A stretch of 64,000 nucleotides of DNA from Syntrophomonas sp. DTU019. GTDB lineage: Bacteria; Bacillota; Syntrophomonadia; Syntrophomonadales; Syntrophomonadaceae. A program made the position numbers and the translations under genes. Positions 1 through 64,000 of this stretch are shown here, in pieces. Positions within the stretch are counted from its first letter, which is position 1. Each line of letters starts with the position of its first letter. The notes beneath the pieces were generated by a model that ran no database searches, was not told the DNA's origin, and was given only the letters and a program-made list of their open reading frames with translations. The stretch is from positions 62,001 through 126,000 of the forward strand of contig CAJYDM010000006.1 in assembly GCA_913757435.1 (NCBI GenBank), given 5' to 3'.

Positions 1-1226
1 GAGTTCTTTATCAACTCCAAGGAAATGAATTTAGAACAAATATACCGGAGTCTTTCTTTTCTTGCCAATGAAAAGAAATCTCTGAAAGGCACTTGAACAA
101 GCAGCTATCACTTAAAATGACACGCAACCTTGGAGTTGCTTTCTACGATGTTACCACTTATTACTTTGAGTCAGTCAGAGCCGATGAACTTAAGAAGTTC
201 GGTTATTCTAAAGACAACAAAGTAAATCAGGTCCAAGTCGTAATGGGGCTCTTAATTGACGATGAGGGCATCCCAATTAGCTATGAACTGTTCCCCGGAA
301 ATACCAATGATTTTAAGACGCTGGTGCCAGTTATGGAATACTTACGGGAAACCTATGGCATAAAGAAGATTATAATAACCGCTGATCGTGGGCTAAATTC
401 TAAACAGAACCTGGCCTACCTCAGGTCAAAAGGTTTTGATTATGTCATGGCATACAAAATCCGATCTGCAAGTAAAGCAATTAAGAACCTAGTTCTTGGG
501 GACGAGGGCTACACTGTGGAGAGCCCGCAATTTAAATGGAAGGTCTGCAATTTTCAGAACAGTGTTAAGATTAATGGCGAAAAGTCTTGCTCGATGACAA
601 TATGGTGATAACTTGGTCAGCTAAACGTGCTGAGAAAGACCGTAGAGACCGCGAACGATTGATAGAGAAGTCCCGGCGCCTTGTGGACTCCAAATCCAGT
701 CTCAAAGCAGAAATGAAAAGGGTGGCAAAAAGTATGTGCAACTGGCCATTTTGATGACGATCACGTTTCATTCAACGAAAATCAGGTTGAAATGGATGCA
801 CAATTCGATGGATATTATGGAATTCAAAGCTCGGACAAAGCCTGTCAGCGGCGCAGGTGATAGGATCTATCAAGGCCTTTGGAAGATTGAGGAGAGCTTC
901 AGGGTTATGAAAAGCAATTTAGAGGCCAGACCCATCTTTGTTTGGACAGAATCGAGTATTCGCGGCCATTTCGTAATGTGCTACCTGGCTTTGGTAATCC
1001 AGCGGTATCTAGAATACAAACTCAGAAAAGAAAACTTGAGTTGTCTACCGAAAAGATCCAAGATGCTCTTCGAAGTGCTAATCTTACTGTTATTGATGAT
1101 GCAAAAAGCAACAGCTCATATTATCTAAAGAACCAATCAAATGAAGACTTTTCGGCAATCCTAAGTACTTTACAACTTCCTGAAATCTTACCGTATGGTA
1201 AACTGAAAGACATCCGCAAAGCTTAG
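1..1226 (+). pseudogene. IS1634-family DDE transposase, multiply frameshifted
   Basis: Pieces of one transposase appear in all three forward frames. Frame 1 runs from the window edge to a stop near 94. Frame 3 (93-608) carries the first catalytic Asp in FYDVTT, the ELFPGNT segment and the second Asp in ITADRGL. Frame 2 (about 602-735) gives a basic KRAEKDRRDRERLIEK helix. Frame 3 around 789-840 gives FDGYYGIQ. Frame 1 (to 1128) holds the catalytic Glu region YQGLWKIEESFRVMK. Frame 3 (to 1226) gives the C-terminus. The order matches IS1634/IS4-type DDE transposases, so at least four or five frameshifts separate this copy from a working gene. The assignment to IS1634 rests on remembered family motifs. 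Confidence 0.8.
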
Positions 1227-1250
1227 ATATACAATCCTACAATTAAAAAG
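1..1250 (+). mobile_element. Decayed IS1634-type insertion sequence, left end outside window
   Basis: The first 1.2 kb is the remnant of an insertion sequence coding for a DDE transposase. Its left end lies outside the window. The right boundary falls near 1240-1255: on the minus strand a DUF4363 reading frame loses family resemblance there and continues into element sequence. I could not identify a terminal inverted repeat because only one end is visible. The element carries several frameshifts and is unlikely to be autonomously mobile. Confidence 0.75.
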
Positions 1251-1595
1251 GGGCAGGTGTTCGATCATTAGCTTGATTTCTGACAGTTGTCCCAAAGCTA
1301 GAGCGGTATTTTGGCATTCCACATATTCTTTAAATTTAGCCATGGAAAATTCAATATTATCCATCTCAGAATGCTCTATATATATCGGCCACCAACCGGA
1401 TTGCTGCTCCCAAACCTGTTCTAGTCTATCGGTTTCCCCGGCCGCGACCGCCCAATCATTTTGACTTATTGCCCCGCTAACCAGTTCGATCTGCTCCAAG
1501 AGATGCTCGGAAGAAAGTTGCAGCTGCTGGTTGATGTACAGGCCACCTGAGATAATCAATGCCACTGTTACAATTATGCCTACCAATAATTTCAT
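1188..1595 (-). CDS. DUF4363 family protein, C-terminus replaced by IS sequence
   Basis: A small secreted or membrane-anchored protein of unknown function. Residues 1-25 form one hydrophobic N-terminal helix, followed by a helical, Trp- and Glu-rich domain (NDW, WEQQSGWWPIYIEHSE) typical of DUF4363. The family-like part ends at about IEHLP near residue 112; the last 20 or so residues are translated from the neighbouring insertion sequence. The ATG at 1595 has AGGAG about 10 bases upstream. It lies directly downstream of the DUF421 gene on the same strand, a pairing common in Firmicutes, so the two probably form an operon. The truncation removes only the end, so the product might still fold. 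Confidence 0.7.
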   Translation of the reverse strand: MKLLVGIIVTVALIISGGLYINQQLQLSSEHLLEQIELVSGAISQNDWAVAAGETDRLEQVWEQQSGWWPIYIEHSEMDNIEFSMAKFKEYVECQNTALALGQLSEIKLMIEHLPLFNCRIVYLSFADVFQFTIR

Positions 1596-1621
1596 TTTCC
1601 GGTTCTCCTTGTTGCTGCCTG

Positions 1622-2296
1622 CTAACTGGATTTAAGCTGATAGTAAAACTTGCCTTTAGAATCGAGCATGGCGAATAATACCTGCCGGGGTGAATCAATT
1701 CCGGATTGGCGGAGCTCGTTTTCCAGCCAGTCCGAATCTATATTAGTCTTGGTCAGGTTCTGCTGCAGCACCTGGCCATCAATGATAAGGGTGGTGGGCA
1801 GTTGCTCCGCTTCAGGCTGAATATTTAGATCCTCTGGCCGCACCGCTCGTTTTTCTGATTTGAGGATAACGCTGATCTGGCCGCTGGTTTCCAAAATGGC
1901 ATATTCGACGTCATCGATATCAGCTACGTCTTTCAGCCGCAACTGTTCCAAAAGGTCATTTATATTGTAGCGCGCCCTTCTGAGTTCGCTCTCCACAATT
2001 TTGGAATTCTGTATAAGGACGCTGGGCTTGCTGCTGATCAATTCACGAGCCCGGGCGCTCTTTAGTGACGCGAAGGAGAGTACCACTTCAGTAGCCACCA
2101 GTATAATGATCGGCACTATGCCGCTGTAGAGGGGAATTCCTGTATTCTGCATGGGTATGGCGGCCAGCTCTGAGATCATTATTATTACCACCAGTTCATA
2201 AGGCTGCAACTGTCCAATTTGCCTTTTACCCATAATGCGTAGTAACAGCATCACAACGAAATACAGAATTAAGGTACGGATGATGATCAGTATCAA
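1622..2296 (-). CDS. DUF421 (YetF-type) membrane protein
   Basis: A 224-residue integral membrane protein of the DUF421/YetF family. Residues 1-80 form three transmembrane helices, with the family-typical RIMGKRQIGQLQPYELV between the first two. The rest is the soluble YetF domain with KPSVLIQNSKI and a second alpha/beta repeat (LIIDGQVLQQNL). The start is TTG at 2296 with GAGGAG 8 bases upstream. In Bacillus, family members are linked to spore or envelope properties, but no biochemical reaction is established. The neighbouring DUF4363 gene, 27 bases downstream, is likely co-transcribed. Confidence 0.9.
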   Translation of the reverse strand: MILIIIRTLILYFVVMLLLRIMGKRQIGQLQPYELVVIIMISELAAIPMQNTGIPLYSGIVPIIILVATEVVLSFASLKSARARELISSKPSVLIQNSKIVESELRRARYNINDLLEQLRLKDVADIDDVEYAILETSGQISVILKSEKRAVRPEDLNIQPEAEQLPTTLIIDGQVLQQNLTKTNIDSDWLENELRQSGIDSPRQVLFAMLDSKGKFYYQLKSS

Positions 2297-2345
2297 GATG
2301 ATTTCTCCTCATACAAAAAATATCCGTTTATTGTCCGGAGAGACG

Positions 2346-2374
2346 CAAAAAAAGGCACATTTTAGTGTGCCTTA
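2346..2374 (-). terminator. Rho-independent terminator after MFS gene
   Basis: On the minus strand AAGGCACA and TGTGCCTT form an 8-bp stem around a 6-base loop, followed at once by a T run. It ends the transcript of the MFS gene that stops at 2439. Confidence 0.85.
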
Positions 2375-2438
2375 GTCAGAGAGCTAATATTCTGCTGGGT
2401 CATCTCCTTATTATGACTCGGTCGCTAGGTCAATAAGG

Positions 2439-3707
2439 TCAAGCTTCGCCTTTTAGAGGACTTCTGCTCTCAGCATAGACATCTCTCATCAACCAGGCAG
2501 TGTAGCATACCGCCATGATGCCAACTATGCCGCTGATGATCAGACAATTCTGCACACCCGCATATTCTGCAATATTTCCTGCTATTAAACTGCCGATTGG
2601 AGTGACTCCCAGGAATACCAATGAAAACACGCTCATTACCCGACCCCGCATATGGTCGGCCGAATTGAGCTGAACCATGGAATTGACCAGGGCGGTAAAA
2701 AGTGTCATACAGAAACCCATTATCAGCAGGGTTATACAGACCAGTACATACTGATCTTCGAAACCGAGTACCAGGGTGAAAAATGATAGACCGAGCGCAC
2801 CTCCCAGCAAATATTTAAGGCTTGGGCCGGCCTGACTGCGCACCGCAATGACGATCGCACCGGTAAACGAGCCTATGCCCATAGCGGTCATGAGCAAACC
2901 GTACCCGGCAGCGTTCTGTCCCAGGTCTTGCTGTGCCAATACCGGTATCAGTACATTTTGGTTCATCACAAAAGTGCTTATCAGAGCCAACAAAATGAGG
3001 GGCAGGCGGATCAGTTTTACCGAGCCTATATAACTCAGCCCCTGGCGTACATCTTGAAAGAGATCTGAAAACGAACCGGCTTTGTCCGCCACCCCCTCAG
3101 ATCGAGTCTGTATCAGCCATAAGCCGGTGATAACCGCTAGATAACTTAACGCATTCAGATAAAAACAAATGGCTATACCAAAAATCCCAATTAAGAATCC
3201 GGCTAGCGCAGGTCCAACTATTCTGGCCAGATTAAAGATGCTTGAATTGAGTCCAATAGCATTCATTAAATCAGATTTTCCTACCAGCTCAATAAAAAAG
3301 GACTGCCGCGTCGGAATATCTAGCGTGTTGACCAATCCCAGCAGCGAGGCCAGTATCAAAATATGCCAGTACTGCACTACCTGGAAATAAGTCAAACTGC
3401 CCAGTATGGCCGCCAGAACCGCCAGGCTGGTTTGCGTGAAAATCAGCAGGTGGCGTTTGGGGAATCTGTCCACCAGGGTTCCGGCATAAAGCGATAACAG
3501 CATCAAGGGCAAAAACTGTACTGCGCTGACCAGACTGAGTTTAAGAGCTGAATGGGTAAGCTCCAGGACCAGCCAGGACTGACCAATAGTTTGCATCCAG
3601 GTTCCTATCAGAGATATGCATTGTCCAAAAAAGAAGAGCCGGTAATCACGGTGCCTGAGTGCCGGTAAACGAGAAAACATGTAATTGTGATCTGCGCTGG
3701 TTGTCAT
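2439..3707 (-). CDS. MFS efflux transporter (MFS_3 / EntS-like)
   Basis: A 422-residue major facilitator superfamily permease with about 12 transmembrane helices. The N-terminal FSRLPALRHRDYRLFFFGQ and the loop GTLVDRFPKRHLL (the MFS motif A region between helices 2 and 3) place it in the MFS_3 branch that contains enterobactin exporter-like and macrolide-efflux-like proteins. MRGRVMSVF in the second half is a further family mark. The substrate cannot be read from sequence. It is a single gene with its own downstream terminator. No strong ribosome binding site is visible before the ATG at 3707. Confidence 0.88.
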   Translation of the reverse strand: MTTSADHNYMFSRLPALRHRDYRLFFFGQCISLIGTWMQTIGQSWLVLELTHSALKLSLVSAVQFLPLMLLSLYAGTLVDRFPKRHLLIFTQTSLAVLAAILGSLTYFQVVQYWHILILASLLGLVNTLDIPTRQSFFIELVGKSDLMNAIGLNSSIFNLARIVGPALAGFLIGIFGIAICFYLNALSYLAVITGLWLIQTRSEGVADKAGSFSDLFQDVRQGLSYIGSVKLIRLPLILLALISTFVMNQNVLIPVLAQQDLGQNAAGYGLLMTAMGIGSFTGAIVIAVRSQAGPSLKYLLGGALGLSFFTLVLGFEDQYVLVCITLLIMGFCMTLFTALVNSMVQLNSADHMRGRVMSVFSLVFLGVTPIGSLIAGNIAEYAGVQNCLIISGIVGIMAVCYTAWLMRDVYAESRSPLKGEA

Positions 3708-3843
3708 CTCATTATTACCGCCAGGTAAAATTCATAACCTGATTATAACCTTTTTCAGACCTGGTAATGGTCATAGAACTCACTCTTCTTTCGCATCAAC
3801 AGCATTGATACACTGAGCCGCAAATATCAATTCATTGATTAAT

Positions 3844-3876
3844 CAAAACAGGGCTGCCCCTTACGAGACAGCCCTT
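3844..3876 (-). terminator. Rho-independent terminator after ferritin-like gene
   Basis: Minus-strand stem AGGGCTG / CAGCCCT (3850-3856 with 3869-3875) followed by TGTTTT. It ends the ferritin-like gene transcript and separates it from the MFS gene. Confidence 0.85.
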
Positions 3877-3923
3877 TATCATTAGATTCACGCCACTGAA
3901 AACAGGTTAAGCTTTGAAAAGAA

Positions 3924-4232
3924 TTACCTTTGTTTCAGTTTCTCGATCTCTTCTTCAACTTCTTCAAACCCTTCTTTATAAAAGGACTCTTCATCTGGAT
4001 CGAGTTCATACAATAGCCTGAGAAACTCCCCGGCATGTACTCGTTCCTCATCGGCGATGTCTTTCAATACGGCTATAGCAAGTTCATTGTCAGTCGACTC
4101 AGCCAATTGCATATAGATCTGAATAGCCTCATATTCCGCAGCTATCATGAAACGTATGGCCCTGATCAACTCTGCCTCAGTCAGTTTTCGGTCTTTGGCC
4201 AGACCGGAAAAAGAATTGCCAAAATCCGGCAT
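3924..4232 (-). CDS. Encapsulin-cargo-like ferritin family protein
   Basis: A 102-residue two-helix ferritin-like protein. Residues about 20-45 (RFMIAAEYEAIQIYMQLAE) and 55-75 (IADEERVHAGEFLRLL) carry the Glu and ExxH iron ligands. The acidic C-terminal tail runs through FEEVEEEIEKLK. The N-terminal FGNSFSGLAKDRKLT and overall length resemble the short ferritin-like proteins that are fused or adjacent to encapsulin shells in archaea and Clostridia; these make a ferroxidase centre at a dimer interface. No encapsulin gene lies beside it: the neighbours are an MFS exporter and a half-size TauE. The start ATG at 4232 has AAGGAGGG about 6 bases upstream. Iron oxidation and storage is inferred from family. 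Confidence 0.85.
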   Translation of the reverse strand: MPDFGNSFSGLAKDRKLTEAELIRAIRFMIAAEYEAIQIYMQLAESTDNELAIAVLKDIADEERVHAGEFLRLLYELDPDEESFYKEGFEEVEEEIEKLKQR

Positions 4233-4540
4233 TAAGATCCCTCCTTATAATCAAATCTTCTATTTGTGCGGCATACAACTGCCAGGAACAAACCTATTTC
4301 TATTATACCCATTCGAGCAGTCAGTTTCCAAAGCAGTGGAAGGCAACATATGACCTAACTAGAGCCTAAGGTTTAAATAGCGTAAGACCATAGTGATAAA
4401 AAGCCCCCTATCCCTGAATGACTTCCCCATCATACAGTATAAGCAAATATGTCGGTTTCAGGACGAATAGGCTTAAAATAATCTAATTATCTAGAATAAT
4501 AAAACTAAATAAATGCTTAGGCATTCTGGTTCAGGGATAT
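4233..4540. other. Intergenic region
   Basis: A 308-base AT-rich stretch between two minus-strand genes. It contains the ferritin-like gene's ribosome binding site at its left edge. I see no gene, no clear consensus promoter and no terminator hairpin with a T run. Confidence 0.5.
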
Positions 4541-4903
4541 TCACCGGGAAAAAAACATCTTAATGGACACCATTAAAAGTGCCAGGGCAAAAACCTTTTG
4601 CAAAGTTGCGTTAGGCAAGCCTACAGCGATTTTTCCTCCTACCAGGCCTCCAACAAAAAATCCCAGGGCTATTAAACCGGCAATTCTCAGGTCGACCAGT
4701 CCCCGCTCATAATATGACCAGGCCGCTAACAGGCCAACCGGGAGCACCATCATGGCCAGGGTAGTGCCTTGGGCTTGTTGTTGCGTCATACTAAAAATGA
4801 AAACCAGGGCTGGCACTATGATGATTCCGCCGCCTATTCCGATAAGGCCGCTCAAGATTCCTGCTAATAGGCCTAGCAATATATAGGGCAGGAGGTCTGT
4901 CAT
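4541..4903 (-). CDS. Half-size TauE/SafE family membrane permease
   Basis: A 120-residue membrane protein with about four helices and the TauE/SafE signature GLIGIGGGIIIVPAL near residues 20-35. The start is taken at 4903 rather than 4942 because GGGAGT sits 7 bases before this ATG. Full-length family members are about 250 residues with two such halves; single-half forms are common and probably dimerise. The family moves sulfonates, sulfite or other organic anions; the substrate here is unknown. It is transcribed alone, away from the UbiB gene. Confidence 0.85.
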   Translation of the reverse strand: MTDLLPYILLGLLAGILSGLIGIGGGIIIVPALVFIFSMTQQQAQGTTLAMMVLPVGLLAAWSYYERGLVDLRIAGLIALGFFVGGLVGGKIAVGLPNATLQKVFALALLMVSIKMFFSR

Positions 4904-5279
4904 GTTTATCACTCCCAATGCTATCAATGGTAGACTCAACAACTCGAGGCGGGATGCTGCAGATAACCGGCGAATCGGCGTCTATACACATTAAGTATTA
5001 TACTTTACACCGAGATGTATCGTATACTGCAATTATTTTGTCCCACAGGAGTGGATTAGCAAACCAGAAAGTTTCAATCGGTTTGACAATGCCGAAATTT
5101 AGCACCTAAAATTGATATAATTCTTCTAAAGGCTGCCCCCTTGGTGCAAGTGAGGCTTCCCCATCAGCAGACCGTGGATCCTTGATTGTACAGCACTTTT
5201 GCATCTTTGGGACAGCCGAACAACGGTTTTATCAGTAAGTTTTTTTTGCCGGGTATGGCTTCGGGAAAGGACATTTAAA
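4904..5279. other. Divergent intergenic region
   Basis: The space between the divergent TauE and UbiB genes. The right half contains the likely UbiB promoter (5083-5112). A GC-rich stretch around 5131-5185 could fold in the UbiB leader, but I recognise no known riboswitch. Confidence 0.5.
5083..5112 (+). promoter_or_regulatory. Putative sigma-A promoter of first ubiB
   Basis: TTGACA at 5083-5088, an 18-base spacer, then TAAAAT at 5107-5112. It would give a leader of about 160 bases before the UbiB start. Confidence 0.5.
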
Positions 5280-6947
5280 ATGGGAAAAGGCACCTTACAC
5301 CATTTAAAACACTTCAGGCGCTACCGTAATATACTCAGGGTACTGATGAAGAACAATTTAGGCTCGTTGATCAAGCGCGCCGGCCTGGATTTGCTGTTAT
5401 CCCGCCGCCACCGTCAGGAGGTCACCATTACCGGCCCAGAATCTGATTATGCTATGGCTGAAGGCCTTTGCCGGGCCCTCACCGAGCTGGGTCCTACTTT
5501 TATCAAGCTCGGTCAGATTTTCAGCACCCGCACAGATATGTTCGCACCAGCCTTCATTGAGAATTTGGAAAAAATGCAGGATAAAGTAGAACCGTTTTCA
5601 TATCAGGAAGTCCTCCAGCAGTTGATAACAGAGATTGGGCACCCTGACGAGATTTTTGCTGAGTTTGACCCTGATCCCCTGGCTGCCGCGTCTATCGGGC
5701 AGGTACACAAGGGACGACTGAAGAGTGGGGAACAGGTGATTATCAAGATTCAGAGGCCAGATATTGAGCAGTTGATCGAAGACGATCTGGAAATACTGGC
5801 TGAATTGGCCGCGCTTTCTGAGTGGAGGTCGGAGGAGGCCAGGCGCTTCGGGGTTGTGGAAATACTGCAGGAATATGGGAGAATATTGATGCGGGAGATC
5901 GACTATGACCGGGAGGCTCGCAATACCGAGAGGATGTATCAGAACTTCCGCAACGACCCCAGAGTAGTCATACCAAGAGTCTACTGGCAGTACACCACCC
6001 GCAAAATCCTTACCCAGGACTATATCGAAGGGGTCAAGATAAGCGATCTGGAAGAGATTAAAACCCGTGGATGGGACAGAGCCAAGATATCGCGGCTGGG
6101 AACGGAAGCTTTCTTGACCCAGATAATGCTGCATGGGCTGTTTCAGGCCGACCCCCATCCGGGCAATATACTGGTCATTGATGAGGAGCATATCTCTTTC
6201 ATTGATTTCGGGCAAGTCAGCGCCTTAAGCCCCAGCAGGGTCGACCACCTGTGTCGGTTTATCCTGGCAGTGCAGCGCACTGACCTGGATATGGCCGTCG
6301 CAGCTCTCGAAGAAATAAAAATACTTACCCATGAGGTAGACATGGACGCTTTCCAGGAAGATCTGGCAGATTTGATGGAACTGATGACTGCCTCCAGCAT
6401 TGGCAGTCTGGATATGAAGCGCATTCGCAAGGACTTGCTGGCATTCGCTTACCGGTACCAGATGCGTATTCCCAATTACCTTACGTCTCTGATGAAAGCC
6501 TTGATCACTGTGGAAGGAGTCGGCAAAAAATTGGACCCCCATTTCAATTTTGTTGAAGTTGCCGGGCCTATAACTAACAAGGCTATGCAAAGCCGGTTGA
6601 GCAGTGAGCATTTCATGGCCACCTTGCGCCGCTGGTACTACCGGGATTGGCGTCCACTGCGCTCCCTTCCCGCTAACATCAATCAAATGCTCATCGACAC
6701 CAATCAAGGCCGACTGCATATGAACAATCAAATCGTATTCAGTCCCAGTGCTAAACGGACCATGGTTACCCTGGCAAACCGCATCAGTACAAGTCTTATC
6801 ATTGCCGGAGGACTGGTTGGGTCTTCCCTTATCATACAATCCGGCCAGGGCGACTTTTCCGCCAGCCATACCCTGATCGGCACTATCGGTTTTTCCATTT
6901 CTCTTTTGGCAGTGGTGGTATTCATCATATCTTTTTTTAGATCATAG
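5280..6947 (+). CDS. ABC1/UbiB atypical kinase, first copy
   Basis: A 555-residue UbiB/ABC1/ADCK-family protein, an atypical kinase or ATPase of lipid quinone metabolism. Signature motifs in order: the KxGQ motif in FIKLGQIFSTR, the Ala-rich loop AAASIGQVH near residue 134 that replaces the P-loop, the VIIKIQRP lysine, DPHPGN near 289 as catalytic loop, and DFGQ near 308 binding metal. Two hydrophobic helices close the C-terminus. The start is set at ATG 5280, preceded by AAAGGA, because the 27 residues upstream are not family-like. In an anaerobe the partner is presumably menaquinone or another isoprenoid lipid rather than ubiquinone. A second family member starts at 62443. Confidence 0.9.
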   Translation: MGKGTLHHLKHFRRYRNILRVLMKNNLGSLIKRAGLDLLLSRRHRQEVTITGPESDYAMAEGLCRALTELGPTFIKLGQIFSTRTDMFAPAFIENLEKMQDKVEPFSYQEVLQQLITEIGHPDEIFAEFDPDPLAAASIGQVHKGRLKSGEQVIIKIQRPDIEQLIEDDLEILAELAALSEWRSEEARRFGVVEILQEYGRILMREIDYDREARNTERMYQNFRNDPRVVIPRVYWQYTTRKILTQDYIEGVKISDLEEIKTRGWDRAKISRLGTEAFLTQIMLHGLFQADPHPGNILVIDEEHISFIDFGQVSALSPSRVDHLCRFILAVQRTDLDMAVAALEEIKILTHEVDMDAFQEDLADLMELMTASSIGSLDMKRIRKDLLAFAYRYQMRIPNYLTSLMKALITVEGVGKKLDPHFNFVEVAGPITNKAMQSRLSSEHFMATLRRWYYRDWRPLRSLPANINQMLIDTNQGRLHMNNQIVFSPSAKRTMVTLANRISTSLIIAGGLVGSSLIIQSGQGDFSASHTLIGTIGFSISLLAVVVFIISFFRS

Positions 6948-7090
6948 AGGTTTTTGATGTATTGGTAATATCAAGTCTCCACCAGACCCAACGCATATCA
7001 CTCAGGCATGGAGTAATACTCTATGCGGGGAAGTATCTATCCCTGGGCCATCTTTGAAGAGAATATTGTTTAGACTAGCGGTATCTGCTC

Positions 7091-7142
7091 AAAGGGACGG
7101 TTCTTGAAGTGCGTAAAGACACAATTCGAGCAACCGTCTCTT
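7091..7142. repeat. Solitary REP-like imperfect palindrome
   Basis: AAGGGACGGTTCTTGAA at 7092-7108 faces an inverted arm at 7125-7142 that matches it with two or three changes, leaving a loop of about 16 bases. The GGGACGGTT core is reminiscent of dispersed REP-like palindromes in Clostridia. It differs from the hairpins at 45.8-47.3 kb. It lies between the UbiB gene and a small open frame and could also act as a weak terminator. Confidence 0.5.
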
Positions 7143-7202
7143 GCTTACTTCATATCCATTTTGAACGTATAAGTCAGCCCTGTTTTATTCCAGGGTTACG
7201 TA

Positions 7203-7385
7203 ATGGTAGGGGAACGGAGTGGATTTAATATGTGGGATTTACAATACCAGCAACAAGATGCGGCTATAGACTGGTATCAGCAACACGCAAGAGTATCAAA
7301 ACAACGGATATTGGCAGTGTGGCTGAGAGATAATATAAAAAATGCGATGTTTTTTGAATCAAATGCCAGCAACCACTGGTTCTGA
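7203..7385 (+). CDS. Small hypothetical open frame, possibly 5' part of the next gene
   Basis: A 60-codon frame from ATG 7203, with an internal ATG at 7230, giving a Gln-rich helical peptide (QYQQQDAAIDWYQQH). I do not recognise it. It ends just after a run of six T at about 7351-7356. From there another frame is open without stops through to the TM2-like gene at 7526, encoding LRELSETTVAHSARL. One reading is a single gene split by an indel in the T run; the other is a chance frame. Confidence 0.3.
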   Translation: MVGERSGFNMWDLQYQQQDAAIDWYQQHARVSKQRILAVWLRDNIKNAMFFESNASNHWF

Positions 7386-7525
7386 GAGAACTAAGCGAGA
7401 CGACAGTTGCGCATAGCGCTCGCCTGACCGCCGCAGATTCTCGATCGAGAGGCATTGTCGCACTATCAACTTTAAGCCAGTTTGGGGCTTACTACCAGTT
7501 ACTACAGTGGAAAGTTGGTTGTCCA

Positions 7526-7993
7526 GTGAAAATCAACCGCTCGCCAGCAGTGGCTTTGTTATGGTCGGTATGCATTCCTGGTTTTGGGCAGCTTTATAAC
7601 CGGGACTACATAATTGGTCTGCTTTTGGTCGTCTTGGAAATAGCCATAAACGTTAAGGCCAGTCTAAATCTGGCTATATTGTATTCCTTTCGTGGAGAAA
7701 TTTCGCTGGCTGCTCAGGTGGCTGACCATCAATGGCTGCTTTTCTATCCTTGTGTTTATGCCTATTCGATGTGGCAAGCTTATCATCAGGCGCAGATACT
7801 GAATCTGGAAACACAGAATGATAATTACACAGTCAGCCCACACAGCGGGCCGCTGATAGGAGCAGCCATGGGGGGGACACTGGGTATCATTTATTTAATT
7901 GTATTAGGGCCGATATTTGGAGGCATCCTGGGGATGTTACTGGGGACAGGGCTGGGTTGGGTGATTGAACAGTTGCTGGCAAGGAGCCGATAA
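7526..7993 (+). CDS. TM2-like small membrane protein
   Basis: A 155-residue membrane protein of unknown function. Its first 45 residues (ALLWSVCIPGFGQLYNRDY followed by a hydrophobic helix) have the Pro-Gly-x-Gly-Gln-x-Tyr pattern of TM2-type proteins. A Gly-rich double helix (GGTLGIIYLIVLGPIFGGIL) lies near the C-terminus. The start is GTG 7526 without a strong ribosome binding site. The same frame stays open back to about 7358, so the true start may be further upstream. Confidence 0.65.
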   Translation: MKINRSPAVALLWSVCIPGFGQLYNRDYIIGLLLVVLEIAINVKASLNLAILYSFRGEISLAAQVADHQWLLFYPCVYAYSMWQAYHQAQILNLETQNDNYTVSPHSGPLIGAAMGGTLGIIYLIVLGPIFGGILGMLLGTGLGWVIEQLLARSR

Positions 7994-8040
7994 CACGTTC
8001 GGCTATATTAAAATGGACCAGCTCCAGCCTAAAGGCAGGG

Positions 8041-8634
8041 CTAGGGCCTTCTGATATCCAGGCCCAGAGTGCGCTCTATCATTTCATAAAGAGCCTGCAG
8101 GCATCTGGACTGCTCCTGCTGATTGCGCACAAAAAGATCAGAATCAAGCATAAACTGACTTGCGGCCAATAGGAATTGGCTGGTTTCCAAAGGCTGCGCA
8201 ACCTGTAATATGCCCTCCGCCTGTCCCTCAGCAATCACTTCTGCCAATATGGGGGCAAGGCGGTTTATGGTTTCAACATTGATGCGTTCCTGAAGCTGGC
8301 GATTGTCGGGCAGGGATATACTGCCCGCAAAATTCCCCTGCTCCTGGTCGGGTCTGACCAGTATCTGCCACACCTTGGGCATAATCGCAACATCTCCCCG
8401 GATGGCGATATTCCGGCATTGCTGGCACCGCTTTGCTACCACCCGTTCTACCATGGCATCTAGAATGTCTTCCTTGGCTTTGAAATAATAATAAAAACTG
8501 CCCTTGGCAATACCAACCTCCTGCATAATGTTCTCGACCGAGGTGTTAGCGTAACCCTGAGATTTAAAGAGCTTTATTGCAGTGGTCATAATCTGTTTGC
8601 GCCTCAGGTTAGATGGTTTAACTTGATTTTTCAC
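8041..8634 (-). CDS. TetR/AcrR family transcriptional regulator
   Basis: A 197-residue one-domain-plus-sensor repressor. Residues 10-56 form the TetR helix-turn-helix (IMTTAIKLFKSQGYANTSV, then VGIAKGSFYYYFKAKEDIL). The remaining helices form the ligand pocket and dimer face; the ligand is unknown. The start is GTG at 8634 with GAGGG upstream. It lies next to the DEAD-box helicase gene in the same direction. A perfect 15-base palindrome at 10403-10417, upstream of the helicase and the ABC importer, is the best operator candidate in the neighbourhood, but the link is inference. Confidence 0.9.
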   Translation of the reverse strand: MKNQVKPSNLRRKQIMTTAIKLFKSQGYANTSVENIMQEVGIAKGSFYYYFKAKEDILDAMVERVVAKRCQQCRNIAIRGDVAIMPKVWQILVRPDQEQGNFAGSISLPDNRQLQERINVETINRLAPILAEVIAEGQAEGILQVAQPLETSQFLLAASQFMLDSDLFVRNQQEQSRCLQALYEMIERTLGLDIRRP

Positions 8635-8714
8635 TATTTGTAACCCTCACCACAGCCCGACGATCAGCCTGGGTTAACTGACTGTCTGATATTCTGGTCA
8701 AAAAATTAACTGGC

Positions 8715-10229
8715 TTAATTATTGCCGCCCCTGCCGAAAAAACGATTCAACAGTCGTTTGAGCATTGGTACTTTCTGATCCTGCTGTAGGGCAGACGTTT
8801 CGTGAGCAGGCTGCACGGCTGCAGTTTCTACGCGCACAACTGTATCAATAACCGGTTGGGGAGTACCAGGTTCGGGTCTTTTTCTCTTGGGACGCTCGGT
8901 CTTGGTATTATTAGTGAAGTTTGGGGCCTCGCTGTTAGCGCTAACCGGAGCGGGCTTGCGTTTACGGCGGTGGCGTGGTGGCCTATTCTTGTTTGCAGTG
9001 GAGCGATTTGAAGATGGCACACTTTCCTCAGAAGCGGAACGCGGCTGCCTGATTTTTTGCTGATTAGCCTGTTTCCACTTCTCAGCCTCAGCTCGTTGTT
9101 CCCGCAGATCTCCATCTGAGGGCAGTTCCGCTTCGGGAATCATTACCCCGATGTGTTCTTCGATCTCATACAAGGTCATGATATCTTCCCCGGTTACCAG
9201 GGAGATGGCTTTACCGGAGTGTCCCGCCCGGCCGGTGCGACCGATGCGGTGCACATAACTGTCTTTCTCATTGGGCACATCATAGTTTATCACCAGGCTG
9301 AGCTCATCCACATGGATTCCGCGGGCTGCCACATCGGTGGCTACTAACAAAGGAAAGCCACCGCGCTTAAAGTTGTCTATAGTCTTCATCCGGCGGGTCT
9401 GAGGTATATCCCCATGCAGGGCCATCGAGGCGTAGCCTTTCCTGGCCAAAAACTTCTGTACTTGATCGACCTTGGCCCGGGTATTACAGAATATCATGCA
9501 GCTGTCAGGGCGTTCCATCAGCAGGATGCGGTTCAACTGAGTGTTTTTCTCGTTGTAATTGACCCGGTAATATACCTGTTCAGTGGTTTCCACCGTGCTG
9601 ATGGGTGATTCGATCTCTATGGCAACCGGGTTTCTCATAAAATCGCGACAGATTCTGCCGACCTCAGGAGGTATAGTGGCGGAGAACAACAGGGTCACTC
9701 GCTCCCGGGGCACGGTTTTGATTATTCTTACCACCTGGTCCAAAAATCCCATGTCCAGCATGCGGTCGGCCTCATCCAAAACCAAAAAGCGGATATGTTT
9801 TGTGACTAAATTCCCTTGGCGGATATGGTCATATACCCGGCCCGGTGTACCGGTCACAATCGAGACCCCTTTGTTTAAAGCTTCAATTTCAGTGTTCATG
9901 TTGTGCTGCCCGTAGACCGCGGTGGTCTTATGCTTAACATACTTGGACATAAGTTTGATATCGCGATCAACTTGAACAGCCAGTTCACGGGTAGGGGTTA
10001 GGATAAGCCCTTGGGGCTGCTCAACCGCGGGTTCGGTCAACTGCAGCATGGTTACGCCAAAAACAGCCGTTTTGCCGCTGCCAGTCTTGGCTTTCACAAT
10101 CAAATCTTCTTTGTTTAGAGCGTGGGGGATAGCCTGGCTCTGTATTTCGGTGGGCTCTTCAAAACCCATGGCTTCAAGCGCTTTTAGAAGGGGAGGGGAG
10201 ATACCCAAATCCACAAAACTAGTTTTCAT
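8715..10229 (-). CDS. DEAD-box ATP-dependent RNA helicase
   Basis: A 504-residue DEAD-box helicase of the CshA/DeaD type, which unwinds RNA duplexes in ribosome assembly and mRNA turnover. Motifs in order: Q motif (PTEIQSQAIP), Walker A AKTGSGKT, PTRELAVQ, TGTPGR, DEADRMLD, SAT, then the second RecA lobe with RGIHVDELSLVINYD and HRIGRTGRAG. The last 130 residues are basic and disordered (PPRHRRKRKP), as in RNA-binding tails. I prefer the ATG at 10229 (MKTSFVDLG) over frame starts up to 10307, because family proteins begin this way; no start has a strong ribosome binding site. Confidence 0.93.
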   Translation of the reverse strand: MKTSFVDLGISPPLLKALEAMGFEEPTEIQSQAIPHALNKEDLIVKAKTGSGKTAVFGVTMLQLTEPAVEQPQGLILTPTRELAVQVDRDIKLMSKYVKHKTTAVYGQHNMNTEIEALNKGVSIVTGTPGRVYDHIRQGNLVTKHIRFLVLDEADRMLDMGFLDQVVRIIKTVPRERVTLLFSATIPPEVGRICRDFMRNPVAIEIESPISTVETTEQVYYRVNYNEKNTQLNRILLMERPDSCMIFCNTRAKVDQVQKFLARKGYASMALHGDIPQTRRMKTIDNFKRGGFPLLVATDVAARGIHVDELSLVINYDVPNEKDSYVHRIGRTGRAGHSGKAISLVTGEDIMTLYEIEEHIGVMIPEAELPSDGDLREQRAEAEKWKQANQQKIRQPRSASEESVPSSNRSTANKNRPPRHRRKRKPAPVSANSEAPNFTNNTKTERPKRKRPEPGTPQPVIDTVVRVETAAVQPAHETSALQQDQKVPMLKRLLNRFFGRGGNN

Positions 10230-10645
10230 GCTCGATACTTCTTTCATTTTGGTGTTTTGAACAGGATTATTTCCTTGTCCGAAGAATAAAAACAGCATAG
10301 GATACAATTAGTAGCCGCTTTGGGCAATAATTGACATAGCGGGGTGTTTATAATAATTCTGGCAAATCACATAAAACCAGCACTTTATCTATATTGCCAT
10401 ACGACTGACCGTCAGTCAACATCCCCGGTTCGAGCCGGTTTGTACTGGGGAGCAGGAACGCTGTCATTATGATGGGTAAGGCATCGAAGGAGGCGACTAC
10501 TGAGGAAAAAACACCGATTCCTGTCTAAATTATGTTTTCTTATGTGAGTTGGGCTATAATCATTGCATGGGACTGATAATTACAGCGAGATTGTCAGTAA
10601 TCAGAAGGAGAATCATGGTATAACTGATCGAAAGGGGTAGAGGAC
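10230..10645. other. Divergent regulatory region
   Basis: About 415 bases between the helicase gene and the ABC importer. It holds the 10403-10417 palindrome, a TTGACA at 10331 followed by AT-rich sequence, and a TATAAT at 10555-10560 that could be the -10 of the importer operon (no good -35 at 17 bases). No gene is seen. Confidence 0.5.
10403..10417. promoter_or_regulatory. Perfect palindrome, candidate operator
   Basis: GACTGAC-C-GTCAGTC, seven-base arms around one central base. The TGAC/GTCA arms resemble TetR-family operators. It lies between divergent transcription units, 230 bases upstream of the ABC importer. Confidence 0.5.
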
Positions 10646-12136
10646 TTGAGAAAGAGAATCGCTTTCTTGTTGATTGTGGTGCTAATGCTGGGTAACCTGA
10701 CAGGTTGCACCAAGACTGAACCGGTTCAAGATGTTTTAAGAGTGGCTTATTCCACTGATCCACAAGGTCTTGACCCGCAAAAAACTGCAGCGGTGGCTAC
10801 GTTTAATATTACTGGCAGTATTTATGACACACTGTTGGCCATAACCCCTGATTGGAAAATTGAAAACCGTCTAGCTGAAGACTATACCATTTCTCCGGAC
10901 GGTATGGAAATAACCTTCAACCTGAAAAAAGGCGTAAAATTCCACAATGGCAGGGAAATGAAAGCTGAGGACGTCAAGTATAGTTTCGACCGTTTGAAGG
11001 GCGAGGGCAGTCCCAAGGCCGGAGACTACAAGAACATTACCAAGATCGAAGTAACCGGCGACTACAGCGTGAAATTCACCACCGCTAATCTGGATGTAGA
11101 ACTGGTCAAGGCCTTTACCTATCCTTGGACAGCTATTGTCCCGGCTGAGGCGGCTGATACCTTGCAGACCAATCCGATAGGCACCGGGGCTTATAAATTC
11201 GTAGAGTGGATACCCCAGCAACAGGTGATTCTGACTAGAAACGATGACTACTTCGGAGAAAAAGCCAAGATCAAAGACCTGGGCTTCGTGCTCATCCCTG
11301 ATGCTACTTCTCAGTTTGCCGCCCTGCAGGTTGGAGACATCCATATTACTGAAATAACCGGTAATCAGGTCAAGAGCCTGGAGCAGAGCGCCAACCTCAA
11401 GGTGTATACCGAGCCTATGAACGCAGTTCAGATTCTGGCATTGAATAACAATAATAAGGCATTATCCGACATCCGGGTGAGACAGGCCATTGCCAAGGCC
11501 ATCAATAAGGATGCCTTGATTGAAACCGTGGTGTGGGGATACGGCGATAAGGTCGGAGCCCATCTGCCGATTAATTACCCGGATTATGTTGATACTAACA
11601 ATGTAATGCCCTACGATCCCGAGGGGGCCAAAAACCTGCTGGCTGAAGCCGGTTACGCCAATGGCTTAAAATTGGAACTGATCCTGCCCAAGAGCTATCA
11701 GATACATGTTGATGCAGGACAGATCATAGCCGACCAACTGAGCAAGATAGGCATCACCACCGATATCAAAATCATCGAATGGGGGCAGTGGCTGGCTGAT
11801 GTCTACAATGGTAAGCAATATGAAATGACCGTAGTGGCTCTGTCCGGACGTCTAGATTCTTACTACTTCTTGAAGCGTTATCATTCCCAGAGTAAGGATT
11901 TCATTAGCATTCCTACTGGTGATATCGACCAACTTCTGGAACAGTCGGTAAAAGAAAGGGATGCTGCCAAGAGGCAGGAAATCTTCAAACAGATCCAGCA
12001 GACCCTGGCGGAAAAGGTTCCGGTGGTGTATATCCAAACCCCTCATAAGACCTTTGGGCTGGCTAAAAATGTCGAGGGTTTCAGGATTTACCCCATAGAC
12101 ATTTACGAGTATAAGAATGTATACTTCGCTAAGTAA
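10646..12136 (+). CDS. ABC transporter substrate-binding lipoprotein (SBP family 5)
   Basis: A 496-residue extracellular solute-binding protein of family 5 (dipeptide, oligopeptide or nickel type). A signal peptide ends in the lipobox LTGC near residue 21, so it is a lipoprotein on the outer face of the membrane. Family marks include DPQGLDPQKT, VKFHNGREMKAEDVKYSFDR and VRQAIAKAINKDALI. The start is TTG 10646 behind a G-rich AGAGGA ribosome site. It is the first gene of a five-gene importer operon. Peptide or metal-complex uptake cannot be separated from sequence alone. Confidence 0.92.
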   Translation: MRKRIAFLLIVVLMLGNLTGCTKTEPVQDVLRVAYSTDPQGLDPQKTAAVATFNITGSIYDTLLAITPDWKIENRLAEDYTISPDGMEITFNLKKGVKFHNGREMKAEDVKYSFDRLKGEGSPKAGDYKNITKIEVTGDYSVKFTTANLDVELVKAFTYPWTAIVPAEAADTLQTNPIGTGAYKFVEWIPQQQVILTRNDDYFGEKAKIKDLGFVLIPDATSQFAALQVGDIHITEITGNQVKSLEQSANLKVYTEPMNAVQILALNNNNKALSDIRVRQAIAKAINKDALIETVVWGYGDKVGAHLPINYPDYVDTNNVMPYDPEGAKNLLAEAGYANGLKLELILPKSYQIHVDAGQIIADQLSKIGITTDIKIIEWGQWLADVYNGKQYEMTVVALSGRLDSYYFLKRYHSQSKDFISIPTGDIDQLLEQSVKERDAAKRQEIFKQIQQTLAEKVPVVYIQTPHKTFGLAKNVEGFRIYPIDIYEYKNVYFAK

Positions 12137-12169
12137 TCAATCGGAATCTTAAGCTGCGAGGCAGAGCCG

Positions 12170-13126
12170 ATGTTCGGATACATTTACAAAAGAACCTCCC
12201 ATGCAATCGAAGTGCTGCTTATCGTGTCCATAATTACTTTTGCGGTGCTGCAGTGGATACCCGGGGACGCAGCTCAGCTTATACTGGGTGCTGAGGCCAC
12301 CCCCGAGAAGGTAGCCGCCCTGCGCACCGCTATGGGGCTGGACCGGCCCTGGTATATTCAATACTGGGATTGGCTCAAGGGACTATTCCAACTTGATCTG
12401 GGCCGGTCATATCTATTCGGACAGGAAGTAGTAACACTGATTCAACAGAGACTGCCGGTGACTATGTCGCTGGCAGCTTTTTCCATGATTCTGGCTTCCG
12501 TTACGGCAATAATCCTAGGTTCAATGGCTGCCATTAAAAAGAACACCACAGTCGATTATATCTCTACCAGCCTGATGCAGTTGGGCTCGTCGGTTCCGGC
12601 CTTCTGGCTGGGCATGTTGTTCATAGTCTACTTTGGCCTGGAATTGAAATGGTTTCCGGTGGCCGGATATGTATCCCCAGACCACGGGCTGGGACCTTAT
12701 TTACACAGTATCGCGTTGCCCAGCATCGTCCTCGCTATTGGAGAAGTTGGTATGCTGTTAAGAACGGTCAGGACTTCTATGCTGGATTCGCTGAGCCAGG
12801 ACTTTATGGATATGGCCAAGGCTAAAGGTCTGGCCAGTTCAACCATGTATTTAAAATATGCACTGCGCAGTGCCATGATAGCCCCCATCAATGTAATGGG
12901 GCTGCAGTTTGCCAAGATGGTCGGCGGCACTGTGGTCGTGGAATCTGTTTTCGGCCTGCCAGGGGTGGGCCGATTGGTTTTGGTAGCGGTAGAGCAGAGG
13001 GATATATTTCTTTTTCAGGGATTGGTTATGTTCATAACCATGCTGGTCATTCTGATTTCGCTCTTGGTTGACATCGCGGTGATGTTTATCAACCCGCGTA
13101 TCAGGATAGAAATGCAAGGCGAGTGA
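12170..13126 (+). CDS. ABC transporter permease, DppB/NikB type
   Basis: A 318-residue inner-membrane permease with about six helices. The N-terminal VLQWIPGDAAQLILG and ALRTAMGLDRPWYIQYWDWL are DppB/OppB signatures. The ABC-coupling loop is seen in DSLSQDFMDMAKAKGL. It pairs with the next permease to form the translocation pore of the importer. It begins 34 bases after the binding protein and ends 5 bases before the next gene, so they are co-transcribed. Confidence 0.93.
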   Translation: MFGYIYKRTSHAIEVLLIVSIITFAVLQWIPGDAAQLILGAEATPEKVAALRTAMGLDRPWYIQYWDWLKGLFQLDLGRSYLFGQEVVTLIQQRLPVTMSLAAFSMILASVTAIILGSMAAIKKNTTVDYISTSLMQLGSSVPAFWLGMLFIVYFGLELKWFPVAGYVSPDHGLGPYLHSIALPSIVLAIGEVGMLLRTVRTSMLDSLSQDFMDMAKAKGLASSTMYLKYALRSAMIAPINVMGLQFAKMVGGTVVVESVFGLPGVGRLVLVAVEQRDIFLFQGLVMFITMLVILISLLVDIAVMFINPRIRIEMQGE

Positions 13127-13130
13127 TACT

Positions 13131-13967
13131 ATGGCGGCTAACAGAAGGAGAATTCAAGAGCGATTCCAACTTATTGGGGGATCAGTGTTGACCGCCCTGG
13201 TGGTCTTACTCTGTCTTTTGTCCTTCGTGTGGGTCCCGCATGATCCGAATGCCATGCAGCTATCTATGAGGTTCATTGGACCCGGCGAGAATCCTCAATT
13301 TATATTGGGAACCGATTATTTCGGCCGGGACATATTGAGCCGCATTATATATGGTTCCCGCAGCATATTGCTGGTCTGTGTGCTGGCAGTGACGGCCGGC
13401 TCGGTTATCGGATCTCTTTTAGGGGCGATCGCCGGTATAGTCAAGAAGGGTCCCATATCAGGATTGATAATGCGTTCTATCGATGGTCTGATGGCTTTTC
13501 CCGGCATTCTATTGGCGATGATGATGGTGGCTGCGGTAGGTAAAGGCAGGGAGGGTGCCATTGTGGCAATCAGCGTCTTCATGATCCCCCCGTTTGCCAG
13601 GCTGGTCTATTCACTGATTTTGGACAGTGAGAATTCGCTTTTCATTAAGGCTGCCCGCAGCTATAACATCAGCAAGACACGTTTGTTGCGCAAGCATTAT
13701 CTGCCCCTGCTCTTGCCCCGGCTGATAACCTTGTTTACTGCTTGTATCGGCTCAGCCATCATGATCGAAACCTCGCTGTCATTCCTGGGCCTGGGGATAC
13801 AACCTCCTAATGCCAGTTGGGGACTTATGCTGAATGAGGCCAGGCAGCATTTCCTGCAGTTTCCTTATTTGGCCATGGCACCAGGCATCGCCATCGCGCT
13901 TTCGGTTCTGGGTTTCAACCTTTTAGGGGACGGGCTCAATGATGCCTTGAGCAGAAGGAGGTCCTGA
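13131..13967 (+). CDS. ABC transporter permease, DppC/NikC type
   Basis: A 278-residue permease partner. After an N-terminal helix, LGTDYFGRDILSRIIYGSR is the DppC/OppC signature. The coupling helix lies in FIKAARSYNISKTRLLRKH (the EAA-like loop), and TSLSFLGLGIQPPNASWG is another family mark. The ATG at 13131 follows the previous stop by a few bases. It functions in the membrane as half of the channel. Confidence 0.93.
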   Translation: MAANRRRIQERFQLIGGSVLTALVVLLCLLSFVWVPHDPNAMQLSMRFIGPGENPQFILGTDYFGRDILSRIIYGSRSILLVCVLAVTAGSVIGSLLGAIAGIVKKGPISGLIMRSIDGLMAFPGILLAMMMVAAVGKGREGAIVAISVFMIPPFARLVYSLILDSENSLFIKAARSYNISKTRLLRKHYLPLLLPRLITLFTACIGSAIMIETSLSFLGLGIQPPNASWGLMLNEARQHFLQFPYLAMAPGIAIALSVLGFNLLGDGLNDALSRRRS

Positions 13968-13973
13968 TATTCC

Positions 13974-14933
13974 ATGTCCGCAGAAAAGGCCATCGATATT
14001 AAGAATCTTACCATCACAACTCAGGGGGGGCGCACCCTGGTGGATAACATCTCCCTGCATCTGAACAAAGGAGAAATTCTGGGGGTGGTGGGCGAATCGG
14101 GCAGCGGCAAAACCCTAACCGCGAAGACTATAATGAATCTGCTGCCGGAAAACCTGGTGTGCAAGGCCCAAAGTTTCTGCGTTCTGGGTGCTGATTATCT
14201 TACTATGGAAAAAAAGGCAAAAAAGGCCCTGGTAGGGTCCAAAGTTGGCTATGTGCCACAGAATACCGGCTCTTATCTGCACCCTATGATAAAAATCAAG
14301 GATCAGATCGCTGACGGTTACTTGCTATACACCAAAAACAACCTGGAGGAAGCCTTGCAAAGGGCCAGGCGTTTGGTAAGCGCGGTCGGCATCCGCGATA
14401 CCGAGAGGCTTTTGAAATCATACCCCTGGCAGCTCAGCGGAGGCATGCGCCAGCGGGTAAACATCGCCATGTCACTGATGAACAAGCCCCGCCTTATTGT
14501 GGCCGATGAGCCCACCACCGCTTTAGACAGCACCGTACAGATGCAGGTGGTGGATTTATTAAAAGCGGTCAACGCCCAGCATGAGACCCCGGTTTTAATG
14601 ATTTCCCACGATCTGGGCCTGGTCAAATATTACTGCCAGCGCATCGTAGTTATGTATGCCGGGCAGATAATGGAAGAGGCTCCGGTAGATGAGGTTTTCG
14701 CCAATCCTAAGCACCCTTATACCCGAGCACTAATAAAAGTGATACCCTCGCTGAATATGAAAAAAGGGGAACGACTAGCAGAGATACCTGGGCAGATCAC
14801 AGCCAAGCGCAGTGCCGGCCCGGGCTGTGTTTTTAAAGAAAGATGCAGCTATTGCCAATCGGCCTGCGAACGTGATATTGAAGTGAAAAAGGTTAATGAT
14901 AAACATTTTTACCGTTGCGCACTAGACTTATGA
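13974..14933 (+). CDS. ABC transporter ATPase, DppD/OppD type
   Basis: A 319-residue ATP-binding subunit. It has Walker A GESGSGKT near residue 40, signature LSGGMRQRV, Walker B LIVADEPTTALD and the H-loop ISHDLG. The C-terminal oligopeptide-transporter extension has clustered cysteines (CVFKERCSYCQSACERD, then C near the end). In this family these are suggested to bind an iron-sulfur cluster or metal. It powers the importer with the second ATPase. Confidence 0.93.
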   Translation: MSAEKAIDIKNLTITTQGGRTLVDNISLHLNKGEILGVVGESGSGKTLTAKTIMNLLPENLVCKAQSFCVLGADYLTMEKKAKKALVGSKVGYVPQNTGSYLHPMIKIKDQIADGYLLYTKNNLEEALQRARRLVSAVGIRDTERLLKSYPWQLSGGMRQRVNIAMSLMNKPRLIVADEPTTALDSTVQMQVVDLLKAVNAQHETPVLMISHDLGLVKYYCQRIVVMYAGQIMEEAPVDEVFANPKHPYTRALIKVIPSLNMKKGERLAEIPGQITAKRSAGPGCVFKERCSYCQSACERDIEVKKVNDKHFYRCALDL

Positions 14934-14949
14934 AAGTGAGAGAACGTCC

Positions 14950-15756
14950 ATGGCTATTGAAACCCGCCATCACCTTCTGTACGGGGAGGACATAAGCAAG
15001 CAGTTCGTGGTGGAACGATGGCCTTTGATCGGCAAACCGAGAAAGCAATTCACTGCCTTAGAGAAGGTGTCGTTCTATATCGATGAGGCTGAGACCGTAG
15101 GTCTGGTAGGTGAATCAGGCAGCGGCAAGAGCACTCTGGGAGAGATCCTGGGAGGATTGCGTCTCTGCTCCGGAGGGTCGGTGTATTATAAGGGTTTAAA
15201 TATCAGGGAAATGAACCCTACACAGTTTCAGGCTTTTCGTCGCAATGTGCAATTTATCTTTCAGGATCCCAAAGGTTCGATGCATCCCCATTTTAAAATC
15301 CGGGAAGTCATCGGCGAACCTCTGAAAACCCTGCGCCTCTGCTGTGACAGTAATGCAATGTCCCGGTTGGTAGAAGCAATGATCGCTCAGGTGGGTCTGG
15401 AGACGGATACCGCCGACAAATATCCCGGGCAGCTGAGTGGGGGCCAGTGCCAGCGGGTGGCCATCGCCCGTGCTCTGGTGGTTAATCCTCAGATAATAAT
15501 ATGTGACGAAGCGGTCTCTGCCCTGGATGTATCGGTACAAGCCCAGATTCTCAATCTGCTCAAGGATGTGCAGAAACAGCACCGTATCGCTTATATCTTC
15601 ATTTCCCATGACATCGGGGTGGTCAACTATATGGCAGACCGCATAGTGGTCATGAATCGCGGCAAGATAGTAGAAACCGGCACAGCTCAACAGGTATTCA
15701 TGAATCCGGTCGACCCCTATACTCAAAAATTGGTGGCCAGCTCATTCGCCAGTTAA
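14950..15756 (+). CDS. ABC transporter ATPase, DppF/OppF type
   Basis: A 268-residue ATPase, last gene of the importer operon. It has Walker A GESGSGKST near residue 57, the FQDPKGSMHP segment typical of OppF/DppF, signature LSGGQCQRV, Walker B IIICDEAVSALD and H-loop ISHDIG. It is shorter than OppD and lacks the long Cys-rich extension. A weak stem at 15774-15790 after the stop may end the operon. Confidence 0.92.
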   Translation: MAIETRHHLLYGEDISKQFVVERWPLIGKPRKQFTALEKVSFYIDEAETVGLVGESGSGKSTLGEILGGLRLCSGGSVYYKGLNIREMNPTQFQAFRRNVQFIFQDPKGSMHPHFKIREVIGEPLKTLRLCCDSNAMSRLVEAMIAQVGLETDTADKYPGQLSGGQCQRVAIARALVVNPQIIICDEAVSALDVSVQAQILNLLKDVQKQHRIAYIFISHDIGVVNYMADRIVVMNRGKIVETGTAQQVFMNPVDPYTQKLVASSFAS

Positions 15757-15796
15757 AAGTAATAGCCGTATTCCGCTCGGGAATAGTCTCGGGCGT

Positions 15797-16135
15797 TTAT
15801 TTTTTTCTGCGCCATTTGCTGATGGCGTAGGAACTGAAACATGCTGCAGTCACTATCAACAGGGCATAAATGATATTTAGATATTGGCTTTCATTGACCA
15901 TGTATAGCATCAAAATAATTACACCGGGCAATCCCAAAATTATGCCCCACCAACCTGAATAGCGCGGCTGCCAGTAGCCCCACACTATACCCAGCACAGC
16001 ATAAACCATCAAGATAATAAGAATTGTTACTAAACGTTCACCTAATGTACCATCAGCAAAAACCGACACAAAAACCCCGAATATTCCAATCATTACCCCT
16101 GTTGCCAGGGCCAGCCACAGGCTTAGGTTCTTCAT
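15797..16135 (-). CDS. Small four-helix membrane protein, unknown function
   Basis: A 112-residue protein made almost entirely of four hydrophobic helices with a basic C-terminus (SKWRRKK). I do not recognise a family. The start is set at ATG 16135 because GGGAGGA lies 4-5 bases upstream; the frame itself extends to 16189. It is convergent with the ABC importer operon. Confidence 0.7.
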   Translation of the reverse strand: MKNLSLWLALATGVMIGIFGVFVSVFADGTLGERLVTILIILMVYAVLGIVWGYWQPRYSGWWGIILGLPGVIILMLYMVNESQYLNIIYALLIVTAACFSSYAISKWRRKK

Positions 16136-16363
16136 TGTCCTCCCTCTATTCACACCTATTTTATAGAATAATATTAACATAGTAGACAAATGGGCATTAA
16201 GGACATTTATGAATTATCCCGCTGTTAAAGGACGCATTCAAGAGAAATAACGTTGTCATTAAGGGAAATTAGTCCTAATTTGAATAGTATAACAAAACTA
16301 TGTACCAGATAGTCCTAATATGGTAAAATATTTTCAGCAAATTCGGATGCAGAGGAGGTTGAA

Positions 16364-17665
16364 GTGATGCCGGATGATATCGCTGCCTTCAATGAAGCAG
16401 AGATCAAAGCCAATAATGAAGAGGTAACCCCCCTGTATGATCAGGGCCCATCTGATCTGCTCCAGGTGGTGAGCCCGGACTTCGATCAGTTAAGGGCTAA
16501 TGTAGAAGCCCTTACCATAGTATCAGAATTGCGCCGTCAAATAATCGGAGGCATCAGTGAAGATGATGTTAAACAGTGTATTAACACCATTCAACATCAT
16601 TATCAGGGTGCTGAAAAAACCCTATTAGACAAGATAGAGGCACTCGAATCAAATAAACGCAAGCTTATCCGTGAACTCGAATTGCTCAGACAGGAATCTG
16701 ATAGGGAAAAAGCGGTGCTTCAAGACCAACTCGATAAAGCCATGATGGACCTCAGTAAATACAAGAGCCGCTGTGATGAGGCGGAAGCAGAGTATTTGGC
16801 CATTGACGATAAATATGCGGCGGAAATCGAACGGTTGGATAGTGACAGAAACCACTTAAAGGTTCGATGCAGCGAATTGAGCCGGCAGGTGGAAGAGTTA
16901 GAAGAACACAGCAAACAACTCGCTGAAGAAAAGCTGGATTTAGAAAACAAGCACCGCACCCAGAAGTTTCGTATTGCGGTCCTGGAGCAAGAGATTAGCC
17001 TTTCAAAGAGCGAACTGGACGAACGCATTAAACAGTGTGAGGAATTAAAGCAACACAACAGCGAACTGGTACAGTCCCTGGAGGATTATGAAGGCAGAGC
17101 CGACAAGGAGATAAGAGCCAAGCGGATTGAACTGGCCAATAGTCTGGAAATGCGGGAAATGCTCGAGGCCAGGGTTGAAGACCTGCAGGAACAATTAGCG
17201 CTCAGTAAAAAAAGAGCAGACGAACTGTATCAAGCCTATCAGGAAATGGAACGCAAGGTTCAGCTTTTGGAAAGGCAGAATGCTGAACATACCAAACCGA
17301 TAAGTTATAAGGTGGAAATTGAGGCCATATACAACCAACTCAACTCCCTGAATGAACAATTGATCGCAAATGAAACCCTGCAACGGGAACTGGATATCGA
17401 AAGAAAGCGGGCAGATGAAGCCGAACAAGATCTGGCTGAACTGGTCGAATGCGTGGCCGAATTAAAAAACCGGCTTTATGCTGATCAGATTCAACTAGAG
17501 GGATATTTCATGCATCTTGAAGAGAAACAAAAAGAAGTGCAAAACGATGTTGACGAATTCCGTTCCAATCTAAAGAAATTCTGCGGTGACACCGGAGAAG
17601 AAATAAACGGTTTGTATGAGACGGTTAAAACCCGCTATGATCTTTTGAAGAAAGCCAGCAGTTAG
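16364..17665 (+). CDS. Long coiled-coil protein, unknown function
   Basis: A 433-residue, highly charged protein. About 90 N-terminal residues are mixed; residues about 85-400 are continuous heptad-rich coiled coil, with many Glu, Lys and Leu and no Pro, interrupted near residue 310. There is no signal peptide, membrane helix or enzymatic motif, so a cytoplasmic structural or scaffold role is plausible but unproven. Translation starts at GTG 16364 or the adjacent ATG 16367, behind GAGGAGG. It is a single-gene unit with a terminator at 17760. Confidence 0.75.
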   Translation: MMPDDIAAFNEAEIKANNEEVTPLYDQGPSDLLQVVSPDFDQLRANVEALTIVSELRRQIIGGISEDDVKQCINTIQHHYQGAEKTLLDKIEALESNKRKLIRELELLRQESDREKAVLQDQLDKAMMDLSKYKSRCDEAEAEYLAIDDKYAAEIERLDSDRNHLKVRCSELSRQVEELEEHSKQLAEEKLDLENKHRTQKFRIAVLEQEISLSKSELDERIKQCEELKQHNSELVQSLEDYEGRADKEIRAKRIELANSLEMREMLEARVEDLQEQLALSKKRADELYQAYQEMERKVQLLERQNAEHTKPISYKVEIEAIYNQLNSLNEQLIANETLQRELDIERKRADEAEQDLAELVECVAELKNRLYADQIQLEGYFMHLEEKQKEVQNDVDEFRSNLKKFCGDTGEEINGLYETVKTRYDLLKKASS

Positions 17666-17757
17666 CAGCGTGGACCTGGTAAACCAAGCTAAGATGCCAA
17701 TTGGGATGAATGGCAATAAGTTTATATTATATAAAAGTTGAATACCTAAAAAGTATG

Positions 17758-17793
17758 ATAAGGCCTTTCGCTGGAGGGGCCTTTTCCATTTTT
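17758..17793 (+). terminator. Rho-independent terminator after coiled-coil gene
   Basis: AAGGCC at 17760-17765 pairs with GGCCTT at 17778-17783, followed by a T-rich run. Confidence 0.8.
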
Positions 17794-17958
17794 CGAAAAG
17801 TCCAATAAACAGACTCAGCTGTTGGGGTTGATGTATCAGCCGCTGCCAGTCCTATTATATAATGAGTAGTAGGTAAAAAGCGAAAACTCACTCCTTCCAA
17901 TGCGTACTACAATAAGACTAATGAGCGGGAGGCCTTAGCTCACAGGAGATAAAAATTT

Positions 17959-18426
17959 ATGAAGAGTGTGTATTATTATCAAACCGACCTCGGCATAATA
18001 GGCATCGCTGATGACGGTGAAGCTATAACCGAGGTTTTTTTTGCCAATGATGAGTCTCAGGACGATACGCCTCAAAAGGAAACCAGGCTGATACAACAGG
18101 CCGCAAGGCAGCTGATTGAATACCTAAAAGGCCAGCGGCGGAAATTTGACTTACCGCTGCGACTGATGGGCACAGAGATGCAGCAAGAAGTGTGGCAGGC
18201 GCTCTTAACCATCCCTTATGGGCAGACTCGTAGTTATAAACAGATCGCTGAACAAATCGGCAGGCCGAGAGCATACCGGGCAGTCGGCATGGCCAATAAC
18301 CGCAATCCGGTCGCCATCATAGTGCCCTGCCATCGGGTAATTGGAGCTGATGGCAGCCTGGTCGGATATGGCGGCGGTCTGCATATTAAAGAACATCTGC
18401 TAAAATTGGAGCGGCATCACTTGTAA
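17959..18426 (+). CDS. ogt: Methylated-DNA--protein-cysteine methyltransferase
   Basis: A 155-residue suicide DNA repair protein that moves the alkyl group from O6-alkylguanine to its own cysteine. The active site is the canonical IIVPCHRVIG near residue 117, with the preceding helix-turn-helix in SYKQIAEQIGRPRAYRAVGMANNRNP and the Gly-rich GYGGGLHIKEHLLKLE at the end. Length matches Ogt-type single-protein forms with an N-terminal RNase-like domain. The ATG at 17959 has AGGAG about 8 bases upstream. Confidence 0.95.
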   Translation: MKSVYYYQTDLGIIGIADDGEAITEVFFANDESQDDTPQKETRLIQQAARQLIEYLKGQRRKFDLPLRLMGTEMQQEVWQALLTIPYGQTRSYKQIAEQIGRPRAYRAVGMANNRNPVAIIVPCHRVIGADGSLVGYGGGLHIKEHLLKLERHHL

Positions 18427-18814
18427 GGCTAAAGCGGTAGGTTTTCTGCAGCAGTTGACAAAAGCTCCAAACAGGCCATAGTGACAGAAATAGTATCAGC
18501 TAAAGCATCCATTATTTCATCTTGGACCTTGCTAAAAACCAGCATCTGATCTCGGAAAATACAGCAGCTAAAGCAATTATAAATTCTTCTTGGACGGTCT
18601 TCACTTGTAAGGCCTAAAGGCCGTGGTTTCATCAGACGATGTTTTTAAAGCATAACAGACCGAGGTTGCCGGTTGTGATTATTAGCAACCTGCAATAACT
18701 GCAGCTTAGGCATCGATTAGGTAATCAGCCGGATTCCTTTGTGAATCTATTATTTTATTCAAAGCACCTACATTTCTCATCCTGCGATTTTGTTAGTATG
18801 GTAGACTGTTATTT
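18427..18814. repeat. Intergenic region with degenerate internal repeats
   Basis: No convincing gene. The 3' end of ogt (CACTTGTAAGGC followed by TAAAG and a GGT-rich stretch) recurs in similar form at about 18602-18629. A second pair, CAGCTAAAGCA...TTCTTGGAC-like, occurs near 18499-18532 and 18566-18598, about 67 bases apart. This suggests old local duplications. A 67-codon minus-strand frame (18429-18632) crosses them but has no ribosome binding site. Confidence 0.4.
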
Positions 18815-19588
18815 ATGGACAAAAGCGAGACGACAATTAAAACAGCCGTAGAGCAGTGCGCTACTGCGTTGGCGGACAGTTCCGAAGAAAGCAGCACTTT
18901 CTTCCAAGGACTCAAAGCAGGCCTGCCCATAGCCATTGGTTATCTGCCGATCGCGGTGGCTTTCGGTCTTCTGGCCCGATCGGCAGGGCTTTCACTATTT
19001 ATTGCAGTTTTGATGTCCTTGCTGGTATTTGCTGGAGCCAGCCAGTTTATTGCCGTAAATCTTATAGCCCTGGGAACACAGGCCTGGGAAATAGTACTGA
19101 CCACTTTGGTGATCAACCTGCGCCATTTTCTGATGAGCGCTTCACTTTCGCAGCGCCTGGCGGTGAGTCTCGCCAAGCCCTGGCGTAGTCTCTTGGCCTT
19201 TGGCATAACTGATGAGACCTTTACGGTGGCATCGTTGCAATCCCAGTCGATACTGCGGGGCCCTTTCATATTAGGCCTCAATTTCATTGCCTACGCTTCC
19301 TGGGTGTTAGGGAGCGGTTTAGGGGTGCTCCTGGCAGGTGGACTGCCTGCGTCTCTTCAAGCCAGCATGGGAATAACCTTATATGCCATGTTTATCGGGC
19401 TGTTAGTGCCTTCGCTGCGAAAAGGCTGGCCGGTAGTAATAGTAGTGGTAGCGGCGGTCGTATTGCAGTCGGTAATGAACTGGGTGCCTGCTTTGAGTGC
19501 TCTGGCGACCGGGTGGAAACTGGTGTTGTCTGCCAGTCTGGCGGCCATGTTGGGTGCTGCGCTTTACCCACAGGGGGTGGAAAATTGA
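18815..19588 (+). CDS. azlC: Branched-chain amino acid exporter, large subunit
   Basis: A 257-residue AzlC-family membrane protein. The family core GLKAGLPIAIGYLPIAVAFG starts near residue 32, followed by FAGASQFIAVNLIALG, NLRHFLMSASLS and GITDETF, all AzlC hallmarks. With the small AzlD subunit it exports branched-chain amino acids or azaleucine-like analogues. The azlD start codon overlaps its stop (TTGA), so the two are translationally coupled. No strong ribosome site precedes the ATG at 18815. Confidence 0.93.
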   Translation: MDKSETTIKTAVEQCATALADSSEESSTFFQGLKAGLPIAIGYLPIAVAFGLLARSAGLSLFIAVLMSLLVFAGASQFIAVNLIALGTQAWEIVLTTLVINLRHFLMSASLSQRLAVSLAKPWRSLLAFGITDETFTVASLQSQSILRGPFILGLNFIAYASWVLGSGLGVLLAGGLPASLQASMGITLYAMFIGLLVPSLRKGWPVVIVVVAAVVLQSVMNWVPALSALATGWKLVLSASLAAMLGAALYPQGVEN

Positions 19589-19896
19589 ACCAGACCGAGC
19601 TGATTTTAATAGTGGTTTTTATGGCAGTGGTCACTTATCTGCCCCGCATGCTACCCCTGGTTCTGCTGCGCGACATCAATATGCCGCCTTTTCTCAAAAC
19701 CTGCCTGCAGTTCGTCCCGTATGCCATACTGGGGGCATTGATCTTTCCAGGCGCATTGTATTCGACGGGGAGTATTCCGACTGCCATAGCCGGTATTTGC
19801 GGCTCAGCCTTATTGGCCTATCTGCGCCTCAACCTGGTGATCGTGGTGGTGGGAGGAATTCTCTGCGCTTACCTGTTCGGTTATACCGGGACGTGA
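19585..19896 (+). CDS. azlD: Branched-chain amino acid exporter, small subunit; stop codon lies in an intron
   Basis: A 103-residue, four-helix AzlD protein (VTYLPRMLPLVLLRD, FVPYAILGALIFPG). The start is TTG 19585, overlapping the azlC stop, with GGGGGTGG upstream. Its stop TGA at 19894-19896 is part of GTGAG, the 5' end of the group II intron. If the intron runs 19893-21901, splicing would extend the frame by about a dozen codons (LSVILMAGHAW then TAA). The last transmembrane helix is already complete, so the unspliced product is probably functional. Confidence 0.88.
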   Translation: MNQTELILIVVFMAVVTYLPRMLPLVLLRDINMPPFLKTCLQFVPYAILGALIFPGALYSTGSIPTAIAGICGSALLAYLRLNLVIVVVGGILCAYLFGYTGT

Positions 19897-20389
19897 GCGA
19901 CCGAGCAAGGTCGTGACATATAGTGGGTGAGAAGCCCACCGAGAAAGGACTAGCCAACCACTCGTAGCCAGCCTTGGAGCGCAACTGGCAACAGAAGCGT
20001 TTAAGCGTAGGCAGGCGAGGTAATGGGCCGAAAGCCAGAGGCTGAAGGGAATGAGCCCCGAAATGTGTGTGGATGAGGAGGCCGATGCCGTACGTCCAGC
20101 AGAAGGCAACACCTCAGCGGTCGATAGGGCGAGAACGCTGAGGCTCCTCCGGGGTCAGAGACCTTGGCACGTTACACATTGTTAAGTCACGGTAACTCGG
20201 GAGACCCTGACAGTTCTTCCGCAGGGGAGTATGGCCGACAAGCAATACAAAGCAAGGGAGCCAAAAGTCTGTCAGGGAGTCGGATTGCTGCATAGTACTG
20301 ATGAACAGGGTAATGCCTGGGGAGGAAAGGCGGCAACGTATTATAGCCCTTAGTCAAGGAAACATTGTCCTACTGGAGAGGAGAAGACA

Positions 20390-21712
20390 GTGGAAACGCA
20401 ACTGGCAAGGATAGCCGAACGAGCAAGAGAAAATCCCAAGTACAAATTCATGACCCTAATCCATCTCATCAACGAGGATACGCTAAGTGCTGCACATAAC
20501 CAGATGGCAGCACGAAAAGCACCAGGAGTGGATGGGGTAACCAGAAAAGACTACGGCGAAAACCTGGAAGAAAACATCAAAAACCTGGTGTCAAGAATGA
20601 AGAAACAAGCCTACAAACCGCAAGAGGTCAGGCGGGTTCGCATCCCCAAGCCAGGAACAGACAAAACGCGTCCGCTCGGAATACCCGCCTATGAAGACAA
20701 ACTTGTACAGGCAGTAGCAGCACAGATACTAAACGCCATCTATGAACAGGACTTCATGGGTTTCTCCTATGGATTTCGACCCAAGCGGAGTGCGCACGAT
20801 GCATTAAAGCACCTTAACAAGCTCATAGAGGATCATCGAGTAAACTACATCGTGGACGCTGACATCAAGGGATTCTTTGACCATGTGGATCACAAATGGG
20901 TAATGGAATTTCTAAAGGAACGCATAGCAGACACGAACATGCTACGACTCATCTACCGATTCCTCAGAGCAGGGGTGATAGAAGCCGGGGTAAGATATGA
21001 TACCCCCGAGGGAACTCCCCAGGGCGGGGTAATATCACCAATACTGGCAAATGTGTACTTACACTATGTATTGGATCTATGGTTTCAGAAAGTAGTGCGA
21101 AAGCATTGCCGTGGTTCGGCCCATATGGTAAGGTACGCAGACGACTTTGTATGCTGTTTTGAATTTGAGGAAGACGCCCGAAGATTCTACGTCGCACTAG
21201 AGAAGAGACTGGCGAAATTCAACCTCGAGCTGGCCGCTGACAAAAGCCAGATCATAGCATTCGGAAAGAAGGCGGAGGCAGAGGCTAAAGCAAACGGGCT
21301 GCCCAAACCCGGGACTTTCGACTTTCTAGGTTTCACACACTATTGCGGAAAGAGCAGGCATGGTAAATTTCGTGTAAAGCGGAAAACCTGTCGCAAGAAA
21401 TTCAAAATTAGTGTAGCCAAGGCAAAGGAATGGATAAAGTCACATCGACACATTCCGGTGCCGGATATTATGGAGGTGCTGAAGAGGAAGCTGCAGGGCT
21501 ACTATCAGTACTATGCAGTGACGGATAACAGCGACGCGCTCTATCGGTACAAGGAACAGATAGAGAGACTCCTATTCAAGTGGCTAAACCGACGAAGTCA
21601 GAGGAAGAGTTTTGGATGGGACAAATTCCAGAAAATGCTAAGAAAGTACCCACTACCAAGGCCAAAGATAGCTGTAAACATATTTGACATGAGGTGGGAA
21701 ATCTCTAGCTGA
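20390..21712 (+). CDS. ltrA: Group II intron reverse transcriptase/maturase, no endonuclease domain
   Basis: A 440-residue intron-encoded protein needed for splicing and for copying the intron into new sites. RT blocks are in order: RKAPGVDGVT, RRVRIPKPGTDKTRPLGIP, YGFRPKRSAHDAL, DADIKGFFDHVDH, GTPQGGVISPILANVYLH and the catalytic YADD near residue 248. The maturase domain X follows (KRKLQGYYQYYAV, FKWLNRRSQRKSF). There is no C-terminal HNH endonuclease, so mobility would depend on nicked or replicating DNA. The start is GTG 20390 with GGAGAGGAG upstream. The frame is intact. Confidence 0.95.
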   Translation: METQLARIAERARENPKYKFMTLIHLINEDTLSAAHNQMAARKAPGVDGVTRKDYGENLEENIKNLVSRMKKQAYKPQEVRRVRIPKPGTDKTRPLGIPAYEDKLVQAVAAQILNAIYEQDFMGFSYGFRPKRSAHDALKHLNKLIEDHRVNYIVDADIKGFFDHVDHKWVMEFLKERIADTNMLRLIYRFLRAGVIEAGVRYDTPEGTPQGGVISPILANVYLHYVLDLWFQKVVRKHCRGSAHMVRYADDFVCCFEFEEDARRFYVALEKRLAKFNLELAADKSQIIAFGKKAEAEAKANGLPKPGTFDFLGFTHYCGKSRHGKFRVKRKTCRKKFKISVAKAKEWIKSHRHIPVPDIMEVLKRKLQGYYQYYAVTDNSDALYRYKEQIERLLFKWLNRRSQRKSFGWDKFQKMLRKYPLPRPKIAVNIFDMRWEISS

Positions 21713-21732
21713 GAAGGCAAATGATAATACGA

Positions 21733-21767
21733 AGAGCCGTATGCGTTAATAGCGCACGTACGGTTCT
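21733..21767 (+). ncRNA. Group II intron domain V
   Basis: A hairpin with GAGCCGTATGCG on the left and GCGCACGTACGGTTCT on the right. The invariant AGC catalytic triad lies at the stem base and the two-base bulge is present. It is the catalytic core of the intron. Confidence 0.9.
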
Positions 21768-21975
21768 GTGAGGGGTAAGGGTACAATCGTATGGAAATTA
21801 AGTACGGTTGAGCTAGTGAGACACTGCTAACCGAAAGGGGCAGAAACCGAGTAGGCTCAACCTAACCTTAATCATCTGGCGAGAGGCCCTGCCTACTCGA
21901 CTCTTTCTGTAATCTTGATGGCTGGACACGCGTGGTAAGGGAATATGTCCAAGACATGAGTAGAAACGCCCTGAA

Positions 21976-22006
21976 CACTAAAGGCTGCCCGATTATAGGG
22001 CAGCCT
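21976..22006 (-). terminator. Terminator after purC
   Basis: AGGCTGCCC and GGGCAGCCT form a perfect 9-bp stem with a 7-base loop. On the minus strand it is followed by TTTTAG, so it ends the purC transcript; it could also stop readthrough from the azlCD side. Confidence 0.8.
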
Positions 22007-22025
22007 CTGGGGGCATCATCTTTCT

Positions 22026-22736
22026 TTAATCGTTGAGCATGATCTTTTCTAAATCCAAAGGCTGTATATGCTGGCCGTCCTTATAAGCCCTCATGTTGCC
22101 CCCGGAAATCTCATCCACCAGCGTTATCTGCTGCTCAGGCCCAACCCGCCCGAATTCAAATTTAATATCATACAGATCTACGCCTTTCCCGGCCAGTTCG
22201 TCTTTTACAATCGCAGTGATTTTTTGGGTCAGGTCCTTCAGTATCTGGTATTCGGTTTTGGATAGTATCCCCAGCATGTCCAGGGCATCCTCAGTGATGG
22301 GCGGATCTTCACGGGCATCATCTTTCAGGGTCACTTCCACAAAGTAGTCTAAGGGCTGAGCCTCCTGTACGTAGTCGCCATAACGCCGTAAAAAGCTGCC
22401 TACCGCACGCAGGCGGCAGATTACTTCCAGCCCTTTGCCGAACAGCGTAGCCGGCTTAACCGTCATGGTGGCGTTTTCTATATCTGCATCGATATAGTGG
22501 GTGGGAATGCCCTGCTTTTCGAGCACTTCAAAAAAATACTTGGTCAAACGCAATCCAGCCCGTCCTGCACCTTCAATAGTCAAACCGATAGTATTTGAAC
22601 CCGGGTCGAAAACCCCATCCGCTCCGGTGGCATCATCTTTGAATTTCAACAGGTAATTGCCATCTTCCAGGCGGTATACATTTTTGGTTTTACCGGTATA
22701 AATCAACTCCACTGGCAACTTTCCTTTCCAACTCAT
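22026..22736 (-). CDS. purC: Phosphoribosylaminoimidazole-succinocarboxamide synthase
   Basis: A 236-residue SAICAR synthetase that joins CAIR and aspartate using ATP, the eighth step of IMP synthesis. Family marks are IYTGKTKNVYRLEDGNYLLKF at the N-terminus, KDDATGADGVFDPGS and DIKFEFGRV. The last is followed by the metal-binding LVDEISGGNMR. Length is standard. It stands alone here, without other pur genes, between the intron and an alpha/beta hydrolase gene. Confidence 0.96.
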   Translation of the reverse strand: MSWKGKLPVELIYTGKTKNVYRLEDGNYLLKFKDDATGADGVFDPGSNTIGLTIEGAGRAGLRLTKYFFEVLEKQGIPTHYIDADIENATMTVKPATLFGKGLEVICRLRAVGSFLRRYGDYVQEAQPLDYFVEVTLKDDAREDPPITEDALDMLGILSKTEYQILKDLTQKITAIVKDELAGKGVDLYDIKFEFGRVGPEQQITLVDEISGGNMRAYKDGQHIQPLDLEKIMLND

Positions 22737-22819
22737 TTTGGGCTTATTATAACCAAGTATCTATTGGGAAGCAATGTATACCTGCAGCAGGTCCAACTGC
22801 GAAGCTGCCTCAACTTGAC

Positions 22820-24052
22820 TTAGCGCGGCGGGCTATTGACCAGGACCTGGTTGAGCAGCGCATCGCGGATTTCTTCAGGGCTGGCGCCATGGCCCGATTC
22901 AAGCCATATTAACTCTTTGTGGGGGGCTTCTAATACATCATAATAGCGTTCCACCAGCGAAGCCATAGCATTAACATCCTGACGTCCCACCAGGAAGTAC
23001 ATAGGAACCTCCATCTTGGCCGCCTGGGTGGTGAAGTCCAGGTTTTCTAGTTGTGGGTAGACCGTGCTGAAGGACTGCGCCAGGCCGCGGGCAAAATTGA
23101 CCTTATCGACCAGGCCGTATTCATCGCTGAACTGCGGCACCAGGAAAGCCATCATCCCGATCTTAAGCGTCCCCATATGTTCGAACAGAACATCATTGTA
23201 AGTGGCATATTTGTAAGCCATTCCTTCCCCGAAATACGGAGGCTCACCATTCTCAATAAGTTTTTGCCTAAGTTTGGCATCACCACGTTCGGCAGCCAAT
23301 TGCAAGCTCAACTGATATCCCAGACGGTCATTTTCAACTGTGTTGACCATCTGACCGTTGCCTATATAGGCGTAAAAGTGCTCCGGGTGCTGTTGCACCA
23401 GCTTGGTGCCCAATATAGTGCCCCAGGAAAGACCCATCACATAAATCTTGTCTTGACTAAACCTTTGACTCATTAATTCGGCCAACTCATGCGCGTCGGA
23501 GACAAAACGGTCCACGGTCAGGGTGGAGATGGGCACTGCACCATAGGATTTTCCCGTTCCGGGTTGATCCCAATTCACCACCACGAAGTGCTCCTCCAAG
23601 GGCTTTAAGGTCAGGGCATTGGCTGGGAACCCACCGGCGCCAGGGCCTCCGATGCCAAGATAGAGCAGCACTGGCTTGCTGGCATCTTGGCCCCGGATGG
23701 TTATCCACTGCTCAGTGCCGCCCAACTGAACTGTCTCCATCACTGCTATGCTGTTGTCACCAGCTATGGCCGGGGTTCTAGCATAATGTTGGGAGGCCGC
23801 CACAGCTAATAGGGTTAAGCTGATCATGCCGACAATTATCACCACCGCCAGTTTCAGACTGCGTTGCAAACGAAACCAGGCCATCAGCAGCAGGAATTGC
23901 AGTACAAACAATCCCAGCCAGATATAAAAAGGCACAGAGGTGCCAACCGGCAAGTCTGCCACCGGAATGATGGTCAACAGATACATCAACAATACTAATG
24001 TGGTTAATGCAACCGTACTGCGCCCGGTCGCTGATGGGGTATTGGTTTGCAC
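22820..24052 (-). CDS. Membrane-anchored alpha/beta hydrolase (S33 peptidase-like)
   Basis: A 410-residue protein. About 100 N-terminal residues contain three or four hydrophobic helices, then an alpha/beta-hydrolase domain faces outside. Oxyanion region GIGGPGAGG, VVNWDQPGTGKSYG (proline iminopeptidase-like), nucleophile elbow GLSWGT, a late Asp in VGRQDVNA and His in ESGHGAS complete the triad. The start is GTG 24052 with GAGGAGG 7 bases upstream; the longer frame to 24187 would overlap the divergent zincin gene. Substrate unknown; a peptidase or esterase is likely. Confidence 0.85.
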   Translation of the reverse strand: MQTNTPSATGRSTVALTTLVLLMYLLTIIPVADLPVGTSVPFYIWLGLFVLQFLLLMAWFRLQRSLKLAVVIIVGMISLTLLAVAASQHYARTPAIAGDNSIAVMETVQLGGTEQWITIRGQDASKPVLLYLGIGGPGAGGFPANALTLKPLEEHFVVVNWDQPGTGKSYGAVPISTLTVDRFVSDAHELAELMSQRFSQDKIYVMGLSWGTILGTKLVQQHPEHFYAYIGNGQMVNTVENDRLGYQLSLQLAAERGDAKLRQKLIENGEPPYFGEGMAYKYATYNDVLFEHMGTLKIGMMAFLVPQFSDEYGLVDKVNFARGLAQSFSTVYPQLENLDFTTQAAKMEVPMYFLVGRQDVNAMASLVERYYDVLEAPHKELIWLESGHGASPEEIRDALLNQVLVNSPPR

Positions 24053-24158
24053 AGCTAGCGCCTCCTCTTGTTTGTTGTTTAATAACTTTGTACCATAAAG
24101 TGGTGGAAATATATACAGGGAATCGATCCGCAGAGAAGACTGACAGGGAGGGAAATCC

Positions 24159-24518
24159 ATGGCCAAACCATCGTATGATGAGTTCATTGTGATGCTGGAT
24201 CAGGCTGTGACCCGCATACCGCCGTATTTCTGCCGCGAGCTGAACGGAGGTTTCAATGTGCAGCGTGGTAAAAAGGAGGAAGACGGCTTCTACATAATGG
24301 GGGAATATATAGAAGGTGGACACCTGGGCTGTTTTATAGTGTTTTACTACGGATCTTTTGCGGCATTGTTAAAGGGGGAGCCCCTTGAGGCATGGGAAGA
24401 GGAAATTATGGAAACAGTGCTGCATGAACTGCAGCATCATCTGGAGTCTTTGGCCGGATGCGAGGACCTAGCCCGGCGCGAGGTTGAAGAATTGGAGAAA
24501 ATACTGCGTTCAGGTTAA
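24159..24518 (+). CDS. Small zincin-like metallopeptidase family protein
   Basis: A 119-residue single-domain protein with the zinc-binding helix VLHELQHHLESLAG near residue 90 (HExxH). The upstream YIMGEYIEGGHLGCFIVFYYGSF is as in the DUF1025/metallopeptidase family. There is no signal peptide, so it is cytoplasmic. The ATG at 24159 follows GGGAGGG. The physiological substrate is unknown for this family. It is divergent from the hydrolase gene. Confidence 0.85.
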   Translation: MAKPSYDEFIVMLDQAVTRIPPYFCRELNGGFNVQRGKKEEDGFYIMGEYIEGGHLGCFIVFYYGSFAALLKGEPLEAWEEEIMETVLHELQHHLESLAGCEDLARREVEELEKILRSG

Positions 24519-24764
24519 TCGGACCGAGGCCTTTATGGAATCGACAAATGGGAAACCGTGCTGGAGGATAGCCTACCCTAAGCCAGGGTTGATTAAGTCC
24601 AATGGAGAAAATTTTCGCCAGGACGGGAGTGAAAGGCTCCCTCATAGTAATTCTCAGTAGCCGCAATTACTTGAACGCGGTATTGACATTAAATACCGGC
24701 AGACTGAACACAAAAGCGACACATTGTTGTGCTAATATATTTGAGATGAAGGAGTGTGAATACA

Positions 24765-25658
24765 GTGAATGAAAACAAATCCAACCTAACCCGCACCATA
24801 GCACTGATTGTAGTTTTTACCCTGTTAGGAATCGGAGCAGGCTATGGCGCCGCCCAACTGAATCAGCCGGTTATCGCCAGTGTTAACGGCGAAAAGATCA
24901 CCCAGCAAGAGTTTTACGATTCCCTGGTAAAAGCCAATGGCAATCAGGTTCTGGATTCGATGATTGCGTTGAAGATCGTAAAACTGGAAGCTGCCAAACA
25001 GAACATTGTAGTCGCTGAAGAGGAAGTGGCGGCTGAAATTCAAAAGTATTACGATTACTACGGCGGTGAACAGGCCTTTAAAGAGACCCTGCAAGCCAGC
25101 GGTCATACCATTGAGGATGTGAGAGAAGATACTACGGCAAATCTCCAGGTAAAAAAGATGTTATCGCAGAGGATCACCATCAGCGAAGAAGAGATCAAGG
25201 AGTATTACGAAGCCAATCAGGATTCATTTGCTCAACCAGAACAAGTAAAGGCCAGCCATATTCTGGTTGATAACCTGGAGGCGGCCAATGAAGTCAAGGC
25301 CAAACTGGATGGGGGCGCTGATTTCGCCCAACTGGCCAGTGAATACTCAACTGATGTCAGCAACAAAGACAATGGCGGAGACCTGGGGTATTTTGCCGAG
25401 GGACAGATGGTGCCCGAGTTTGACGAAGTGGCCTTTGCAATGCAAGCAGGTGAAATCAGCGGGCCAGTACAGACCGATTACGGCTTCCACATTATCAAAG
25501 TCACCGATAAGAAGGCGGCCCAGGAGCCTGATTACGAAGCCAGCAAAGAGGAGATCAGACAGACCCTGCTGGAGGAACGGATGGGTGATGAATATGCCGT
25601 GTGGATGGATGAACTTTTCCAGCAATATGAGGTTAAGAATAATCTAGTCAAGCAGTAG
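24765..25658 (+). CDS. Membrane-anchored peptidyl-prolyl isomerase, PrsA/SurA-like
   Basis: A 297-residue extracytoplasmic folding factor. A single N-terminal membrane helix follows the start and has no lipobox Cys, unlike typical PrsA lipoproteins. A SurA_N-like helical domain covers residues about 35-135. A parvulin PpiC domain from about 158 to 255 includes VKASHILVDNL, FAQLASEYSTD, GGDLGYFAEGQMVPEFDEVAF and YGFHIIKV. The start is GTG 24765, 10 bases after GGAG; GTG 24756 is too close to it. It helps secreted proteins fold outside the membrane. Confidence 0.9.
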   Translation: MNENKSNLTRTIALIVVFTLLGIGAGYGAAQLNQPVIASVNGEKITQQEFYDSLVKANGNQVLDSMIALKIVKLEAAKQNIVVAEEEVAAEIQKYYDYYGGEQAFKETLQASGHTIEDVREDTTANLQVKKMLSQRITISEEEIKEYYEANQDSFAQPEQVKASHILVDNLEAANEVKAKLDGGADFAQLASEYSTDVSNKDNGGDLGYFAEGQMVPEFDEVAFAMQAGEISGPVQTDYGFHIIKVTDKKAAQEPDYEASKEEIRQTLLEERMGDEYAVWMDELFQQYEVKNNLVKQ

Positions 25659-26151
25659 AGAGGCAAAATGCGGATTCCCCGCCGGGGTTTTACCCGACTG
25701 ACAGGAAAAGCCTGGACATTGTCAAAAGAGCCCAAAGCCAGGAATCCGGATCGATAGCAATTGAGATGAGGACATGTTGTTATAATCAGCGCTGCAGCCA
25801 GGGATGTTGCCTCTAAACATTCCTGACTGCAGCAAGCAAGAAGCCCAGGGAAATACAAATAGCTTAACCAAGTGAGCAGCATCACCAACCGGAGCCCAGC
25901 TTCTCCAATATATTCAACCCGCTTTAATTACAAAACACCTGAAACCGTCTCGGTCGATGGGTTCAGCTCCATGCCCCAATAGAGTTGAAGCGGCCGTAAT
26001 ATTTAGTCAAGCGCTCAATCTATATATTATTCATATCTTACCTTCCACAAACAATGCTTACAATTTATTATCGGTATCAACTGGTACGAAATTGCCTTAT
26101 TTCAGAAGTCACAGGGCAATCGATGTATTAACTACTCTCAGCCATAGTACC
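25659..26151. other. Intergenic region with a possible structured element
   Basis: No gene is convincing. The first 90 bases include CGGATTCC (25671-25678) and its exact reverse complement GGAATCCG (25741-25748), which would close a roughly 78-base structure. Inside it are CCCC-GCC-GGGG-TTTT, which may be a short terminator for the foldase gene, and a CCTGG/CCAGG pair. The rest is AT-rich and leads into the PadR promoter. Confidence 0.4.
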
Positions 26152-26180
26152 TTGACACGCATAGTAGTGTGTCATATAAT
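26152..26180 (+). promoter_or_regulatory. Consensus promoter with embedded inverted repeat
   Basis: TTGACA (26152-26157), a 17-base spacer and TATAAT (26175-26180): a perfect sigma-A consensus. TGACAC and GTGTCA, separated by 10 bases, overlap the -35 and the spacer, as an operator for autoregulation by the PadR protein would. Confidence 0.8.
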
Positions 26181-26202
26181 ATACTATAAGAGGTGATATT
26201 AT

Positions 26203-26553
26203 ATGGGTGGAAAAATTTCCACAGATCTGATACGCGGTCACACCGACACCATTATTTTAAACATCCTTCGGCAAGGCGACAGCTACGGATATGAGATTTA
26301 TAAGACTGTGCTCACTTTGAGCGGGCAGCGCTATGAGCTTAAGGAAGCTACCCTGTATTCTGCTTTCAGGCGCTTAGAGCAGGATGAACTTATCGTTTCC
26401 TACTGGGGCGATGAGACTCAGGGAAGCAGGCGCAAATATTACCGCATCACCGCGAAGGGCAAAGATCATTATGAACAGAACCGCAAGGATTGGGTTTTTG
26501 CCAGGGAGGTCTTGGATAAATTGATACAAGGAGGCCTAAATAGTGATGAATAA
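26203..26553 (+). CDS. PadR family transcriptional regulator
   Basis: A 116-residue winged-helix regulator. The PadR signature is ILNILRQGDSYGYEIYK, then YELKEATLYSAFRRLEQDELI and GSRRKYYRITAKG. The ATG at 26203 follows AGAGGTG. Its stop overlaps the start of the next gene (26543), so both are translated together. In such pairs PadR usually represses its own operon, and the perfect promoter with inverted repeat just upstream fits that. Confidence 0.93.
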   Translation: MGGKISTDLIRGHTDTIILNILRQGDSYGYEIYKTVLTLSGQRYELKEATLYSAFRRLEQDELIVSYWGDETQGSRRKYYRITAKGKDHYEQNRKDWVFAREVLDKLIQGGLNSDE

Positions 26554-27202
26554 TGAGATATCCCAAAAAAATAAAATTGATGAATATATAAACCATTTAT
26601 TTGCCGGGGTAGGGGCCAGCCAGCAGCTTTTCGAATTAAAAGAAGAGTTGGCTGTAAACCTGAGGGAAAAAATTCAGGATATCAAAGCCAGGGGACTGAA
26701 TGATGAAGAGGCTTTCAGGGAAGCGGTTGCCTCCATGGGCGATTTGAGCGGACTGGTCGAAGATATGCGCAGGCTCGGTCAGGACACGGCCAGACAATCG
26801 GTTTATACATCCATGAAGGCCAGGATCTCTACTGCCGGTATAGTGATAGGTTCAATGCTTATCCTGTTCGGATTGTTTAGTGCGCTGATGCTCTACTTCA
26901 TGGCTGGCTTCGGGGTGGCGTCGTTGGGCAATCTTATATTCTTGGTAGCCGGTGGAACGCTTTTGACATATAGCGTTCTTACCAGGGAAACCATGCATAA
27001 ATACGCCATGAACACGATCCGGGCAGCCCTGTATGGTCTTTCAGTGGGGCTTTTGCTTTTCAGTATATTCACGGGATTTGTCACCCGCTATGCCACTGGC
27101 GAGATGTTTATAGCAGTAGCATCAGTGATGGTATTCTTTATAGCCGGTGTCGGCATTTTATTGACCCTGTTGCTAACAGGAAGCGATCGCAGTAAGCAGT
27201 AA
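26543..27202 (+). CDS. Permease-prefix/DUF1700-like membrane protein
   Basis: A 219-residue protein. The first 75 residues are a helical cytoplasmic domain (IDEYINHLFAGV, LKEELAVNLREKIQDIKARG, DEEAFREAVASMGD), the permease prefix domain common beside PadR regulators. It is followed by six or so hydrophobic helices. Translation begins at GTG 26543 or ATG 26546 behind AAGGAGG, inside the end of the PadR gene. The job is unknown; the pairing suggests that the regulator controls a membrane stress or transport function. Confidence 0.8.
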   Translation: MMNNEISQKNKIDEYINHLFAGVGASQQLFELKEELAVNLREKIQDIKARGLNDEEAFREAVASMGDLSGLVEDMRRLGQDTARQSVYTSMKARISTAGIVIGSMLILFGLFSALMLYFMAGFGVASLGNLIFLVAGGTLLTYSVLTRETMHKYAMNTIRAALYGLSVGLLLFSIFTGFVTRYATGEMFIAVASVMVFFIAGVGILLTLLLTGSDRSKQ

Positions 27203-27280
27203 GGAAAAGGGATACTTAAAGCGGTGTGAGGACTTCCTATAAAATCGCGGTTTCCATAGGCCACATGGAGGTATAACGTT

Positions 27281-27880
27281 ATGATAGAACTTATCGGTAC
27301 CGTATTCACCCTATTGGTTTTGATAATCGGTATGGTTCAGATTGCAAAGCTGTTTCCTGCTCGTTTGAGCACCAGACAGAAAAAATGCTGGCACCTGGCC
27401 CATGTTGTTTTTGTGATTATATACTTCTCCGGGGTGGTTGGGGCATTGCTTTTGACCAGTCTGGCTACTACTGTAGTGACTGATCATGAGCAGATCAGGG
27501 CGGCCCACATGTTTGCCAGGTATTTCGATTGGTTTTTGATCATCCCCGGTGCTATTGGGTGCATCATTTCGGGAGTATGGATATCGCTGCGGACTTCCTG
27601 GGGTTTGTTCAAGTATTATTGGATTATGATTAAGACACTGGGAAATATCACAGCGGTTCTTTTTGGCAGCACCCTGGTGAGAATATGGTTTGAAGAGCCC
27701 ATAAACCTGACAGCCGCCGGGCAGATTAACCCCCTTGACAATCCCGCCTATTTACATAGCCATACCATGCTGTTAGTTGGAACAATAATCTCACTGGCTA
27801 TTCTAATCTCATTATTGCTGATATCCTATATAAAACCTTGGGGAAAGCGCCTTTCAAAAGCAGCAGCAGCTGATTTGTAA
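27281..27880 (+). CDS. DUF2269 family integral membrane protein
   Basis: A 199-residue protein with four main membrane helices. ARYFDWFLIIPGAIGCIISG and the early Lys-Cys-Trp-His-Leu-Ala-His segment match DUF2269, a family of uncharacterised membrane proteins. The ATG at 27281 follows GGAGG by about 8 bases. It lies 78 bases after the PadR-linked gene in the same direction and may be part of that unit; a terminator follows at 28001. Confidence 0.75.
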   Translation: MIELIGTVFTLLVLIIGMVQIAKLFPARLSTRQKKCWHLAHVVFVIIYFSGVVGALLLTSLATTVVTDHEQIRAAHMFARYFDWFLIIPGAIGCIISGVWISLRTSWGLFKYYWIMIKTLGNITAVLFGSTLVRIWFEEPINLTAAGQINPLDNPAYLHSHTMLLVGTIISLAILISLLLISYIKPWGKRLSKAAAADL

Positions 27881-28000
27881 GTGCCGCCTAATGACGATCT
27901 ACATGGCATCTCAAAATGCCACAGTATTTTGTGCTGGGAGATTCTAAGCCCAACCTGGCAGTAATTTATAATGAGCACCAATAATTATAAGCTAATTCGC

Positions 28001-28040
28001 GCCGAGCGAGGTCTACTAAGCCTCGTTCGGCCTTTCTATT
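28001..28040 (+). terminator. Rho-independent terminator
   Basis: GCCGAGCGAGG at 28001-28011 pairs with CCTCGTTCGGC at 28021-28031 (one G-T pair), followed by CTTTCTATT. It ends the PadR/DUF2269 transcription unit. Confidence 0.85.
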
Positions 28041-28175
28041 GTGATCCTTAAAATAGGGCAACATATCAATCTATAAAATATTGTAGGAGCAACCAATAAT
28101 AATCTAACCGAATATGTTGTGACATTTGACAATGCTTATTCGTCTGTATTTATAAAGCCGATCGGTATAAAGAAG

Positions 28176-28706
28176 GTGAAAGTTATTAGGACTAACATAC
28201 TCCTCAAGGCGGCGCAAGGTGATGCGTATTCGATTGAAGAGCTGTGTCTGGCACTCTGGGAGCCTGTTTATAGGTTTATTTACCACCGGGTTCAGAACCG
28301 GGAAGAAGCCGAAGATATAACTCAGGAGAGCTTTGCCAGAACCCTGGCATATTTCCGGAATCATGGTGAACCTCCGCATAATGTACTCGGATATCTGAAG
28401 ACAGTAGGTGTTAATATTATCCGAGACTCCTGGCGGAAAAGACAACTTCAGGGCAAAGTAGTCAATTGGGAAGATGTGAAACCGCTAGTTGAGGATAACC
28501 AAACGGAACTGGTGCAGAGGCTGAGGATCGAAAGCGCCCTGGAAAGGCTCAAACCGGAACAGAAGACAGTCCTCCAACTCAGAATCCTAATGGGTTGCAG
28601 TGTTGCTGATACAGCCCGACAGATGGGGAAAAGCGAAGCAGCCGTACGCACTTGTCAATACCGCGCCTTGCAAACCCTGGCACGGTATCTGGATGACGTT
28701 GATTAA
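28176..28706 (+). CDS. ECF-type RNA polymerase sigma factor
   Basis: An extracytoplasmic-function sigma factor of about 175 residues. Region 2 appears as YRFIYHRVQNREEAEDITQE and FARTLAYF. Region 4 appears as LKPEQKTVLQLRILMGCSV, then ADTARQMGKSEAAVRTCQYRAL. The exact start is unclear: GTG 28119 gives 195 residues, while family length favours a start near 28176-28185, where AGAAGG lies on or just before the GTG. It is followed 16 bases later by a membrane protein that looks like its anti-sigma partner. Confidence 0.88.
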   Translation: MKVIRTNILLKAAQGDAYSIEELCLALWEPVYRFIYHRVQNREEAEDITQESFARTLAYFRNHGEPPHNVLGYLKTVGVNIIRDSWRKRQLQGKVVNWEDVKPLVEDNQTELVQRLRIESALERLKPEQKTVLQLRILMGCSVADTARQMGKSEAAVRTCQYRALQTLARYLDDVD

Positions 28707-28722
28707 AAAGGAGGGTTGAAAC

Positions 28723-30297
28723 ATGGAGAGAAAAGAAAGCATCGTATCAGAATATATCGACGCCCTCAATAAAGAGGCCGCTCCCGGAAAGACCGGCAAT
28801 GGCGTCAATGATCAGGAACTTGAACAGATATTTTCAGCCGTCAGAGCGGTCAAGAGCTTGAAAGAACCAGCCCTGCCGGATTCAGGATTCGCCCAGGGAC
28901 TGGCTGAAAAGCTGACCACCAGGATACAGGAACGCGAAAGATCCGGCACGGTGAGGAATGCCTCCGGGGTGCTTGCTGGACAGTCAAGGCCCAAGCTTTC
29001 CCGGCCCAAATGGATGATTCCCGCAGCAGCCCTGGCGGCTTGTTTGCTCATCTTGGCGGTGATGGTCAGCAGTCCTAATATGTTTAGAAACGACGTAGCT
29101 TACGCCATGCAGCAGGCCGTCAGCAACCTCAGCAGTTATCATGGAGTCTTGGAAATGCGTTCTAATAACCAGGCTGGCGAGGAGTGGTTGGTGCGTCGGG
29201 CAGAGTTGTGGTCAGTAGGTGACAGATATGCTGTCAGGCAAGACGACGGGACTGTTACAGTTAACAATGGCGACAAGAAATGGCAAGTCCGTCCCCAGGA
29301 AAAAGCAGTAGCTATATTGCCAGTGCTTCCCGATCCTACCCGGCAGGGGTTCGATCTGCGCGATGAAGCCCAAAGGGCTTTGCAGTATCCCCATGAGGTG
29401 GTTGGTTCAGAGGTTATCGCCGGGCGTGACACCAGTAAACTGGAAATCCGTCCTCCTGGAGGTCTGGCCTACCATCTTTGGGTGGATAAACAAACCGATC
29501 TTCCTATACAAATCCGCACCCCGATGCAAAACTCACTGCAGACCACCTATACTTTTATCAGCCTGGAGGTGAACTCTCCGGTCGAAGACCATCTATTTGC
29601 GTACCAACCGCCGCAAGGTTATAAAATTGTGCAGGATGATCCTGGGCAGTTGGTGGCTACGGTGGAAGAAGCTGTTCTCATCAGCGGCTTTGCGCCTCTG
29701 CTTCCGGACGCCGCCCCGAAGCGAGTACTGGCATTTCAAGACCGCATGGTCCTGGATTATGGTGACACCACTATCACCGAAGTAAGCGCACAGGGCAGCT
29801 TTGCACCGGCTCCCAATTCGGCCTTGGGTCAGGCCGCCGGAGGCCCCTTGGAGGTTTGGTGGGAGGGCCTGCGCTGGCGGCAGAACGGCCTGGAGATCAA
29901 GGTAACCGGCCCACAACGCGTTGCTCTGGCAGCCGAAATCGCACCTGATCTGACTCTACCCCAAGTCAGCCACGACCTGGTCAGCCAGGCTCAGGTAAAA
30001 GTGTCTGTGGACATGGATATCGTTAGAGCTAATCAAATGCAGGTGGACCGGGGCAGCAGCCCCTGGCAGCTTGATCCGTTACATGTCGCTATGACCTTTG
30101 TCAATCTCAAAGTGTCGCCCCAGGGCATTATCGGAGAGCCTGAGATCGGGTCGGCATCATTCAAACTAGAGCTCAATACCGGTGCACAGGCAGCAATTAC
30201 GGTCTCTGAAGGTCCGGTCAAAAAGGTGTATCTGCAGCGCCTGTTGCGCCAGGACGAGACCGGTATCTGGTCAGTGGTAGGCTATGACCCACGTTAA
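28723..30297 (+). CDS. Probable membrane anti-sigma factor with LolA/RseB-like outer domain
   Basis: A 524-residue protein. Residues 1-100 are cytoplasmic and helical. One membrane helix lies at about 107-123 (AAALAACLLILAVMV). The outer part begins with AYAMQQAVSNLSSYHG and continues through a beta-rich domain with LWVDKQTDLPIQI and TFISLEVNSPVEDHLFAY, as in MucB/RseB and LolA-like lipoprotein-binding folds. The C-terminal 200 residues are a further beta-rich region. Position right after the sigma factor, with AGGAGGG before its ATG, suggests envelope-stress control of that sigma factor; this is inference. Confidence 0.8.
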   Translation: MERKESIVSEYIDALNKEAAPGKTGNGVNDQELEQIFSAVRAVKSLKEPALPDSGFAQGLAEKLTTRIQERERSGTVRNASGVLAGQSRPKLSRPKWMIPAAALAACLLILAVMVSSPNMFRNDVAYAMQQAVSNLSSYHGVLEMRSNNQAGEEWLVRRAELWSVGDRYAVRQDDGTVTVNNGDKKWQVRPQEKAVAILPVLPDPTRQGFDLRDEAQRALQYPHEVVGSEVIAGRDTSKLEIRPPGGLAYHLWVDKQTDLPIQIRTPMQNSLQTTYTFISLEVNSPVEDHLFAYQPPQGYKIVQDDPGQLVATVEEAVLISGFAPLLPDAAPKRVLAFQDRMVLDYGDTTITEVSAQGSFAPAPNSALGQAAGGPLEVWWEGLRWRQNGLEIKVTGPQRVALAAEIAPDLTLPQVSHDLVSQAQVKVSVDMDIVRANQMQVDRGSSPWQLDPLHVAMTFVNLKVSPQGIIGEPEIGSASFKLELNTGAQAAITVSEGPVKKVYLQRLLRQDETGIWSVVGYDPR

Positions 30298-30727
30298 GTT
30301 AATAAGAGTTAGTACGAAAATGAACTGTACTGTTACTTGAACAACCCCCAAGGCAAATGCAGCCGTTATGCAACCACAGTACTCTGATGGGGAGGCTGCG
30401 GGGGAATTACTTGATAATCTGACACCGGCCATGGATGCACAGTCATACATGGCCTTATCTCTTGTAGTACGGTTTAATTCGCCACATTGATGCCCTGTCT
30501 CTGACCCAAACATTCTCCACATGTTATTTCATGGAGTAATAAGGATGAATGCAATATTGTAGGGGTTAGCTCCATAACCGGATATCGTGCAGCGATTCTT
30601 CCATGAATTAAAAATGACACAGATAAAACGTCCCCGCGTGTCATTACCACAATTTACATAAAGGGCTTGAAGATTAAGGTGGCAAATTTTAAAATTAACA
30701 CCATTTTTCTTATAGAGGAGGTAAGTA
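30298..30727. other. Intergenic region
   Basis: 430 bases without a gene. Two inverted repeats are visible: GCAGCC/GGCTGC around 30360-30400 and GGCCATG/CATGGCC at about 30428-30454. Neither has a T run. The right edge contains the AGAGGAGG site of the SLH protein. Confidence 0.45.
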
Positions 30728-32020
30728 ATGCTAAGGAAGTTCATTATTGTCTGTTTGATAGGTTTATGGACGTTTGCTGCGGGCACCTCAGCCTGGGCGG
30801 CCAGCAGTACTGACAGCCGTGTAAAAAGATATAAGGACAACTATGCAGACTATTTAAAGCATGATAAGGTCATCGCCGATGCTTTTCTGGCAAATTATAA
30901 TAACAGCGAAGCACAGGCCCTGGTAGCCAGAGCCATCTGGTATATGGAAAACGGCTATATGATATATGGTCACCATAAATACGAGACCACCGGATATATT
31001 GACTGTTCAATATTCACTGCGCTGGTTTACAGAGATTTCGGATACACCATAACCTCAGCTTCAAAAAAATACCCTGAGGTAGGCAAAAAGGTTGACGGGG
31101 TGTACTCTCGCCAAGTCCCGGGAAGCAGTACCTATGAACTGGTTGGCATCGAGAAGTTACAGCCGGGGGATATCTTCACCTTCTGGAAAAAAGACAGCAC
31201 TGGCAGCGGGACTCACATCGGCCATGTAGCCCTTTATATTGGAAACATCAACGGTAAGCCAGCCATTATCCATACCATTTCAGGCCGCCCCACTGCCATT
31301 GGCATCACTAACAGCTTTAAGTATTGGTATGGGGAACACTTTGTTGAAGCCCGCCGGATTTTAGATAATGCCTCCTTTAGCCCGCAAAAACCTTGGCAGG
31401 TACCCCTGCCGGTTATCCCTGATAAATACCAACTCCCCCCTCAGAAGCCGATAATCCAGCCGGCACAAAAATTCCTGAGCAATAAAACCACATCTCAGTT
31501 CATGGATATTATCGGCCACTGGGCGGAGGAGGATATTCGTAAATTAATCAAAAGCGGGGTTTTTGATGGCTATCCGGACGGGACTTTCCGGCCTGAACAA
31601 CCCATTAGCCGGGCCGAGTTCGCCACAGCCCTGGTAGCAGCCTTTGATATAAGCCCGAAAGGAGGCCAAATCTTCCGCGACACCTCATCACACTGGGCCA
31701 AAGACTATATTGCTGCGGCAGCTGCCCAGGACATTGTCAGTGGTTATACTACCTCCTACTTCGGCCCGGATGACCCCATAACCCGGGAACAAATGGCAGT
31801 CATGGTTATGAAAGCTGCACAAATCGATACAGAGGAGACCGACACCGTTAAAACCGTATATGCTGACCAGGCCTTCATCTCCCAATGGGCTCAAGGTGCA
31901 GTTCTGGCGGCTGAGCAAAAAGGCATAATAAAAGGCTACACTAATAATACCTATCAACCCAAGAGAGGAGCCAACCGGGCTGAGGCGGCCGCCGTTATAT
32001 CCCGGGCTCTAGGTTTGTAG
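30728..32020 (+). CDS. NlpC/P60-type cell-wall hydrolase with three SLH domains
   Basis: A 430-residue secreted protein. The signal peptide ends near AWA at 27. Residues about 60-210 form an NlpC/P60-like cysteine peptidase (catalytic Cys in YIDCSIFTALVY, His in GTHIGHVALYIG, then IIHT). From residue 257 three SLH repeats (IIGHWAEEDIRKLI...GYPDGTFRP, SSHWAKDYIAAAA, ISQWAQGAVLAAE) anchor it to wall polymers. It starts at ATG behind GAGGAGG. Likely role: cutting peptide cross-links in peptidoglycan while bound to the cell surface. The organism therefore has SLH-type wall anchoring. Confidence 0.9.
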   Translation: MLRKFIIVCLIGLWTFAAGTSAWAASSTDSRVKRYKDNYADYLKHDKVIADAFLANYNNSEAQALVARAIWYMENGYMIYGHHKYETTGYIDCSIFTALVYRDFGYTITSASKKYPEVGKKVDGVYSRQVPGSSTYELVGIEKLQPGDIFTFWKKDSTGSGTHIGHVALYIGNINGKPAIIHTISGRPTAIGITNSFKYWYGEHFVEARRILDNASFSPQKPWQVPLPVIPDKYQLPPQKPIIQPAQKFLSNKTTSQFMDIIGHWAEEDIRKLIKSGVFDGYPDGTFRPEQPISRAEFATALVAAFDISPKGGQIFRDTSSHWAKDYIAAAAAQDIVSGYTTSYFGPDDPITREQMAVMVMKAAQIDTEETDTVKTVYADQAFISQWAQGAVLAAEQKGIIKGYTNNTYQPKRGANRAEAAAVISRALGL

Positions 32021-32128
32021 GTAAAGTTATCCAGGAGCACATTCCGTAAAGATTATCATTAAAAAATCTAACCATTAGCAGATATAAGCCTACTTTAGGT
32101 TACAATTATAAAAACAGGAGGTGTGTTT

Positions 32129-32587
32129 ATGGATCAAAAATTCGAATTAATTGAAACCACATCACAGCCGGTGTTGTCCATAAGAAAGACCACTTCAGTG
32201 GGAAACCTACCGCAAGAACTGGGAGCAGCATATCAGTCAATTATGGCTTATCTTGAAGAACTTGGAAAACAACCAGCAGATGCACCGTTCACATGTTACT
32301 ATAATATGGACATGGAAAACCTGGATGTTGAGATGGGGTTTCCGGTTTCTGAAGTTATCCCCGGAAAAGGCCACATTAATGCCAGCCAGATTCCGCCTGG
32401 CAAGAAAGCCACTGCTCTTTACAGCGGCCCTTACCAGGAGATGGGGCCTACCTATGAGGCCTTGACCCAATGGGTCATTGACAACGGACACGAACCGACC
32501 GGGGTAGTCTATGAACTGTATTACAACTCCCCTATGGAAGTACCTGAGAACGAACTATTGACCAAGATAGTATTTCTTCTGAAATAA
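32129..32587 (+). CDS. GyrI-like small-molecule-binding (AraC effector) domain protein
   Basis: A 152-residue stand-alone GyrI-like/SOUL-type domain. It begins FELIETTSQPVLSIRKTT, and VEMGFPVSEVIPGKG and ATALYSGPYQEMGPTYEAL are family hallmarks. The fold binds amphipathic ligands in regulators such as BmrR and Rob; here there is no DNA-binding part. The ATG at 32129, 7 bases after AGGAGG, is chosen over the frame start at 32123. Function of stand-alone members is unclear; sequestering or hydrolysing toxic molecules has been proposed for some. Confidence 0.87.
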   Translation: MDQKFELIETTSQPVLSIRKTTSVGNLPQELGAAYQSIMAYLEELGKQPADAPFTCYYNMDMENLDVEMGFPVSEVIPGKGHINASQIPPGKKATALYSGPYQEMGPTYEALTQWVIDNGHEPTGVVYELYYNSPMEVPENELLTKIVFLLK

Positions 32588-32854
32588 AATGCAACAGTAC
32601 CAGTCTGCCACATTACGTGTTAAATGCGATTGTAATCACACATGTTGCTTTCGTTTCCCTTAAGACTTGATGACGGCAGCTTAGAACCCCTGGATGAGTG
32701 CTTGCGGTACCAGAGCATCTCCAGGCGGCTCACTGTTGCGATCTGCATTGCTTGCGCCCGGGCTGAAATTGGGGTATGCTGGTAATCAAATTGATCTGAT
32801 ATACATATTAATGCATCATCCGGTGAAGAAAACTTCTGGATGAGGAGGATAGCA

Positions 32855-33205
32855 ATGTCCGAGCAAGAGAAAATACTGATAGAGATACTGGTGGGCCCGC
32901 AGGGGGAGATCCGCAGTTGTGAAGGCTGCTCTGGAGGAGGTTGTTGCGGCACCGCAGATTATAGCTCTACCACTAAAATGGTGGCCGAGGTGTTGCAAGA
33001 GCATTTTGGAGAGCTGGTAGAGGTGCGCTACATCGATGTTGAGCAGACCGGACTGACGGATTATCCCAAGGTACCTAACGTACTATCTGTAGGCTACCGC
33101 TATCCGATAACATTGATCAACGGCAAACCCCGACTGGCCGGTGGAGTTAGTTTGGATCAGATCAGGAACCTGGTGGAAAAGGCTATCAAAGGTCCTCAGG
33201 ACTAG
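32855..33205 (+). CDS. Cys-rich thioredoxin-fold-like protein
   Basis: A 116-residue protein of unknown role. Near residues 22-32 it has a dense cysteine cluster (CEGCSGGGCCG). The second half (VEVRYIDVEQTGL, YPITLINGKPRLAGG, then a helix) looks like the C-terminal half of a thioredoxin fold, similar to small YuzD-type proteins. The ATG at 32855 has GAGGAGG upstream. Four cysteines so close together could bind an iron-sulfur cluster or metal. It lies just before miaB, which needs two clusters, but a terminator separates them. Role is inference. Confidence 0.7.
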   Translation: MSEQEKILIEILVGPQGEIRSCEGCSGGGCCGTADYSSTTKMVAEVLQEHFGELVEVRYIDVEQTGLTDYPKVPNVLSVGYRYPITLINGKPRLAGGVSLDQIRNLVEKAIKGPQD

Positions 33206-33218
33206 ATTTTAATCTGCA

Positions 33219-33243
33219 CCGCCGGGCTGTGCCCGGCTTTATT
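33219..33243 (+). terminator. Terminator between the Cys-rich gene and miaB
   Basis: GCCGGGC-TGT-GCCCGGC followed by TTTATT, between the Cys-rich gene and miaB. The stem reaches to within 30 bases of the miaB start, so it may also attenuate. Confidence 0.75.
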
Positions 33244-33267
33244 ATGTTGACTAGAGGAGCACTGAAG

Positions 33268-34611
33268 ATGTCAGCAAAGTCGGATTATCAACAAGCCGAA
33301 AAACGCTACCATATATTGACCTACGGCTGCCAGATGAATGTTCGCGATTCTGAAGTCATAGCCGGCCTTTTGGAAGGGTGTGGATATCATTCTGTTGCAG
33401 ACCCTAAAGAGGCTAACTTAATTATTTTTAACACCTGCAGTGTGAGGCATTCGGCAGAGAATAAGGTGTTCGGCAAGTTGGGCGAAATAACTGCCTGGAA
33501 ACGTAAGGATCCTTCCAAAATTATAGCTTTTGGGGGCTGTATGGCCCAACTGCCCGAGGTTAGGCAGATACTGAAAAAGCAACCGGTAGATATCATATTC
33601 GGGACCTTAAACATACATGAATTGCCTGGACTGGTACGCCGCGCTGAGGAAGGACATGTTCCGGTGGTGCAGGTATGGGATAAAGAAGGTGCCATAATTG
33701 AGCCTCTGCCGTCAAAGCGCAGCGGCGGTTTCAGTGCTTTTGTCAACATTATGTTCGGCTGCAACAACTTTTGCAGCTATTGCATAGTGCCCTACACCCG
33801 GGGCAGAGAGCGCAGTCGCAATCCGCAAGAGATCAAGAAGGAGATTGAAGCCCTGGCAGCAGCAGGTTATAAAGAGGTCACTCTCCTAGGTCAAAATGTA
33901 AACTCTTACGGCCGGGGTCTGGAAGATAATATCGATTTCCCGGATCTGCTCAATATGGTCTCAGAGGTAAAAGGTATCGAGCGCATCCGCTTTACTACCT
34001 CTCACCCCAAGGATCTGTCTGATAAGCTGATCGGTACCATGGCCCAAAACCCCAAAGTCTGTGAACACATCCACGTGGCCATGCAATCCGGCAGTAACCG
34101 TATCCTAAAATTGATGAACCGCGGATACACCCGGGAGCACTATTTAAAAAGGGCATTGGAGTTGCGCGAGCGAATCCCCGGGGTGGCCATCAGCACCGAT
34201 ATTATTGTGGGGTTTCCCGGCGAGAGGGAAGAGGATTTTGCTGAAACCCTGGATATGGTAGAAAAAGTACGCTTTGATTCGGCCTTCACCTTTATGTATT
34301 CGCCCCGTTCCGGCACTAAAGCTGCTGCTATGGATGAGCAGTTGCCGGTGGAGATCAAGCGCAGGAGGTTGCACCAGCTCACCCAGCTGCAGTACGGTAT
34401 TGCCCTGGAGATCAATCGCAGCCTGGAGGGCAAATGTGAAGAGGTATTGGTGGAAGGGCCCAGTAAAACCGATCCCAGTAAGCTGACCTCTCGCAGCAGG
34501 ACTAATCGGATAATTATATTTTCTGGTCCGGACAATATCGCCGGCGAGACTATACGTGTTAAAATAACAGAAGCCAGAACGTTTTCGCTATTTGGAGAAA
34601 TAGCCAGGTAA
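33268..34611 (+). CDS. miaB: tRNA-2-methylthio-N6-isopentenyladenosine synthase
   Basis: A 447-residue radical SAM methylthiotransferase that adds a methylthio group to i6A37 in tRNA. The N-terminal UPF0004 domain provides three cluster-binding cysteines (TYGCQMN, FNTCSVR, GGCMAQ). The radical SAM motif is CNNFCSYCIVPYTRGRERS near residue 167. A TRAM domain ends the protein. I set the start at ATG 33268, 9 bases after GAGGAG; earlier in-frame starts overlap the terminator hairpin. Its partner enzyme MiaA is encoded 9 kb downstream in the same gene run. Confidence 0.96.
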   Translation: MSAKSDYQQAEKRYHILTYGCQMNVRDSEVIAGLLEGCGYHSVADPKEANLIIFNTCSVRHSAENKVFGKLGEITAWKRKDPSKIIAFGGCMAQLPEVRQILKKQPVDIIFGTLNIHELPGLVRRAEEGHVPVVQVWDKEGAIIEPLPSKRSGGFSAFVNIMFGCNNFCSYCIVPYTRGRERSRNPQEIKKEIEALAAAGYKEVTLLGQNVNSYGRGLEDNIDFPDLLNMVSEVKGIERIRFTTSHPKDLSDKLIGTMAQNPKVCEHIHVAMQSGSNRILKLMNRGYTREHYLKRALELRERIPGVAISTDIIVGFPGEREEDFAETLDMVEKVRFDSAFTFMYSPRSGTKAAAMDEQLPVEIKRRRLHQLTQLQYGIALEINRSLEGKCEEVLVEGPSKTDPSKLTSRSRTNRIIIFSGPDNIAGETIRVKITEARTFSLFGEIAR

Positions 34612-34640
34612 GCCTGGAATTTAATAAGGAGGTAGCTCTT

Positions 34641-35024
34641 TTGCATAGAGATGACATTATAAGACTAGCCATGGAACTGGGTTCATCCATCGCCTCATGC
34701 GATGAACTCATGGAGGTAAAAAGGCTGCAGGAACAGCTGCAAGCAGATGAAACCGCATTCGGATTGGTGATGAAGTACCAGGCCAGTCGCATGAATCTGG
34801 ATAACAAGCAACAGGCTGGTCAGAATGTGACTTCTGAAGATGAAAACCATCTGCATATCCTGGAACAACAGATGCGCAACAATCCTCTGGTGATGCAGGT
34901 AATGGATGCACAGGACAGATTCAACAATCTGATGCAGGCAGTGTATTTTGCCATGAATCAGAGCCTTTCTGGCGGCTGCAGCCCTGATGGCTGCGGAGGT
35001 TCATGCAGCGGCTGCGGCATGTAA
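34641..35024 (+). CDS. YlbF-family protein with Cys-rich tail
   Basis: A 127-residue helical protein of the YlbF/YmcA (DUF964) family. The core helices include MELGSSIASCDELMEVKRL and NNPLVMQVMDAQDRFNNLMQAVYFAM. The C-terminus is CSPDGCGGSCSGCGM with four closely spaced Cys. In Bacillus, YlbF, YmcA and YaaT form a complex that carries iron-sulfur clusters and affects RNase Y and sporulation; the Cys tail fits cluster binding. The start is TTG 34641 behind AAGGAGG. It lies between miaB and mutS in one direction. Confidence 0.88.
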   Translation: MHRDDIIRLAMELGSSIASCDELMEVKRLQEQLQADETAFGLVMKYQASRMNLDNKQQAGQNVTSEDENHLHILEQQMRNNPLVMQVMDAQDRFNNLMQAVYFAMNQSLSGGCSPDGCGGSCSGCGM

Positions 35025-35054
35025 GGACTCATTTTCGGTGGGTATTTTATATCG

Positions 35055-35082
35055 AAGGGCCCTATCTGGGTCTTTCTTTTTG
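35055..35082 (+). terminator. Terminator before mutS
   Basis: AAGGGCCC (35055-35062) pairs with GGGTCTTT (35068-35075) with two G-T pairs, followed by CTTTTTG. A longer alternative stem, CCTATCTGGG with CCCGGATAGG, overlaps it; the two folds exclude each other. Confidence 0.6.
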
Positions 35083-35130
35083 CCCGGATAGGCGAGAGGA
35101 GTTTTCTAGTAATGAGGAGGAGACTTAGTC

Positions 35131-37707
35131 TTGTCGAAGTTCACCCCCATGATTGAGCAATATCTGGACATAAAAGGCCAACACCAGGACGCCATTCTTT
35201 TTTTCCGCCTGGGGGATTTTTACGAAATGTTCTTTGAGGATGCCCAGATAGCTTCCCGGGAACTGGATATCGTTCTCACTGCTCGGGACGGTGGTCAGAC
35301 CGAGCGCATCCCCATGTGCGGCATACCATATCATTCTGCCAACGGCTACATAGCTAAATTGATCTCTCAAGGATATAAAATCGCCATCTGTGAACAGGTG
35401 GAAGACCCCAAAGAAGCCAAAGGAATCGTTAAGCGAGAGGTAATCAGGGTAGTTACTCCTGGAACCGTTACCGATGAGAATCTCTTGCCTGAGGACCGCA
35501 ACAATTACCTGGCTGCAGTAGTGGAGGCCAAAAACTGCCTGGGCCTGGCCTGGGTCGATGTATCGACCGGAGAGTTCCTGCTCACAGAATTTACCGGACC
35601 GTCCGCTCTGAACAGCCTTAGCGCTGAACTGCACCGCCTGGCACCGGCGGAATGCCTGATAGACAGCAGTGCCGGGCTTTATTCGCAATACTGGACCAAA
35701 CCTGCCTGGTCTTTGAAAACCGCAGTAGCCGATATACCTGCTGAGGCCCTGGAGCACAGACAAGCTGCGGATATCCTAAAGAAAAATTTCCGCACCGCTA
35801 CCCTGGATGGATTCGGTTTGAAAGATTTTACCGCCGGCCTTCAGGCAGCGGCCGCTATTGTACTATTCCTCCAGGAAACTCAGCAGCAGCATCTGCAGCA
35901 TATCATGTCCCTCAAGATTTACCGCCCCGAGAATTACCTCTTTATAGACAGCGCTTCGCGGCGCAATTTGGAGATAACCGCCAACCTGCGTGAGGGGAGT
36001 AAAACCGGCACATTGTTCAGCATTCTGGACCGGTGTCATACCAGCATGGGCAAACGACTTTTGAGAAGGTGGCTGGAACTGCCCTTGCGGGAGGTCGCTG
36101 CCATCAATGAACGCCTGGAGGGGGTTGAAGAATTATACTCCCAGATAGGCCTGAGAGAAGAGTTGGCAGGCGTATTAGAGCGGGTCTATGACATGGAGCG
36201 ACTCAGCGGCAAGCTGGGCAGCGGCAATGCCAATGCCCGCGATCTGTTGGCCTTAAAGTCATCCTGCCTGGCCTTGACCGATTTGAAAAGGGTGTTACGA
36301 AATTGTCACAATAGTCTGCTCAAGCAGGCAGCTTTGTTGGACAACCTGGAGGATCTGGCCGATCTTATCGAGCGTTCGATAGAAAATGACCCCCCTTTGG
36401 CCTTAAGAGAGGGCGGATTGATCAAGTCTGGTTATGATCCAGAGATCGATGCATTAAAAGCGCTTTCATGTGAAGGGTCCGCCTGGTTGGTGGAGTATGA
36501 GAATAAGGAAAAGGAGCGCACCGGTATTAAATATCTCAAGGTCGGCTTCAACAAGGTTTTCGGTTATTATCTGGAAATAAGCCGCTCCAACCTGCACCTG
36601 GTGCCAGTTGATTATGTACGCAAACAGACACTGGTCAATACCGAGCGTTTCATAACTGAGGAACTGAAGCAATATGAAGATAAAATCCTGGGTGCCCGAG
36701 AACGCCTCTTTAATCTGGAATACGAGGCTTTTGTCCAGGTGCGCGAAGCTCTTACCGTTCACTTAGAACGCATTCAAGACAGCGCCGCTAAAGCAGCCAC
36801 GGTCGATGTACTGCTATCCCTGGCTGAGTGTGCTTTCCGCTATGATTATGTTCGTCCCCGGGTGGATGAAAGTGGTAGAATTGAGATCAAGGGGGGGCGC
36901 CACCCGGTAGTGGAGCATTTCTTGCCGGACAGCCATTTTGTGCCCAACGATATCCGTATGGATTCCGAAGCCTACCGTTTCCTGCTCATAACCGGACCCA
37001 ATATGGGCGGCAAAAGCACCTATATGCGCCAGACTGCCCTAATTGTGATCATGGCCCAGATGGGCAGTTTTGTGCCCGCCCGTGAAGCCTATATCGGGGT
37101 AGCCGACCAGGTCTTCACCCGGGTAGGAGCAAGTGACGATCTGGCTTCTGGTCAGAGCACCTTCATGGTGGAAATGGTTGAGGTGGCCAACATATTGCGC
37201 AACGCCAGCTCAAACAGCCTGGTCATCCTTGATGAAATCGGCCGTGGCACCAGCACCTTTGACGGGCTGAGCATTGCCCGGGCGGTGAGCGAAGACCTGG
37301 CTAAGCGAATTAAAGCGCGCACCCTTTTTGCCACCCATTATCACGAACTGACTACACTGGCAGATGAGACCCAAGGGATAGTCAACCTTTCTGTATCAGT
37401 CAAAGAGAGTGGTGACACAGTGGTCTTTTTAAAAAAGGTCCTGCCGGGAAAAGCTGATAAGAGCTACGGTATTCATGTGGCCAAACTGGCCGGGTTGCCA
37501 GGGCCGGTGCTACAGCGCGCCGAAGAGGTCTTAAAAGGGCTGGAGAATAAGCCCGACAGTTCGCCGCCTGCACAAGTATTGACACAACCTGCTCTGTTTG
37601 GAGCTGATAATGCTTTGCTTACAGCACTGCTCCAATTGGAGGTTGACAACCTCAGCCCGCGTGAGGCTCTAAATATTCTATACCAGTGGAAAAGTGACTT
37701 TAAATGA
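35131..37707 (+). CDS. mutS: DNA mismatch repair ATPase MutS
   Basis: An 858-residue mismatch-recognition protein. The N-terminal mismatch-binding domain has RLGDFYEMF with the Phe-x-Glu wedge (Phe31, Glu33 region). Connector, lever and clamp domains follow. The ATPase carries Walker A GPNMGGKST near 622, then STFMVEMVE, Walker B ILDEIGRGTSTFDG and THYHELT. The start is TTG 35131 after GAGGAGG. It works with MutL, encoded 3 kb downstream after two unrelated genes. The full length and all motifs suggest an active protein. Confidence 0.97.
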   Translation: MSKFTPMIEQYLDIKGQHQDAILFFRLGDFYEMFFEDAQIASRELDIVLTARDGGQTERIPMCGIPYHSANGYIAKLISQGYKIAICEQVEDPKEAKGIVKREVIRVVTPGTVTDENLLPEDRNNYLAAVVEAKNCLGLAWVDVSTGEFLLTEFTGPSALNSLSAELHRLAPAECLIDSSAGLYSQYWTKPAWSLKTAVADIPAEALEHRQAADILKKNFRTATLDGFGLKDFTAGLQAAAAIVLFLQETQQQHLQHIMSLKIYRPENYLFIDSASRRNLEITANLREGSKTGTLFSILDRCHTSMGKRLLRRWLELPLREVAAINERLEGVEELYSQIGLREELAGVLERVYDMERLSGKLGSGNANARDLLALKSSCLALTDLKRVLRNCHNSLLKQAALLDNLEDLADLIERSIENDPPLALREGGLIKSGYDPEIDALKALSCEGSAWLVEYENKEKERTGIKYLKVGFNKVFGYYLEISRSNLHLVPVDYVRKQTLVNTERFITEELKQYEDKILGARERLFNLEYEAFVQVREALTVHLERIQDSAAKAATVDVLLSLAECAFRYDYVRPRVDESGRIEIKGGRHPVVEHFLPDSHFVPNDIRMDSEAYRFLLITGPNMGGKSTYMRQTALIVIMAQMGSFVPAREAYIGVADQVFTRVGASDDLASGQSTFMVEMVEVANILRNASSNSLVILDEIGRGTSTFDGLSIARAVSEDLAKRIKARTLFATHYHELTTLADETQGIVNLSVSVKESGDTVVFLKKVLPGKADKSYGIHVAKLAGLPGPVLQRAEEVLKGLENKPDSSPPAQVLTQPALFGADNALLTALLQLEVDNLSPREALNILYQWKSDFK

Positions 37708-37738
37708 TCTGGTCCAAATAGGAGAAGGAGGTGCTGCC

Positions 37739-39421
37739 ATGTTAATCGGCATCGACGTCGGTGGTACATTCACTGACGGGGTATTATTCGATGACGGCCG
37801 AATATTAGCCGCAGTTAAGAAACCTACTCAGACTGACAACCTGCAGGAGAGCCTTTTGGCGGTTCTGGATGAGCTGTTAGCAGCAGCCCATGGGACTGAC
37901 ATCAACAGGGTGGTGTTGAGCACCACTCTGGTAACCAACCTGCTGGCCACCGGGCAAGGGGAGCCTACCGCACTTTTCATGGTGCCCGGTTATGGGCTGC
38001 CTCACCGGGCATATGACCTGACTGCAAACATCTATTTTTTGCAGGGAGCGGTTGATTTCCGCGGTCGGATCATTGAAAAGATCGATACCAATCAGCTCTT
38101 TGTAGCCCTGCAGGATGTACAGCACAAAGGCATCAAGAGGATCGCGGTGGCCTGTAAATTCTCCAACCGCAACCAGTCCTTGGAACAGCAAATCAGGGAT
38201 GAGATTATGAAAATTGACCCAGAGATGCAAGTTACCATAAGTGCCGAGGTTTCCGGAAAGCTGAACTTTCCGCGCCGTGCCGCCACCACTTATTTCACAG
38301 CCATGACTATGCCAGAGTGGAAGCGCTTCGCCAACCGCATCGAACAAGCCCTGGAAGCCCGCAATTTGGATGCGGAGATTCACATACTCAAGGCCGATGG
38401 GGGCACCATGCCTCTGGCGGCCTCGCTCTCCAATCCCTGTGAAACCATATTCTCCGGCCCTGCCGCCAGCACTATGGGTGCTACTGCACTGAGCCGGGAT
38501 AGACTGAACTCGGTGGTGGTAGATATCGGCGGTACCACTACCGATATATCGCTGTTGATTTCCGGAGAACCCCTCTATGCATCCAAGGGAGCGCGGATTG
38601 ATAAACACTTCACCCATATCAATGCCTTCGCGGTACGCTCGATTGCCCTAGGCGGCGATAGCGTGATCCGCTGCCGGGACAATAGCATCAGGGTAGGTCC
38701 GATGCGCATCGGGGCAGCGGCCTGTTTCGGGGGGGATGAACCCACCGTTACCGATGTTTTCAATGTGTACCATGAATTGAAAGTAGGAGATTGGAATCGC
38801 TCCAGAGAACTGCTGACTACTTTGGCTGAATCTTCCCAAATGTCGCTGCAGAGTCTCTGTTTCTTTGTAGTGGAAACCGTTATGGAACGCTTGAAACGGT
38901 CGATATCTGATATGTTCACTGAATGGGAGAATGAACCGGCTTATAAAGTGTGGGAAGTAGTGCACCGCCGTAAATTCCAATTGGACCGGATCATCGGCAT
39001 AGGGGCGGCAGCCCATGCTATAGTCCCGATCCTGGCCGCAGAAATAGGTGTGCCGGGCTTTGTACACCATTATGCTCCGGTGGCCAACGCCCTGGGGGCA
39101 GCGGTAGTTCGTCCCACCCTGGCCCTGCAACTGCATGTCGACACCGCCAGCAATCTCTATACAGTGGATTCCGGAGGGCTGACCGGCACTCTGCCAGATC
39201 CACGAAAATTTCAACTCACCGATGCCAAAGTTCTGGCCATAAGCTGCTTGGAAGAAGTCAGCCGGGCCAGGGGCATAGATAAATACACCGTAAACGCCAG
39301 TTTTTTTATGGAGGAGCAGTTCAATATGATCCGCGGCTGGGACCGGGTAGGCAAGATCTTTGAGGTTGGGATACAGGTCGCACCCGGATTTATTGAAGAA
39401 TATCAGGGGGTGAGTGAATGA
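37739..39421 (+). CDS. Hydantoinase/oxoprolinase-family ATPase (HyuA-like)
   Basis: A 560-residue protein of the HyuA/oxoprolinase A family. It begins LIGIDVGGTFTDGVLFDDG, the actin-like phosphate-binding loop. A second nucleotide-binding lobe has VVVDIGGTTTDISLL and ATMGATALSRD; FSGPAAS is a further family mark. The family hydrolyses or carboxylates cyclic amides and ketones at the cost of ATP, usually with a HyuB partner; none is present here. ATG 37739 is 8 bases after GGAGG. The stop overlaps the start of the deacetylase-fold gene (ATGA), so the two products are made together. Confidence 0.88.
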   Translation: MLIGIDVGGTFTDGVLFDDGRILAAVKKPTQTDNLQESLLAVLDELLAAAHGTDINRVVLSTTLVTNLLATGQGEPTALFMVPGYGLPHRAYDLTANIYFLQGAVDFRGRIIEKIDTNQLFVALQDVQHKGIKRIAVACKFSNRNQSLEQQIRDEIMKIDPEMQVTISAEVSGKLNFPRRAATTYFTAMTMPEWKRFANRIEQALEARNLDAEIHILKADGGTMPLAASLSNPCETIFSGPAASTMGATALSRDRLNSVVVDIGGTTTDISLLISGEPLYASKGARIDKHFTHINAFAVRSIALGGDSVIRCRDNSIRVGPMRIGAAACFGGDEPTVTDVFNVYHELKVGDWNRSRELLTTLAESSQMSLQSLCFFVVETVMERLKRSISDMFTEWENEPAYKVWEVVHRRKFQLDRIIGIGAAAHAIVPILAAEIGVPGFVHHYAPVANALGAAVVRPTLALQLHVDTASNLYTVDSGGLTGTLPDPRKFQLTDAKVLAISCLEEVSRARGIDKYTVNASFFMEEQFNMIRGWDRVGKIFEVGIQVAPGFIEEYQGVSE

Positions 39422-40764
39422 AGCCGACCGGAATTCTATTTTTTCCGGCCTTTGACTGGGCCATTTCTCCGACCCACCCGGAGCGCGAGGAACGCCTCTT
39501 ATATACCCGTGATCAGATTTTCGAAGAAGGCATAATGGATATGCCTCAGATCCGCGAATACCAGCCGGGTCTGGCCACCTTCAAAGACATCGCCAGGGTG
39601 CATTTCTGCGTACCGGATATAGAATCGCAGATCACCGAAGCACATCTGGTCTCTGCCGGTTCAGCTTTGCGTATGGCTGATGCGGTGGTCACCGGCGAGG
39701 TTAAGAACGGCTTTGCCATCATTCGCCCTCCAGGGCATCACTCCATGACCGTGGTCCATGGCAACCGCGGCTTCTGCAATATCAATAATGAGGCCATTAT
39801 GGTGGAGTACCTGCGCCACAAGTACGGCTTAAAGCGCATCGCCATTGTGGATACTGATGTGCACCACGGAGACGGTACACAGGAGATCTTTTGGGATGAC
39901 CCTGATGTGCTTTTTATCTCTTTCCATCAGGATGGCCGCACTCTGTATCCGGGCAGCGGTTTCATGGACGAGAACGGTGGTCCGATGGCCTATGGGACTA
40001 CTATTAATATCCCACTGTCGCCGCGCACTACCGACGAAGGTATTCTGTTCATACTGGATAACCTGGTGATGCCCCTTTTGGAGGAATTTAAGCCCGATCT
40101 GGTAGTGAATTCAGCCGGGCAGGACAACCATTACAGCGACCCCCTGGCCAATATGTGCTTTACCGCTCAGGGCTATGCCCGCCTCAATCAGCGCCTCAAA
40201 CCTGATATTGCGGTCCTGGAAGGGGGCTATTCAGTGGAGTCAGCCCTGCCTTATATCAACATGGGTCTGATAATGGCCATGGCGGGAATAGATTTTTCCA
40301 ATCTCAAGGAACCGGACTATTCGCCCAACAAATTTAAAGAACCCGCTGGCAACCGGGAAGCCCTGCAGCGCATCGTCGACACCCAGCTCAGGGTGTTCCG
40401 TGAAAGGGAGGAAGTAATAGCCCGGACCAGAGCAAAGAGCGACCGTCCTTTCCGCATGGAACTGCGCAATATATTCTACGACACCGATTATATACACGAA
40501 CAGCAGCGGGTCGAGGTACGCCTCTGCCCGACATGTGCCGGGTTCAGAACTATAGTTTCATCAGCCCGCCATCCTTCCGGCAGGGAATATACGGTAGGCT
40601 GTGTCTCCATTCCCTTCCGGGCTTGTACTCACTGCCGGGAAGAAGGTCAGGCAGCGTATCAGACGCTGCAGCGGTCCAATAATCAACTGGTATACCTGCA
40701 GAACAAGATCGACGATGACTACCGGGTAACCGATACCCGGACCCAACAGGAGATAAAGCTGTAA
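39418..40764 (+). CDS. Histone-deacetylase-family amidohydrolase with C-terminal zinc-ribbon-like tail
   Basis: A 448-residue zinc amidohydrolase of the HDAC/acetoin-utilisation superfamily. Active-site marks: RPPGHHSM, FCNINNEAI, the metal ligands in DTDVHHGDGTQEIF, the third ligand in SAGQDNHYSDPL, and the catalytic Tyr in GGYS. Residues about 365-448 are unusual: CPTC and later CTHC are spaced like a zinc ribbon. It would deacetylate a small amide or polyamine-like substrate. It overlaps the hydantoinase gene by 4 bases and ends 1 base before mutL. Confidence 0.9.
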   Translation: MKPTGILFFPAFDWAISPTHPEREERLLYTRDQIFEEGIMDMPQIREYQPGLATFKDIARVHFCVPDIESQITEAHLVSAGSALRMADAVVTGEVKNGFAIIRPPGHHSMTVVHGNRGFCNINNEAIMVEYLRHKYGLKRIAIVDTDVHHGDGTQEIFWDDPDVLFISFHQDGRTLYPGSGFMDENGGPMAYGTTINIPLSPRTTDEGILFILDNLVMPLLEEFKPDLVVNSAGQDNHYSDPLANMCFTAQGYARLNQRLKPDIAVLEGGYSVESALPYINMGLIMAMAGIDFSNLKEPDYSPNKFKEPAGNREALQRIVDTQLRVFREREEVIARTRAKSDRPFRMELRNIFYDTDYIHEQQRVEVRLCPTCAGFRTIVSSARHPSGREYTVGCVSIPFRACTHCREEGQAAYQTLQRSNNQLVYLQNKIDDDYRVTDTRTQQEIKL

Positions 40765-40765
40765 C

Positions 40766-42496
40766 ATGTCCATCAGGCTTTTGCGCGATGAGCTGATAAA
40801 TAAAATCGCCGCCGGGGAGGTCATTGAAAGGCCGGCTTCGGTAGTCAAGGAACTGCTGGAAAACGCCATCGATGCCGGAGCTTCACGTATCGCAGTGCGT
40901 ATCAGCGGCGGAGGGAGCAGGAGCATTGAGGTGGAGGACGATGGCCAGGGCATCCCGCTGGCCGAGGTCCCGTTGGCCTTCCAGCGCCATGCCACCAGCA
41001 AGTTGAGTTCAGAGAGCGACCTGCAGCAGATTTTGACCATGGGATTTCGCGGTGAGGCCTTGCCCAGTATCGCGGCAGTGGCGAAGGTGCAGGTATACAG
41101 CCGTCATGCTGATGAGGCCGGAATGTATTTTCGCATCGAGGGCGGAAAAACCCTGGCATGCGAAGAGCGGCAGTCTCTGCCCGGTACCCGTATGCTGGTT
41201 GAAGACCTTTTCTATAACACTCCGGCACGCAAACACTTTCAAAAGTCCCCGGTCAGCGAAGGGATTTTCATCAACGAGCTGGTGGGGCGTTACGCTTTAG
41301 CCCGTCCCGATATATCCATTTCCTTCAGCAGCGAAGGGCGTCTATATTATAAGACCCCGGGCAATGGTGAGCTAAAAGATGCTATCATCGCAGTGCATGG
41401 TTCCAGCTTGATGGAGCAGCTCCTGGCCTTCACTTATGAAGGCGATAAAATCTCGTTAAGTGGTTATATTTCCCGGCCGGAACTGAAGAAGTCCAACCGT
41501 AAACTGCAGTTGTTCTATATAAACCACCGTCCCATTCGCAGTCCGCTTTTATACCGGGCTGTGGATCAGGCCTATCAGGGCGTATTAGTATCGCGGGAGT
41601 TCCCGGTGGCTATAGTCAACCTCTCTATCGATCCAGAAGCGGTAGATGTAAATGTGCATCCCCAGAAAATTGAAGTCCGCTTTCGTCGTGACCAGGAGGT
41701 ATTTCGAGCCGTTAATGAGGTGTTAAAAAACCGCCTCGGGGAATATCAGGTCAGCTTCAACGGCTATAAACATTCCCGTGATGAAAGCGCTGCTGGAACT
41801 GACCTGGCTGAGGCCATAGCCAAGCACTGGATCTCTGGGAGTCTACCCAGTTTTCAAAACCATAGGCAGTACCCCATGCCCCCGCCTAAAACCATACAGG
41901 CTGAATCGCAACCAGGACCGGAGCATAATGATGCCAGGAGCCTGGATATCATAGGGCAGTTTCATGATGCCTACATACTGGCAGAAATAGACCAGTCTCT
42001 ATTTATCGTGGACCAGCATGCCGCCCATGAGCGGATTATTTTCAGCCGCCTGTTAGAAGGTCAGAATGAAAAAGATCAAGCCCGCCAGGAGCTTATGTTT
42101 CCCATCGTGCTAGAACTATCTGTAGCACAGACCGACCTGTTGCAGGAACAGCTGGCTTTCTTTGCCGGGCTGGGTTTCGACATTGATCTGCTAGGGCATA
42201 ATACCATAATAATTCGTGCCGTGCCTGCAGGTTTGAACGGCCAGGAAGAACGGACGGTGGTAGAAATGCTGGATGCCGCTCATTTGGAGGCCGGGGATCA
42301 ATGGCGCCGCAACGCCCTGATCAGCATGGCCTGTCATCAGGCTGTCAAAGCCGGCCAATCCCTAAGCAGGGCGGAAATGTTGAATTTGATGGCGGATTTG
42401 CTGGATACCCCGGATTACAAATACTGTCCCCATGGACGACCGACTTTGATCAGGATATCTTCTCAGGATATGGAACGGATGTTCAAGCGTTATTGA
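40766..42496 (+). CDS. mutL: DNA mismatch repair protein MutL, altered endonuclease motif
   Basis: A 576-residue MutL. The GHKL ATPase has ELLENAIDAGASRI, DDGQGI, RHATSKL and GFRGEALPSI. The C-terminal dimer/endonuclease domain contains DQHAAHE near residue 415, ACHQAVKAG, CPHGRPT and the final FKR. The expected DQHAxxExxxxE motif lacks its last Glu: the sequence reads DQHAAHERIIFS, with Ser at that place. Other metal-site parts are present. The ATG at 40766 lies almost directly after the upstream stop, so translation is coupled. Confidence 0.95.
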   Translation: MSIRLLRDELINKIAAGEVIERPASVVKELLENAIDAGASRIAVRISGGGSRSIEVEDDGQGIPLAEVPLAFQRHATSKLSSESDLQQILTMGFRGEALPSIAAVAKVQVYSRHADEAGMYFRIEGGKTLACEERQSLPGTRMLVEDLFYNTPARKHFQKSPVSEGIFINELVGRYALARPDISISFSSEGRLYYKTPGNGELKDAIIAVHGSSLMEQLLAFTYEGDKISLSGYISRPELKKSNRKLQLFYINHRPIRSPLLYRAVDQAYQGVLVSREFPVAIVNLSIDPEAVDVNVHPQKIEVRFRRDQEVFRAVNEVLKNRLGEYQVSFNGYKHSRDESAAGTDLAEAIAKHWISGSLPSFQNHRQYPMPPPKTIQAESQPGPEHNDARSLDIIGQFHDAYILAEIDQSLFIVDQHAAHERIIFSRLLEGQNEKDQARQELMFPIVLELSVAQTDLLQEQLAFFAGLGFDIDLLGHNTIIIRAVPAGLNGQEERTVVEMLDAAHLEAGDQWRRNALISMACHQAVKAGQSLSRAEMLNLMADLLDTPDYKYCPHGRPTLIRISSQDMERMFKRY

Positions 42497-42504
42497 GGAC
42501 CAAA

Positions 42505-43308
42505 ATGAAGATCGTAGCTACCACCACTCAGTCCAGGCCGGAACCGGACTGCTTATTCCGGTATTTCTTAAAGGACAGTGGCTTTGATTACATACCCCGT
42601 AAGGGTAGAGGACTGAAAACAATTCAGCATGACAGCCAGGCTGATGCCGTCGTGGTATGGCAGGATAGCGGACCGGTGATGTATATCGGGGATAACAAGT
42701 TTTTCTTCCATCCCAGCATGGCCAAGGTGCGCCTCAGTGCCTACCGTAAAAAGGGACAGCTCGACCCGCTCATCGAAGCAGCTGGTGTGAATCCCGGAGA
42801 TAGTATATTGGACTGTACCCTGGGGTTAGGGGCAGATAGCATTGTCCTGGCTTACTTTTGTAAAGGCCCGGTGGTGGCTCTGGAATCCTCTCCGGCTATA
42901 GCATATACCGTTAAATGGGGCATGCGGCTTTACAAATCCCCGCTGCTCTGGCTCAGTGAAGCCATTCAGCGCGTTAATGTGCTGGCTGCGGACCATCTTT
43001 GCCATTTGGCAAGCCTTCCGGACGATTGTTATGATCTGGTTTATTTTGATCCTATGTTCAGAAGGCCTCTGTTAAAAAGTGAGACTTTGAGCCCAGTGCG
43101 CCTGCTGGGCGATCTCCAACCGTTGAGTGAGGAAGCGGTGCGCGAAGCCTGCAGGGTAGCTAAAAAACGGGTCTTGATCAAAGAGCGGGCGGGCAGCCCC
43201 GAATTTGAACGCCTGGGATGCCATCGCACCGTGGGAAGTATTCATAATAGCATACACTTCGGAATAATCGATATTGAGCATGAAAAGGGTGGTGGCACCC
43301 ATGAATAA
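42505..43308 (+). CDS. Class I SAM-dependent methyltransferase (RsmJ-like)
   Basis: A 267-residue protein. The SAM-binding motif I is SILDCTLGLGADSIVLAYF near residue 98, motif II is VVALESSP, and the active-site loop is LVYFDPMF. The pattern DPMF with a family-typical long N-terminal extension resembles RsmJ-like rRNA methyltransferases, but the RNA target is inferred. The ATG at 42505 lies 8 bases after the mutL stop. Its last 8 bases overlap the miaA start. It is usually found between mutL and miaA in this group of bacteria. Confidence 0.82.
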   Translation: MKIVATTTQSRPEPDCLFRYFLKDSGFDYIPRKGRGLKTIQHDSQADAVVVWQDSGPVMYIGDNKFFFHPSMAKVRLSAYRKKGQLDPLIEAAGVNPGDSILDCTLGLGADSIVLAYFCKGPVVALESSPAIAYTVKWGMRLYKSPLLWLSEAIQRVNVLAADHLCHLASLPDDCYDLVYFDPMFRRPLLKSETLSPVRLLGDLQPLSEEAVREACRVAKKRVLIKERAGSPEFERLGCHRTVGSIHNSIHFGIIDIEHEKGGGTHE

Positions 43309-44224
43309 ACTGCTCGCCATAGTTGGACCGACTGCCAGCGGTAAAACCAGCCTGGCTGTTGAACTGGCTGAAATATTGCACGGGGAGATCCTTTCCTGTG
43401 ACTCTATGCAGGTTTATCGGGGCATGGATATCGGTACTGCCAAAGCCAGCGCCGTGGAGCAGGCCAGGGTGAAGCATCATCTCATCGACATAGTGGAACC
43501 TACCGAAGAATTCAGCGTAGCTCAGTACCAGCAGTTAGCCAAGGCTGCTATTGAAGAACTGAATCGATCCGGTATCATACCTATACTAACCGGGGGAACC
43601 GGTTTGTATTATCAAGCCGTGGTCGATGATTATCAGTTTTACCCCATGGCCAAACGGCAGGTTATCAGGGACTATTGGAACAAGATGGTGTCAATCTATG
43701 GGCTGGATTTTGCCTATGAGCGCCTCAGAACAGTCGATCCAGAATATGCGGCTAAGATCGGTGCAAAAGACCAAAAGCGTATGGTAAGAGCCCTGGAGGT
43801 TTTCGAATTGACTGGAAAACCATTTTCTCGGTATCAGGTTCGTCAACGCGACACCTATCAGTTGATAGCGATCGGTCTCAGTATGGAACGCGACCAACTG
43901 TATGCCCGCATTGATCAACGCGTCGATACAATGTTGGAAGCGGGGTTGGTGGAGGAAGTCATTAAACTGCGCCAGCAGGGATGCACCCTGGAACATACTT
44001 CCATGCAGGCCTTAGGGTACAAACAGGTCATGTACTATTTGGAAGGGTTTGTTACCAGGCCAGTGATGATAGAGGAAATCAAAAGGGAAACCCGGCATTT
44101 CGCCAAACGTCAGATGACCTGGTTTAGAAAGGATCGGCGCGTCAAATGGCTGCAACCTGACGATATTAATGATACCGAACTGTTAGCAAAAAATATTTCT
44201 CTGCATCTGGCAGGACAAATTTAG
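43301..44224 (+). CDS. miaA: tRNA dimethylallyltransferase
   Basis: A 307-residue enzyme that attaches an isopentenyl group to A37 of tRNAs reading UNN codons, the substrate for MiaB. The P-loop is GPTASGKTS at residues 8-16. Further marks are LSCDSMQVYRGMDIGTAKAS, HHLIDIVEP, PILTGGTGLYYQAV and QTMTW-type QMTWFRKD near the C-terminus. The start is ATG 43301, with AAGGGTGG upstream, overlapping the methyltransferase gene end. Hfq follows 72 bases downstream, a classic neighbour. Confidence 0.96.
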   Translation: MNKLLAIVGPTASGKTSLAVELAEILHGEILSCDSMQVYRGMDIGTAKASAVEQARVKHHLIDIVEPTEEFSVAQYQQLAKAAIEELNRSGIIPILTGGTGLYYQAVVDDYQFYPMAKRQVIRDYWNKMVSIYGLDFAYERLRTVDPEYAAKIGAKDQKRMVRALEVFELTGKPFSRYQVRQRDTYQLIAIGLSMERDQLYARIDQRVDTMLEAGLVEEVIKLRQQGCTLEHTSMQALGYKQVMYYLEGFVTRPVMIEEIKRETRHFAKRQMTWFRKDRRVKWLQPDDINDTELLAKNISLHLAGQI

Positions 44225-44296
44225 GACTTGTAGAAATCTCTACTGAGAGAGATAATAAAGATTACATGAGTTTTCATTTAATGGAGGGGTTAGTAA

Positions 44297-44548
44297 ATGT
44301 CGAAGAGCCAAGTCAACTTGCAGGATACATTCTTAAATTTGGTTAGAAAAGATAAGACCCCGGTCACCATCTACCTTATAAATGGCTTCCAGATCAAAGG
44401 GTTGGTGAAGGGCTTTGATAATTTTACCGTGATCGTTGAACTGGACAATAAGCAGCAATTGGTATACAAACACGCCATTTCCACTGTTGCCCCGATGCGT
44501 CCCTTAAGCATGTTCAATCTTGATTTCAGGAATGAGGAAGATAAATAA
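44297..44548 (+). CDS. hfq: RNA chaperone Hfq
   Basis: An 83-residue Sm-like protein that forms hexameric rings and binds small RNAs and poly(A/U) tracts. Sm1 is [20 protein letters not shown] with the conserved Gln and Phe; Sm2 contains [12 protein letters not shown] (usually YKHAIST). The C-terminal tail is short, as in Gram-positive forms. The ATG at 44297 follows GGAGGGG. It is the last gene of the long run; a strong terminator follows at 44578. Confidence 0.97.
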
Positions 44549-44577
44549 GCTTGAAAGTTCAAAATAGCGGCTATTAA

Positions 44578-44600
44578 CCCTGTTCTGTGAACAGGGTTTT
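44578..44600 (+). terminator. Rho-independent terminator after hfq
   Basis: CCCTGTTC-TGT-GAACAGGG with a five-base T run directly after it. It closes the miaB-to-hfq gene run. Confidence 0.93.
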
Positions 44601-44731
44601 TAAATGGACTCATTGGGGACGGCAGACGGTAGACCCATTATATGTGGGCTGCCTATACATAATTGGGACTGTCTGGCGGTAAGCACAAAATGTATCAGCT
44701 GATATAAGTAGCACCACTTTTGTCTGCCTGT

Positions 44732-44740
44732 CATATGATA
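44732..44740 (+). promoter_or_regulatory. Possible mother-cell sigma -10 element before spoVK
   Basis: CATATGATA matches the CATANNNTA -10 pattern of sporulation sigma factors of the SigE/SigK type, 28 bases before the GTG of the SpoVK-like gene. The matching -35 is not clear. Confidence 0.3.
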
Positions 44741-44768
44741 GGGTACAACAGATAGGAGTAGTGATGCT

Positions 44769-45665
44769 GTGCAAATATCAAAAAAATTCAACCATCCCGG
44801 ACCGGTGCATTCACAGGAATCGAGCAGTTTTTGCCCGGAGCTATATGATCGCCCATCATTCAAAGAACTGCAAAAGCTGATCGGGCTAACCGATGTGAAA
44901 AAGATGCTGGCTGAGATAACCGCTTACAGTTTGATTCAGGTCAAACGTTCCGAGCAGAATCTGAAGTCGCAGCCGGTGTCACTGCACATGATCTTCAAGG
45001 GTAATCCCGGCACCGGTAAGACCACAGTAGCCCGCATTCTGGGCAGAATATTCAAGGATATCGGGCTCTTAAACAAAGGCCACCTGGTAGAGGTGGAGAG
45101 AGCCGACCTGGTAGGGGAATATATCGGACACACCGCACAAAAAGCCAAAGAAAGCGTTCAAAAGGCTTTAGGTGGTATATTATTTGTAGATGAGGCCTAT
45201 ACCCTGGCTCAAGGAGGCGAAAAGGATTTCGGCAAAGAGGCCATCGCCACCATTGTCAAGCAAATGGAGGACCACCGTGATAATCTGGTAGTGATATTGG
45301 CCGGTTACTGCAATGAAATGGACCATTTCGTTCGATCTAATCCGGGCCTGAGATCGAGATTTCCCATACACATTCATTTCAATGATTATTCCTGTGATGA
45401 ACTATTCCAAATCGCTCTGCATCTGTACAGTGAGAGGGATTATGTATTGAGCAGCGCCGGACGCTGGCGATTGAAGCATATTCTGACCGATTTCACCAGC
45501 CATCGCCACCCCCACAGCGGCAATGCGCGTTTTGTTCGCAACCTTACTGAAAAATCGATCCGCCGTCAGGCACTGCGCCTGATTGACAAGACCAACTTGA
45601 CTCGTAAAGATCTCACCACCATTGAGGATGTAGATATGCCGGAACTGTCTGACCTCAAGGTCTGA
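44769..45665 (+). CDS. spoVK: SpoVK/CbbX-type AAA+ ATPase
   Basis: A 298-residue AAA+ protein. It has Walker A GNPGTGKT near residue 79, pore and CbbX-type segment GEYIGHTAQKAKE, Walker B ILFVDEAY, sensor 1 in VVILAGY, arginine finger in NPGLRSRFP and sensor 2 in SGNARFVRN. SpoVK proteins act in the mother cell during spore maturation; CbbX relatives remodel Rubisco. No Rubisco gene is nearby and the host appears to be a sporeforming lineage, so SpoVK is preferred. The start is GTG 44769 after AGGAG. A terminator follows. Confidence 0.9.
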   Translation: MQISKKFNHPGPVHSQESSSFCPELYDRPSFKELQKLIGLTDVKKMLAEITAYSLIQVKRSEQNLKSQPVSLHMIFKGNPGTGKTTVARILGRIFKDIGLLNKGHLVEVERADLVGEYIGHTAQKAKESVQKALGGILFVDEAYTLAQGGEKDFGKEAIATIVKQMEDHRDNLVVILAGYCNEMDHFVRSNPGLRSRFPIHIHFNDYSCDELFQIALHLYSERDYVLSSAGRWRLKHILTDFTSHRHPHSGNARFVRNLTEKSIRRQALRLIDKTNLTRKDLTTIEDVDMPELSDLKV

Positions 45666-45713
45666 TCATAGACTTGGCATGGCCTGCAGTTTTTCATCGT
45701 TTTCAATGATTAT

Positions 45714-45750
45714 AATGACCTTCATTTTTGGGGGTCGTTTTCTATTTTGG
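45714..45750 (+). terminator. Terminator after spoVK
   Basis: AATGACC at 45714-45720 pairs with GGTCGTT at 45733-45739, followed by TTCTATTTT. Confidence 0.65.
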
Positions 45751-45782
45751 TGAGCCTGCAGTAATACAGCGAGGACACCGCC

Positions 45783-46007
45783 GTACGGGCGGGGCTCTGC
45801 TTCGCCCGAAAAACCATTTTGCAGACATATCCGTAGGGGCGGGGCTCTGCTCCGCCTGAAGAACCATTTTGCAGACATATCTGTAGGGGCGGGGCTCTGC
45901 TCCGCCCGAAGAACCATTTTGCAGGATATCCGTAGGGGCGGGGCTCTGCTTCGCCCGAAGAATCATTTTGCAGACATATCCGTAGGGGCGGGGCTCTGCT
46001 CCGCCCG
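45783..46007 (+). repeat. Left REP array: five forward GTAG-headed hairpins
   Basis: Five near-identical units start at 45783, 45833, 45883, 45932 and 45982, a 49-50 base period. Each has GTAG (GTAC in the first), then left arm GGGCGGGGC, loop TCT and right arm GCTCCGCCC (some GCTTCGCCC). The 9-bp stem contains one G-T pair at a fixed place. The spacer AACCATTTTGCAGACATATC is shared. GTAG plus hairpin is the recognition form of REP sequences acted on by REP-associated tyrosine transposases, and such a gene lies just downstream. Confidence 0.9.
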
Positions 46008-46097
46008 CCTGAACATATAACCCAACATTTGGTAATAAAAACATGCTACAATGAACATTACTAGAGTTACGACATCAGGACATAGAAACAGCGTATC

Positions 46098-46124
46098 GTA
46101 CGGCAAGGGCTCTGCTCTTGCCGT
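46098..46124 (+). repeat. Compensated REP variant beside the transposase gene
   Basis: GTAC, left arm GGCAAGGGC, loop TCT, right arm GCTCTTGCC. Compared with the array unit, several stem positions change on both sides so that pairing is kept, including the G-T pair at the same position. It sits about 30 bases before the transposase start codon. Confidence 0.8.
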
Positions 46125-46155
46125 TCAATGATTGTTTATTCAAGGCGGTGATAAT

Positions 46156-46872
46156 TTGGAATTGCCGAAGAGGAAACGAATACGTTTAAAGGATTATGAT
46201 TATTCACAGGCAGGTTTTTATTTTATCACCATATGTTGTAAAGATAAGCAACACTATTTAGGAAAAATGTCGGGTCCTGAGAGGCGCTCTGCCCCAACCG
46301 TGTGCACACATGACACCGACATCCGTAGGGGCGGGGCTCTGCTCCACCCGTCGGTAGAATTGTCCGATGTTGGGCAAATCGTGTCAGAGCAATGGTTTGA
46401 ACTAAAAAACCGCTATCCCCGAATAGAGTTAGATCAATTTATAGTAATGCCAAACCATATCCACGGAATAATCATAATTAATGCTGAGCAGGCGGAGCAG
46501 AGCCCCGCCCCTACCACTGAATGCACCCGGTGCACTAATACCCGGGCGGAGCAGAGCCCCGCCCCTACAACCGAATGCAACCGGGGCACTGATACCCGGG
46601 CGGAGCAGAGCCCCACCCCTACCACCGAATGCACCCGGGGCACTGATACCCAGGTGGAGCAGAGCCCCGCCCCAACTATCGGCGCTATTATTTGTGCGTA
46701 TAAATCCATCACCACTAGACTAGCAAATAAAAAGCATAATGCACCAGGTCGTATTATTTGGCAGAGGAATTATTATGATCATGTCATTAGGGACGAAAGT
46801 GATTTGTTAAATATTAGACAATACATACAGGATAACCCATTTAAATGGGAAGAAGATAAATATTATTTTTAA
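46156..46872 (+). CDS. REP-associated tyrosine transposase (RAYT, Y1 family) carrying in-frame REP copies
   Basis: A 238-residue IS200-like single-strand transposase. Family marks: PKRKRIRLKDYDYSQAGFYF at the start, ITICCKDK, the metal-binding HUH motif in MPNHIHG near residue 100, GAIICAYKS, and WQRNYYDHVIRDE near 205 with the candidate catalytic Tyr. Two insertions interrupt the usual domain. One, about residues 42-66, is a decayed reverse copy plus a forward REP (IRRGGALLHPS). The other, about residues 110-175, is four reverse REP units translated as AEQSPAPT repeats. TTG 46156 has AAGGCGGTG 6 bases upstream. The frame is intact, so it may be active. Confidence 0.9.
   Translation: MELPKRKRIRLKDYDYSQAGFYFITICCKDKQHYLGKMSGPERRSAPTVCTHDTDIRRGGALLHPSVELSDVGQIVSEQWFELKNRYPRIELDQFIVMPNHIHGIIIINAEQAEQSPAPTTECTRCTNTRAEQSPAPTTECNRGTDTRAEQSPTPTTECTRGTDTQVEQSPAPTIGAIICAYKSITTRLANKKHNAPGRIIWQRNYYDHVIRDESDLLNIRQYIQDNPFKWEEDKYYF
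46281..46350. repeat. Inward-facing REP pair inside the RAYT gene
   Basis: A decayed reverse-oriented unit (46281-46299, followed by the GTGTGCAC spacer also found downstream) is followed by a clear forward unit at 46325-46350. Together they form a BIME-like pair with GTAG ends facing each other, translated in frame. Confidence 0.6.
46491..46676 (-). repeat. Four reverse REP units inside the RAYT coding sequence
   Basis: Units at 46491-46514, 46544-46568, 46598-46622 and 46652-46676. The distance between successive right ends is exactly 54 bases, so each adds 18 codons and keeps the frame. The last two show single-base decay (CCCCACCC; GGTGG and CAAC). They encode an AEQSPAPTTEC...GTDT repeat. 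Confidence 0.9.
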
Positions 46873-46882
46873 TCACGAGTGT

Positions 46883-46911
46883 CCACGGAATAATCATAAT
46901 TAATGCTGAGC
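46883..46911 (+). pseudogene. Duplicated fragment of the RAYT gene
   Basis: 29 bases identical to 46461-46489, the segment coding for HGIIIINAE just after the HUH motif, recur 10 bases after the RAYT stop and again lead into a reverse REP array. This is a partial copy of the gene's centre. Confidence 0.8.
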
Positions 46912-47256
46912 GGGCGGAGCAGAGCCCCGCCCCTACACGTGTGCACCCGGGGCACTGATACCCGGGCGGAGCAGAGCCCCGCCCCTACAACCGAATGCAA
47001 CCGGGGCACTGATAACCAGGCGGAGCAGAGCCCCGCCCCTACAACCGAATGCACCCGGGGCACTGATACCCAGGCGGAGCAGAGCCCCGCCCCTACTATC
47101 GAATGCACCCGGTGCACTGATACCTAGGCGGAGCAGAGCCCCGCCCCTACACGTGTGCACCCGGGGCACTGATACCCGGGCGGAGCAGAGCCCCGCCCCT
47201 ACCACTGAATGCAACCGGGGCACTGATAACCAGGCGGAGCAGAGCCCCGCCCCTAC
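46912..47256 (-). repeat. Right REP array: seven reverse units
   Basis: Units at 46912, 46964, 47018, 47072, 47126, 47178 and 47232, with a period of 54 or 52 bases, all with the GTAG end on the right (CTAC on the plus strand). Spacers are of two kinds: GAATGCA-CCGG type, some with the palindrome TGCACCCGGTGCA, and a shorter ACGTGTGCAC type. They differ from the left-array spacer. Confidence 0.9.
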
Positions 47257-47328
47257 ACGTGTGCACATAATTAAGAATGACCTCTGCAGACAAGGCCCGC
47301 CATTCGCCATGATAGCGGCGAAAACGAA

Positions 47329-47358
47329 TTGTGGTTCTTTGCCAGGCATGTGTATAAT
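47329..47358 (+). promoter_or_regulatory. Putative promoter of the PLP-enzyme gene
   Basis: TTGTGG (47329-47334), an 18-base spacer, TATAAT (47353-47358), immediately downstream of the REP array. Confidence 0.45.
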
Positions 47359-47380
47359 ATCTATGGTATGCTATACCACT

Positions 47381-48628
47381 ATGCTTGAAAGTGAGGCCCA
47401 ATTATTGCGTAATGTAATGCAGGCGGTACGGGAAGCCGAACGCTTGATATCACCACAGTTTCAGATAATCGAAGATATTGCCTATGCGAATGGGGAACGG
47501 GTCTTAAATGCCTTTCGCCGGGCGCGGGTAAGGGAGCACCATTTCTATGGCTCCACCGGTTATGGTTATGGAGACATGGGCAGAGCGGTACTGGAAAGCA
47601 TTTATGCCGAAGTATTCCAGGCCGAGGAGGCTCTGGTCAGGCCTCAGATAGTATCCGGCACCCATGCCATCACGGCCTGTCTATTTGCCCTGCTTAAGTC
47701 TGGTGATGGCCTGCTCAGCATCAGCGGGCGACCTTACGACACCTTGATCAATATAATCGACGGGGGACCCCTTCGTCCCAATACTCTAATAAAGAAGGGC
47801 ATCGACTATAAAGAGGTGCCGCTTACCCCTGATGGTCTGCCTGATGAGCCAGCCATTGCAGCGGCCTTGGACGAACATATTAAAATGGTTATGATACAGC
47901 GTTCCCGGGGGTATACCCTGCGCCCGGCTATCCCGGTTGACAGCATAAGAAGGTTGATCAAGACGGTGAAAGGGCGCAATCCGGATTGCATCGTCATGGT
48001 AGATAATTGCTACGGCGAATTTGTGGAAAACATGGAACCGTGCCAGGTAGGGGCTGATCTGGTGGCAGGCTCCCTGATCAAGAATCCCGGCGGCGGCCTG
48101 GCCCCTGGAGGGGGATACATAGTCGGACGGGGCGACCTTATTGAGGCCATCTCCTATTACCTGACCGCGCCCGGGCTGGGCAAAGAGATGGGCTCCAGCC
48201 TGGTTGACAAGCGTTGGTTTTACCAGGGTCTGTTTATGGCTCCGCATACTGTGTTACAGGCCTTAAAGGGAGCAGTCTTGCTGGCCGCCCTATTTGAAAC
48301 GGCCGGATACCTGACTGAACCTGTCTGGAATGCACATCGAGCCGACATCATACAGGCCGTCAGTTTGAATAGTAGCGACCAACTGCTCCGCTTTTGCCAG
48401 GTAGTGCAGAGCTGTTCCCCGCTGGACAGCGACGTAACACTGGAGTTTGGACAGTTGCCCGGCTATGATGTGCCGGTAGTCATGGCTGCCGGAACGTTCG
48501 TACAGGGATCATCCATTGAGTTGTCCTGCGACGCCCCGTGCCGGGAGCCTTATTGTGCTTTCCTGCAGGGGGGCTTAACCTATGAACATTGCCGTTTTGT
48601 GATCGCTAATCTGCTCATGGCGATGTAG
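47381..48628 (+). CDS. PLP-dependent 'aluminium resistance' / methionine gamma-lyase-family protein
   Basis: A 415-residue fold-type I PLP enzyme of the YnbB/aluminium-resistance family, related to cystathionine and methionine gamma-lyases. Marks: FYGSTGYGYGDMGR, VSGTHAITACLFALL, the Asp in VMVDNCYGEFVE, and the PLP lysine in GSLIKNPGGGLAPGGGY. The frame extends upstream through the REP array to 47153, but those codons are repeat sequence. I choose ATG 47381 (MLESEAQLL), where homology-like sequence begins; ATG 47363 is possible. No good ribosome site is visible. True substrate unknown. Confidence 0.88.
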   Translation: MLESEAQLLRNVMQAVREAERLISPQFQIIEDIAYANGERVLNAFRRARVREHHFYGSTGYGYGDMGRAVLESIYAEVFQAEEALVRPQIVSGTHAITACLFALLKSGDGLLSISGRPYDTLINIIDGGPLRPNTLIKKGIDYKEVPLTPDGLPDEPAIAAALDEHIKMVMIQRSRGYTLRPAIPVDSIRRLIKTVKGRNPDCIVMVDNCYGEFVENMEPCQVGADLVAGSLIKNPGGGLAPGGGYIVGRGDLIEAISYYLTAPGLGKEMGSSLVDKRWFYQGLFMAPHTVLQALKGAVLLAALFETAGYLTEPVWNAHRADIIQAVSLNSSDQLLRFCQVVQSCSPLDSDVTLEFGQLPGYDVPVVMAAGTFVQGSSIELSCDAPCREPYCAFLQGGLTYEHCRFVIANLLMAM

Positions 48629-48658
48629 GCCTAGAAAAAACCGGAGGAGGCGTTTTAA

Positions 48659-49141
48659 ATGACTGATACCCTGGTTCTGGTTGTGGCAGTACTGCTTATG
48701 CTGGTGGGGTTGGTGGGGGTGATCATCCCCTTAATACCTGGTATCCCGATGATTCTGGTTATTATTGTGGCCTACGGCTGGTACGAAGGATTCGAGGTTA
48801 TCAACATTTCGTTTATCGCCATGATGGCCGGAATAACACTGCTCTCAGTTATAGTGGACTATCTCTCCACAACCCTGGGTGCGAAATATTCAGGCTCGAC
48901 TCGGGCCGGAGTGTGGGGAGCATTCATCGGCACCTTTGTGGGCTTGTTCCTGTTGCCCCCTTTAGGACTCTTAATAGGACCCTGGGTCGGTGCCATGCTG
49001 GGGGAATACCTCAGCGTAAATGATATCAATAAAGCGGTCAAAGCTGGATTCGGCACAGTGATCGGATTGTTCTCAGGCCTGTTTTTCAACCTGTTATTGG
49101 GACTCATTATGGTGATTACCTTCCTCATAAGAGTCATCTAG
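48659..49141 (+). CDS. DUF456 family membrane protein
   Basis: A 160-residue membrane protein of four to five helices. It has Gly-rich helix packing (LVGVIIPLIPGIPMILV; the DYLSTTLGAKYSGSTRAGVWGA segment; LGLLIGPWVGAMLGEYL) characteristic of DUF456. The ATG at 48659 follows GGAGGAGG. Function unknown. It follows the PLP enzyme by 30 bases, so the two may be co-transcribed. Confidence 0.88.
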   Translation: MTDTLVLVVAVLLMLVGLVGVIIPLIPGIPMILVIIVAYGWYEGFEVINISFIAMMAGITLLSVIVDYLSTTLGAKYSGSTRAGVWGAFIGTFVGLFLLPPLGLLIGPWVGAMLGEYLSVNDINKAVKAGFGTVIGLFSGLFFNLLLGLIMVITFLIRVI

Positions 49142-49218
49142 CATACATTTCCCTGTAGTTTACTGGCTTATTAAGGTGTGGTAAGCTATGACTTTGAAGG
49201 TTAAATAGGAGGCTTATT

Positions 49219-50547
49219 ATGGATAAGAGCACCATAATGAAAATCGCTGCTGAACAAAATGTCAAGTTCATTCGTCTGCAATTTACCGATATCTTGGGGG
49301 TAATGAAGGCTATCTCCATCACTGAAGAACAGTTGGAAAAGGCCTTAAATGGCGAACTGATGTTTGACGGTTCTTCTATTGAGGGGTTTGTGCGTATCGA
49401 AGAATCTGATATGTACCTAAAGCCGGACCTGGATACCTTTCTTATTTTACCTTGGAACAATCCTAGTTCCGATGCCAAGACGGCACGTTTGATCTGCGAC
49501 ATCTATGACTCGGACAATCAGCCTTTCCACGGTTCACCCCGCCAGGCCTTAAAACAGATGCTGCAGGAAGCGGCCGAATTGGGGTATTCCATGCAGGTCG
49601 GTCCGGAACCTGAATTTTTTATGTTCCAACTGGATGAGACCGGTGCTCCCACACTAAAGACCAATGATAAGGCCGGTTATTTCGACCTGCCTCCGGTAGA
49701 TAAAGGGGAGAACGCCCGCCGTGATATGGTGGAGACCTTGCAGCGCATCGGTTTTGAGATCGAGGCAGCTCATCACGAGGCAGCCCCGGGACAGCATGAG
49801 ATCGACTTCAAATATCAGGATGCCTTAAAAACAGCCGATAATATAGTGACATTTCGCATTGTGGTGCGCACCGTAGCCCAACAGCACGGCCTGCATGCCA
49901 CTTTCATGCCCAAGCCACTCTTTGGCATCGCCGGCTCGGGTATGCACCTGCACATTTCACTTTTTAAGGATGGGCAGAATGCCTTCTATGATGCCCATGA
50001 CCCTTCCGGTCTTAGCGACACTTGCCGTTTCTTTATCGCCGGGGTACTTAAACATGCCCGGGCCATAACCGCCATCACCAATCCTACTGTAAACTCTTAC
50101 AAGAGATTGGTGCCGGGATATGAAGCTCCGGTGTATATAGCCTGGTCTTACCGCAACCGCAGTCCCTTGATCCGCATCCCCGCTAGAAGGGGGATAGGCA
50201 CCCGCATCGAAGTACGTAGTCCGGACCCCACCTGTAATCCCTATCTGGGGCTGGCGGTGATTTTGAAGGCCGGTTTGGAAGGCATCAAGAACCAGGAACA
50301 GCCTCTGCCGCCGGTTGATAAGAATATTTATGAAATGGATCTGGCGGACCGCAAATTAAACAACATAGAGTCGTTGCCGGAGAATTTATATGAAGCCATT
50401 TCAGAGCTGAATCGCGACGAGGTCATCCAACAGGCCCTGGGCCGTCATATCCACTCACGCTTCTGCTACGCAAAAATCAAAGAGTGGGAAAATTACAGTT
50501 CGCGGGTCTACGAGTGGGAGATAGAAGAGTATCTGGAGAAATTCTAA
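49219..50547 (+). CDS. glnA: Glutamine synthetase type I
   Basis: A 442-residue GSI enzyme that makes glutamine from glutamate, ammonia and ATP. Marks: RLQFTDILGVMKA, MFDGSSIEGFVRIEESDM, GPEPEFFMF with metal-binding Glu, HHEAAPGQHEIDF, GSGMHLHIS, NPTVNSYKRLVPGYEAP and RSPLIRIPARRG. The size matches the GSI-alpha group of Gram-positives without the adenylylation Tyr loop. ATG at 49219 with AGGAGG upstream. There is no GlnR gene next to it. Confidence 0.97.
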   Translation: MDKSTIMKIAAEQNVKFIRLQFTDILGVMKAISITEEQLEKALNGELMFDGSSIEGFVRIEESDMYLKPDLDTFLILPWNNPSSDAKTARLICDIYDSDNQPFHGSPRQALKQMLQEAAELGYSMQVGPEPEFFMFQLDETGAPTLKTNDKAGYFDLPPVDKGENARRDMVETLQRIGFEIEAAHHEAAPGQHEIDFKYQDALKTADNIVTFRIVVRTVAQQHGLHATFMPKPLFGIAGSGMHLHISLFKDGQNAFYDAHDPSGLSDTCRFFIAGVLKHARAITAITNPTVNSYKRLVPGYEAPVYIAWSYRNRSPLIRIPARRGIGTRIEVRSPDPTCNPYLGLAVILKAGLEGIKNQEQPLPPVDKNIYEMDLADRKLNNIESLPENLYEAISELNRDEVIQQALGRHIHSRFCYAKIKEWENYSSRVYEWEIEEYLEKF

Positions 50548-50553
50548 AACCAC

Positions 50554-50582
50554 AGAGCCGGGCACAAAGCCCGGCTCTTTGG
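50554..50582 (+). terminator. Rho-independent terminator after glnA
   Basis: AGAGCCGGGC-ACAAA-GCCCGGCTCT, a perfect 10-bp stem followed by TTTGG. Confidence 0.9.
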
Positions 50583-50712
50583 CGTCCGTATACAAAATAA
50601 TCCACGAATATAACCTATTTATATTTATAGTAGACTGCTGAATTAAACCTAATTAAAGAAAGCAACTCGAGGTTAGACCGCCAGGTTGGCATGGTCCCCC
50701 GGTACTACCGCT

Positions 50713-51324
50713 TTACATGCGCCGCAGCAAGCCCGCCACTTTGCCTGCGATTGAGGCATGGGGGACGATGATAGGCTGCATAGCCTGGTTCTCGGGACGC
50801 AGTTCCACATAGCCGTCGTGCTTGAACAGCCTTTTCACGGTGGCCTCATCTTCTATGACCGCCACTACTATTTCGCCATTATTAGCGTCGGCTTGCTGGC
50901 GCACTATCAGATAATCGCCCTCAAAAATCCCCGCCTCTATCATGCTGTCACCTCTGACCTGCAGCATAAAATGACTGCCGCCACCGATCAACTCTTGAGG
51001 CACCGGTATGAAGGCTTCTATATTCTGCTCCGCCAGAATCGGCACCCCGGCTGCTACCTGTCCTACCAGGGGGAGGGATATGATTTGGGTCAAACTCTGT
51101 TCTTCCTGGGTAGGTACTGGTATAATGGCACGCGGTTTAGTAGGATCTTTGCGCAGATAGCCTTTTTCCTCCAACTGTACCAAATGGGCGTGCACAGTGG
51201 AACTGGATTTCAATCCGACCGCATGGCCTATCTCGCGCACTGAAGGGGGATAACCGGTGGTTTTGATCTGGTTTTTGATATAACTCAGGATCTGCTCCTG
51301 ACGGGCTGTTAAATCCTCATTCAT
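50713..51324 (-). CDS. lexA: SOS repressor LexA
   Basis: A 203-residue LexA. The N-terminal winged helix (ARQEQILSYIKNQIKTTGY, then PPSVREIGHAVGLKSSSTV) binds DNA. The Ala-Gly self-cleavage site lies in VGQVAAGVP near residue 90, with catalytic Ser in VRGDSMIEAGI and Lys in EATVKRL. RecA-stimulated cleavage turns on the SOS genes. ATG 51324 has GGGAGG upstream. A likely LexA box overlaps its promoter at 51377. Confidence 0.97.
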   Translation of the reverse strand: MNEDLTARQEQILSYIKNQIKTTGYPPSVREIGHAVGLKSSSTVHAHLVQLEEKGYLRKDPTKPRAIIPVPTQEEQSLTQIISLPLVGQVAAGVPILAEQNIEAFIPVPQELIGGGSHFMLQVRGDSMIEAGIFEGDYLIVRQQADANNGEIVVAVIEDEATVKRLFKHDGYVELRPENQAMQPIIVPHASIAGKVAGLLRRM

Positions 51325-51340
51325 TGGGAAAACCTCCCAT

Positions 51341-51390
51341 AATGTTTGTTAACATTATAGCATACCCGAGGAGACAAAAACACATGTTCG
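51341..51390 (-). promoter_or_regulatory. lexA promoter with SOS box and palindrome
   Basis: On the minus strand TATAAT (51354-51359) is the -10. At 51377-51390 the sequence matches the Gram-positive SOS consensus CGAACATATGTTCG at 11 of 14 positions, with one half-site (ATGTTCG) perfect, and overlaps the -35 region. An 8-base-arm palindrome (ATAATGTT-TGTT-AACATTAT) covers the -10. Together this fits LexA autoregulation. Confidence 0.65.
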
Positions 51391-51443
51391 CATATTAAAA
51401 TCTCATTGTCAGAAACAAATACCGTCATCCTGATTCGATTACC

Positions 51444-51470
51444 GGGCGAAGCGGAATCGCCACCCCTAAG
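51444..51470 (-). repeat. Possible decayed REP copy
   Basis: GGGCGAAGCGGAATCGCC followed by ACCCCTAA resembles one reverse REP unit with several changes and one inserted base. It is the only such relic I saw away from the RAYT locus. Confidence 0.35.
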
Positions 51471-51713
51471 CTGGTGCAGAATTAAAATCAGCCCGATCCT
51501 GTACATGCAAATACATACCAAAAGGGATTGAGACAACGCTTAATAGTTGTATGAATTGTTATAAGCATGATCATTTACAGGGTATATTGCTCTACAAAGT
51601 TGAGCCGCGGCCGAAAATCACGTCGTTACACCGGTTGGTTTTTATACGTCATGCTGCAATGAAGTCTGTTATGCCGACAAGCACGGATAGGTATGGTCTC
51701 ATGGAGAAAAGCC

Positions 51714-52439
51714 TTATAAAGACCAGAAGGTATCGGGGGCGGCGTTTTCCAGACTGGACAGGAAGCGCTGCCTGGCTCCCGGGAAGCGGGCTTCGATGAT
51801 TTCCAGGACTTCTTTGACCTCATCCCGTTTAGTCTGTCCGCTGGCCGGGCAGAGAGAGGTCATAACCGGCATCTGCAGGGAAGCAGACAGCTTTTCTATA
51901 TCAGACTCAGCTACGTAGACCAGGGGACGGATCATGGTGATATCCATACGGTCCAGATAAGTGCTGGGCTTGAACACATGAAAACGCCCCTCAAAGAGCA
52001 TGGAAAGGAAGAAGGTGTGCACCGCGTCATCCCTATGATGCCCGAGAGCCACCTTGTTACAGCCCAGATCCTTGGCGATGCGGTTTAAAGCTCCCCGGCG
52101 CAGATTGGAACAGAGTGCGCAGGGGTTTTTTTCACGGCGGTTTTCGAACACTATTCTACCAATGCTGGTGTGTTCTACCCGGAGGTCCAAACCCAACTGC
52201 TTACAGAAATCGGTTACACCCTGATGGTCTTCTTCCCAGCCCATATCTAGTAACACCGCTTCGATGGAGAATTGGACCGGAGTATATTTTTGCACCAGGG
52301 TGAGGAAGTAGAGCATGGTCAGACTGTCCTTGCCGCCGGATACTGCGGCCAGGATGCGATCACCGTCTTCGATCAGATGGTATTTCAGGCTGGCATCGCG
52401 CACCTGTTTAAAGATGTGTTTTATGCGTCGCTGGCTCAA
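51714..52439 (-). CDS. ttcA: TtcA-type tRNA 2-thiocytidine synthase
   Basis: A 241-residue PP-loop ATPase that thiolates cytidine 32 in tRNA. The ATP pyrophosphatase loop is AVSGGKDSLTML near residue 33. The cluster-binding CALCSNLRRGAL and a later Cys in MTSLCPASGQ are as in TtcA, which holds a [4Fe-4S] cluster. HHRDDAVHTFFL is another family mark. I take TTG 52439, eight bases after AAAAGGAG, as start; GTG 52448 overlaps the ribosome site. Confidence 0.9.
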   Translation of the reverse strand: MSQRRIKHIFKQVRDASLKYHLIEDGDRILAAVSGGKDSLTMLYFLTLVQKYTPVQFSIEAVLLDMGWEEDHQGVTDFCKQLGLDLRVEHTSIGRIVFENRREKNPCALCSNLRRGALNRIAKDLGCNKVALGHHRDDAVHTFFLSMLFEGRFHVFKPSTYLDRMDITMIRPLVYVAESDIEKLSASLQMPVMTSLCPASGQTKRDEVKEVLEIIEARFPGARQRFLSSLENAAPDTFWSL

Positions 52440-52448
52440 TGATCGCAC

Positions 52449-52811
52449 TCCTTTTAAGAATTAAATTCCGCAAGCTGGTGACCACTCTGTCCACCTTAAA
52501 GAGGGTCTAAGTCAATTCTACAGAGCGCTGGGATGGGTCAGCTCATCCTCAGCTTATCGGCAATTGCTGCGTACGAAGCTACCACCGCAGCAACATTTGT
52601 CTAATTCCCCACTTGCTCCTGCAGTCAAGCCATGGGGGGGATGGGGTCATCTCTCGGCCTCCTGCGGGTGGGGCGTTCCGATTGGCAGGTGGCCAATATT
52701 ATTCCCCATAGCTTGGCTAGAGTATTGTTACATTAATATTTCAATTATATCCTAATATTACCAAAACTAAAGCCCGGTTGGTTTTACCACCGGGCCGAAT
52801 AACTGCTGTTT
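52449..52811. other. Intergenic region
   Basis: 363 bases without a gene. It holds the terminator of the glcF transcript at the right (52766-52796). A small inverted repeat ATTGGC/GCCAAT lies near 52680-52697. Nothing else is recognised. Confidence 0.5.
52766..52796 (-). terminator. Terminator after glcF
   Basis: Minus strand GCCCGGTGG and CCAACCGGGC pair (one bulge) around TAAAA, then TTTAGTTTT. Confidence 0.8.
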
Positions 52812-54101
52812 CTATACAGTGGTCAGGGCCTCCTGGTAAACCCGGTCCAATAAGACCACCGGATGTACTACTTCGGCATTCCAATTGCTGCGCCGACAGC
52901 CGTGATTGAGCTGCATGATGCAACTGGGACAACAGGTGGCCAGAACATCAGCCCCGGTTGATGCCGCGTTGGACATTTTTTTGTCCAGGATCTGCATGGA
53001 TACCTGATGATGAGTAACCGAATAGGTTCCAGAACCACCGCAGCAGCTGGCGGCATTGGGCATCTCGATCAGCTCAACCCCGGGGATGCGGCGCAGTAAT
53101 TCACGAGGCTGGGCGGTGATGCCCTGCGCGTTTACCAAATGGCAGGGGTCATGATAAGTTACTTTCCATTTCTGGCCGGTGTGCACATCGACTCGAATAT
53201 CCAGCACATCGATCAAGAATACGGTCAGATCCATGACCCGAGCTGCAAAGGCGGCGGCATCTTCCTGATAGGGGGTGCCCTGCAGCACAAAACGCAGATT
53301 CTTCTCGGTCAGAGTGGCCGAACAGGAGCCACAATCGGTGATTATATAGTCCACATTCAGCTTCTGGAACAAATTGATATTGTGTATAGTCAACTGCCGG
53401 GCCACATCCAATTTGCCGTTGGCTATATGGGGCAGGCCGCAGCATTTCAGACCTTCAGGGATATATACCTCACAGCCGTTGCGGCTCAAAACGTTGACCG
53501 TAGCCTGGGCAATTTCCGGACTTAAGAAATCCGTACCACAACCCAAAAAATAGCCGACCCGATATCTGGTATCACCCTGTGCCGGGGTGAAAGCAGGCAG
53601 GGTACTGCGTGCCGAGCGCGGCGGAATATGGTCAAGTATCTTCTCGGCATCTTTGAGGTCGCCGGGCAAGATTCGGGTCAGGCCGATATTGCGGGCCAGT
53701 TTCTGCAAGCCCAGGCGCTGGGCCAGGCTGGCCAGTTTAATTGACTGCTTCATTAAATCGGGTTTAGTCCAGAAGTTGCCGAACAGCAAGTCTTTACCCC
53801 AATTGGGGTTGGTCTGGCTCAGATAAGCCCGTGCAGCAGCGTTCAATTCATGCACATCTATGCCTGAAGGGCAATTGGCTGAACAGGTCTCACACATCAA
53901 GCACTGTCCCAGCCGGTCATATACTTCAGGGGTGGGCTCAACCTTGCCGTCGCGGAGCATCTGTACCATGAATACGTGGCCACGTGGGGCTGCGCTCTCA
54001 ACACCGATCTCTTTGAAGACAGGGCACAGTTCCCGGCATTTGCCGCAGCGCACGCATTTCATAAGCTGTTCTTTGACCGGCGGCAATTCTCTAAAATCCA
54101 T
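52812..54101 (-). CDS. glcF: Glycolate/lactate oxidase iron-sulfur subunit (GlcF-like)
   Basis: A 429-residue electron-transfer subunit. Two [4Fe-4S] ferredoxin motifs lie near the N-terminus (CVRCGKCRELCP at about 17-28; CLMCETCSANCP at about 68-79). Two CCG domains follow (LKCCGLPHI, then ASCCGGSGT and ATCCPSCIMQL), which bind a further cluster. It passes electrons from the FAD subunit to a carrier. The start follows AAGGAAGG. It is downstream of the FAD subunit gene with a 35-base gap and is transcribed with it. Confidence 0.92.
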   Translation of the reverse strand: MDFRELPPVKEQLMKCVRCGKCRELCPVFKEIGVESAAPRGHVFMVQMLRDGKVEPTPEVYDRLGQCLMCETCSANCPSGIDVHELNAAARAYLSQTNPNWGKDLLFGNFWTKPDLMKQSIKLASLAQRLGLQKLARNIGLTRILPGDLKDAEKILDHIPPRSARSTLPAFTPAQGDTRYRVGYFLGCGTDFLSPEIAQATVNVLSRNGCEVYIPEGLKCCGLPHIANGKLDVARQLTIHNINLFQKLNVDYIITDCGSCSATLTEKNLRFVLQGTPYQEDAAAFAARVMDLTVFLIDVLDIRVDVHTGQKWKVTYHDPCHLVNAQGITAQPRELLRRIPGVELIEMPNAASCCGGSGTYSVTHHQVSMQILDKKMSNAASTGADVLATCCPSCIMQLNHGCRRSNWNAEVVHPVVLLDRVYQEALTTV

Positions 54102-54136
54102 GTCTATCCTTCCTTTAAACTATGATCCGGCAATAT

Positions 54137-55537
54137 TCAGAAAAGCTTGCCAGGATTCATTATGCCTTTGGGATCAAAAGCATTTTTAACCTTTTTCATA
54201 TATTCCACTGCAGAGCCGTGCTCCAGAACTGCATAGCCGCGCCGGGCTGCGCCGACCCCGTGTTCGCCAGTGGTGGACCCATTCATTTCTATAGCCAGGA
54301 GATGGATTTCGTCCACCAGCTTCTGCACCAGTTCGACCTCATGAGGATCTTCGGGGTTGATCACCGGAGCACAGTGCACATTGCCGTCCCCGATATGCCC
54401 GTAATTGACCACTTTGATGCCGTATTTATCGCCTAGCGCGCGAATAGCCCGTAATACCTCGGCCACTTTGGATATAGGCACACTGATATCCTCACCAGCA
54501 AAAATCCTGCTGCCGTCGGGTCTCACCCGGGCAGCGGCAGCAGCGGTTATGCTGCGGCCTTCCCACAGCTCCGCCATGCGTTGCTTGTCCGTGGACCATT
54601 CTACCTGGCGGGCCCGGCGTCCGGCCACTTCCTTGATGATTTGCCCTTCATATTCGACCCCGGGTGGATTGCCGTCTACCTCGAACAACAGAATGGCTTC
54701 AGCGTCTGGTAGATTGATCTGTGGTTTAAAGTCATTGACCGCTTTGATAGCGGAACCGTCTAAGATCTCAATCCCCGACGGCAAGACCCCGGCTTGATAT
54801 ACTTCTAGGACCGTAGCGGGGGCGTCATCCAAATGATCAAATACTGCCATAGCTATGCCTCTCGCCTTGGGGCGGGGAAAACAACGCAGCCGTATCTGTG
54901 TAACTATTCCCAGTACACCTTCAGAACCGACCATCAATTTGGTCAGATTCAAACCGGATACATTTTTTATACAGCGGGCCTGCTGGCCGCCGGTGATGAT
55001 TACCTCACCGGTGGGGGTAACAACTTCCAGTCCCAGTACATAGGGCTCAGTAGTCCAGTATTTTACTGCCCTCAGACCGGAAGCATTGTTGGCCACCATG
55101 CCGCCCACAGTGCACATTTTGCTGCTGCCCGGATCGGGCGGGAAAAACAGGTTGAATTTGGCTAACTCATCGTTCAAGTCAGCATGTATGACCCCAGGAC
55201 GGACTACTACTTGCATATTGTTGACATCGATCTCCACGATTTCTCGCCAGCGGGACAAATCTATTACGATTCCGCCCTCGGTGGCTACACAACCACCGGT
55301 CTCGCCGGTTCCGGCTCCACGGGGGATGATGTTGATGCCATGCTCATAAGCCAGCCTGACCACTGCTTGCACTTCGGCGGTAGATGTAGGTAAAACCACT
55401 GCATTAGGGGTGACCGGCTGCAGTTTGGTAAGAAAGGAACTATCGTATGAGTAGTACATCAGGTCCAGCTCATCGGTCAGCACTTTGTCCGGCCCCAGCA
55501 TTTTGATTAACTCTTTTTTTATATCAACATGATTCAT
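54137..55537 (-). CDS. glcD: FAD-linked glycolate/D-lactate dehydrogenase subunit (GlcD-like)
   Basis: A 466-residue flavoprotein of the PCMH/FAD-oxidase C family. VLPTSTAEVQAVVRLAYEHG, IIPRGAGTGETGGCVA and GGMVANNASGLRAVKYW mark the FAD-binding domain. The C-terminal oxidase domain has YGHIGDGNVHC and the final GSTTGEHGVGAARRGY. It oxidises a 2-hydroxy acid such as glycolate or D-lactate and hands electrons to GlcF. ATG 55537 is 7 bases after AGGAGG. The divergent neighbour is a LarA-type racemase, which points to lactate as substrate. Confidence 0.93.
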   Translation of the reverse strand: MNHVDIKKELIKMLGPDKVLTDELDLMYYSYDSSFLTKLQPVTPNAVVLPTSTAEVQAVVRLAYEHGINIIPRGAGTGETGGCVATEGGIVIDLSRWREIVEIDVNNMQVVVRPGVIHADLNDELAKFNLFFPPDPGSSKMCTVGGMVANNASGLRAVKYWTTEPYVLGLEVVTPTGEVIITGGQQARCIKNVSGLNLTKLMVGSEGVLGIVTQIRLRCFPRPKARGIAMAVFDHLDDAPATVLEVYQAGVLPSGIEILDGSAIKAVNDFKPQINLPDAEAILLFEVDGNPPGVEYEGQIIKEVAGRRARQVEWSTDKQRMAELWEGRSITAAAAARVRPDGSRIFAGEDISVPISKVAEVLRAIRALGDKYGIKVVNYGHIGDGNVHCAPVINPEDPHEVELVQKLVDEIHLLAIEMNGSTTGEHGVGAARRGYAVLEHGSAVEYMKKVKNAFDPKGIMNPGKLF

Positions 55538-55810
55538 AAAATTCCTCCTAAAGCGCCATCACCTGATGACGAATTTCCAGCCTATTATATCACAAAGGTC
55601 CTTTCGCAAGGGGACTTTTTAGCCGTTTTACCGCCCCGGTTTGCATGTATACAAAGCCGTTCAAGGATGAAATTGGGAGTGCTGGCATTAAGCCCAAGGT
55701 CTTCATTAACTTGATTTTCCACTGTTGCAAGCATAAACTAATACCTATATACAATGGCTTGAGTAGCGCCCGGCAGTTTTGAATACATCGGATCCCAGGA
55801 GGATGGACGG

Positions 55811-57087
55811 TGCAGCATCGACTGGCTTATGGTACAGGGTACCTGGAAGTGAACATTCCGGAGAAAAACCTCTTAGGGGTATTAGAGGCCGGAGTGGCAA
55901 AGGCAGATACTTTCGGCATAACGAATAACTCTGCCATGATTCGCCACGCTCTGGATAATCCCATCGGCAGCCTGACCATCAAAGAGATCGCCATGCGTAA
56001 ACAGGCCCGCCGTGCGGTCATCATTGTAAATGATATAACCCGTCCCACACCGTACAAGTGGATGTTGCCACCGCTGCTGGCATCTGTTGAAGCCGCTGGG
56101 ATCACCCCCGCTAATATCAAACTGATAATCGCCCTGGGTATACACCGACCCCATACCCCGGAAGAGAACCGGCGAATATTTGGTGAGGAAATCTGTAGTC
56201 GCTATGAGGTCTTAAATCACGACTGTGATCATGACCTGCACAGTGCGGGACGGTTATCCAATGGCTGGGATCTCTTGATCAACCGCCATGTAGCCGAAGC
56301 CGATCTTTTGATTTCGACCGGGGTGGTGGAACTGCACTATTTTGCTGGTTGGTCGGGAGGACGAAAATCGATTCTGCCCGGGGTGGCGGCACGCTCGTTG
56401 ATAGAAGCCAATCACCGCATGATGGATAATCCCAAGGCGTGTCTGGGCAATTACAAAGATAACCCGGTCAATGACTTGATGCTGGAGGCAGCCCGTACTG
56501 TTGGCCTGGATTTCATACTCAATGTGGTCACAGCAGGTAAAGAACAGATCGTTTTTGCTGCCGCCGGGGACTTGTACCAGGCCTGGATGGAAGCCGTGAA
56601 ATTTGCCGAGGCCAGTAACATCGTCACTATAGCAAGAGCGGCTGATGTGGTTATCGCCGCCTGTGGAGGTTTTCCCAAAGACATCAATGTCTATCAGTCA
56701 CAGAAAGCGCTTGACGCTGCCGTACAGGCGGTTAAACCGGGCGGAACTATCATTTGGGTGGCCGAGTGTTCGGAAGGGATGGGGGAGGAAACCTTCGCCA
56801 AATGGATTACCGCCGCACAATGTCCAGAAGATATCGAGAAGCGCTTTTTCACCAGGTTTGAACTGGGAGGGCACAAAGCCTTTGCCATATGCCGCATCCT
56901 GAAAAATGCCGATATCATTATGGTCAGTGCCCTGCCTGAGGATACGGTTAAAGCTATGTTTATCACCCCTTGCGCTGATATTAAAGAAGCCTTGATTATG
57001 GCCCAGCAGAAACATGGCGAAAACATGACGGTGCTTATTATGCCGCAGGCGCCACGTCTGGCGGTGCGGCTGAGCGGGGCGGAATAA
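55811..57087 (+). CDS. larA: LarA-family nickel-pincer racemase
   Basis: A 425-residue member of the lactate racemase family. Marks: VNDITRPTPYKWMLPPLL, GIHRPHTPEENRRIFGEE with a catalytic His, VELHYFAGWSGGRKSILPG with His and the Lys that anchors the pincer cofactor, and ANHRMMDNP. It interconverts 2-hydroxy acid enantiomers, probably feeding the right lactate isomer to GlcD/GlcF. It starts at the GTG near 55810 after AGGAGG. The cofactor makers LarB, LarC and LarE are not in the window, so they must lie elsewhere if this is active. Confidence 0.88.
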
Positions 57088-57161
57088 TCAAAGGCGCAGG
57101 AAAATAATATGTATAAATCGTCGAGCCCAGACGCTGTGACATTAAATATGAGGGGATAACG

Positions 57162-58061
57162 ATGTATCAAGGTATATGTGATATCATCCCGATCGACCGG
57201 GTTAAATTCGATGAACCCATGTCCAGGCACACCACCTTTCAGATCGGCGGGCCGGCGGATATTCTGGTAGTTCCTAACTCTGTGGAAGAAATCATCAAAG
57301 TGTTACGCTATTGCCAGGAAATGAAATTGATGCTGTTCGTATTCGGATTGGGCAGCAATATTCTGGTCCGGGACAAGGGCATACGCGGAGTAGTCCTGAA
57401 ACTGGGCGAAGGTTTAAAAACCATCAGCATCAAGGGAAATCAGGTGGAGGCGGAAGCCGGAGTGCGCGTTTCCCAACTATGCCGGGTGGTGGCCCGCGAA
57501 GGTTTAAGCGGACTGGAGTTCGCCGAGGGTATACCGGGGAGCCTGGGCGGGGCAGTGGTTATGAATGCCGGAGCCTACGAAGGGGAGATGAAAGATGTAT
57601 TGAGTTCGGTGCAGGCGGTAAACCTGAAAGGGGAGTTGTTTGAATTCAACCCCGAACAAATGCAATTCGGTTACCGCAGCAGCATCTTTCAGACGTGCGA
57701 GTATATCGTACTTTCTGCCCGGCTCGATCTGAAAACCGCCGACCCTGAGGATATATTTGCCACCATGAAAGATTACGCCTGGCGCCGCAGGGAAAAACAG
57801 CCCCTGGATATGCCCAGCGCAGGCAGCACTTTTAAGCGCCCCAGCGGCTTTTTCGTCGGCCCGCTCTTAGAGCAACTGGGCCTGAAAGGCTTTCAAATCG
57901 GCGGTGCCCAGGTATCCACCAAGCATGCCGGATTCATAGTGAATGCTGGCAAGGCCACAGCTGATGATGTCTTACGCCTGATCGCGTACATACAGGAGAA
58001 GGCACGTCAAAACATGGGAGTAGAATTACACCCTGAAGTCAAACTGGTGGGCGAGGAATAA
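57162..58061 (+). CDS. murB: UDP-N-acetylenolpyruvoylglucosamine reductase
   Basis: A 299-residue FAD enzyme that reduces enolpyruvyl-UDP-GlcNAc to UDP-MurNAc in peptidoglycan synthesis. FAD-binding marks are RHTTFQIGGPADI, FGLGSNILVRDKGIRG and GIPGSLGGAVVMNAGAYEGEM. The catalytic Ser is in PSAGSTFKRPSG and the Glu near the end in VELHPEVKLVGEE. It is the type IIb form. ATG after GAGGGG. It stands between larA and the radical SAM gene, outside a cell-division cluster. Confidence 0.96.
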   Translation: MYQGICDIIPIDRVKFDEPMSRHTTFQIGGPADILVVPNSVEEIIKVLRYCQEMKLMLFVFGLGSNILVRDKGIRGVVLKLGEGLKTISIKGNQVEAEAGVRVSQLCRVVAREGLSGLEFAEGIPGSLGGAVVMNAGAYEGEMKDVLSSVQAVNLKGELFEFNPEQMQFGYRSSIFQTCEYIVLSARLDLKTADPEDIFATMKDYAWRRREKQPLDMPSAGSTFKRPSGFFVGPLLEQLGLKGFQIGGAQVSTKHAGFIVNAGKATADDVLRLIAYIQEKARQNMGVELHPEVKLVGEE

Positions 58062-58128
58062 AGCATTAATATTTGAATACCTTATTGGCGATTGATATAT
58101 CGCCATTTTACTTTAGGAGCTTTATCGC

Positions 58129-59856
58129 ATGCGGGTATTGTTATGTGCAGTCAATGCTAAATACATCCACTCTAATCTGGCCGTTTTATATCTGCGCGAG
58201 GCCGCACTGGCTGATGGCCGGGAATGCATGGTACGCGAATTCAGCATCAATGAACCGCCGGGGTACATGCTTTCCGAATTGCATCAATATCGTCCTCAGG
58301 TAGCAGGCTTCTCCTGCTATATATGGAACATCGAATTGGTGCTTAAACTGTGCGCCGATCTCAAGAAGACCGACCCGAAATGCATAGTGGTACTAGGCGG
58401 CCCTGAAGTCAGCTACTCAGCTGAAAAAACCCTGGCCGGCAACCCTTGCGTAGATTATATTGTCAGTGGGGAAGGGGAGGAGGTCTGGCCTCAGTTGCTA
58501 ACCGCCCTGGAGGCCGACGGGACTGACCCGGTTCTGCCCGGTGTTTATAGCCGGGCTGTATTAAAACCACACAGTATGACCAAATCTTTAAGTGTTGGCA
58601 ACCTGGATCAGCTTCCGTTTCCATATCGGGGCGTAACCGAAATGAAAAACCGTATCGTGTATTATGAGAGTTCGCGGGGGTGCCCCTTCAAATGTAGTTA
58701 TTGTATCTCATCCTTAGACAACGGAGTCCGTTTCCTGCCCTTATCCAGGGTAGAAAGCGAATTGCAGCATCTCAATGGACTGCAGCCCAAGGAGATCAAA
58801 TTCGTTGACCGCACCTTCAATTGCGATCAATCGCGGGCTCGGGCGATAATGGAATTCATAGCTCAATTACCCGGAACGACCCGCTATCATATGGAAATCT
58901 CTCCGCAGTTATTGAATGAAGCTTTTCTGGAATTCCTGGAGGGCCTGCCGCCAGACCGCTTCGCCTTCGAGATCGGGGTGCAGTCCACCCATGAGCCAAC
59001 TTTAAAGGCGATCAGGCGCCCCGGTGCCTGGGACAAGATCTCCGCCTCGATCCTCAGGATTGCCCAGGCCGGCAACATACATCTCCATTTGGATCTGATC
59101 GCAGGACTCCCTGAAGAGGATTATGCCACTTTCAAGATCTCCTTTAATAAGACTTACGGCTTGAAGCCTGACCACCTGCAGCTAGGTTTTCTTAAGATGC
59201 TGCCCGGAACCGAGGTGCGCCGGGAGGCTGAATCTGGGCGATATTGCTTTCAGCAACATCCGCCTTATGAGGTGCTGTCAAACTGCTGGCTTAGTTACGA
59301 AGAATTAGTACGGCTGCACCACATCGAAGACGTCCTGGAAAGGTACTATAATGCGGGTTTGGCAGAACATACTGTGGAGGAGGCTGTGAACGCCTACTAT
59401 GACGGCAATGCCTTTGCATTTTGGGAAGCACTGGCCGACTACTGGCATGAACACGGCTATTATGGAATAGGAGTAGGCCGAACTGAACGTATCAGCATAC
59501 TGAAACATCACCTTGACCAAGTCAAGCCGTCAAATCGGCATTGGCATCATGAACTGCTGAAATATGATGTTCTCAAGGACCAGGCTGCCTACACTCTGCC
59601 GGAGGGCCTGGAAAACACTCCGGGAACCGCAGAGACCTTACACAATCTGCTCAGGCGGGACGGGTTTCTGGAACAGTATTTGGCTGAATACAGATCGCAT
59701 TCCATGCAGAATATCAAGAAACGGATCATATTGGAACGGTTTGAATATTTGCCGCATACCCAGGAAAGAAAAAATGCTTGGGTTTTGTTCGTTTACGCGT
59801 CAAAGGGCCGTCCAGCCTCCCGAGTTATAGAGATCGATCCGTCCTGGCTGGAATAA
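58129..59856 (+). CDS. B12-binding radical SAM protein (DUF4080 type)
   Basis: A 575-residue protein. Residues 1-130 are a cobalamin-binding-like domain (RPQVAGFSCYIWNIEL, VVLGGPEVSY, IVSGEGEEVWPQL), though without the DxHxxG axial His. The radical SAM cluster motif is SSRGCPFKCSYC near residue 184. The last 200 residues match the DUF4080 extension (YEELVRLHHIEDVLERYYN). It is a family of unknown reaction, often called radical SAM methyltransferase-like. ATG 58129 follows AGGAG. Function unassigned. Confidence 0.88.
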   Translation: MRVLLCAVNAKYIHSNLAVLYLREAALADGRECMVREFSINEPPGYMLSELHQYRPQVAGFSCYIWNIELVLKLCADLKKTDPKCIVVLGGPEVSYSAEKTLAGNPCVDYIVSGEGEEVWPQLLTALEADGTDPVLPGVYSRAVLKPHSMTKSLSVGNLDQLPFPYRGVTEMKNRIVYYESSRGCPFKCSYCISSLDNGVRFLPLSRVESELQHLNGLQPKEIKFVDRTFNCDQSRARAIMEFIAQLPGTTRYHMEISPQLLNEAFLEFLEGLPPDRFAFEIGVQSTHEPTLKAIRRPGAWDKISASILRIAQAGNIHLHLDLIAGLPEEDYATFKISFNKTYGLKPDHLQLGFLKMLPGTEVRREAESGRYCFQQHPPYEVLSNCWLSYEELVRLHHIEDVLERYYNAGLAEHTVEEAVNAYYDGNAFAFWEALADYWHEHGYYGIGVGRTERISILKHHLDQVKPSNRHWHHELLKYDVLKDQAAYTLPEGLENTPGTAETLHNLLRRDGFLEQYLAEYRSHSMQNIKKRIILERFEYLPHTQERKNAWVLFVYASKGRPASRVIEIDPSWLE

Positions 59857-60015
59857 ATTACCGGTAATGACCGAATAATGCAACGGTGTGGCGAGGAAGT
59901 GTAAACAACTGCTCCAATAGTATGTATACAATGTATTTTTACTGCAAATCTTGACTATATACGCATTTCAGATAGTCTATATAAATAGGATTAAATCTGA
60001 TTGGGGAGGCAGCTA

Positions 60016-60921
60016 ATGCAGAAGACGCGTATAGGAATAGTAGGCTATGGGAACATTGGCCGTGCCGCGGCAGAAACCATCAAGACCACGCCGGACATGG
60101 AGTTGGCCGTGGTGGTGGTCGAATCTCAATTCCTCAATGAACCAATACCGCCGGCACTGGCAGGTGTGACGGTGATCGACGATATCGCGCGGTTGGATGG
60201 GGTCAAGGTTGCCTTACTGTGTACCCCTAGCAGGTCGATGCCTGAATTAGCCAGTGAAATCCTGAAAATGGGCATTAACACCGTCGACTGCTACGATATC
60301 CATGGTCAATTGGCCGGTCTGCGCCGGGATCTGGATGTGGTTGCCAAAACCCATGGCACAGTAGCGGTAGTTTCGGCAGGTTGGGATCCGGGAACCGATT
60401 CGATGGTACGCTGTATGTTTGAAATAATGGCGCCCCGCGGAATCACCTACACCAATTTTGGCCCGGGGATGAGTATGGGCCATTCGGTGGCCGTAAAGGC
60501 CTTACCCGGCGTCGTAAACGCCCTATCTATGACTATACCGCTGGGGACCGGGGTGCATCGGCGCATGGTATATGTTCAACCTGTTCCCGGGCAGGACTTC
60601 AAAGTCATAGAACAGACTATTAAAAACGACCCTTACTTTATAAAAGATGATACCCATGTGATCGAGGTGGAAAATGTCCTTGACCTGATCGATATGGGTC
60701 ATGGTGTGGAGATGGAGCGCAAAGGCGTTTCCGGACAGGCTCACAATCAGATGTTGAAATTCTCCATGCGCATCAATAATCCAGCTTTGACCGCACAGGT
60801 GATGGTGGCTTCAGCCCGGGCAACATTGAAGCAGCACCCCGGCGCCTATACCATGATACAAATACCTATTATAGATTACATGTACGGCGATCAGGAAGAT
60901 ATCATCAATCGATTGGTGTAA
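60016..60921 (+). CDS. ddh: meso-Diaminopimelate D-dehydrogenase
   Basis: A 301-residue NADPH-dependent enzyme that aminates tetrahydrodipicolinate directly to meso-DAP, the one-step lysine and cell-wall route. The Rossmann motif is RIGIVGYGNIGRAA at residues 5-18. VALLCTPSRSMPELA, NTVDCYDIHGQLAGLR and VSAGWDPGTDSMVR are Ddh marks, followed by FGPGMSMGHSVAVKA. ATG 60016 has GGGGAGG upstream; the frame itself reaches back to 60001. It implies meso-DAP peptidoglycan. A terminator follows at 60992. Confidence 0.94.
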   Translation: MQKTRIGIVGYGNIGRAAAETIKTTPDMELAVVVVESQFLNEPIPPALAGVTVIDDIARLDGVKVALLCTPSRSMPELASEILKMGINTVDCYDIHGQLAGLRRDLDVVAKTHGTVAVVSAGWDPGTDSMVRCMFEIMAPRGITYTNFGPGMSMGHSVAVKALPGVVNALSMTIPLGTGVHRRMVYVQPVPGQDFKVIEQTIKNDPYFIKDDTHVIEVENVLDLIDMGHGVEMERKGVSGQAHNQMLKFSMRINNPALTAQVMVASARATLKQHPGAYTMIQIPIIDYMYGDQEDIINRLV

Positions 60922-60991
60922 CACCTCGGGGTTTACTGATGTCGGCACGCTGCTGTTAACAGGACAATTGAACGGTGTGAACAGATTGTGG

Positions 60992-61018
60992 ACCGGGGCA
61001 ATAACGCCCCGGTTTGTG
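60992..61018 (+). terminator. Terminator after ddh
   Basis: ACCGGGGC (60992-60999) pairs with GCCCCGGT (61006-61013), followed by TTGTG. Confidence 0.8.
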
Positions 61019-61039
61019 TCCTGCGCATAGCACGATTTC

Positions 61040-61048
61040 TGTTATAAT
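61040..61048 (+). promoter_or_regulatory. Extended -10 promoter before the protease
   Basis: TGTTATAAT, an extended -10 (TG-N-TATAAT), 32 bases before the GTG of the protease. No good -35 is visible. Confidence 0.5.
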
Positions 61049-61080
61049 TAGTCTTAAATTGATGACAGGGTGACCAGTCC

Positions 61081-61872
61081 GTGAACAATGATCAGCAAGA
61101 ACTACCCATAATGACGCAGCACTCGGATGAAGATTACGCCACCTATCGTCAGCGCTCGCCCTTCTTTAAAGCGCTGGCGGTGTTATTGCTGATCGGTTTT
61201 CTGTTCCTGGCTCTGCCTCAAGTGGTGCAATTTTGGGGTTCCAAACCGCAGTTGATTCAGGACCCTGCTCTAACCCATGATCCGGTAGCAGCTTTAGGGC
61301 GGGCGGCAATTGTGGTGGTAGAGGCGCAAAGCCAAGATGGCCTGGGGATGCAAATCAAAAAGGGTACTGGATTCAATGTAGACGTAGACGGGATGATAAT
61401 TACTAATCAGCATGTTTTGTCCGGAGCTGATGCCGTCAGCATCTCATTTATAGATGGCAGGAGATACTTCAGCAATCGCTGGAAGCAGGCTGGCGGGGCC
61501 GATATAGCTGTGATCGATATTAAAGGCAGGGAACTGCCAGCATTGAAGTTGGATTACATGGCAATTCCTCATTCCGGTCAAGAGGTGACCGTAATTGGCA
61601 ATCCCCTAAATATGGAACGGCTGATACAAAAAGGCACCATTTTTGATGTCACTCCTCCAGCCCGGGGCAGTAACCTGTCATATATCGAAGTTCAGGTCAC
61701 AGCCGCTCCGGGCCTGAGCGGCAGTCCGGTAATAAATGAACATGGTCGGGTGATCGCGGTGGTCTATGCTGCCAGAAAAAAGTCGGAACAAAGCAGCACC
61801 GCCCTGGCCATCCCTGTCACTTCAGTTTATCAGGAATTAGAGCAGACTATAGCCCAACTGGGTGATCGCTGA
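61081..61872 (+). CDS. Membrane-anchored trypsin-like serine protease (HtrA-like, no PDZ)
   Basis: A 263-residue protein. A membrane helix at about 32-52 (ALAVLLLIGFLFLALPQVV) anchors an extracytoplasmic trypsin-fold domain. The triad is His in ITNQHVLSG, Asp in GADIAVIDI and Ser in APGLSGSPVIN. HtrA/DegP relatives carry one or two PDZ domains after the protease; here the protein ends right after the domain. It starts at GTG 61081. Likely role: envelope protein quality control or signalling proteolysis. Confidence 0.9.
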   Translation: MNNDQQELPIMTQHSDEDYATYRQRSPFFKALAVLLLIGFLFLALPQVVQFWGSKPQLIQDPALTHDPVAALGRAAIVVVEAQSQDGLGMQIKKGTGFNVDVDGMIITNQHVLSGADAVSISFIDGRRYFSNRWKQAGGADIAVIDIKGRELPALKLDYMAIPHSGQEVTVIGNPLNMERLIQKGTIFDVTPPARGSNLSYIEVQVTAAPGLSGSPVINEHGRVIAVVYAARKKSEQSSTALAIPVTSVYQELEQTIAQLGDR

Positions 61873-61882
61873 GCTCTCATTG

Positions 61883-62095
61883 CTAAGGTTGGTCGCGGAT
61901 GATGGTCACCGAAGTGGAGTCAAACATGGCAAACACCTCATCACCCTTGCGCAGATTCATATCTTTGGCAGCTTCGGCGGTGATAGTGGCGGTAACCAAC
62001 TGGTCTCCAATATCCACCTGCACTTCAGTCATGTCATGGCCCTTTTTTACCTTCATAATTTTGCCCACCAGTTTATTGGCATCACTTATGCGCAT
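61883..62095 (-). CDS. Molybdopterin-binding (Mop/TOBE) domain protein
   Basis: A 70-residue single Mop domain (NKLVGKIMKVKKGHDMTEVQV, ITAEAAKDMNLRKGDEVFAMF, STSVTIIRD). Such molbindins form hexamers that store molybdate or tungstate. ATG 62095 has GGAGG about 8 bases upstream. It is convergent with the protease gene and has no molybdate transporter next to it. Confidence 0.92.
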   Translation of the reverse strand: MRISDANKLVGKIMKVKKGHDMTEVQVDIGDQLVTATITAEAAKDMNLRKGDEVFAMFDSTSVTIIRDQP

Positions 62096-62442
62096 CTATT
62101 AATCCTCCTAAATGGTCTTTGTTTTTGCTTAGTATGTGCAAATTCAGTCCAATTAACGATGCAGATATAGTGAAGCGATTTCAGCTTTGCGTAAGATACA
62201 ATAAGCTGTTGTTTACTGTAGATTTACCATATATAATGATGATTCGTATCCATAAACAGTTTATCTAAATACATGTTTAGTGCATTTTCTACCGGTTTTG
62301 ACCACATTTAGGCAGCTTGTTAACAAGCATAAACAGTCTGTGTTGATAACTTTACCTCTGTTTGCGGACAATATGTTAAACTGCAGATAGTGTGTAATAA
62401 CAGAATATTCCTCAATTTTCATTAATGTATTAGGTGATAGCT
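62096..62442. other. Divergent intergenic region
   Basis: 347 AT-rich bases between the Mop gene and the second UbiB gene. No gene is seen; AT-rich promoter-like stretches are present on both strands but none matches consensus well. Confidence 0.5.
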
Positions 62443-64000
62443 TTGAAAAAGAAAACTGCTTATTGGGCCGGAATACAGCGCTCATATATCGTCGTAAAAT
62501 TATTCCTTGATATCTTCTGGGCCTTTTATGCCTTACGTTTCCGCAAGATAGGTCACCGCCCTGAGTGGATCGAACAACAGAAGCAAAAATTGTATATCTC
62601 CCAGGCCCACTATTTTAGAGTGACCGCTGTTAAGCTGGGCGGGTTATTGATAAAACTGGGGCAATTTCTCAGCACCCGGGTGGACATCCTGCCACAGTCG
62701 TCGATTAAGGAACTTGCCGGGCTTCAGGATGAAGTGGCTGAGGTGCCTTTCGAGGAAATCAAACTCTTGGCGGAGGACGAATTGGGACAGCCGTTGAACG
62801 AGGTTTTTGCTCACTTCGAACCTCAGCCTCTGGCAGCGGCATCGTTGGGACAGGTCCATACCGCCTATCTACTAGACGGGAGAAAAGCAGCGGTCAAAAT
62901 ACAGCGCCCCGGCATTGATGAACTGGTGGAAATCGACCTTAAATCAATTCGTAAAGTTGTCGCCTTTATAAAGAGGTTTACCGATTGGCAAAGATTTATC
63001 GACCTGGATGCCATCTATGAGGAATTTGCCGAAACCTTAAGAGAAGAGTTGGACTATATTCAGGAAGGGCACAATGCTGAAACCATTGCTGCCAACAGTC
63101 GTGAGGACGAGTTGTTTGCTTCGCCCTCTATCTATTGGGAATACACCACCAGGCGAGTATTGACCATGGAATTCATGGAAGGCATCAAGATTACCGATCA
63201 TGAACAAATAGCTGCCGCGGGCTTAGACAGAAAGAAAATCGCCTCTCATTTGCTGGGTATATATGTGCGCCAAATACTGATTGACGGTTTCTATCATGCC
63301 GATCCACATCCTGGCAACCTTTTTGTCACCACTGAGGGTGTGGTGATAATGGTCGATTTTGGTATGATAGGCTCAGTTGCAAACGAGATGCGTCCCTTGT
63401 TGATCGACCTGGTGCTGGCTTTAACACAGCGGGACTACTTCGCTGTGGTAGAGCAGCTGAAGCGGCTGGGATTTTTGCGAAGAGATGCCGACAACCTCCT
63501 CCTGGTGAGAGCGGTCTCCATATTTCTGGAGCACACTCTTGGCAGCGGGACGGATATTAACAGCACCGACCTGCAGGTTTTCCTCAAAGACCTGGAGCGA
63601 CTTCTTTACGAGCAACCCTTTCAGATTCCGGCCCGTTTCACCTTCCTGGGCCGTGCCCTGGGCACCCTGTATGGCATCTGTGTTGATCTGGATGCGGAAA
63701 TAAATTTTATCGAGGTTTCTCGTCCTTATGTGGACAAATTCCTGGGCAGCAAAAACAGCGCTTATACCATTGCCCTGGAAAAAGCCCGCGGATTGGGCAA
63801 GGCCTTGATAGATATCCCCGGCCTTCTGGAACGGGTGCTGGTCAAAGCTGAGCGGGGCGATCTGCATCTCAAGATGGATGCACCCGATTTTAAGGAGGCC
63901 ATGGCAGATAATACCCGAGCTTTGCTGTCCCTGGGGTGGGCGCTAGTATTCGGTTTCGTTCTGCTGGCCTCAGTATTTTTATTAACTGAAGGTCATTTGC
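62443..64000 (+). CDS. ABC1/UbiB atypical kinase, second copy (cut by window edge)
   Basis: 519 codons are visible and the frame continues beyond the window. The order of motifs matches UbiB: LLIKLGQFLSTRVD, LAAASLGQVHTAYL near residue 129 (atypical P-loop), AAVKIQRPGIDE, DPHPGNLF near 286 and the DFGM metal motif near 303. A C-terminal hydrophobic helix begins at the edge (LGWALVFGFVLLASVFLL). The start is TTG 62443 with AGGTGA upstream; GTG 62434 is possible. It is clearly divergent from the first copy at 5280, so it is an old paralogue rather than a recent duplicate. Confidence 0.9.
   Translation, partial: MKKKTAYWAGIQRSYIVVKLFLDIFWAFYALRFRKIGHRPEWIEQQKQKLYISQAHYFRVTAVKLGGLLIKLGQFLSTRVDILPQSSIKELAGLQDEVAEVPFEEIKLLAEDELGQPLNEVFAHFEPQPLAAASLGQVHTAYLLDGRKAAVKIQRPGIDELVEIDLKSIRKVVAFIKRFTDWQRFIDLDAIYEEFAETLREELDYIQEGHNAETIAANSREDELFASPSIYWEYTTRRVLTMEFMEGIKITDHEQIAAAGLDRKKIASHLLGIYVRQILIDGFYHADPHPGNLFVTTEGVVIMVDFGMIGSVANEMRPLLIDLVLALTQRDYFAVVEQLKRLGFLRRDADNLLLVRAVSIFLEHTLGSGTDINSTDLQVFLKDLERLLYEQPFQIPARFTFLGRALGTLYGICVDLDAEINFIEVSRPYVDKFLGSKNSAYTIALEKARGLGKALIDIPGLLERVLVKAERGDLHLKMDAPDFKEAMADNTRALLSLGWALVFGFVLLASVFLLTEGHL

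Follow-up and report, generated by a model that had tools for sequence, protein, structure and literature searches.

What kind of locus gathers eighteen copies of one hairpin around and inside a single transposase gene, and how does that gene come to carry them? The window, by which we mean the whole stretch of 64 kb that was analysed, contains such a locus. We read it as a REPtron, in which a RAYT (TnpA-REP) gene belonging to TnpA-Y1 subclass 2.4 (Bertels group 4) is accompanied by the GTAG REPs cognate to it, a reading that we hold with a confidence of about 0.85. The locus is of a known kind and an extreme member of it, and the extreme feature is the number of in-frame copies, not the phylum of the host.

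The hairpins and their transposase

Scanning the window with the pattern GTAGGGGCGGGGCTCTGCTCCGCCCG, at up to 7 mismatches, yields 18 GTAG-type hairpins, all between 45783 and 47256 (Table 1), which agrees with the statement of the first-pass annotation that they occur essentially nowhere else in the 64 kb. Seventeen differ from the pattern by 0-3 mismatches, and the eighteenth, at 46098, by 7. This last hairpin reads GTAC GGCAAGGGC TCT GCTCTTGCC: since compensating changes leave its 9-bp stem fully base-paired, we rejected the idea of a decayed copy and regard it as a diverged variant. The annotation had announced 18 copies and one decayed one; the 18 are there, and the additional copy is one too many unless a fragment near 46284, GCGCTCTGC, a possible candidate, was meant. 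On both flanks of the RAYT locus the GTAG heads face outward.

Covariation supports the stem. Among 20 distinct variants, 18 from this genome and 2 from the relative G042, 97.2% of the stem cells are paired, three pairs are changed on both sides, and the covariation score was matched by none of 500 shuffles. A G.T wobble is kept in 19 of these 20 variants, and it is this near-invariant wobble that lets the GTAG strand fold better than its complement (-9.7 against -7.5 kcal/mol). A search of Rfam gave no match at the gathering threshold, and no tRNA lies near the locus.

The ORF in the middle of the hairpins, whose start is uncertain (TTG 46156 is an alternative to the one in Table 1), matches Pfam Y1_Tnp above the cut-off (E=1.3e-5) and the NCBIfam model of REP-associated tyrosine transposases (E=1.6e-16). 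A profile built from the window protein together with 46 homologues has a sole PDB match, 4ER8, a TnpA-REP. In the alignment with E. coli RayT, residues H59, H61 and Y115 are kept, as are W94, Q95, H101 and R104 among the GTAG-contact residues (taken from PMC6006769 and PMC8266576), with E100 replaced by D. The protein has the motifs NHIH, WQ and YIQDNP, the latter with D for the first N of YIxNNP. Together with the covarying hairpins, the two model matches confirm what had been proposed from the letters of the window: a RAYT-type single-strand transposase with a HUH motif in mid-locus, and GTAG hairpins around it that make a REP system.

One result counts against the REPtron reading here. The NCBIfam score, 60.5 bits for the whole protein and 68.7 without its inserts, does not reach the cut-off of 80, a curated annotation threshold which the literature does not use to define the family. 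Scores of 62-75 bits were obtained for three other homologues of the same group, and 179 for E. coli RayT; since these three also stay below the cut-off, the model seems to be tuned to other subclasses.

Table 1. Features of the locus, in window positions, and three RAYT genes of another Firmicutes genome, G404
Feature	Position	Strand	Remarks
Upstream tandem array	45783..46008	+	5 REPs; unit 49-50 nt (REP and spacer GAAGAACCATTTTGCAGACATATCC)
Divergent REP variant	46098..46123	+	GTAC head; stem GGCAAGGGC/GCTCTTGCC; just 5' of the RAYT start
RAYT/TnpA-REP ORF	46132..46872	+	246 aa from TTG; NHIH (HUH), IWQRNYYDHVIR (GTAG contacts), YIQDNP (catalytic Tyr)
In-frame REP before the HUH motif	46325..46350	+	in the ORF; encodes RRGGALLHP; directly precedes VELSDVGQIV
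30-nt coding segment	46460..46489	+	TCCACGGAATAATCATAATTAATGCTGAGC; just 5' of the internal array; identical copy at 46882-46911
In-frame internal array	46489..46676	-	in the ORF; 4 REPs; spacing exactly 54 nt (18 codons); between HUH strand and helix C
Copy of the 30-nt segment	46882..46911	+	outside the gene; heads the downstream array
Downstream tandem array	46911..47256	-	7 REPs; spacing 52 or 54 nt; unit is that of the internal array
G404 RAYT gene L178	C1:175982-177022		
G404 RAYT gene L179	C14:65627-66592		
G404 RAYT gene L180	C3:246703-247503		

Repeats within the reading frame

Five REPs lie in frame within the RAYT gene: one before the HUH motif, and four in tandem between that motif and the catalytic tyrosine. 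The earlier description, "inside one Y1 transposase", is correct for these five copies, and merely hinted at their being in frame, which is the main point. The internal array is translated into 18-residue repeats, AEQSPAPT...TECxRGTDT, and alignment would place the inserts in loops of the protein. Inside the gene the spacing is 54, 54 and 54 nt, and in the outer arrays it is 52/54 and 49/50, a contrast that fits selection for frame in a sample too small to serve as a test. The 30-nt segment that precedes the internal array recurs exactly after the stop codon, which indicates that at least part of the downstream array is a copy of gene-internal sequence.

In-frame REPs between HuH and Y are a published hallmark of subclass 2.4 (Quentin et al. 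2018, PMC6006769), and the trait is reproduced across phyla in our homologues. A GTAG hairpin lies between HUH and W/Y in 47 of 73 of them, for a total of 54 hairpins, with 1 more in the N part and 3 in the C part; shuffles predict 0.6, 0.4 and 0.6 for these three intervals. There are 54 hairpins in the 12.6 kb from HUH to W/Y versus 4 in the 24.8 kb of the rest of the coding core (binomial p about 3e-21, a value computed as if each hairpin were independent, whereas the genes are related). The 80 loci collected were chosen by an insert-free query, so that long inserts are under-sampled among them. Our own tree, which is poorly resolved and in which the E. coli branch is too long, puts the window RAYT among multi-phylum homologues with internal REPs.

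Another, rarer insertion site lies before the motif VxLSxxGQIV. It is used at 46325 in the window, in the Omnitrophota locus L098 and in the Firmicutes genome G129 (locus L189), and it also appears beside a relic in G042. At the site of the window's 46325 repeat, L098 (2293-2853) and L189 (minus strand) carry a REP-derived peptide. Around 1501-1580 of locus L070 in G042, this relic of a broken RAYT (ELSNIGEIILEQWYV*) directly adjoins a REP of the window's family; it shares 32 of 43 nucleotides with the corresponding position of the window gene, and the next best ungapped match in L070 has 22.

The first-pass annotation set the Gram-positive host against the Proteobacteria, from which REP systems are best known, but a view of the locus as unusual on that account is not supported. 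A RAYT homologue is present in 28 of the 398 genomes of our sample of the phylum; several Firmicutes homologues have their own GTAG hairpins around or inside the gene, and there are Firmicutes homologues split by in-frame inserts at the same residue as the window gene. With homologues and internal REPs in several Firmicutes, this host is not exceptional. In G404, a Firmicutes genome of 6 Mb, RAYT genes (Table 1) have in-frame inserts at that same residue, between HUH and Tyr, which reach about 190 aa; one insert is built from about 25 copies of a five-residue repeat (GAPCQN-type) and has a GTAG hairpin on either side. Two further Firmicutes RAYT homologues, L058 and L062, have different arrays of GTAG hairpins upstream (GTAGGGAACGGTCTTGACCGTTCC; array of hairpin GGGCACGGCAGTGCCGTGCCCCTAC).

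Three known systems come closest to the locus. Members of subclass 2.4 (PMC6006769) share NH[IFV]H, WQ and YIxxNP-type motifs with the window protein; both have GTAG REPs that flank the gene as well as in-frame REPs between HuH and Y, and both subclass 2.4 and the present group have a wide, patchy spread across phyla. The differences are four near-identical tandem units in the loop, where subclass 2.4 has one or two; a further in-frame REP ahead of the HUH motif; a single-foot REP with a G.T wobble in place of a double foot; and a Firmicutes host, a phylum not named for subclass 2.4 in the text of PMC6006769. The E. coli RayT REPtron (subclass 2.2, 4ER8) has in common with the window locus the HUH/Tyr core, the GTAG-contact residues and GTAG REPs in both orientations around the gene. 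However, the E. coli REPs have a bulged stem, number in the hundreds and are absent from the gene, and the window protein lacks the C-terminal tail of E. coli RayT. Intragenic GTAG/CGTC REPs and Rickettsia palindromic elements (Di Nocera et al. 2013, PMC3733652) are likewise in-frame palindromes in coding genes; here, in contrast, the gene that carries them encodes the transposase of the REPs themselves, and they are arranged in tandem.

Copies elsewhere in the genome

Of the 41 copies of the REP that the genome contains within 3 mismatches, 17 belong to this locus and 24 are spread over 9 further places on six contigs; the reversed pattern, applied to the whole genome as a control, gives 0. 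The 24 distant copies are mostly intergenic, with no RAYT core beside them. The genome-wide count had been proposed with the first description of the locus: copies elsewhere do exist, in tens and not in the hundreds envisaged there, and the locus is the densest of a modest REP family. To call it the source locus, as that description did, is plausible, this being the sole RAYT of its kind found in the genome and the place of 17 of the 41 copies; the direction of spread that the term implies did not find support.

Four other full-length Y1 genes of the genome were set aside as a source of the REPs, since they are of a different type, with long C-terminal tails, and have no REP arrays nearby; the two that were kept in the tree fall apart from the window RAYT. 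Near these genes we found just one isolated heptamer, CCCCTAC/GTAGGGG, in L045. Among viral contigs, a single one (L152, 1946-1971; IMG/VR, 36 kb, filed as viral) holds one exact copy, which gives no sign of a phage-borne REP family. At a cluster of 11 REPs (L040, 3730-3755; G000:C5:109930), the gene upstream takes its TAG stop codon from the GTAG of the first REP.

Tandem periods differ from one locus to another (49-50, 52/54, 53/54, about 56 and 32 nt), and spacers are locus-specific, except that the 54-nt unit found here resembles one at C1:932442. Locus-specific arrays with one shared unit suggest that local growth and occasional dispersal both seem to be at work. Two aspects of this picture count against the REPtron reading: the copy number is low for a mobile family, and most copies stand in local arrays whose differing spacers slippage alone could explain.

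It is possible, though we hold it to be clearly the less probable account, that the arrays are a plain tandem expansion, by slippage or recombination at a GC-rich hairpin, next to a RAYT that is a relic or a bystander and does not move REPs now. Locus-specific spacers are what slippage would give, and both the modest copy number and the broken relic that the same REP abuts in G042 point the same way. However, the REP occurs at nine other places, in most cases between unrelated flanks, so that something dispersed it; the ORF is open and keeps all its catalytic residues; and both the insertion site and the REP type recur in homologues from many phyla.

An account that we consider unlikely goes beyond tolerance and makes the HUH loop a dedicated site that carries and amplifies the enzyme's own substrate hairpin as a functional device. 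The internal REPs would link transposase and REP in horizontal transfer, let the protein limit its own expression by way of the hairpin in its gene or mRNA, or serve as a hypervariable protein loop. The excess of hairpins in the HUH-Tyr interval over the rest of the gene is what one would expect of such a device, and internal hairpins keep their pairing even as their sequence differs from lineage to lineage. Yet tolerance also explains the enrichment, because the loop accepts inserts that elsewhere would destroy the gene, and about a third of the homologues have no detectable internal hairpin. Either tolerance or use may have caused REPs to accumulate in the loop.

Acquisition and proposed history

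The neighbours of the locus are miaA, hfq and spoVK on one side, followed by a PLP-dependent gene of the methionine gamma-lyase type (judging from gene order, probably ynbB) and by glnA. The succession miaA, hfq, spoVK, ynbB, glnA is one that we take to be the Bacillus-type order. The spoVK-ynbB gap, about 1.7 kb here, measures 136 bp in G001, of the same genus, and about 0-110 bp in several members of the family; by this comparison, the congener presents the empty site of the block. At 32-34%, the GC content of the RAYT core is below the 49% of the window; the nearest relatives of the RAYT in our tree are in other phyla. The empty site, the low GC and these relatives suggest that the RAYT locus was acquired horizontally. 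That the entire block could move as an IS200-like element, with inverted REP arrays for its ends, is highly improbable: the outward GTAG heads and the empty site would suit it, but the block has a single genome copy with no precise ends or target pattern, its homologues are low-copy and diverse, and the literature holds no evidence that tnpA-REP itself moves (PMC8266576).

Under the REPtron reading, the anatomy of the window RAYT indicates that it should act on these REPs as characterised TnpA-REPs do: those of E. coli, Stenotrophomonas and Marinomonas recognise single-stranded GTAG hairpins in a strand-specific way, cleave nearby and transfer strands (PMC8266576). We infer the following order of events. 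A RAYT locus would have entered a spore-forming Firmicutes in the interval between spoVK and ynbB. Its product would bind the GTAG-headed strand as a single-stranded hairpin, and its HUH/tyrosine site would cleave nearby and transfer strands, so that REPs occasionally spread over the genome, plausibly outward from this locus. Local growth of the arrays would follow, through slippage or recombination among REPs or through repeated transfer of strands. Two loops of the transposase itself may have accepted REP insertions because the unit leaves the frame intact; the one that follows the HUH strand would then have expanded to four 54-nt units, and a piece of the gene with its array would have been copied downstream of the stop codon.

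What is new here is the number of near-identical internal units, the second recurrent insertion site, the downstream array with its copied 30-nt piece of the gene, and the empty site in a congener. The locus also bears on annotation: in-frame inserts can split a Pfam domain, so that standard family searches can miss such genes, and a Pfam search of this genome missed the window RAYT gene. It is a clear case of a transposase gene that has absorbed several copies of a repeat probably mobilised by its own product, and yet is open. The survey across phyla, with internal REPs in close to two thirds of the homologues, turns a remark of one 2018 paper into a testable pattern, in which the internal REP is either tolerated or used.
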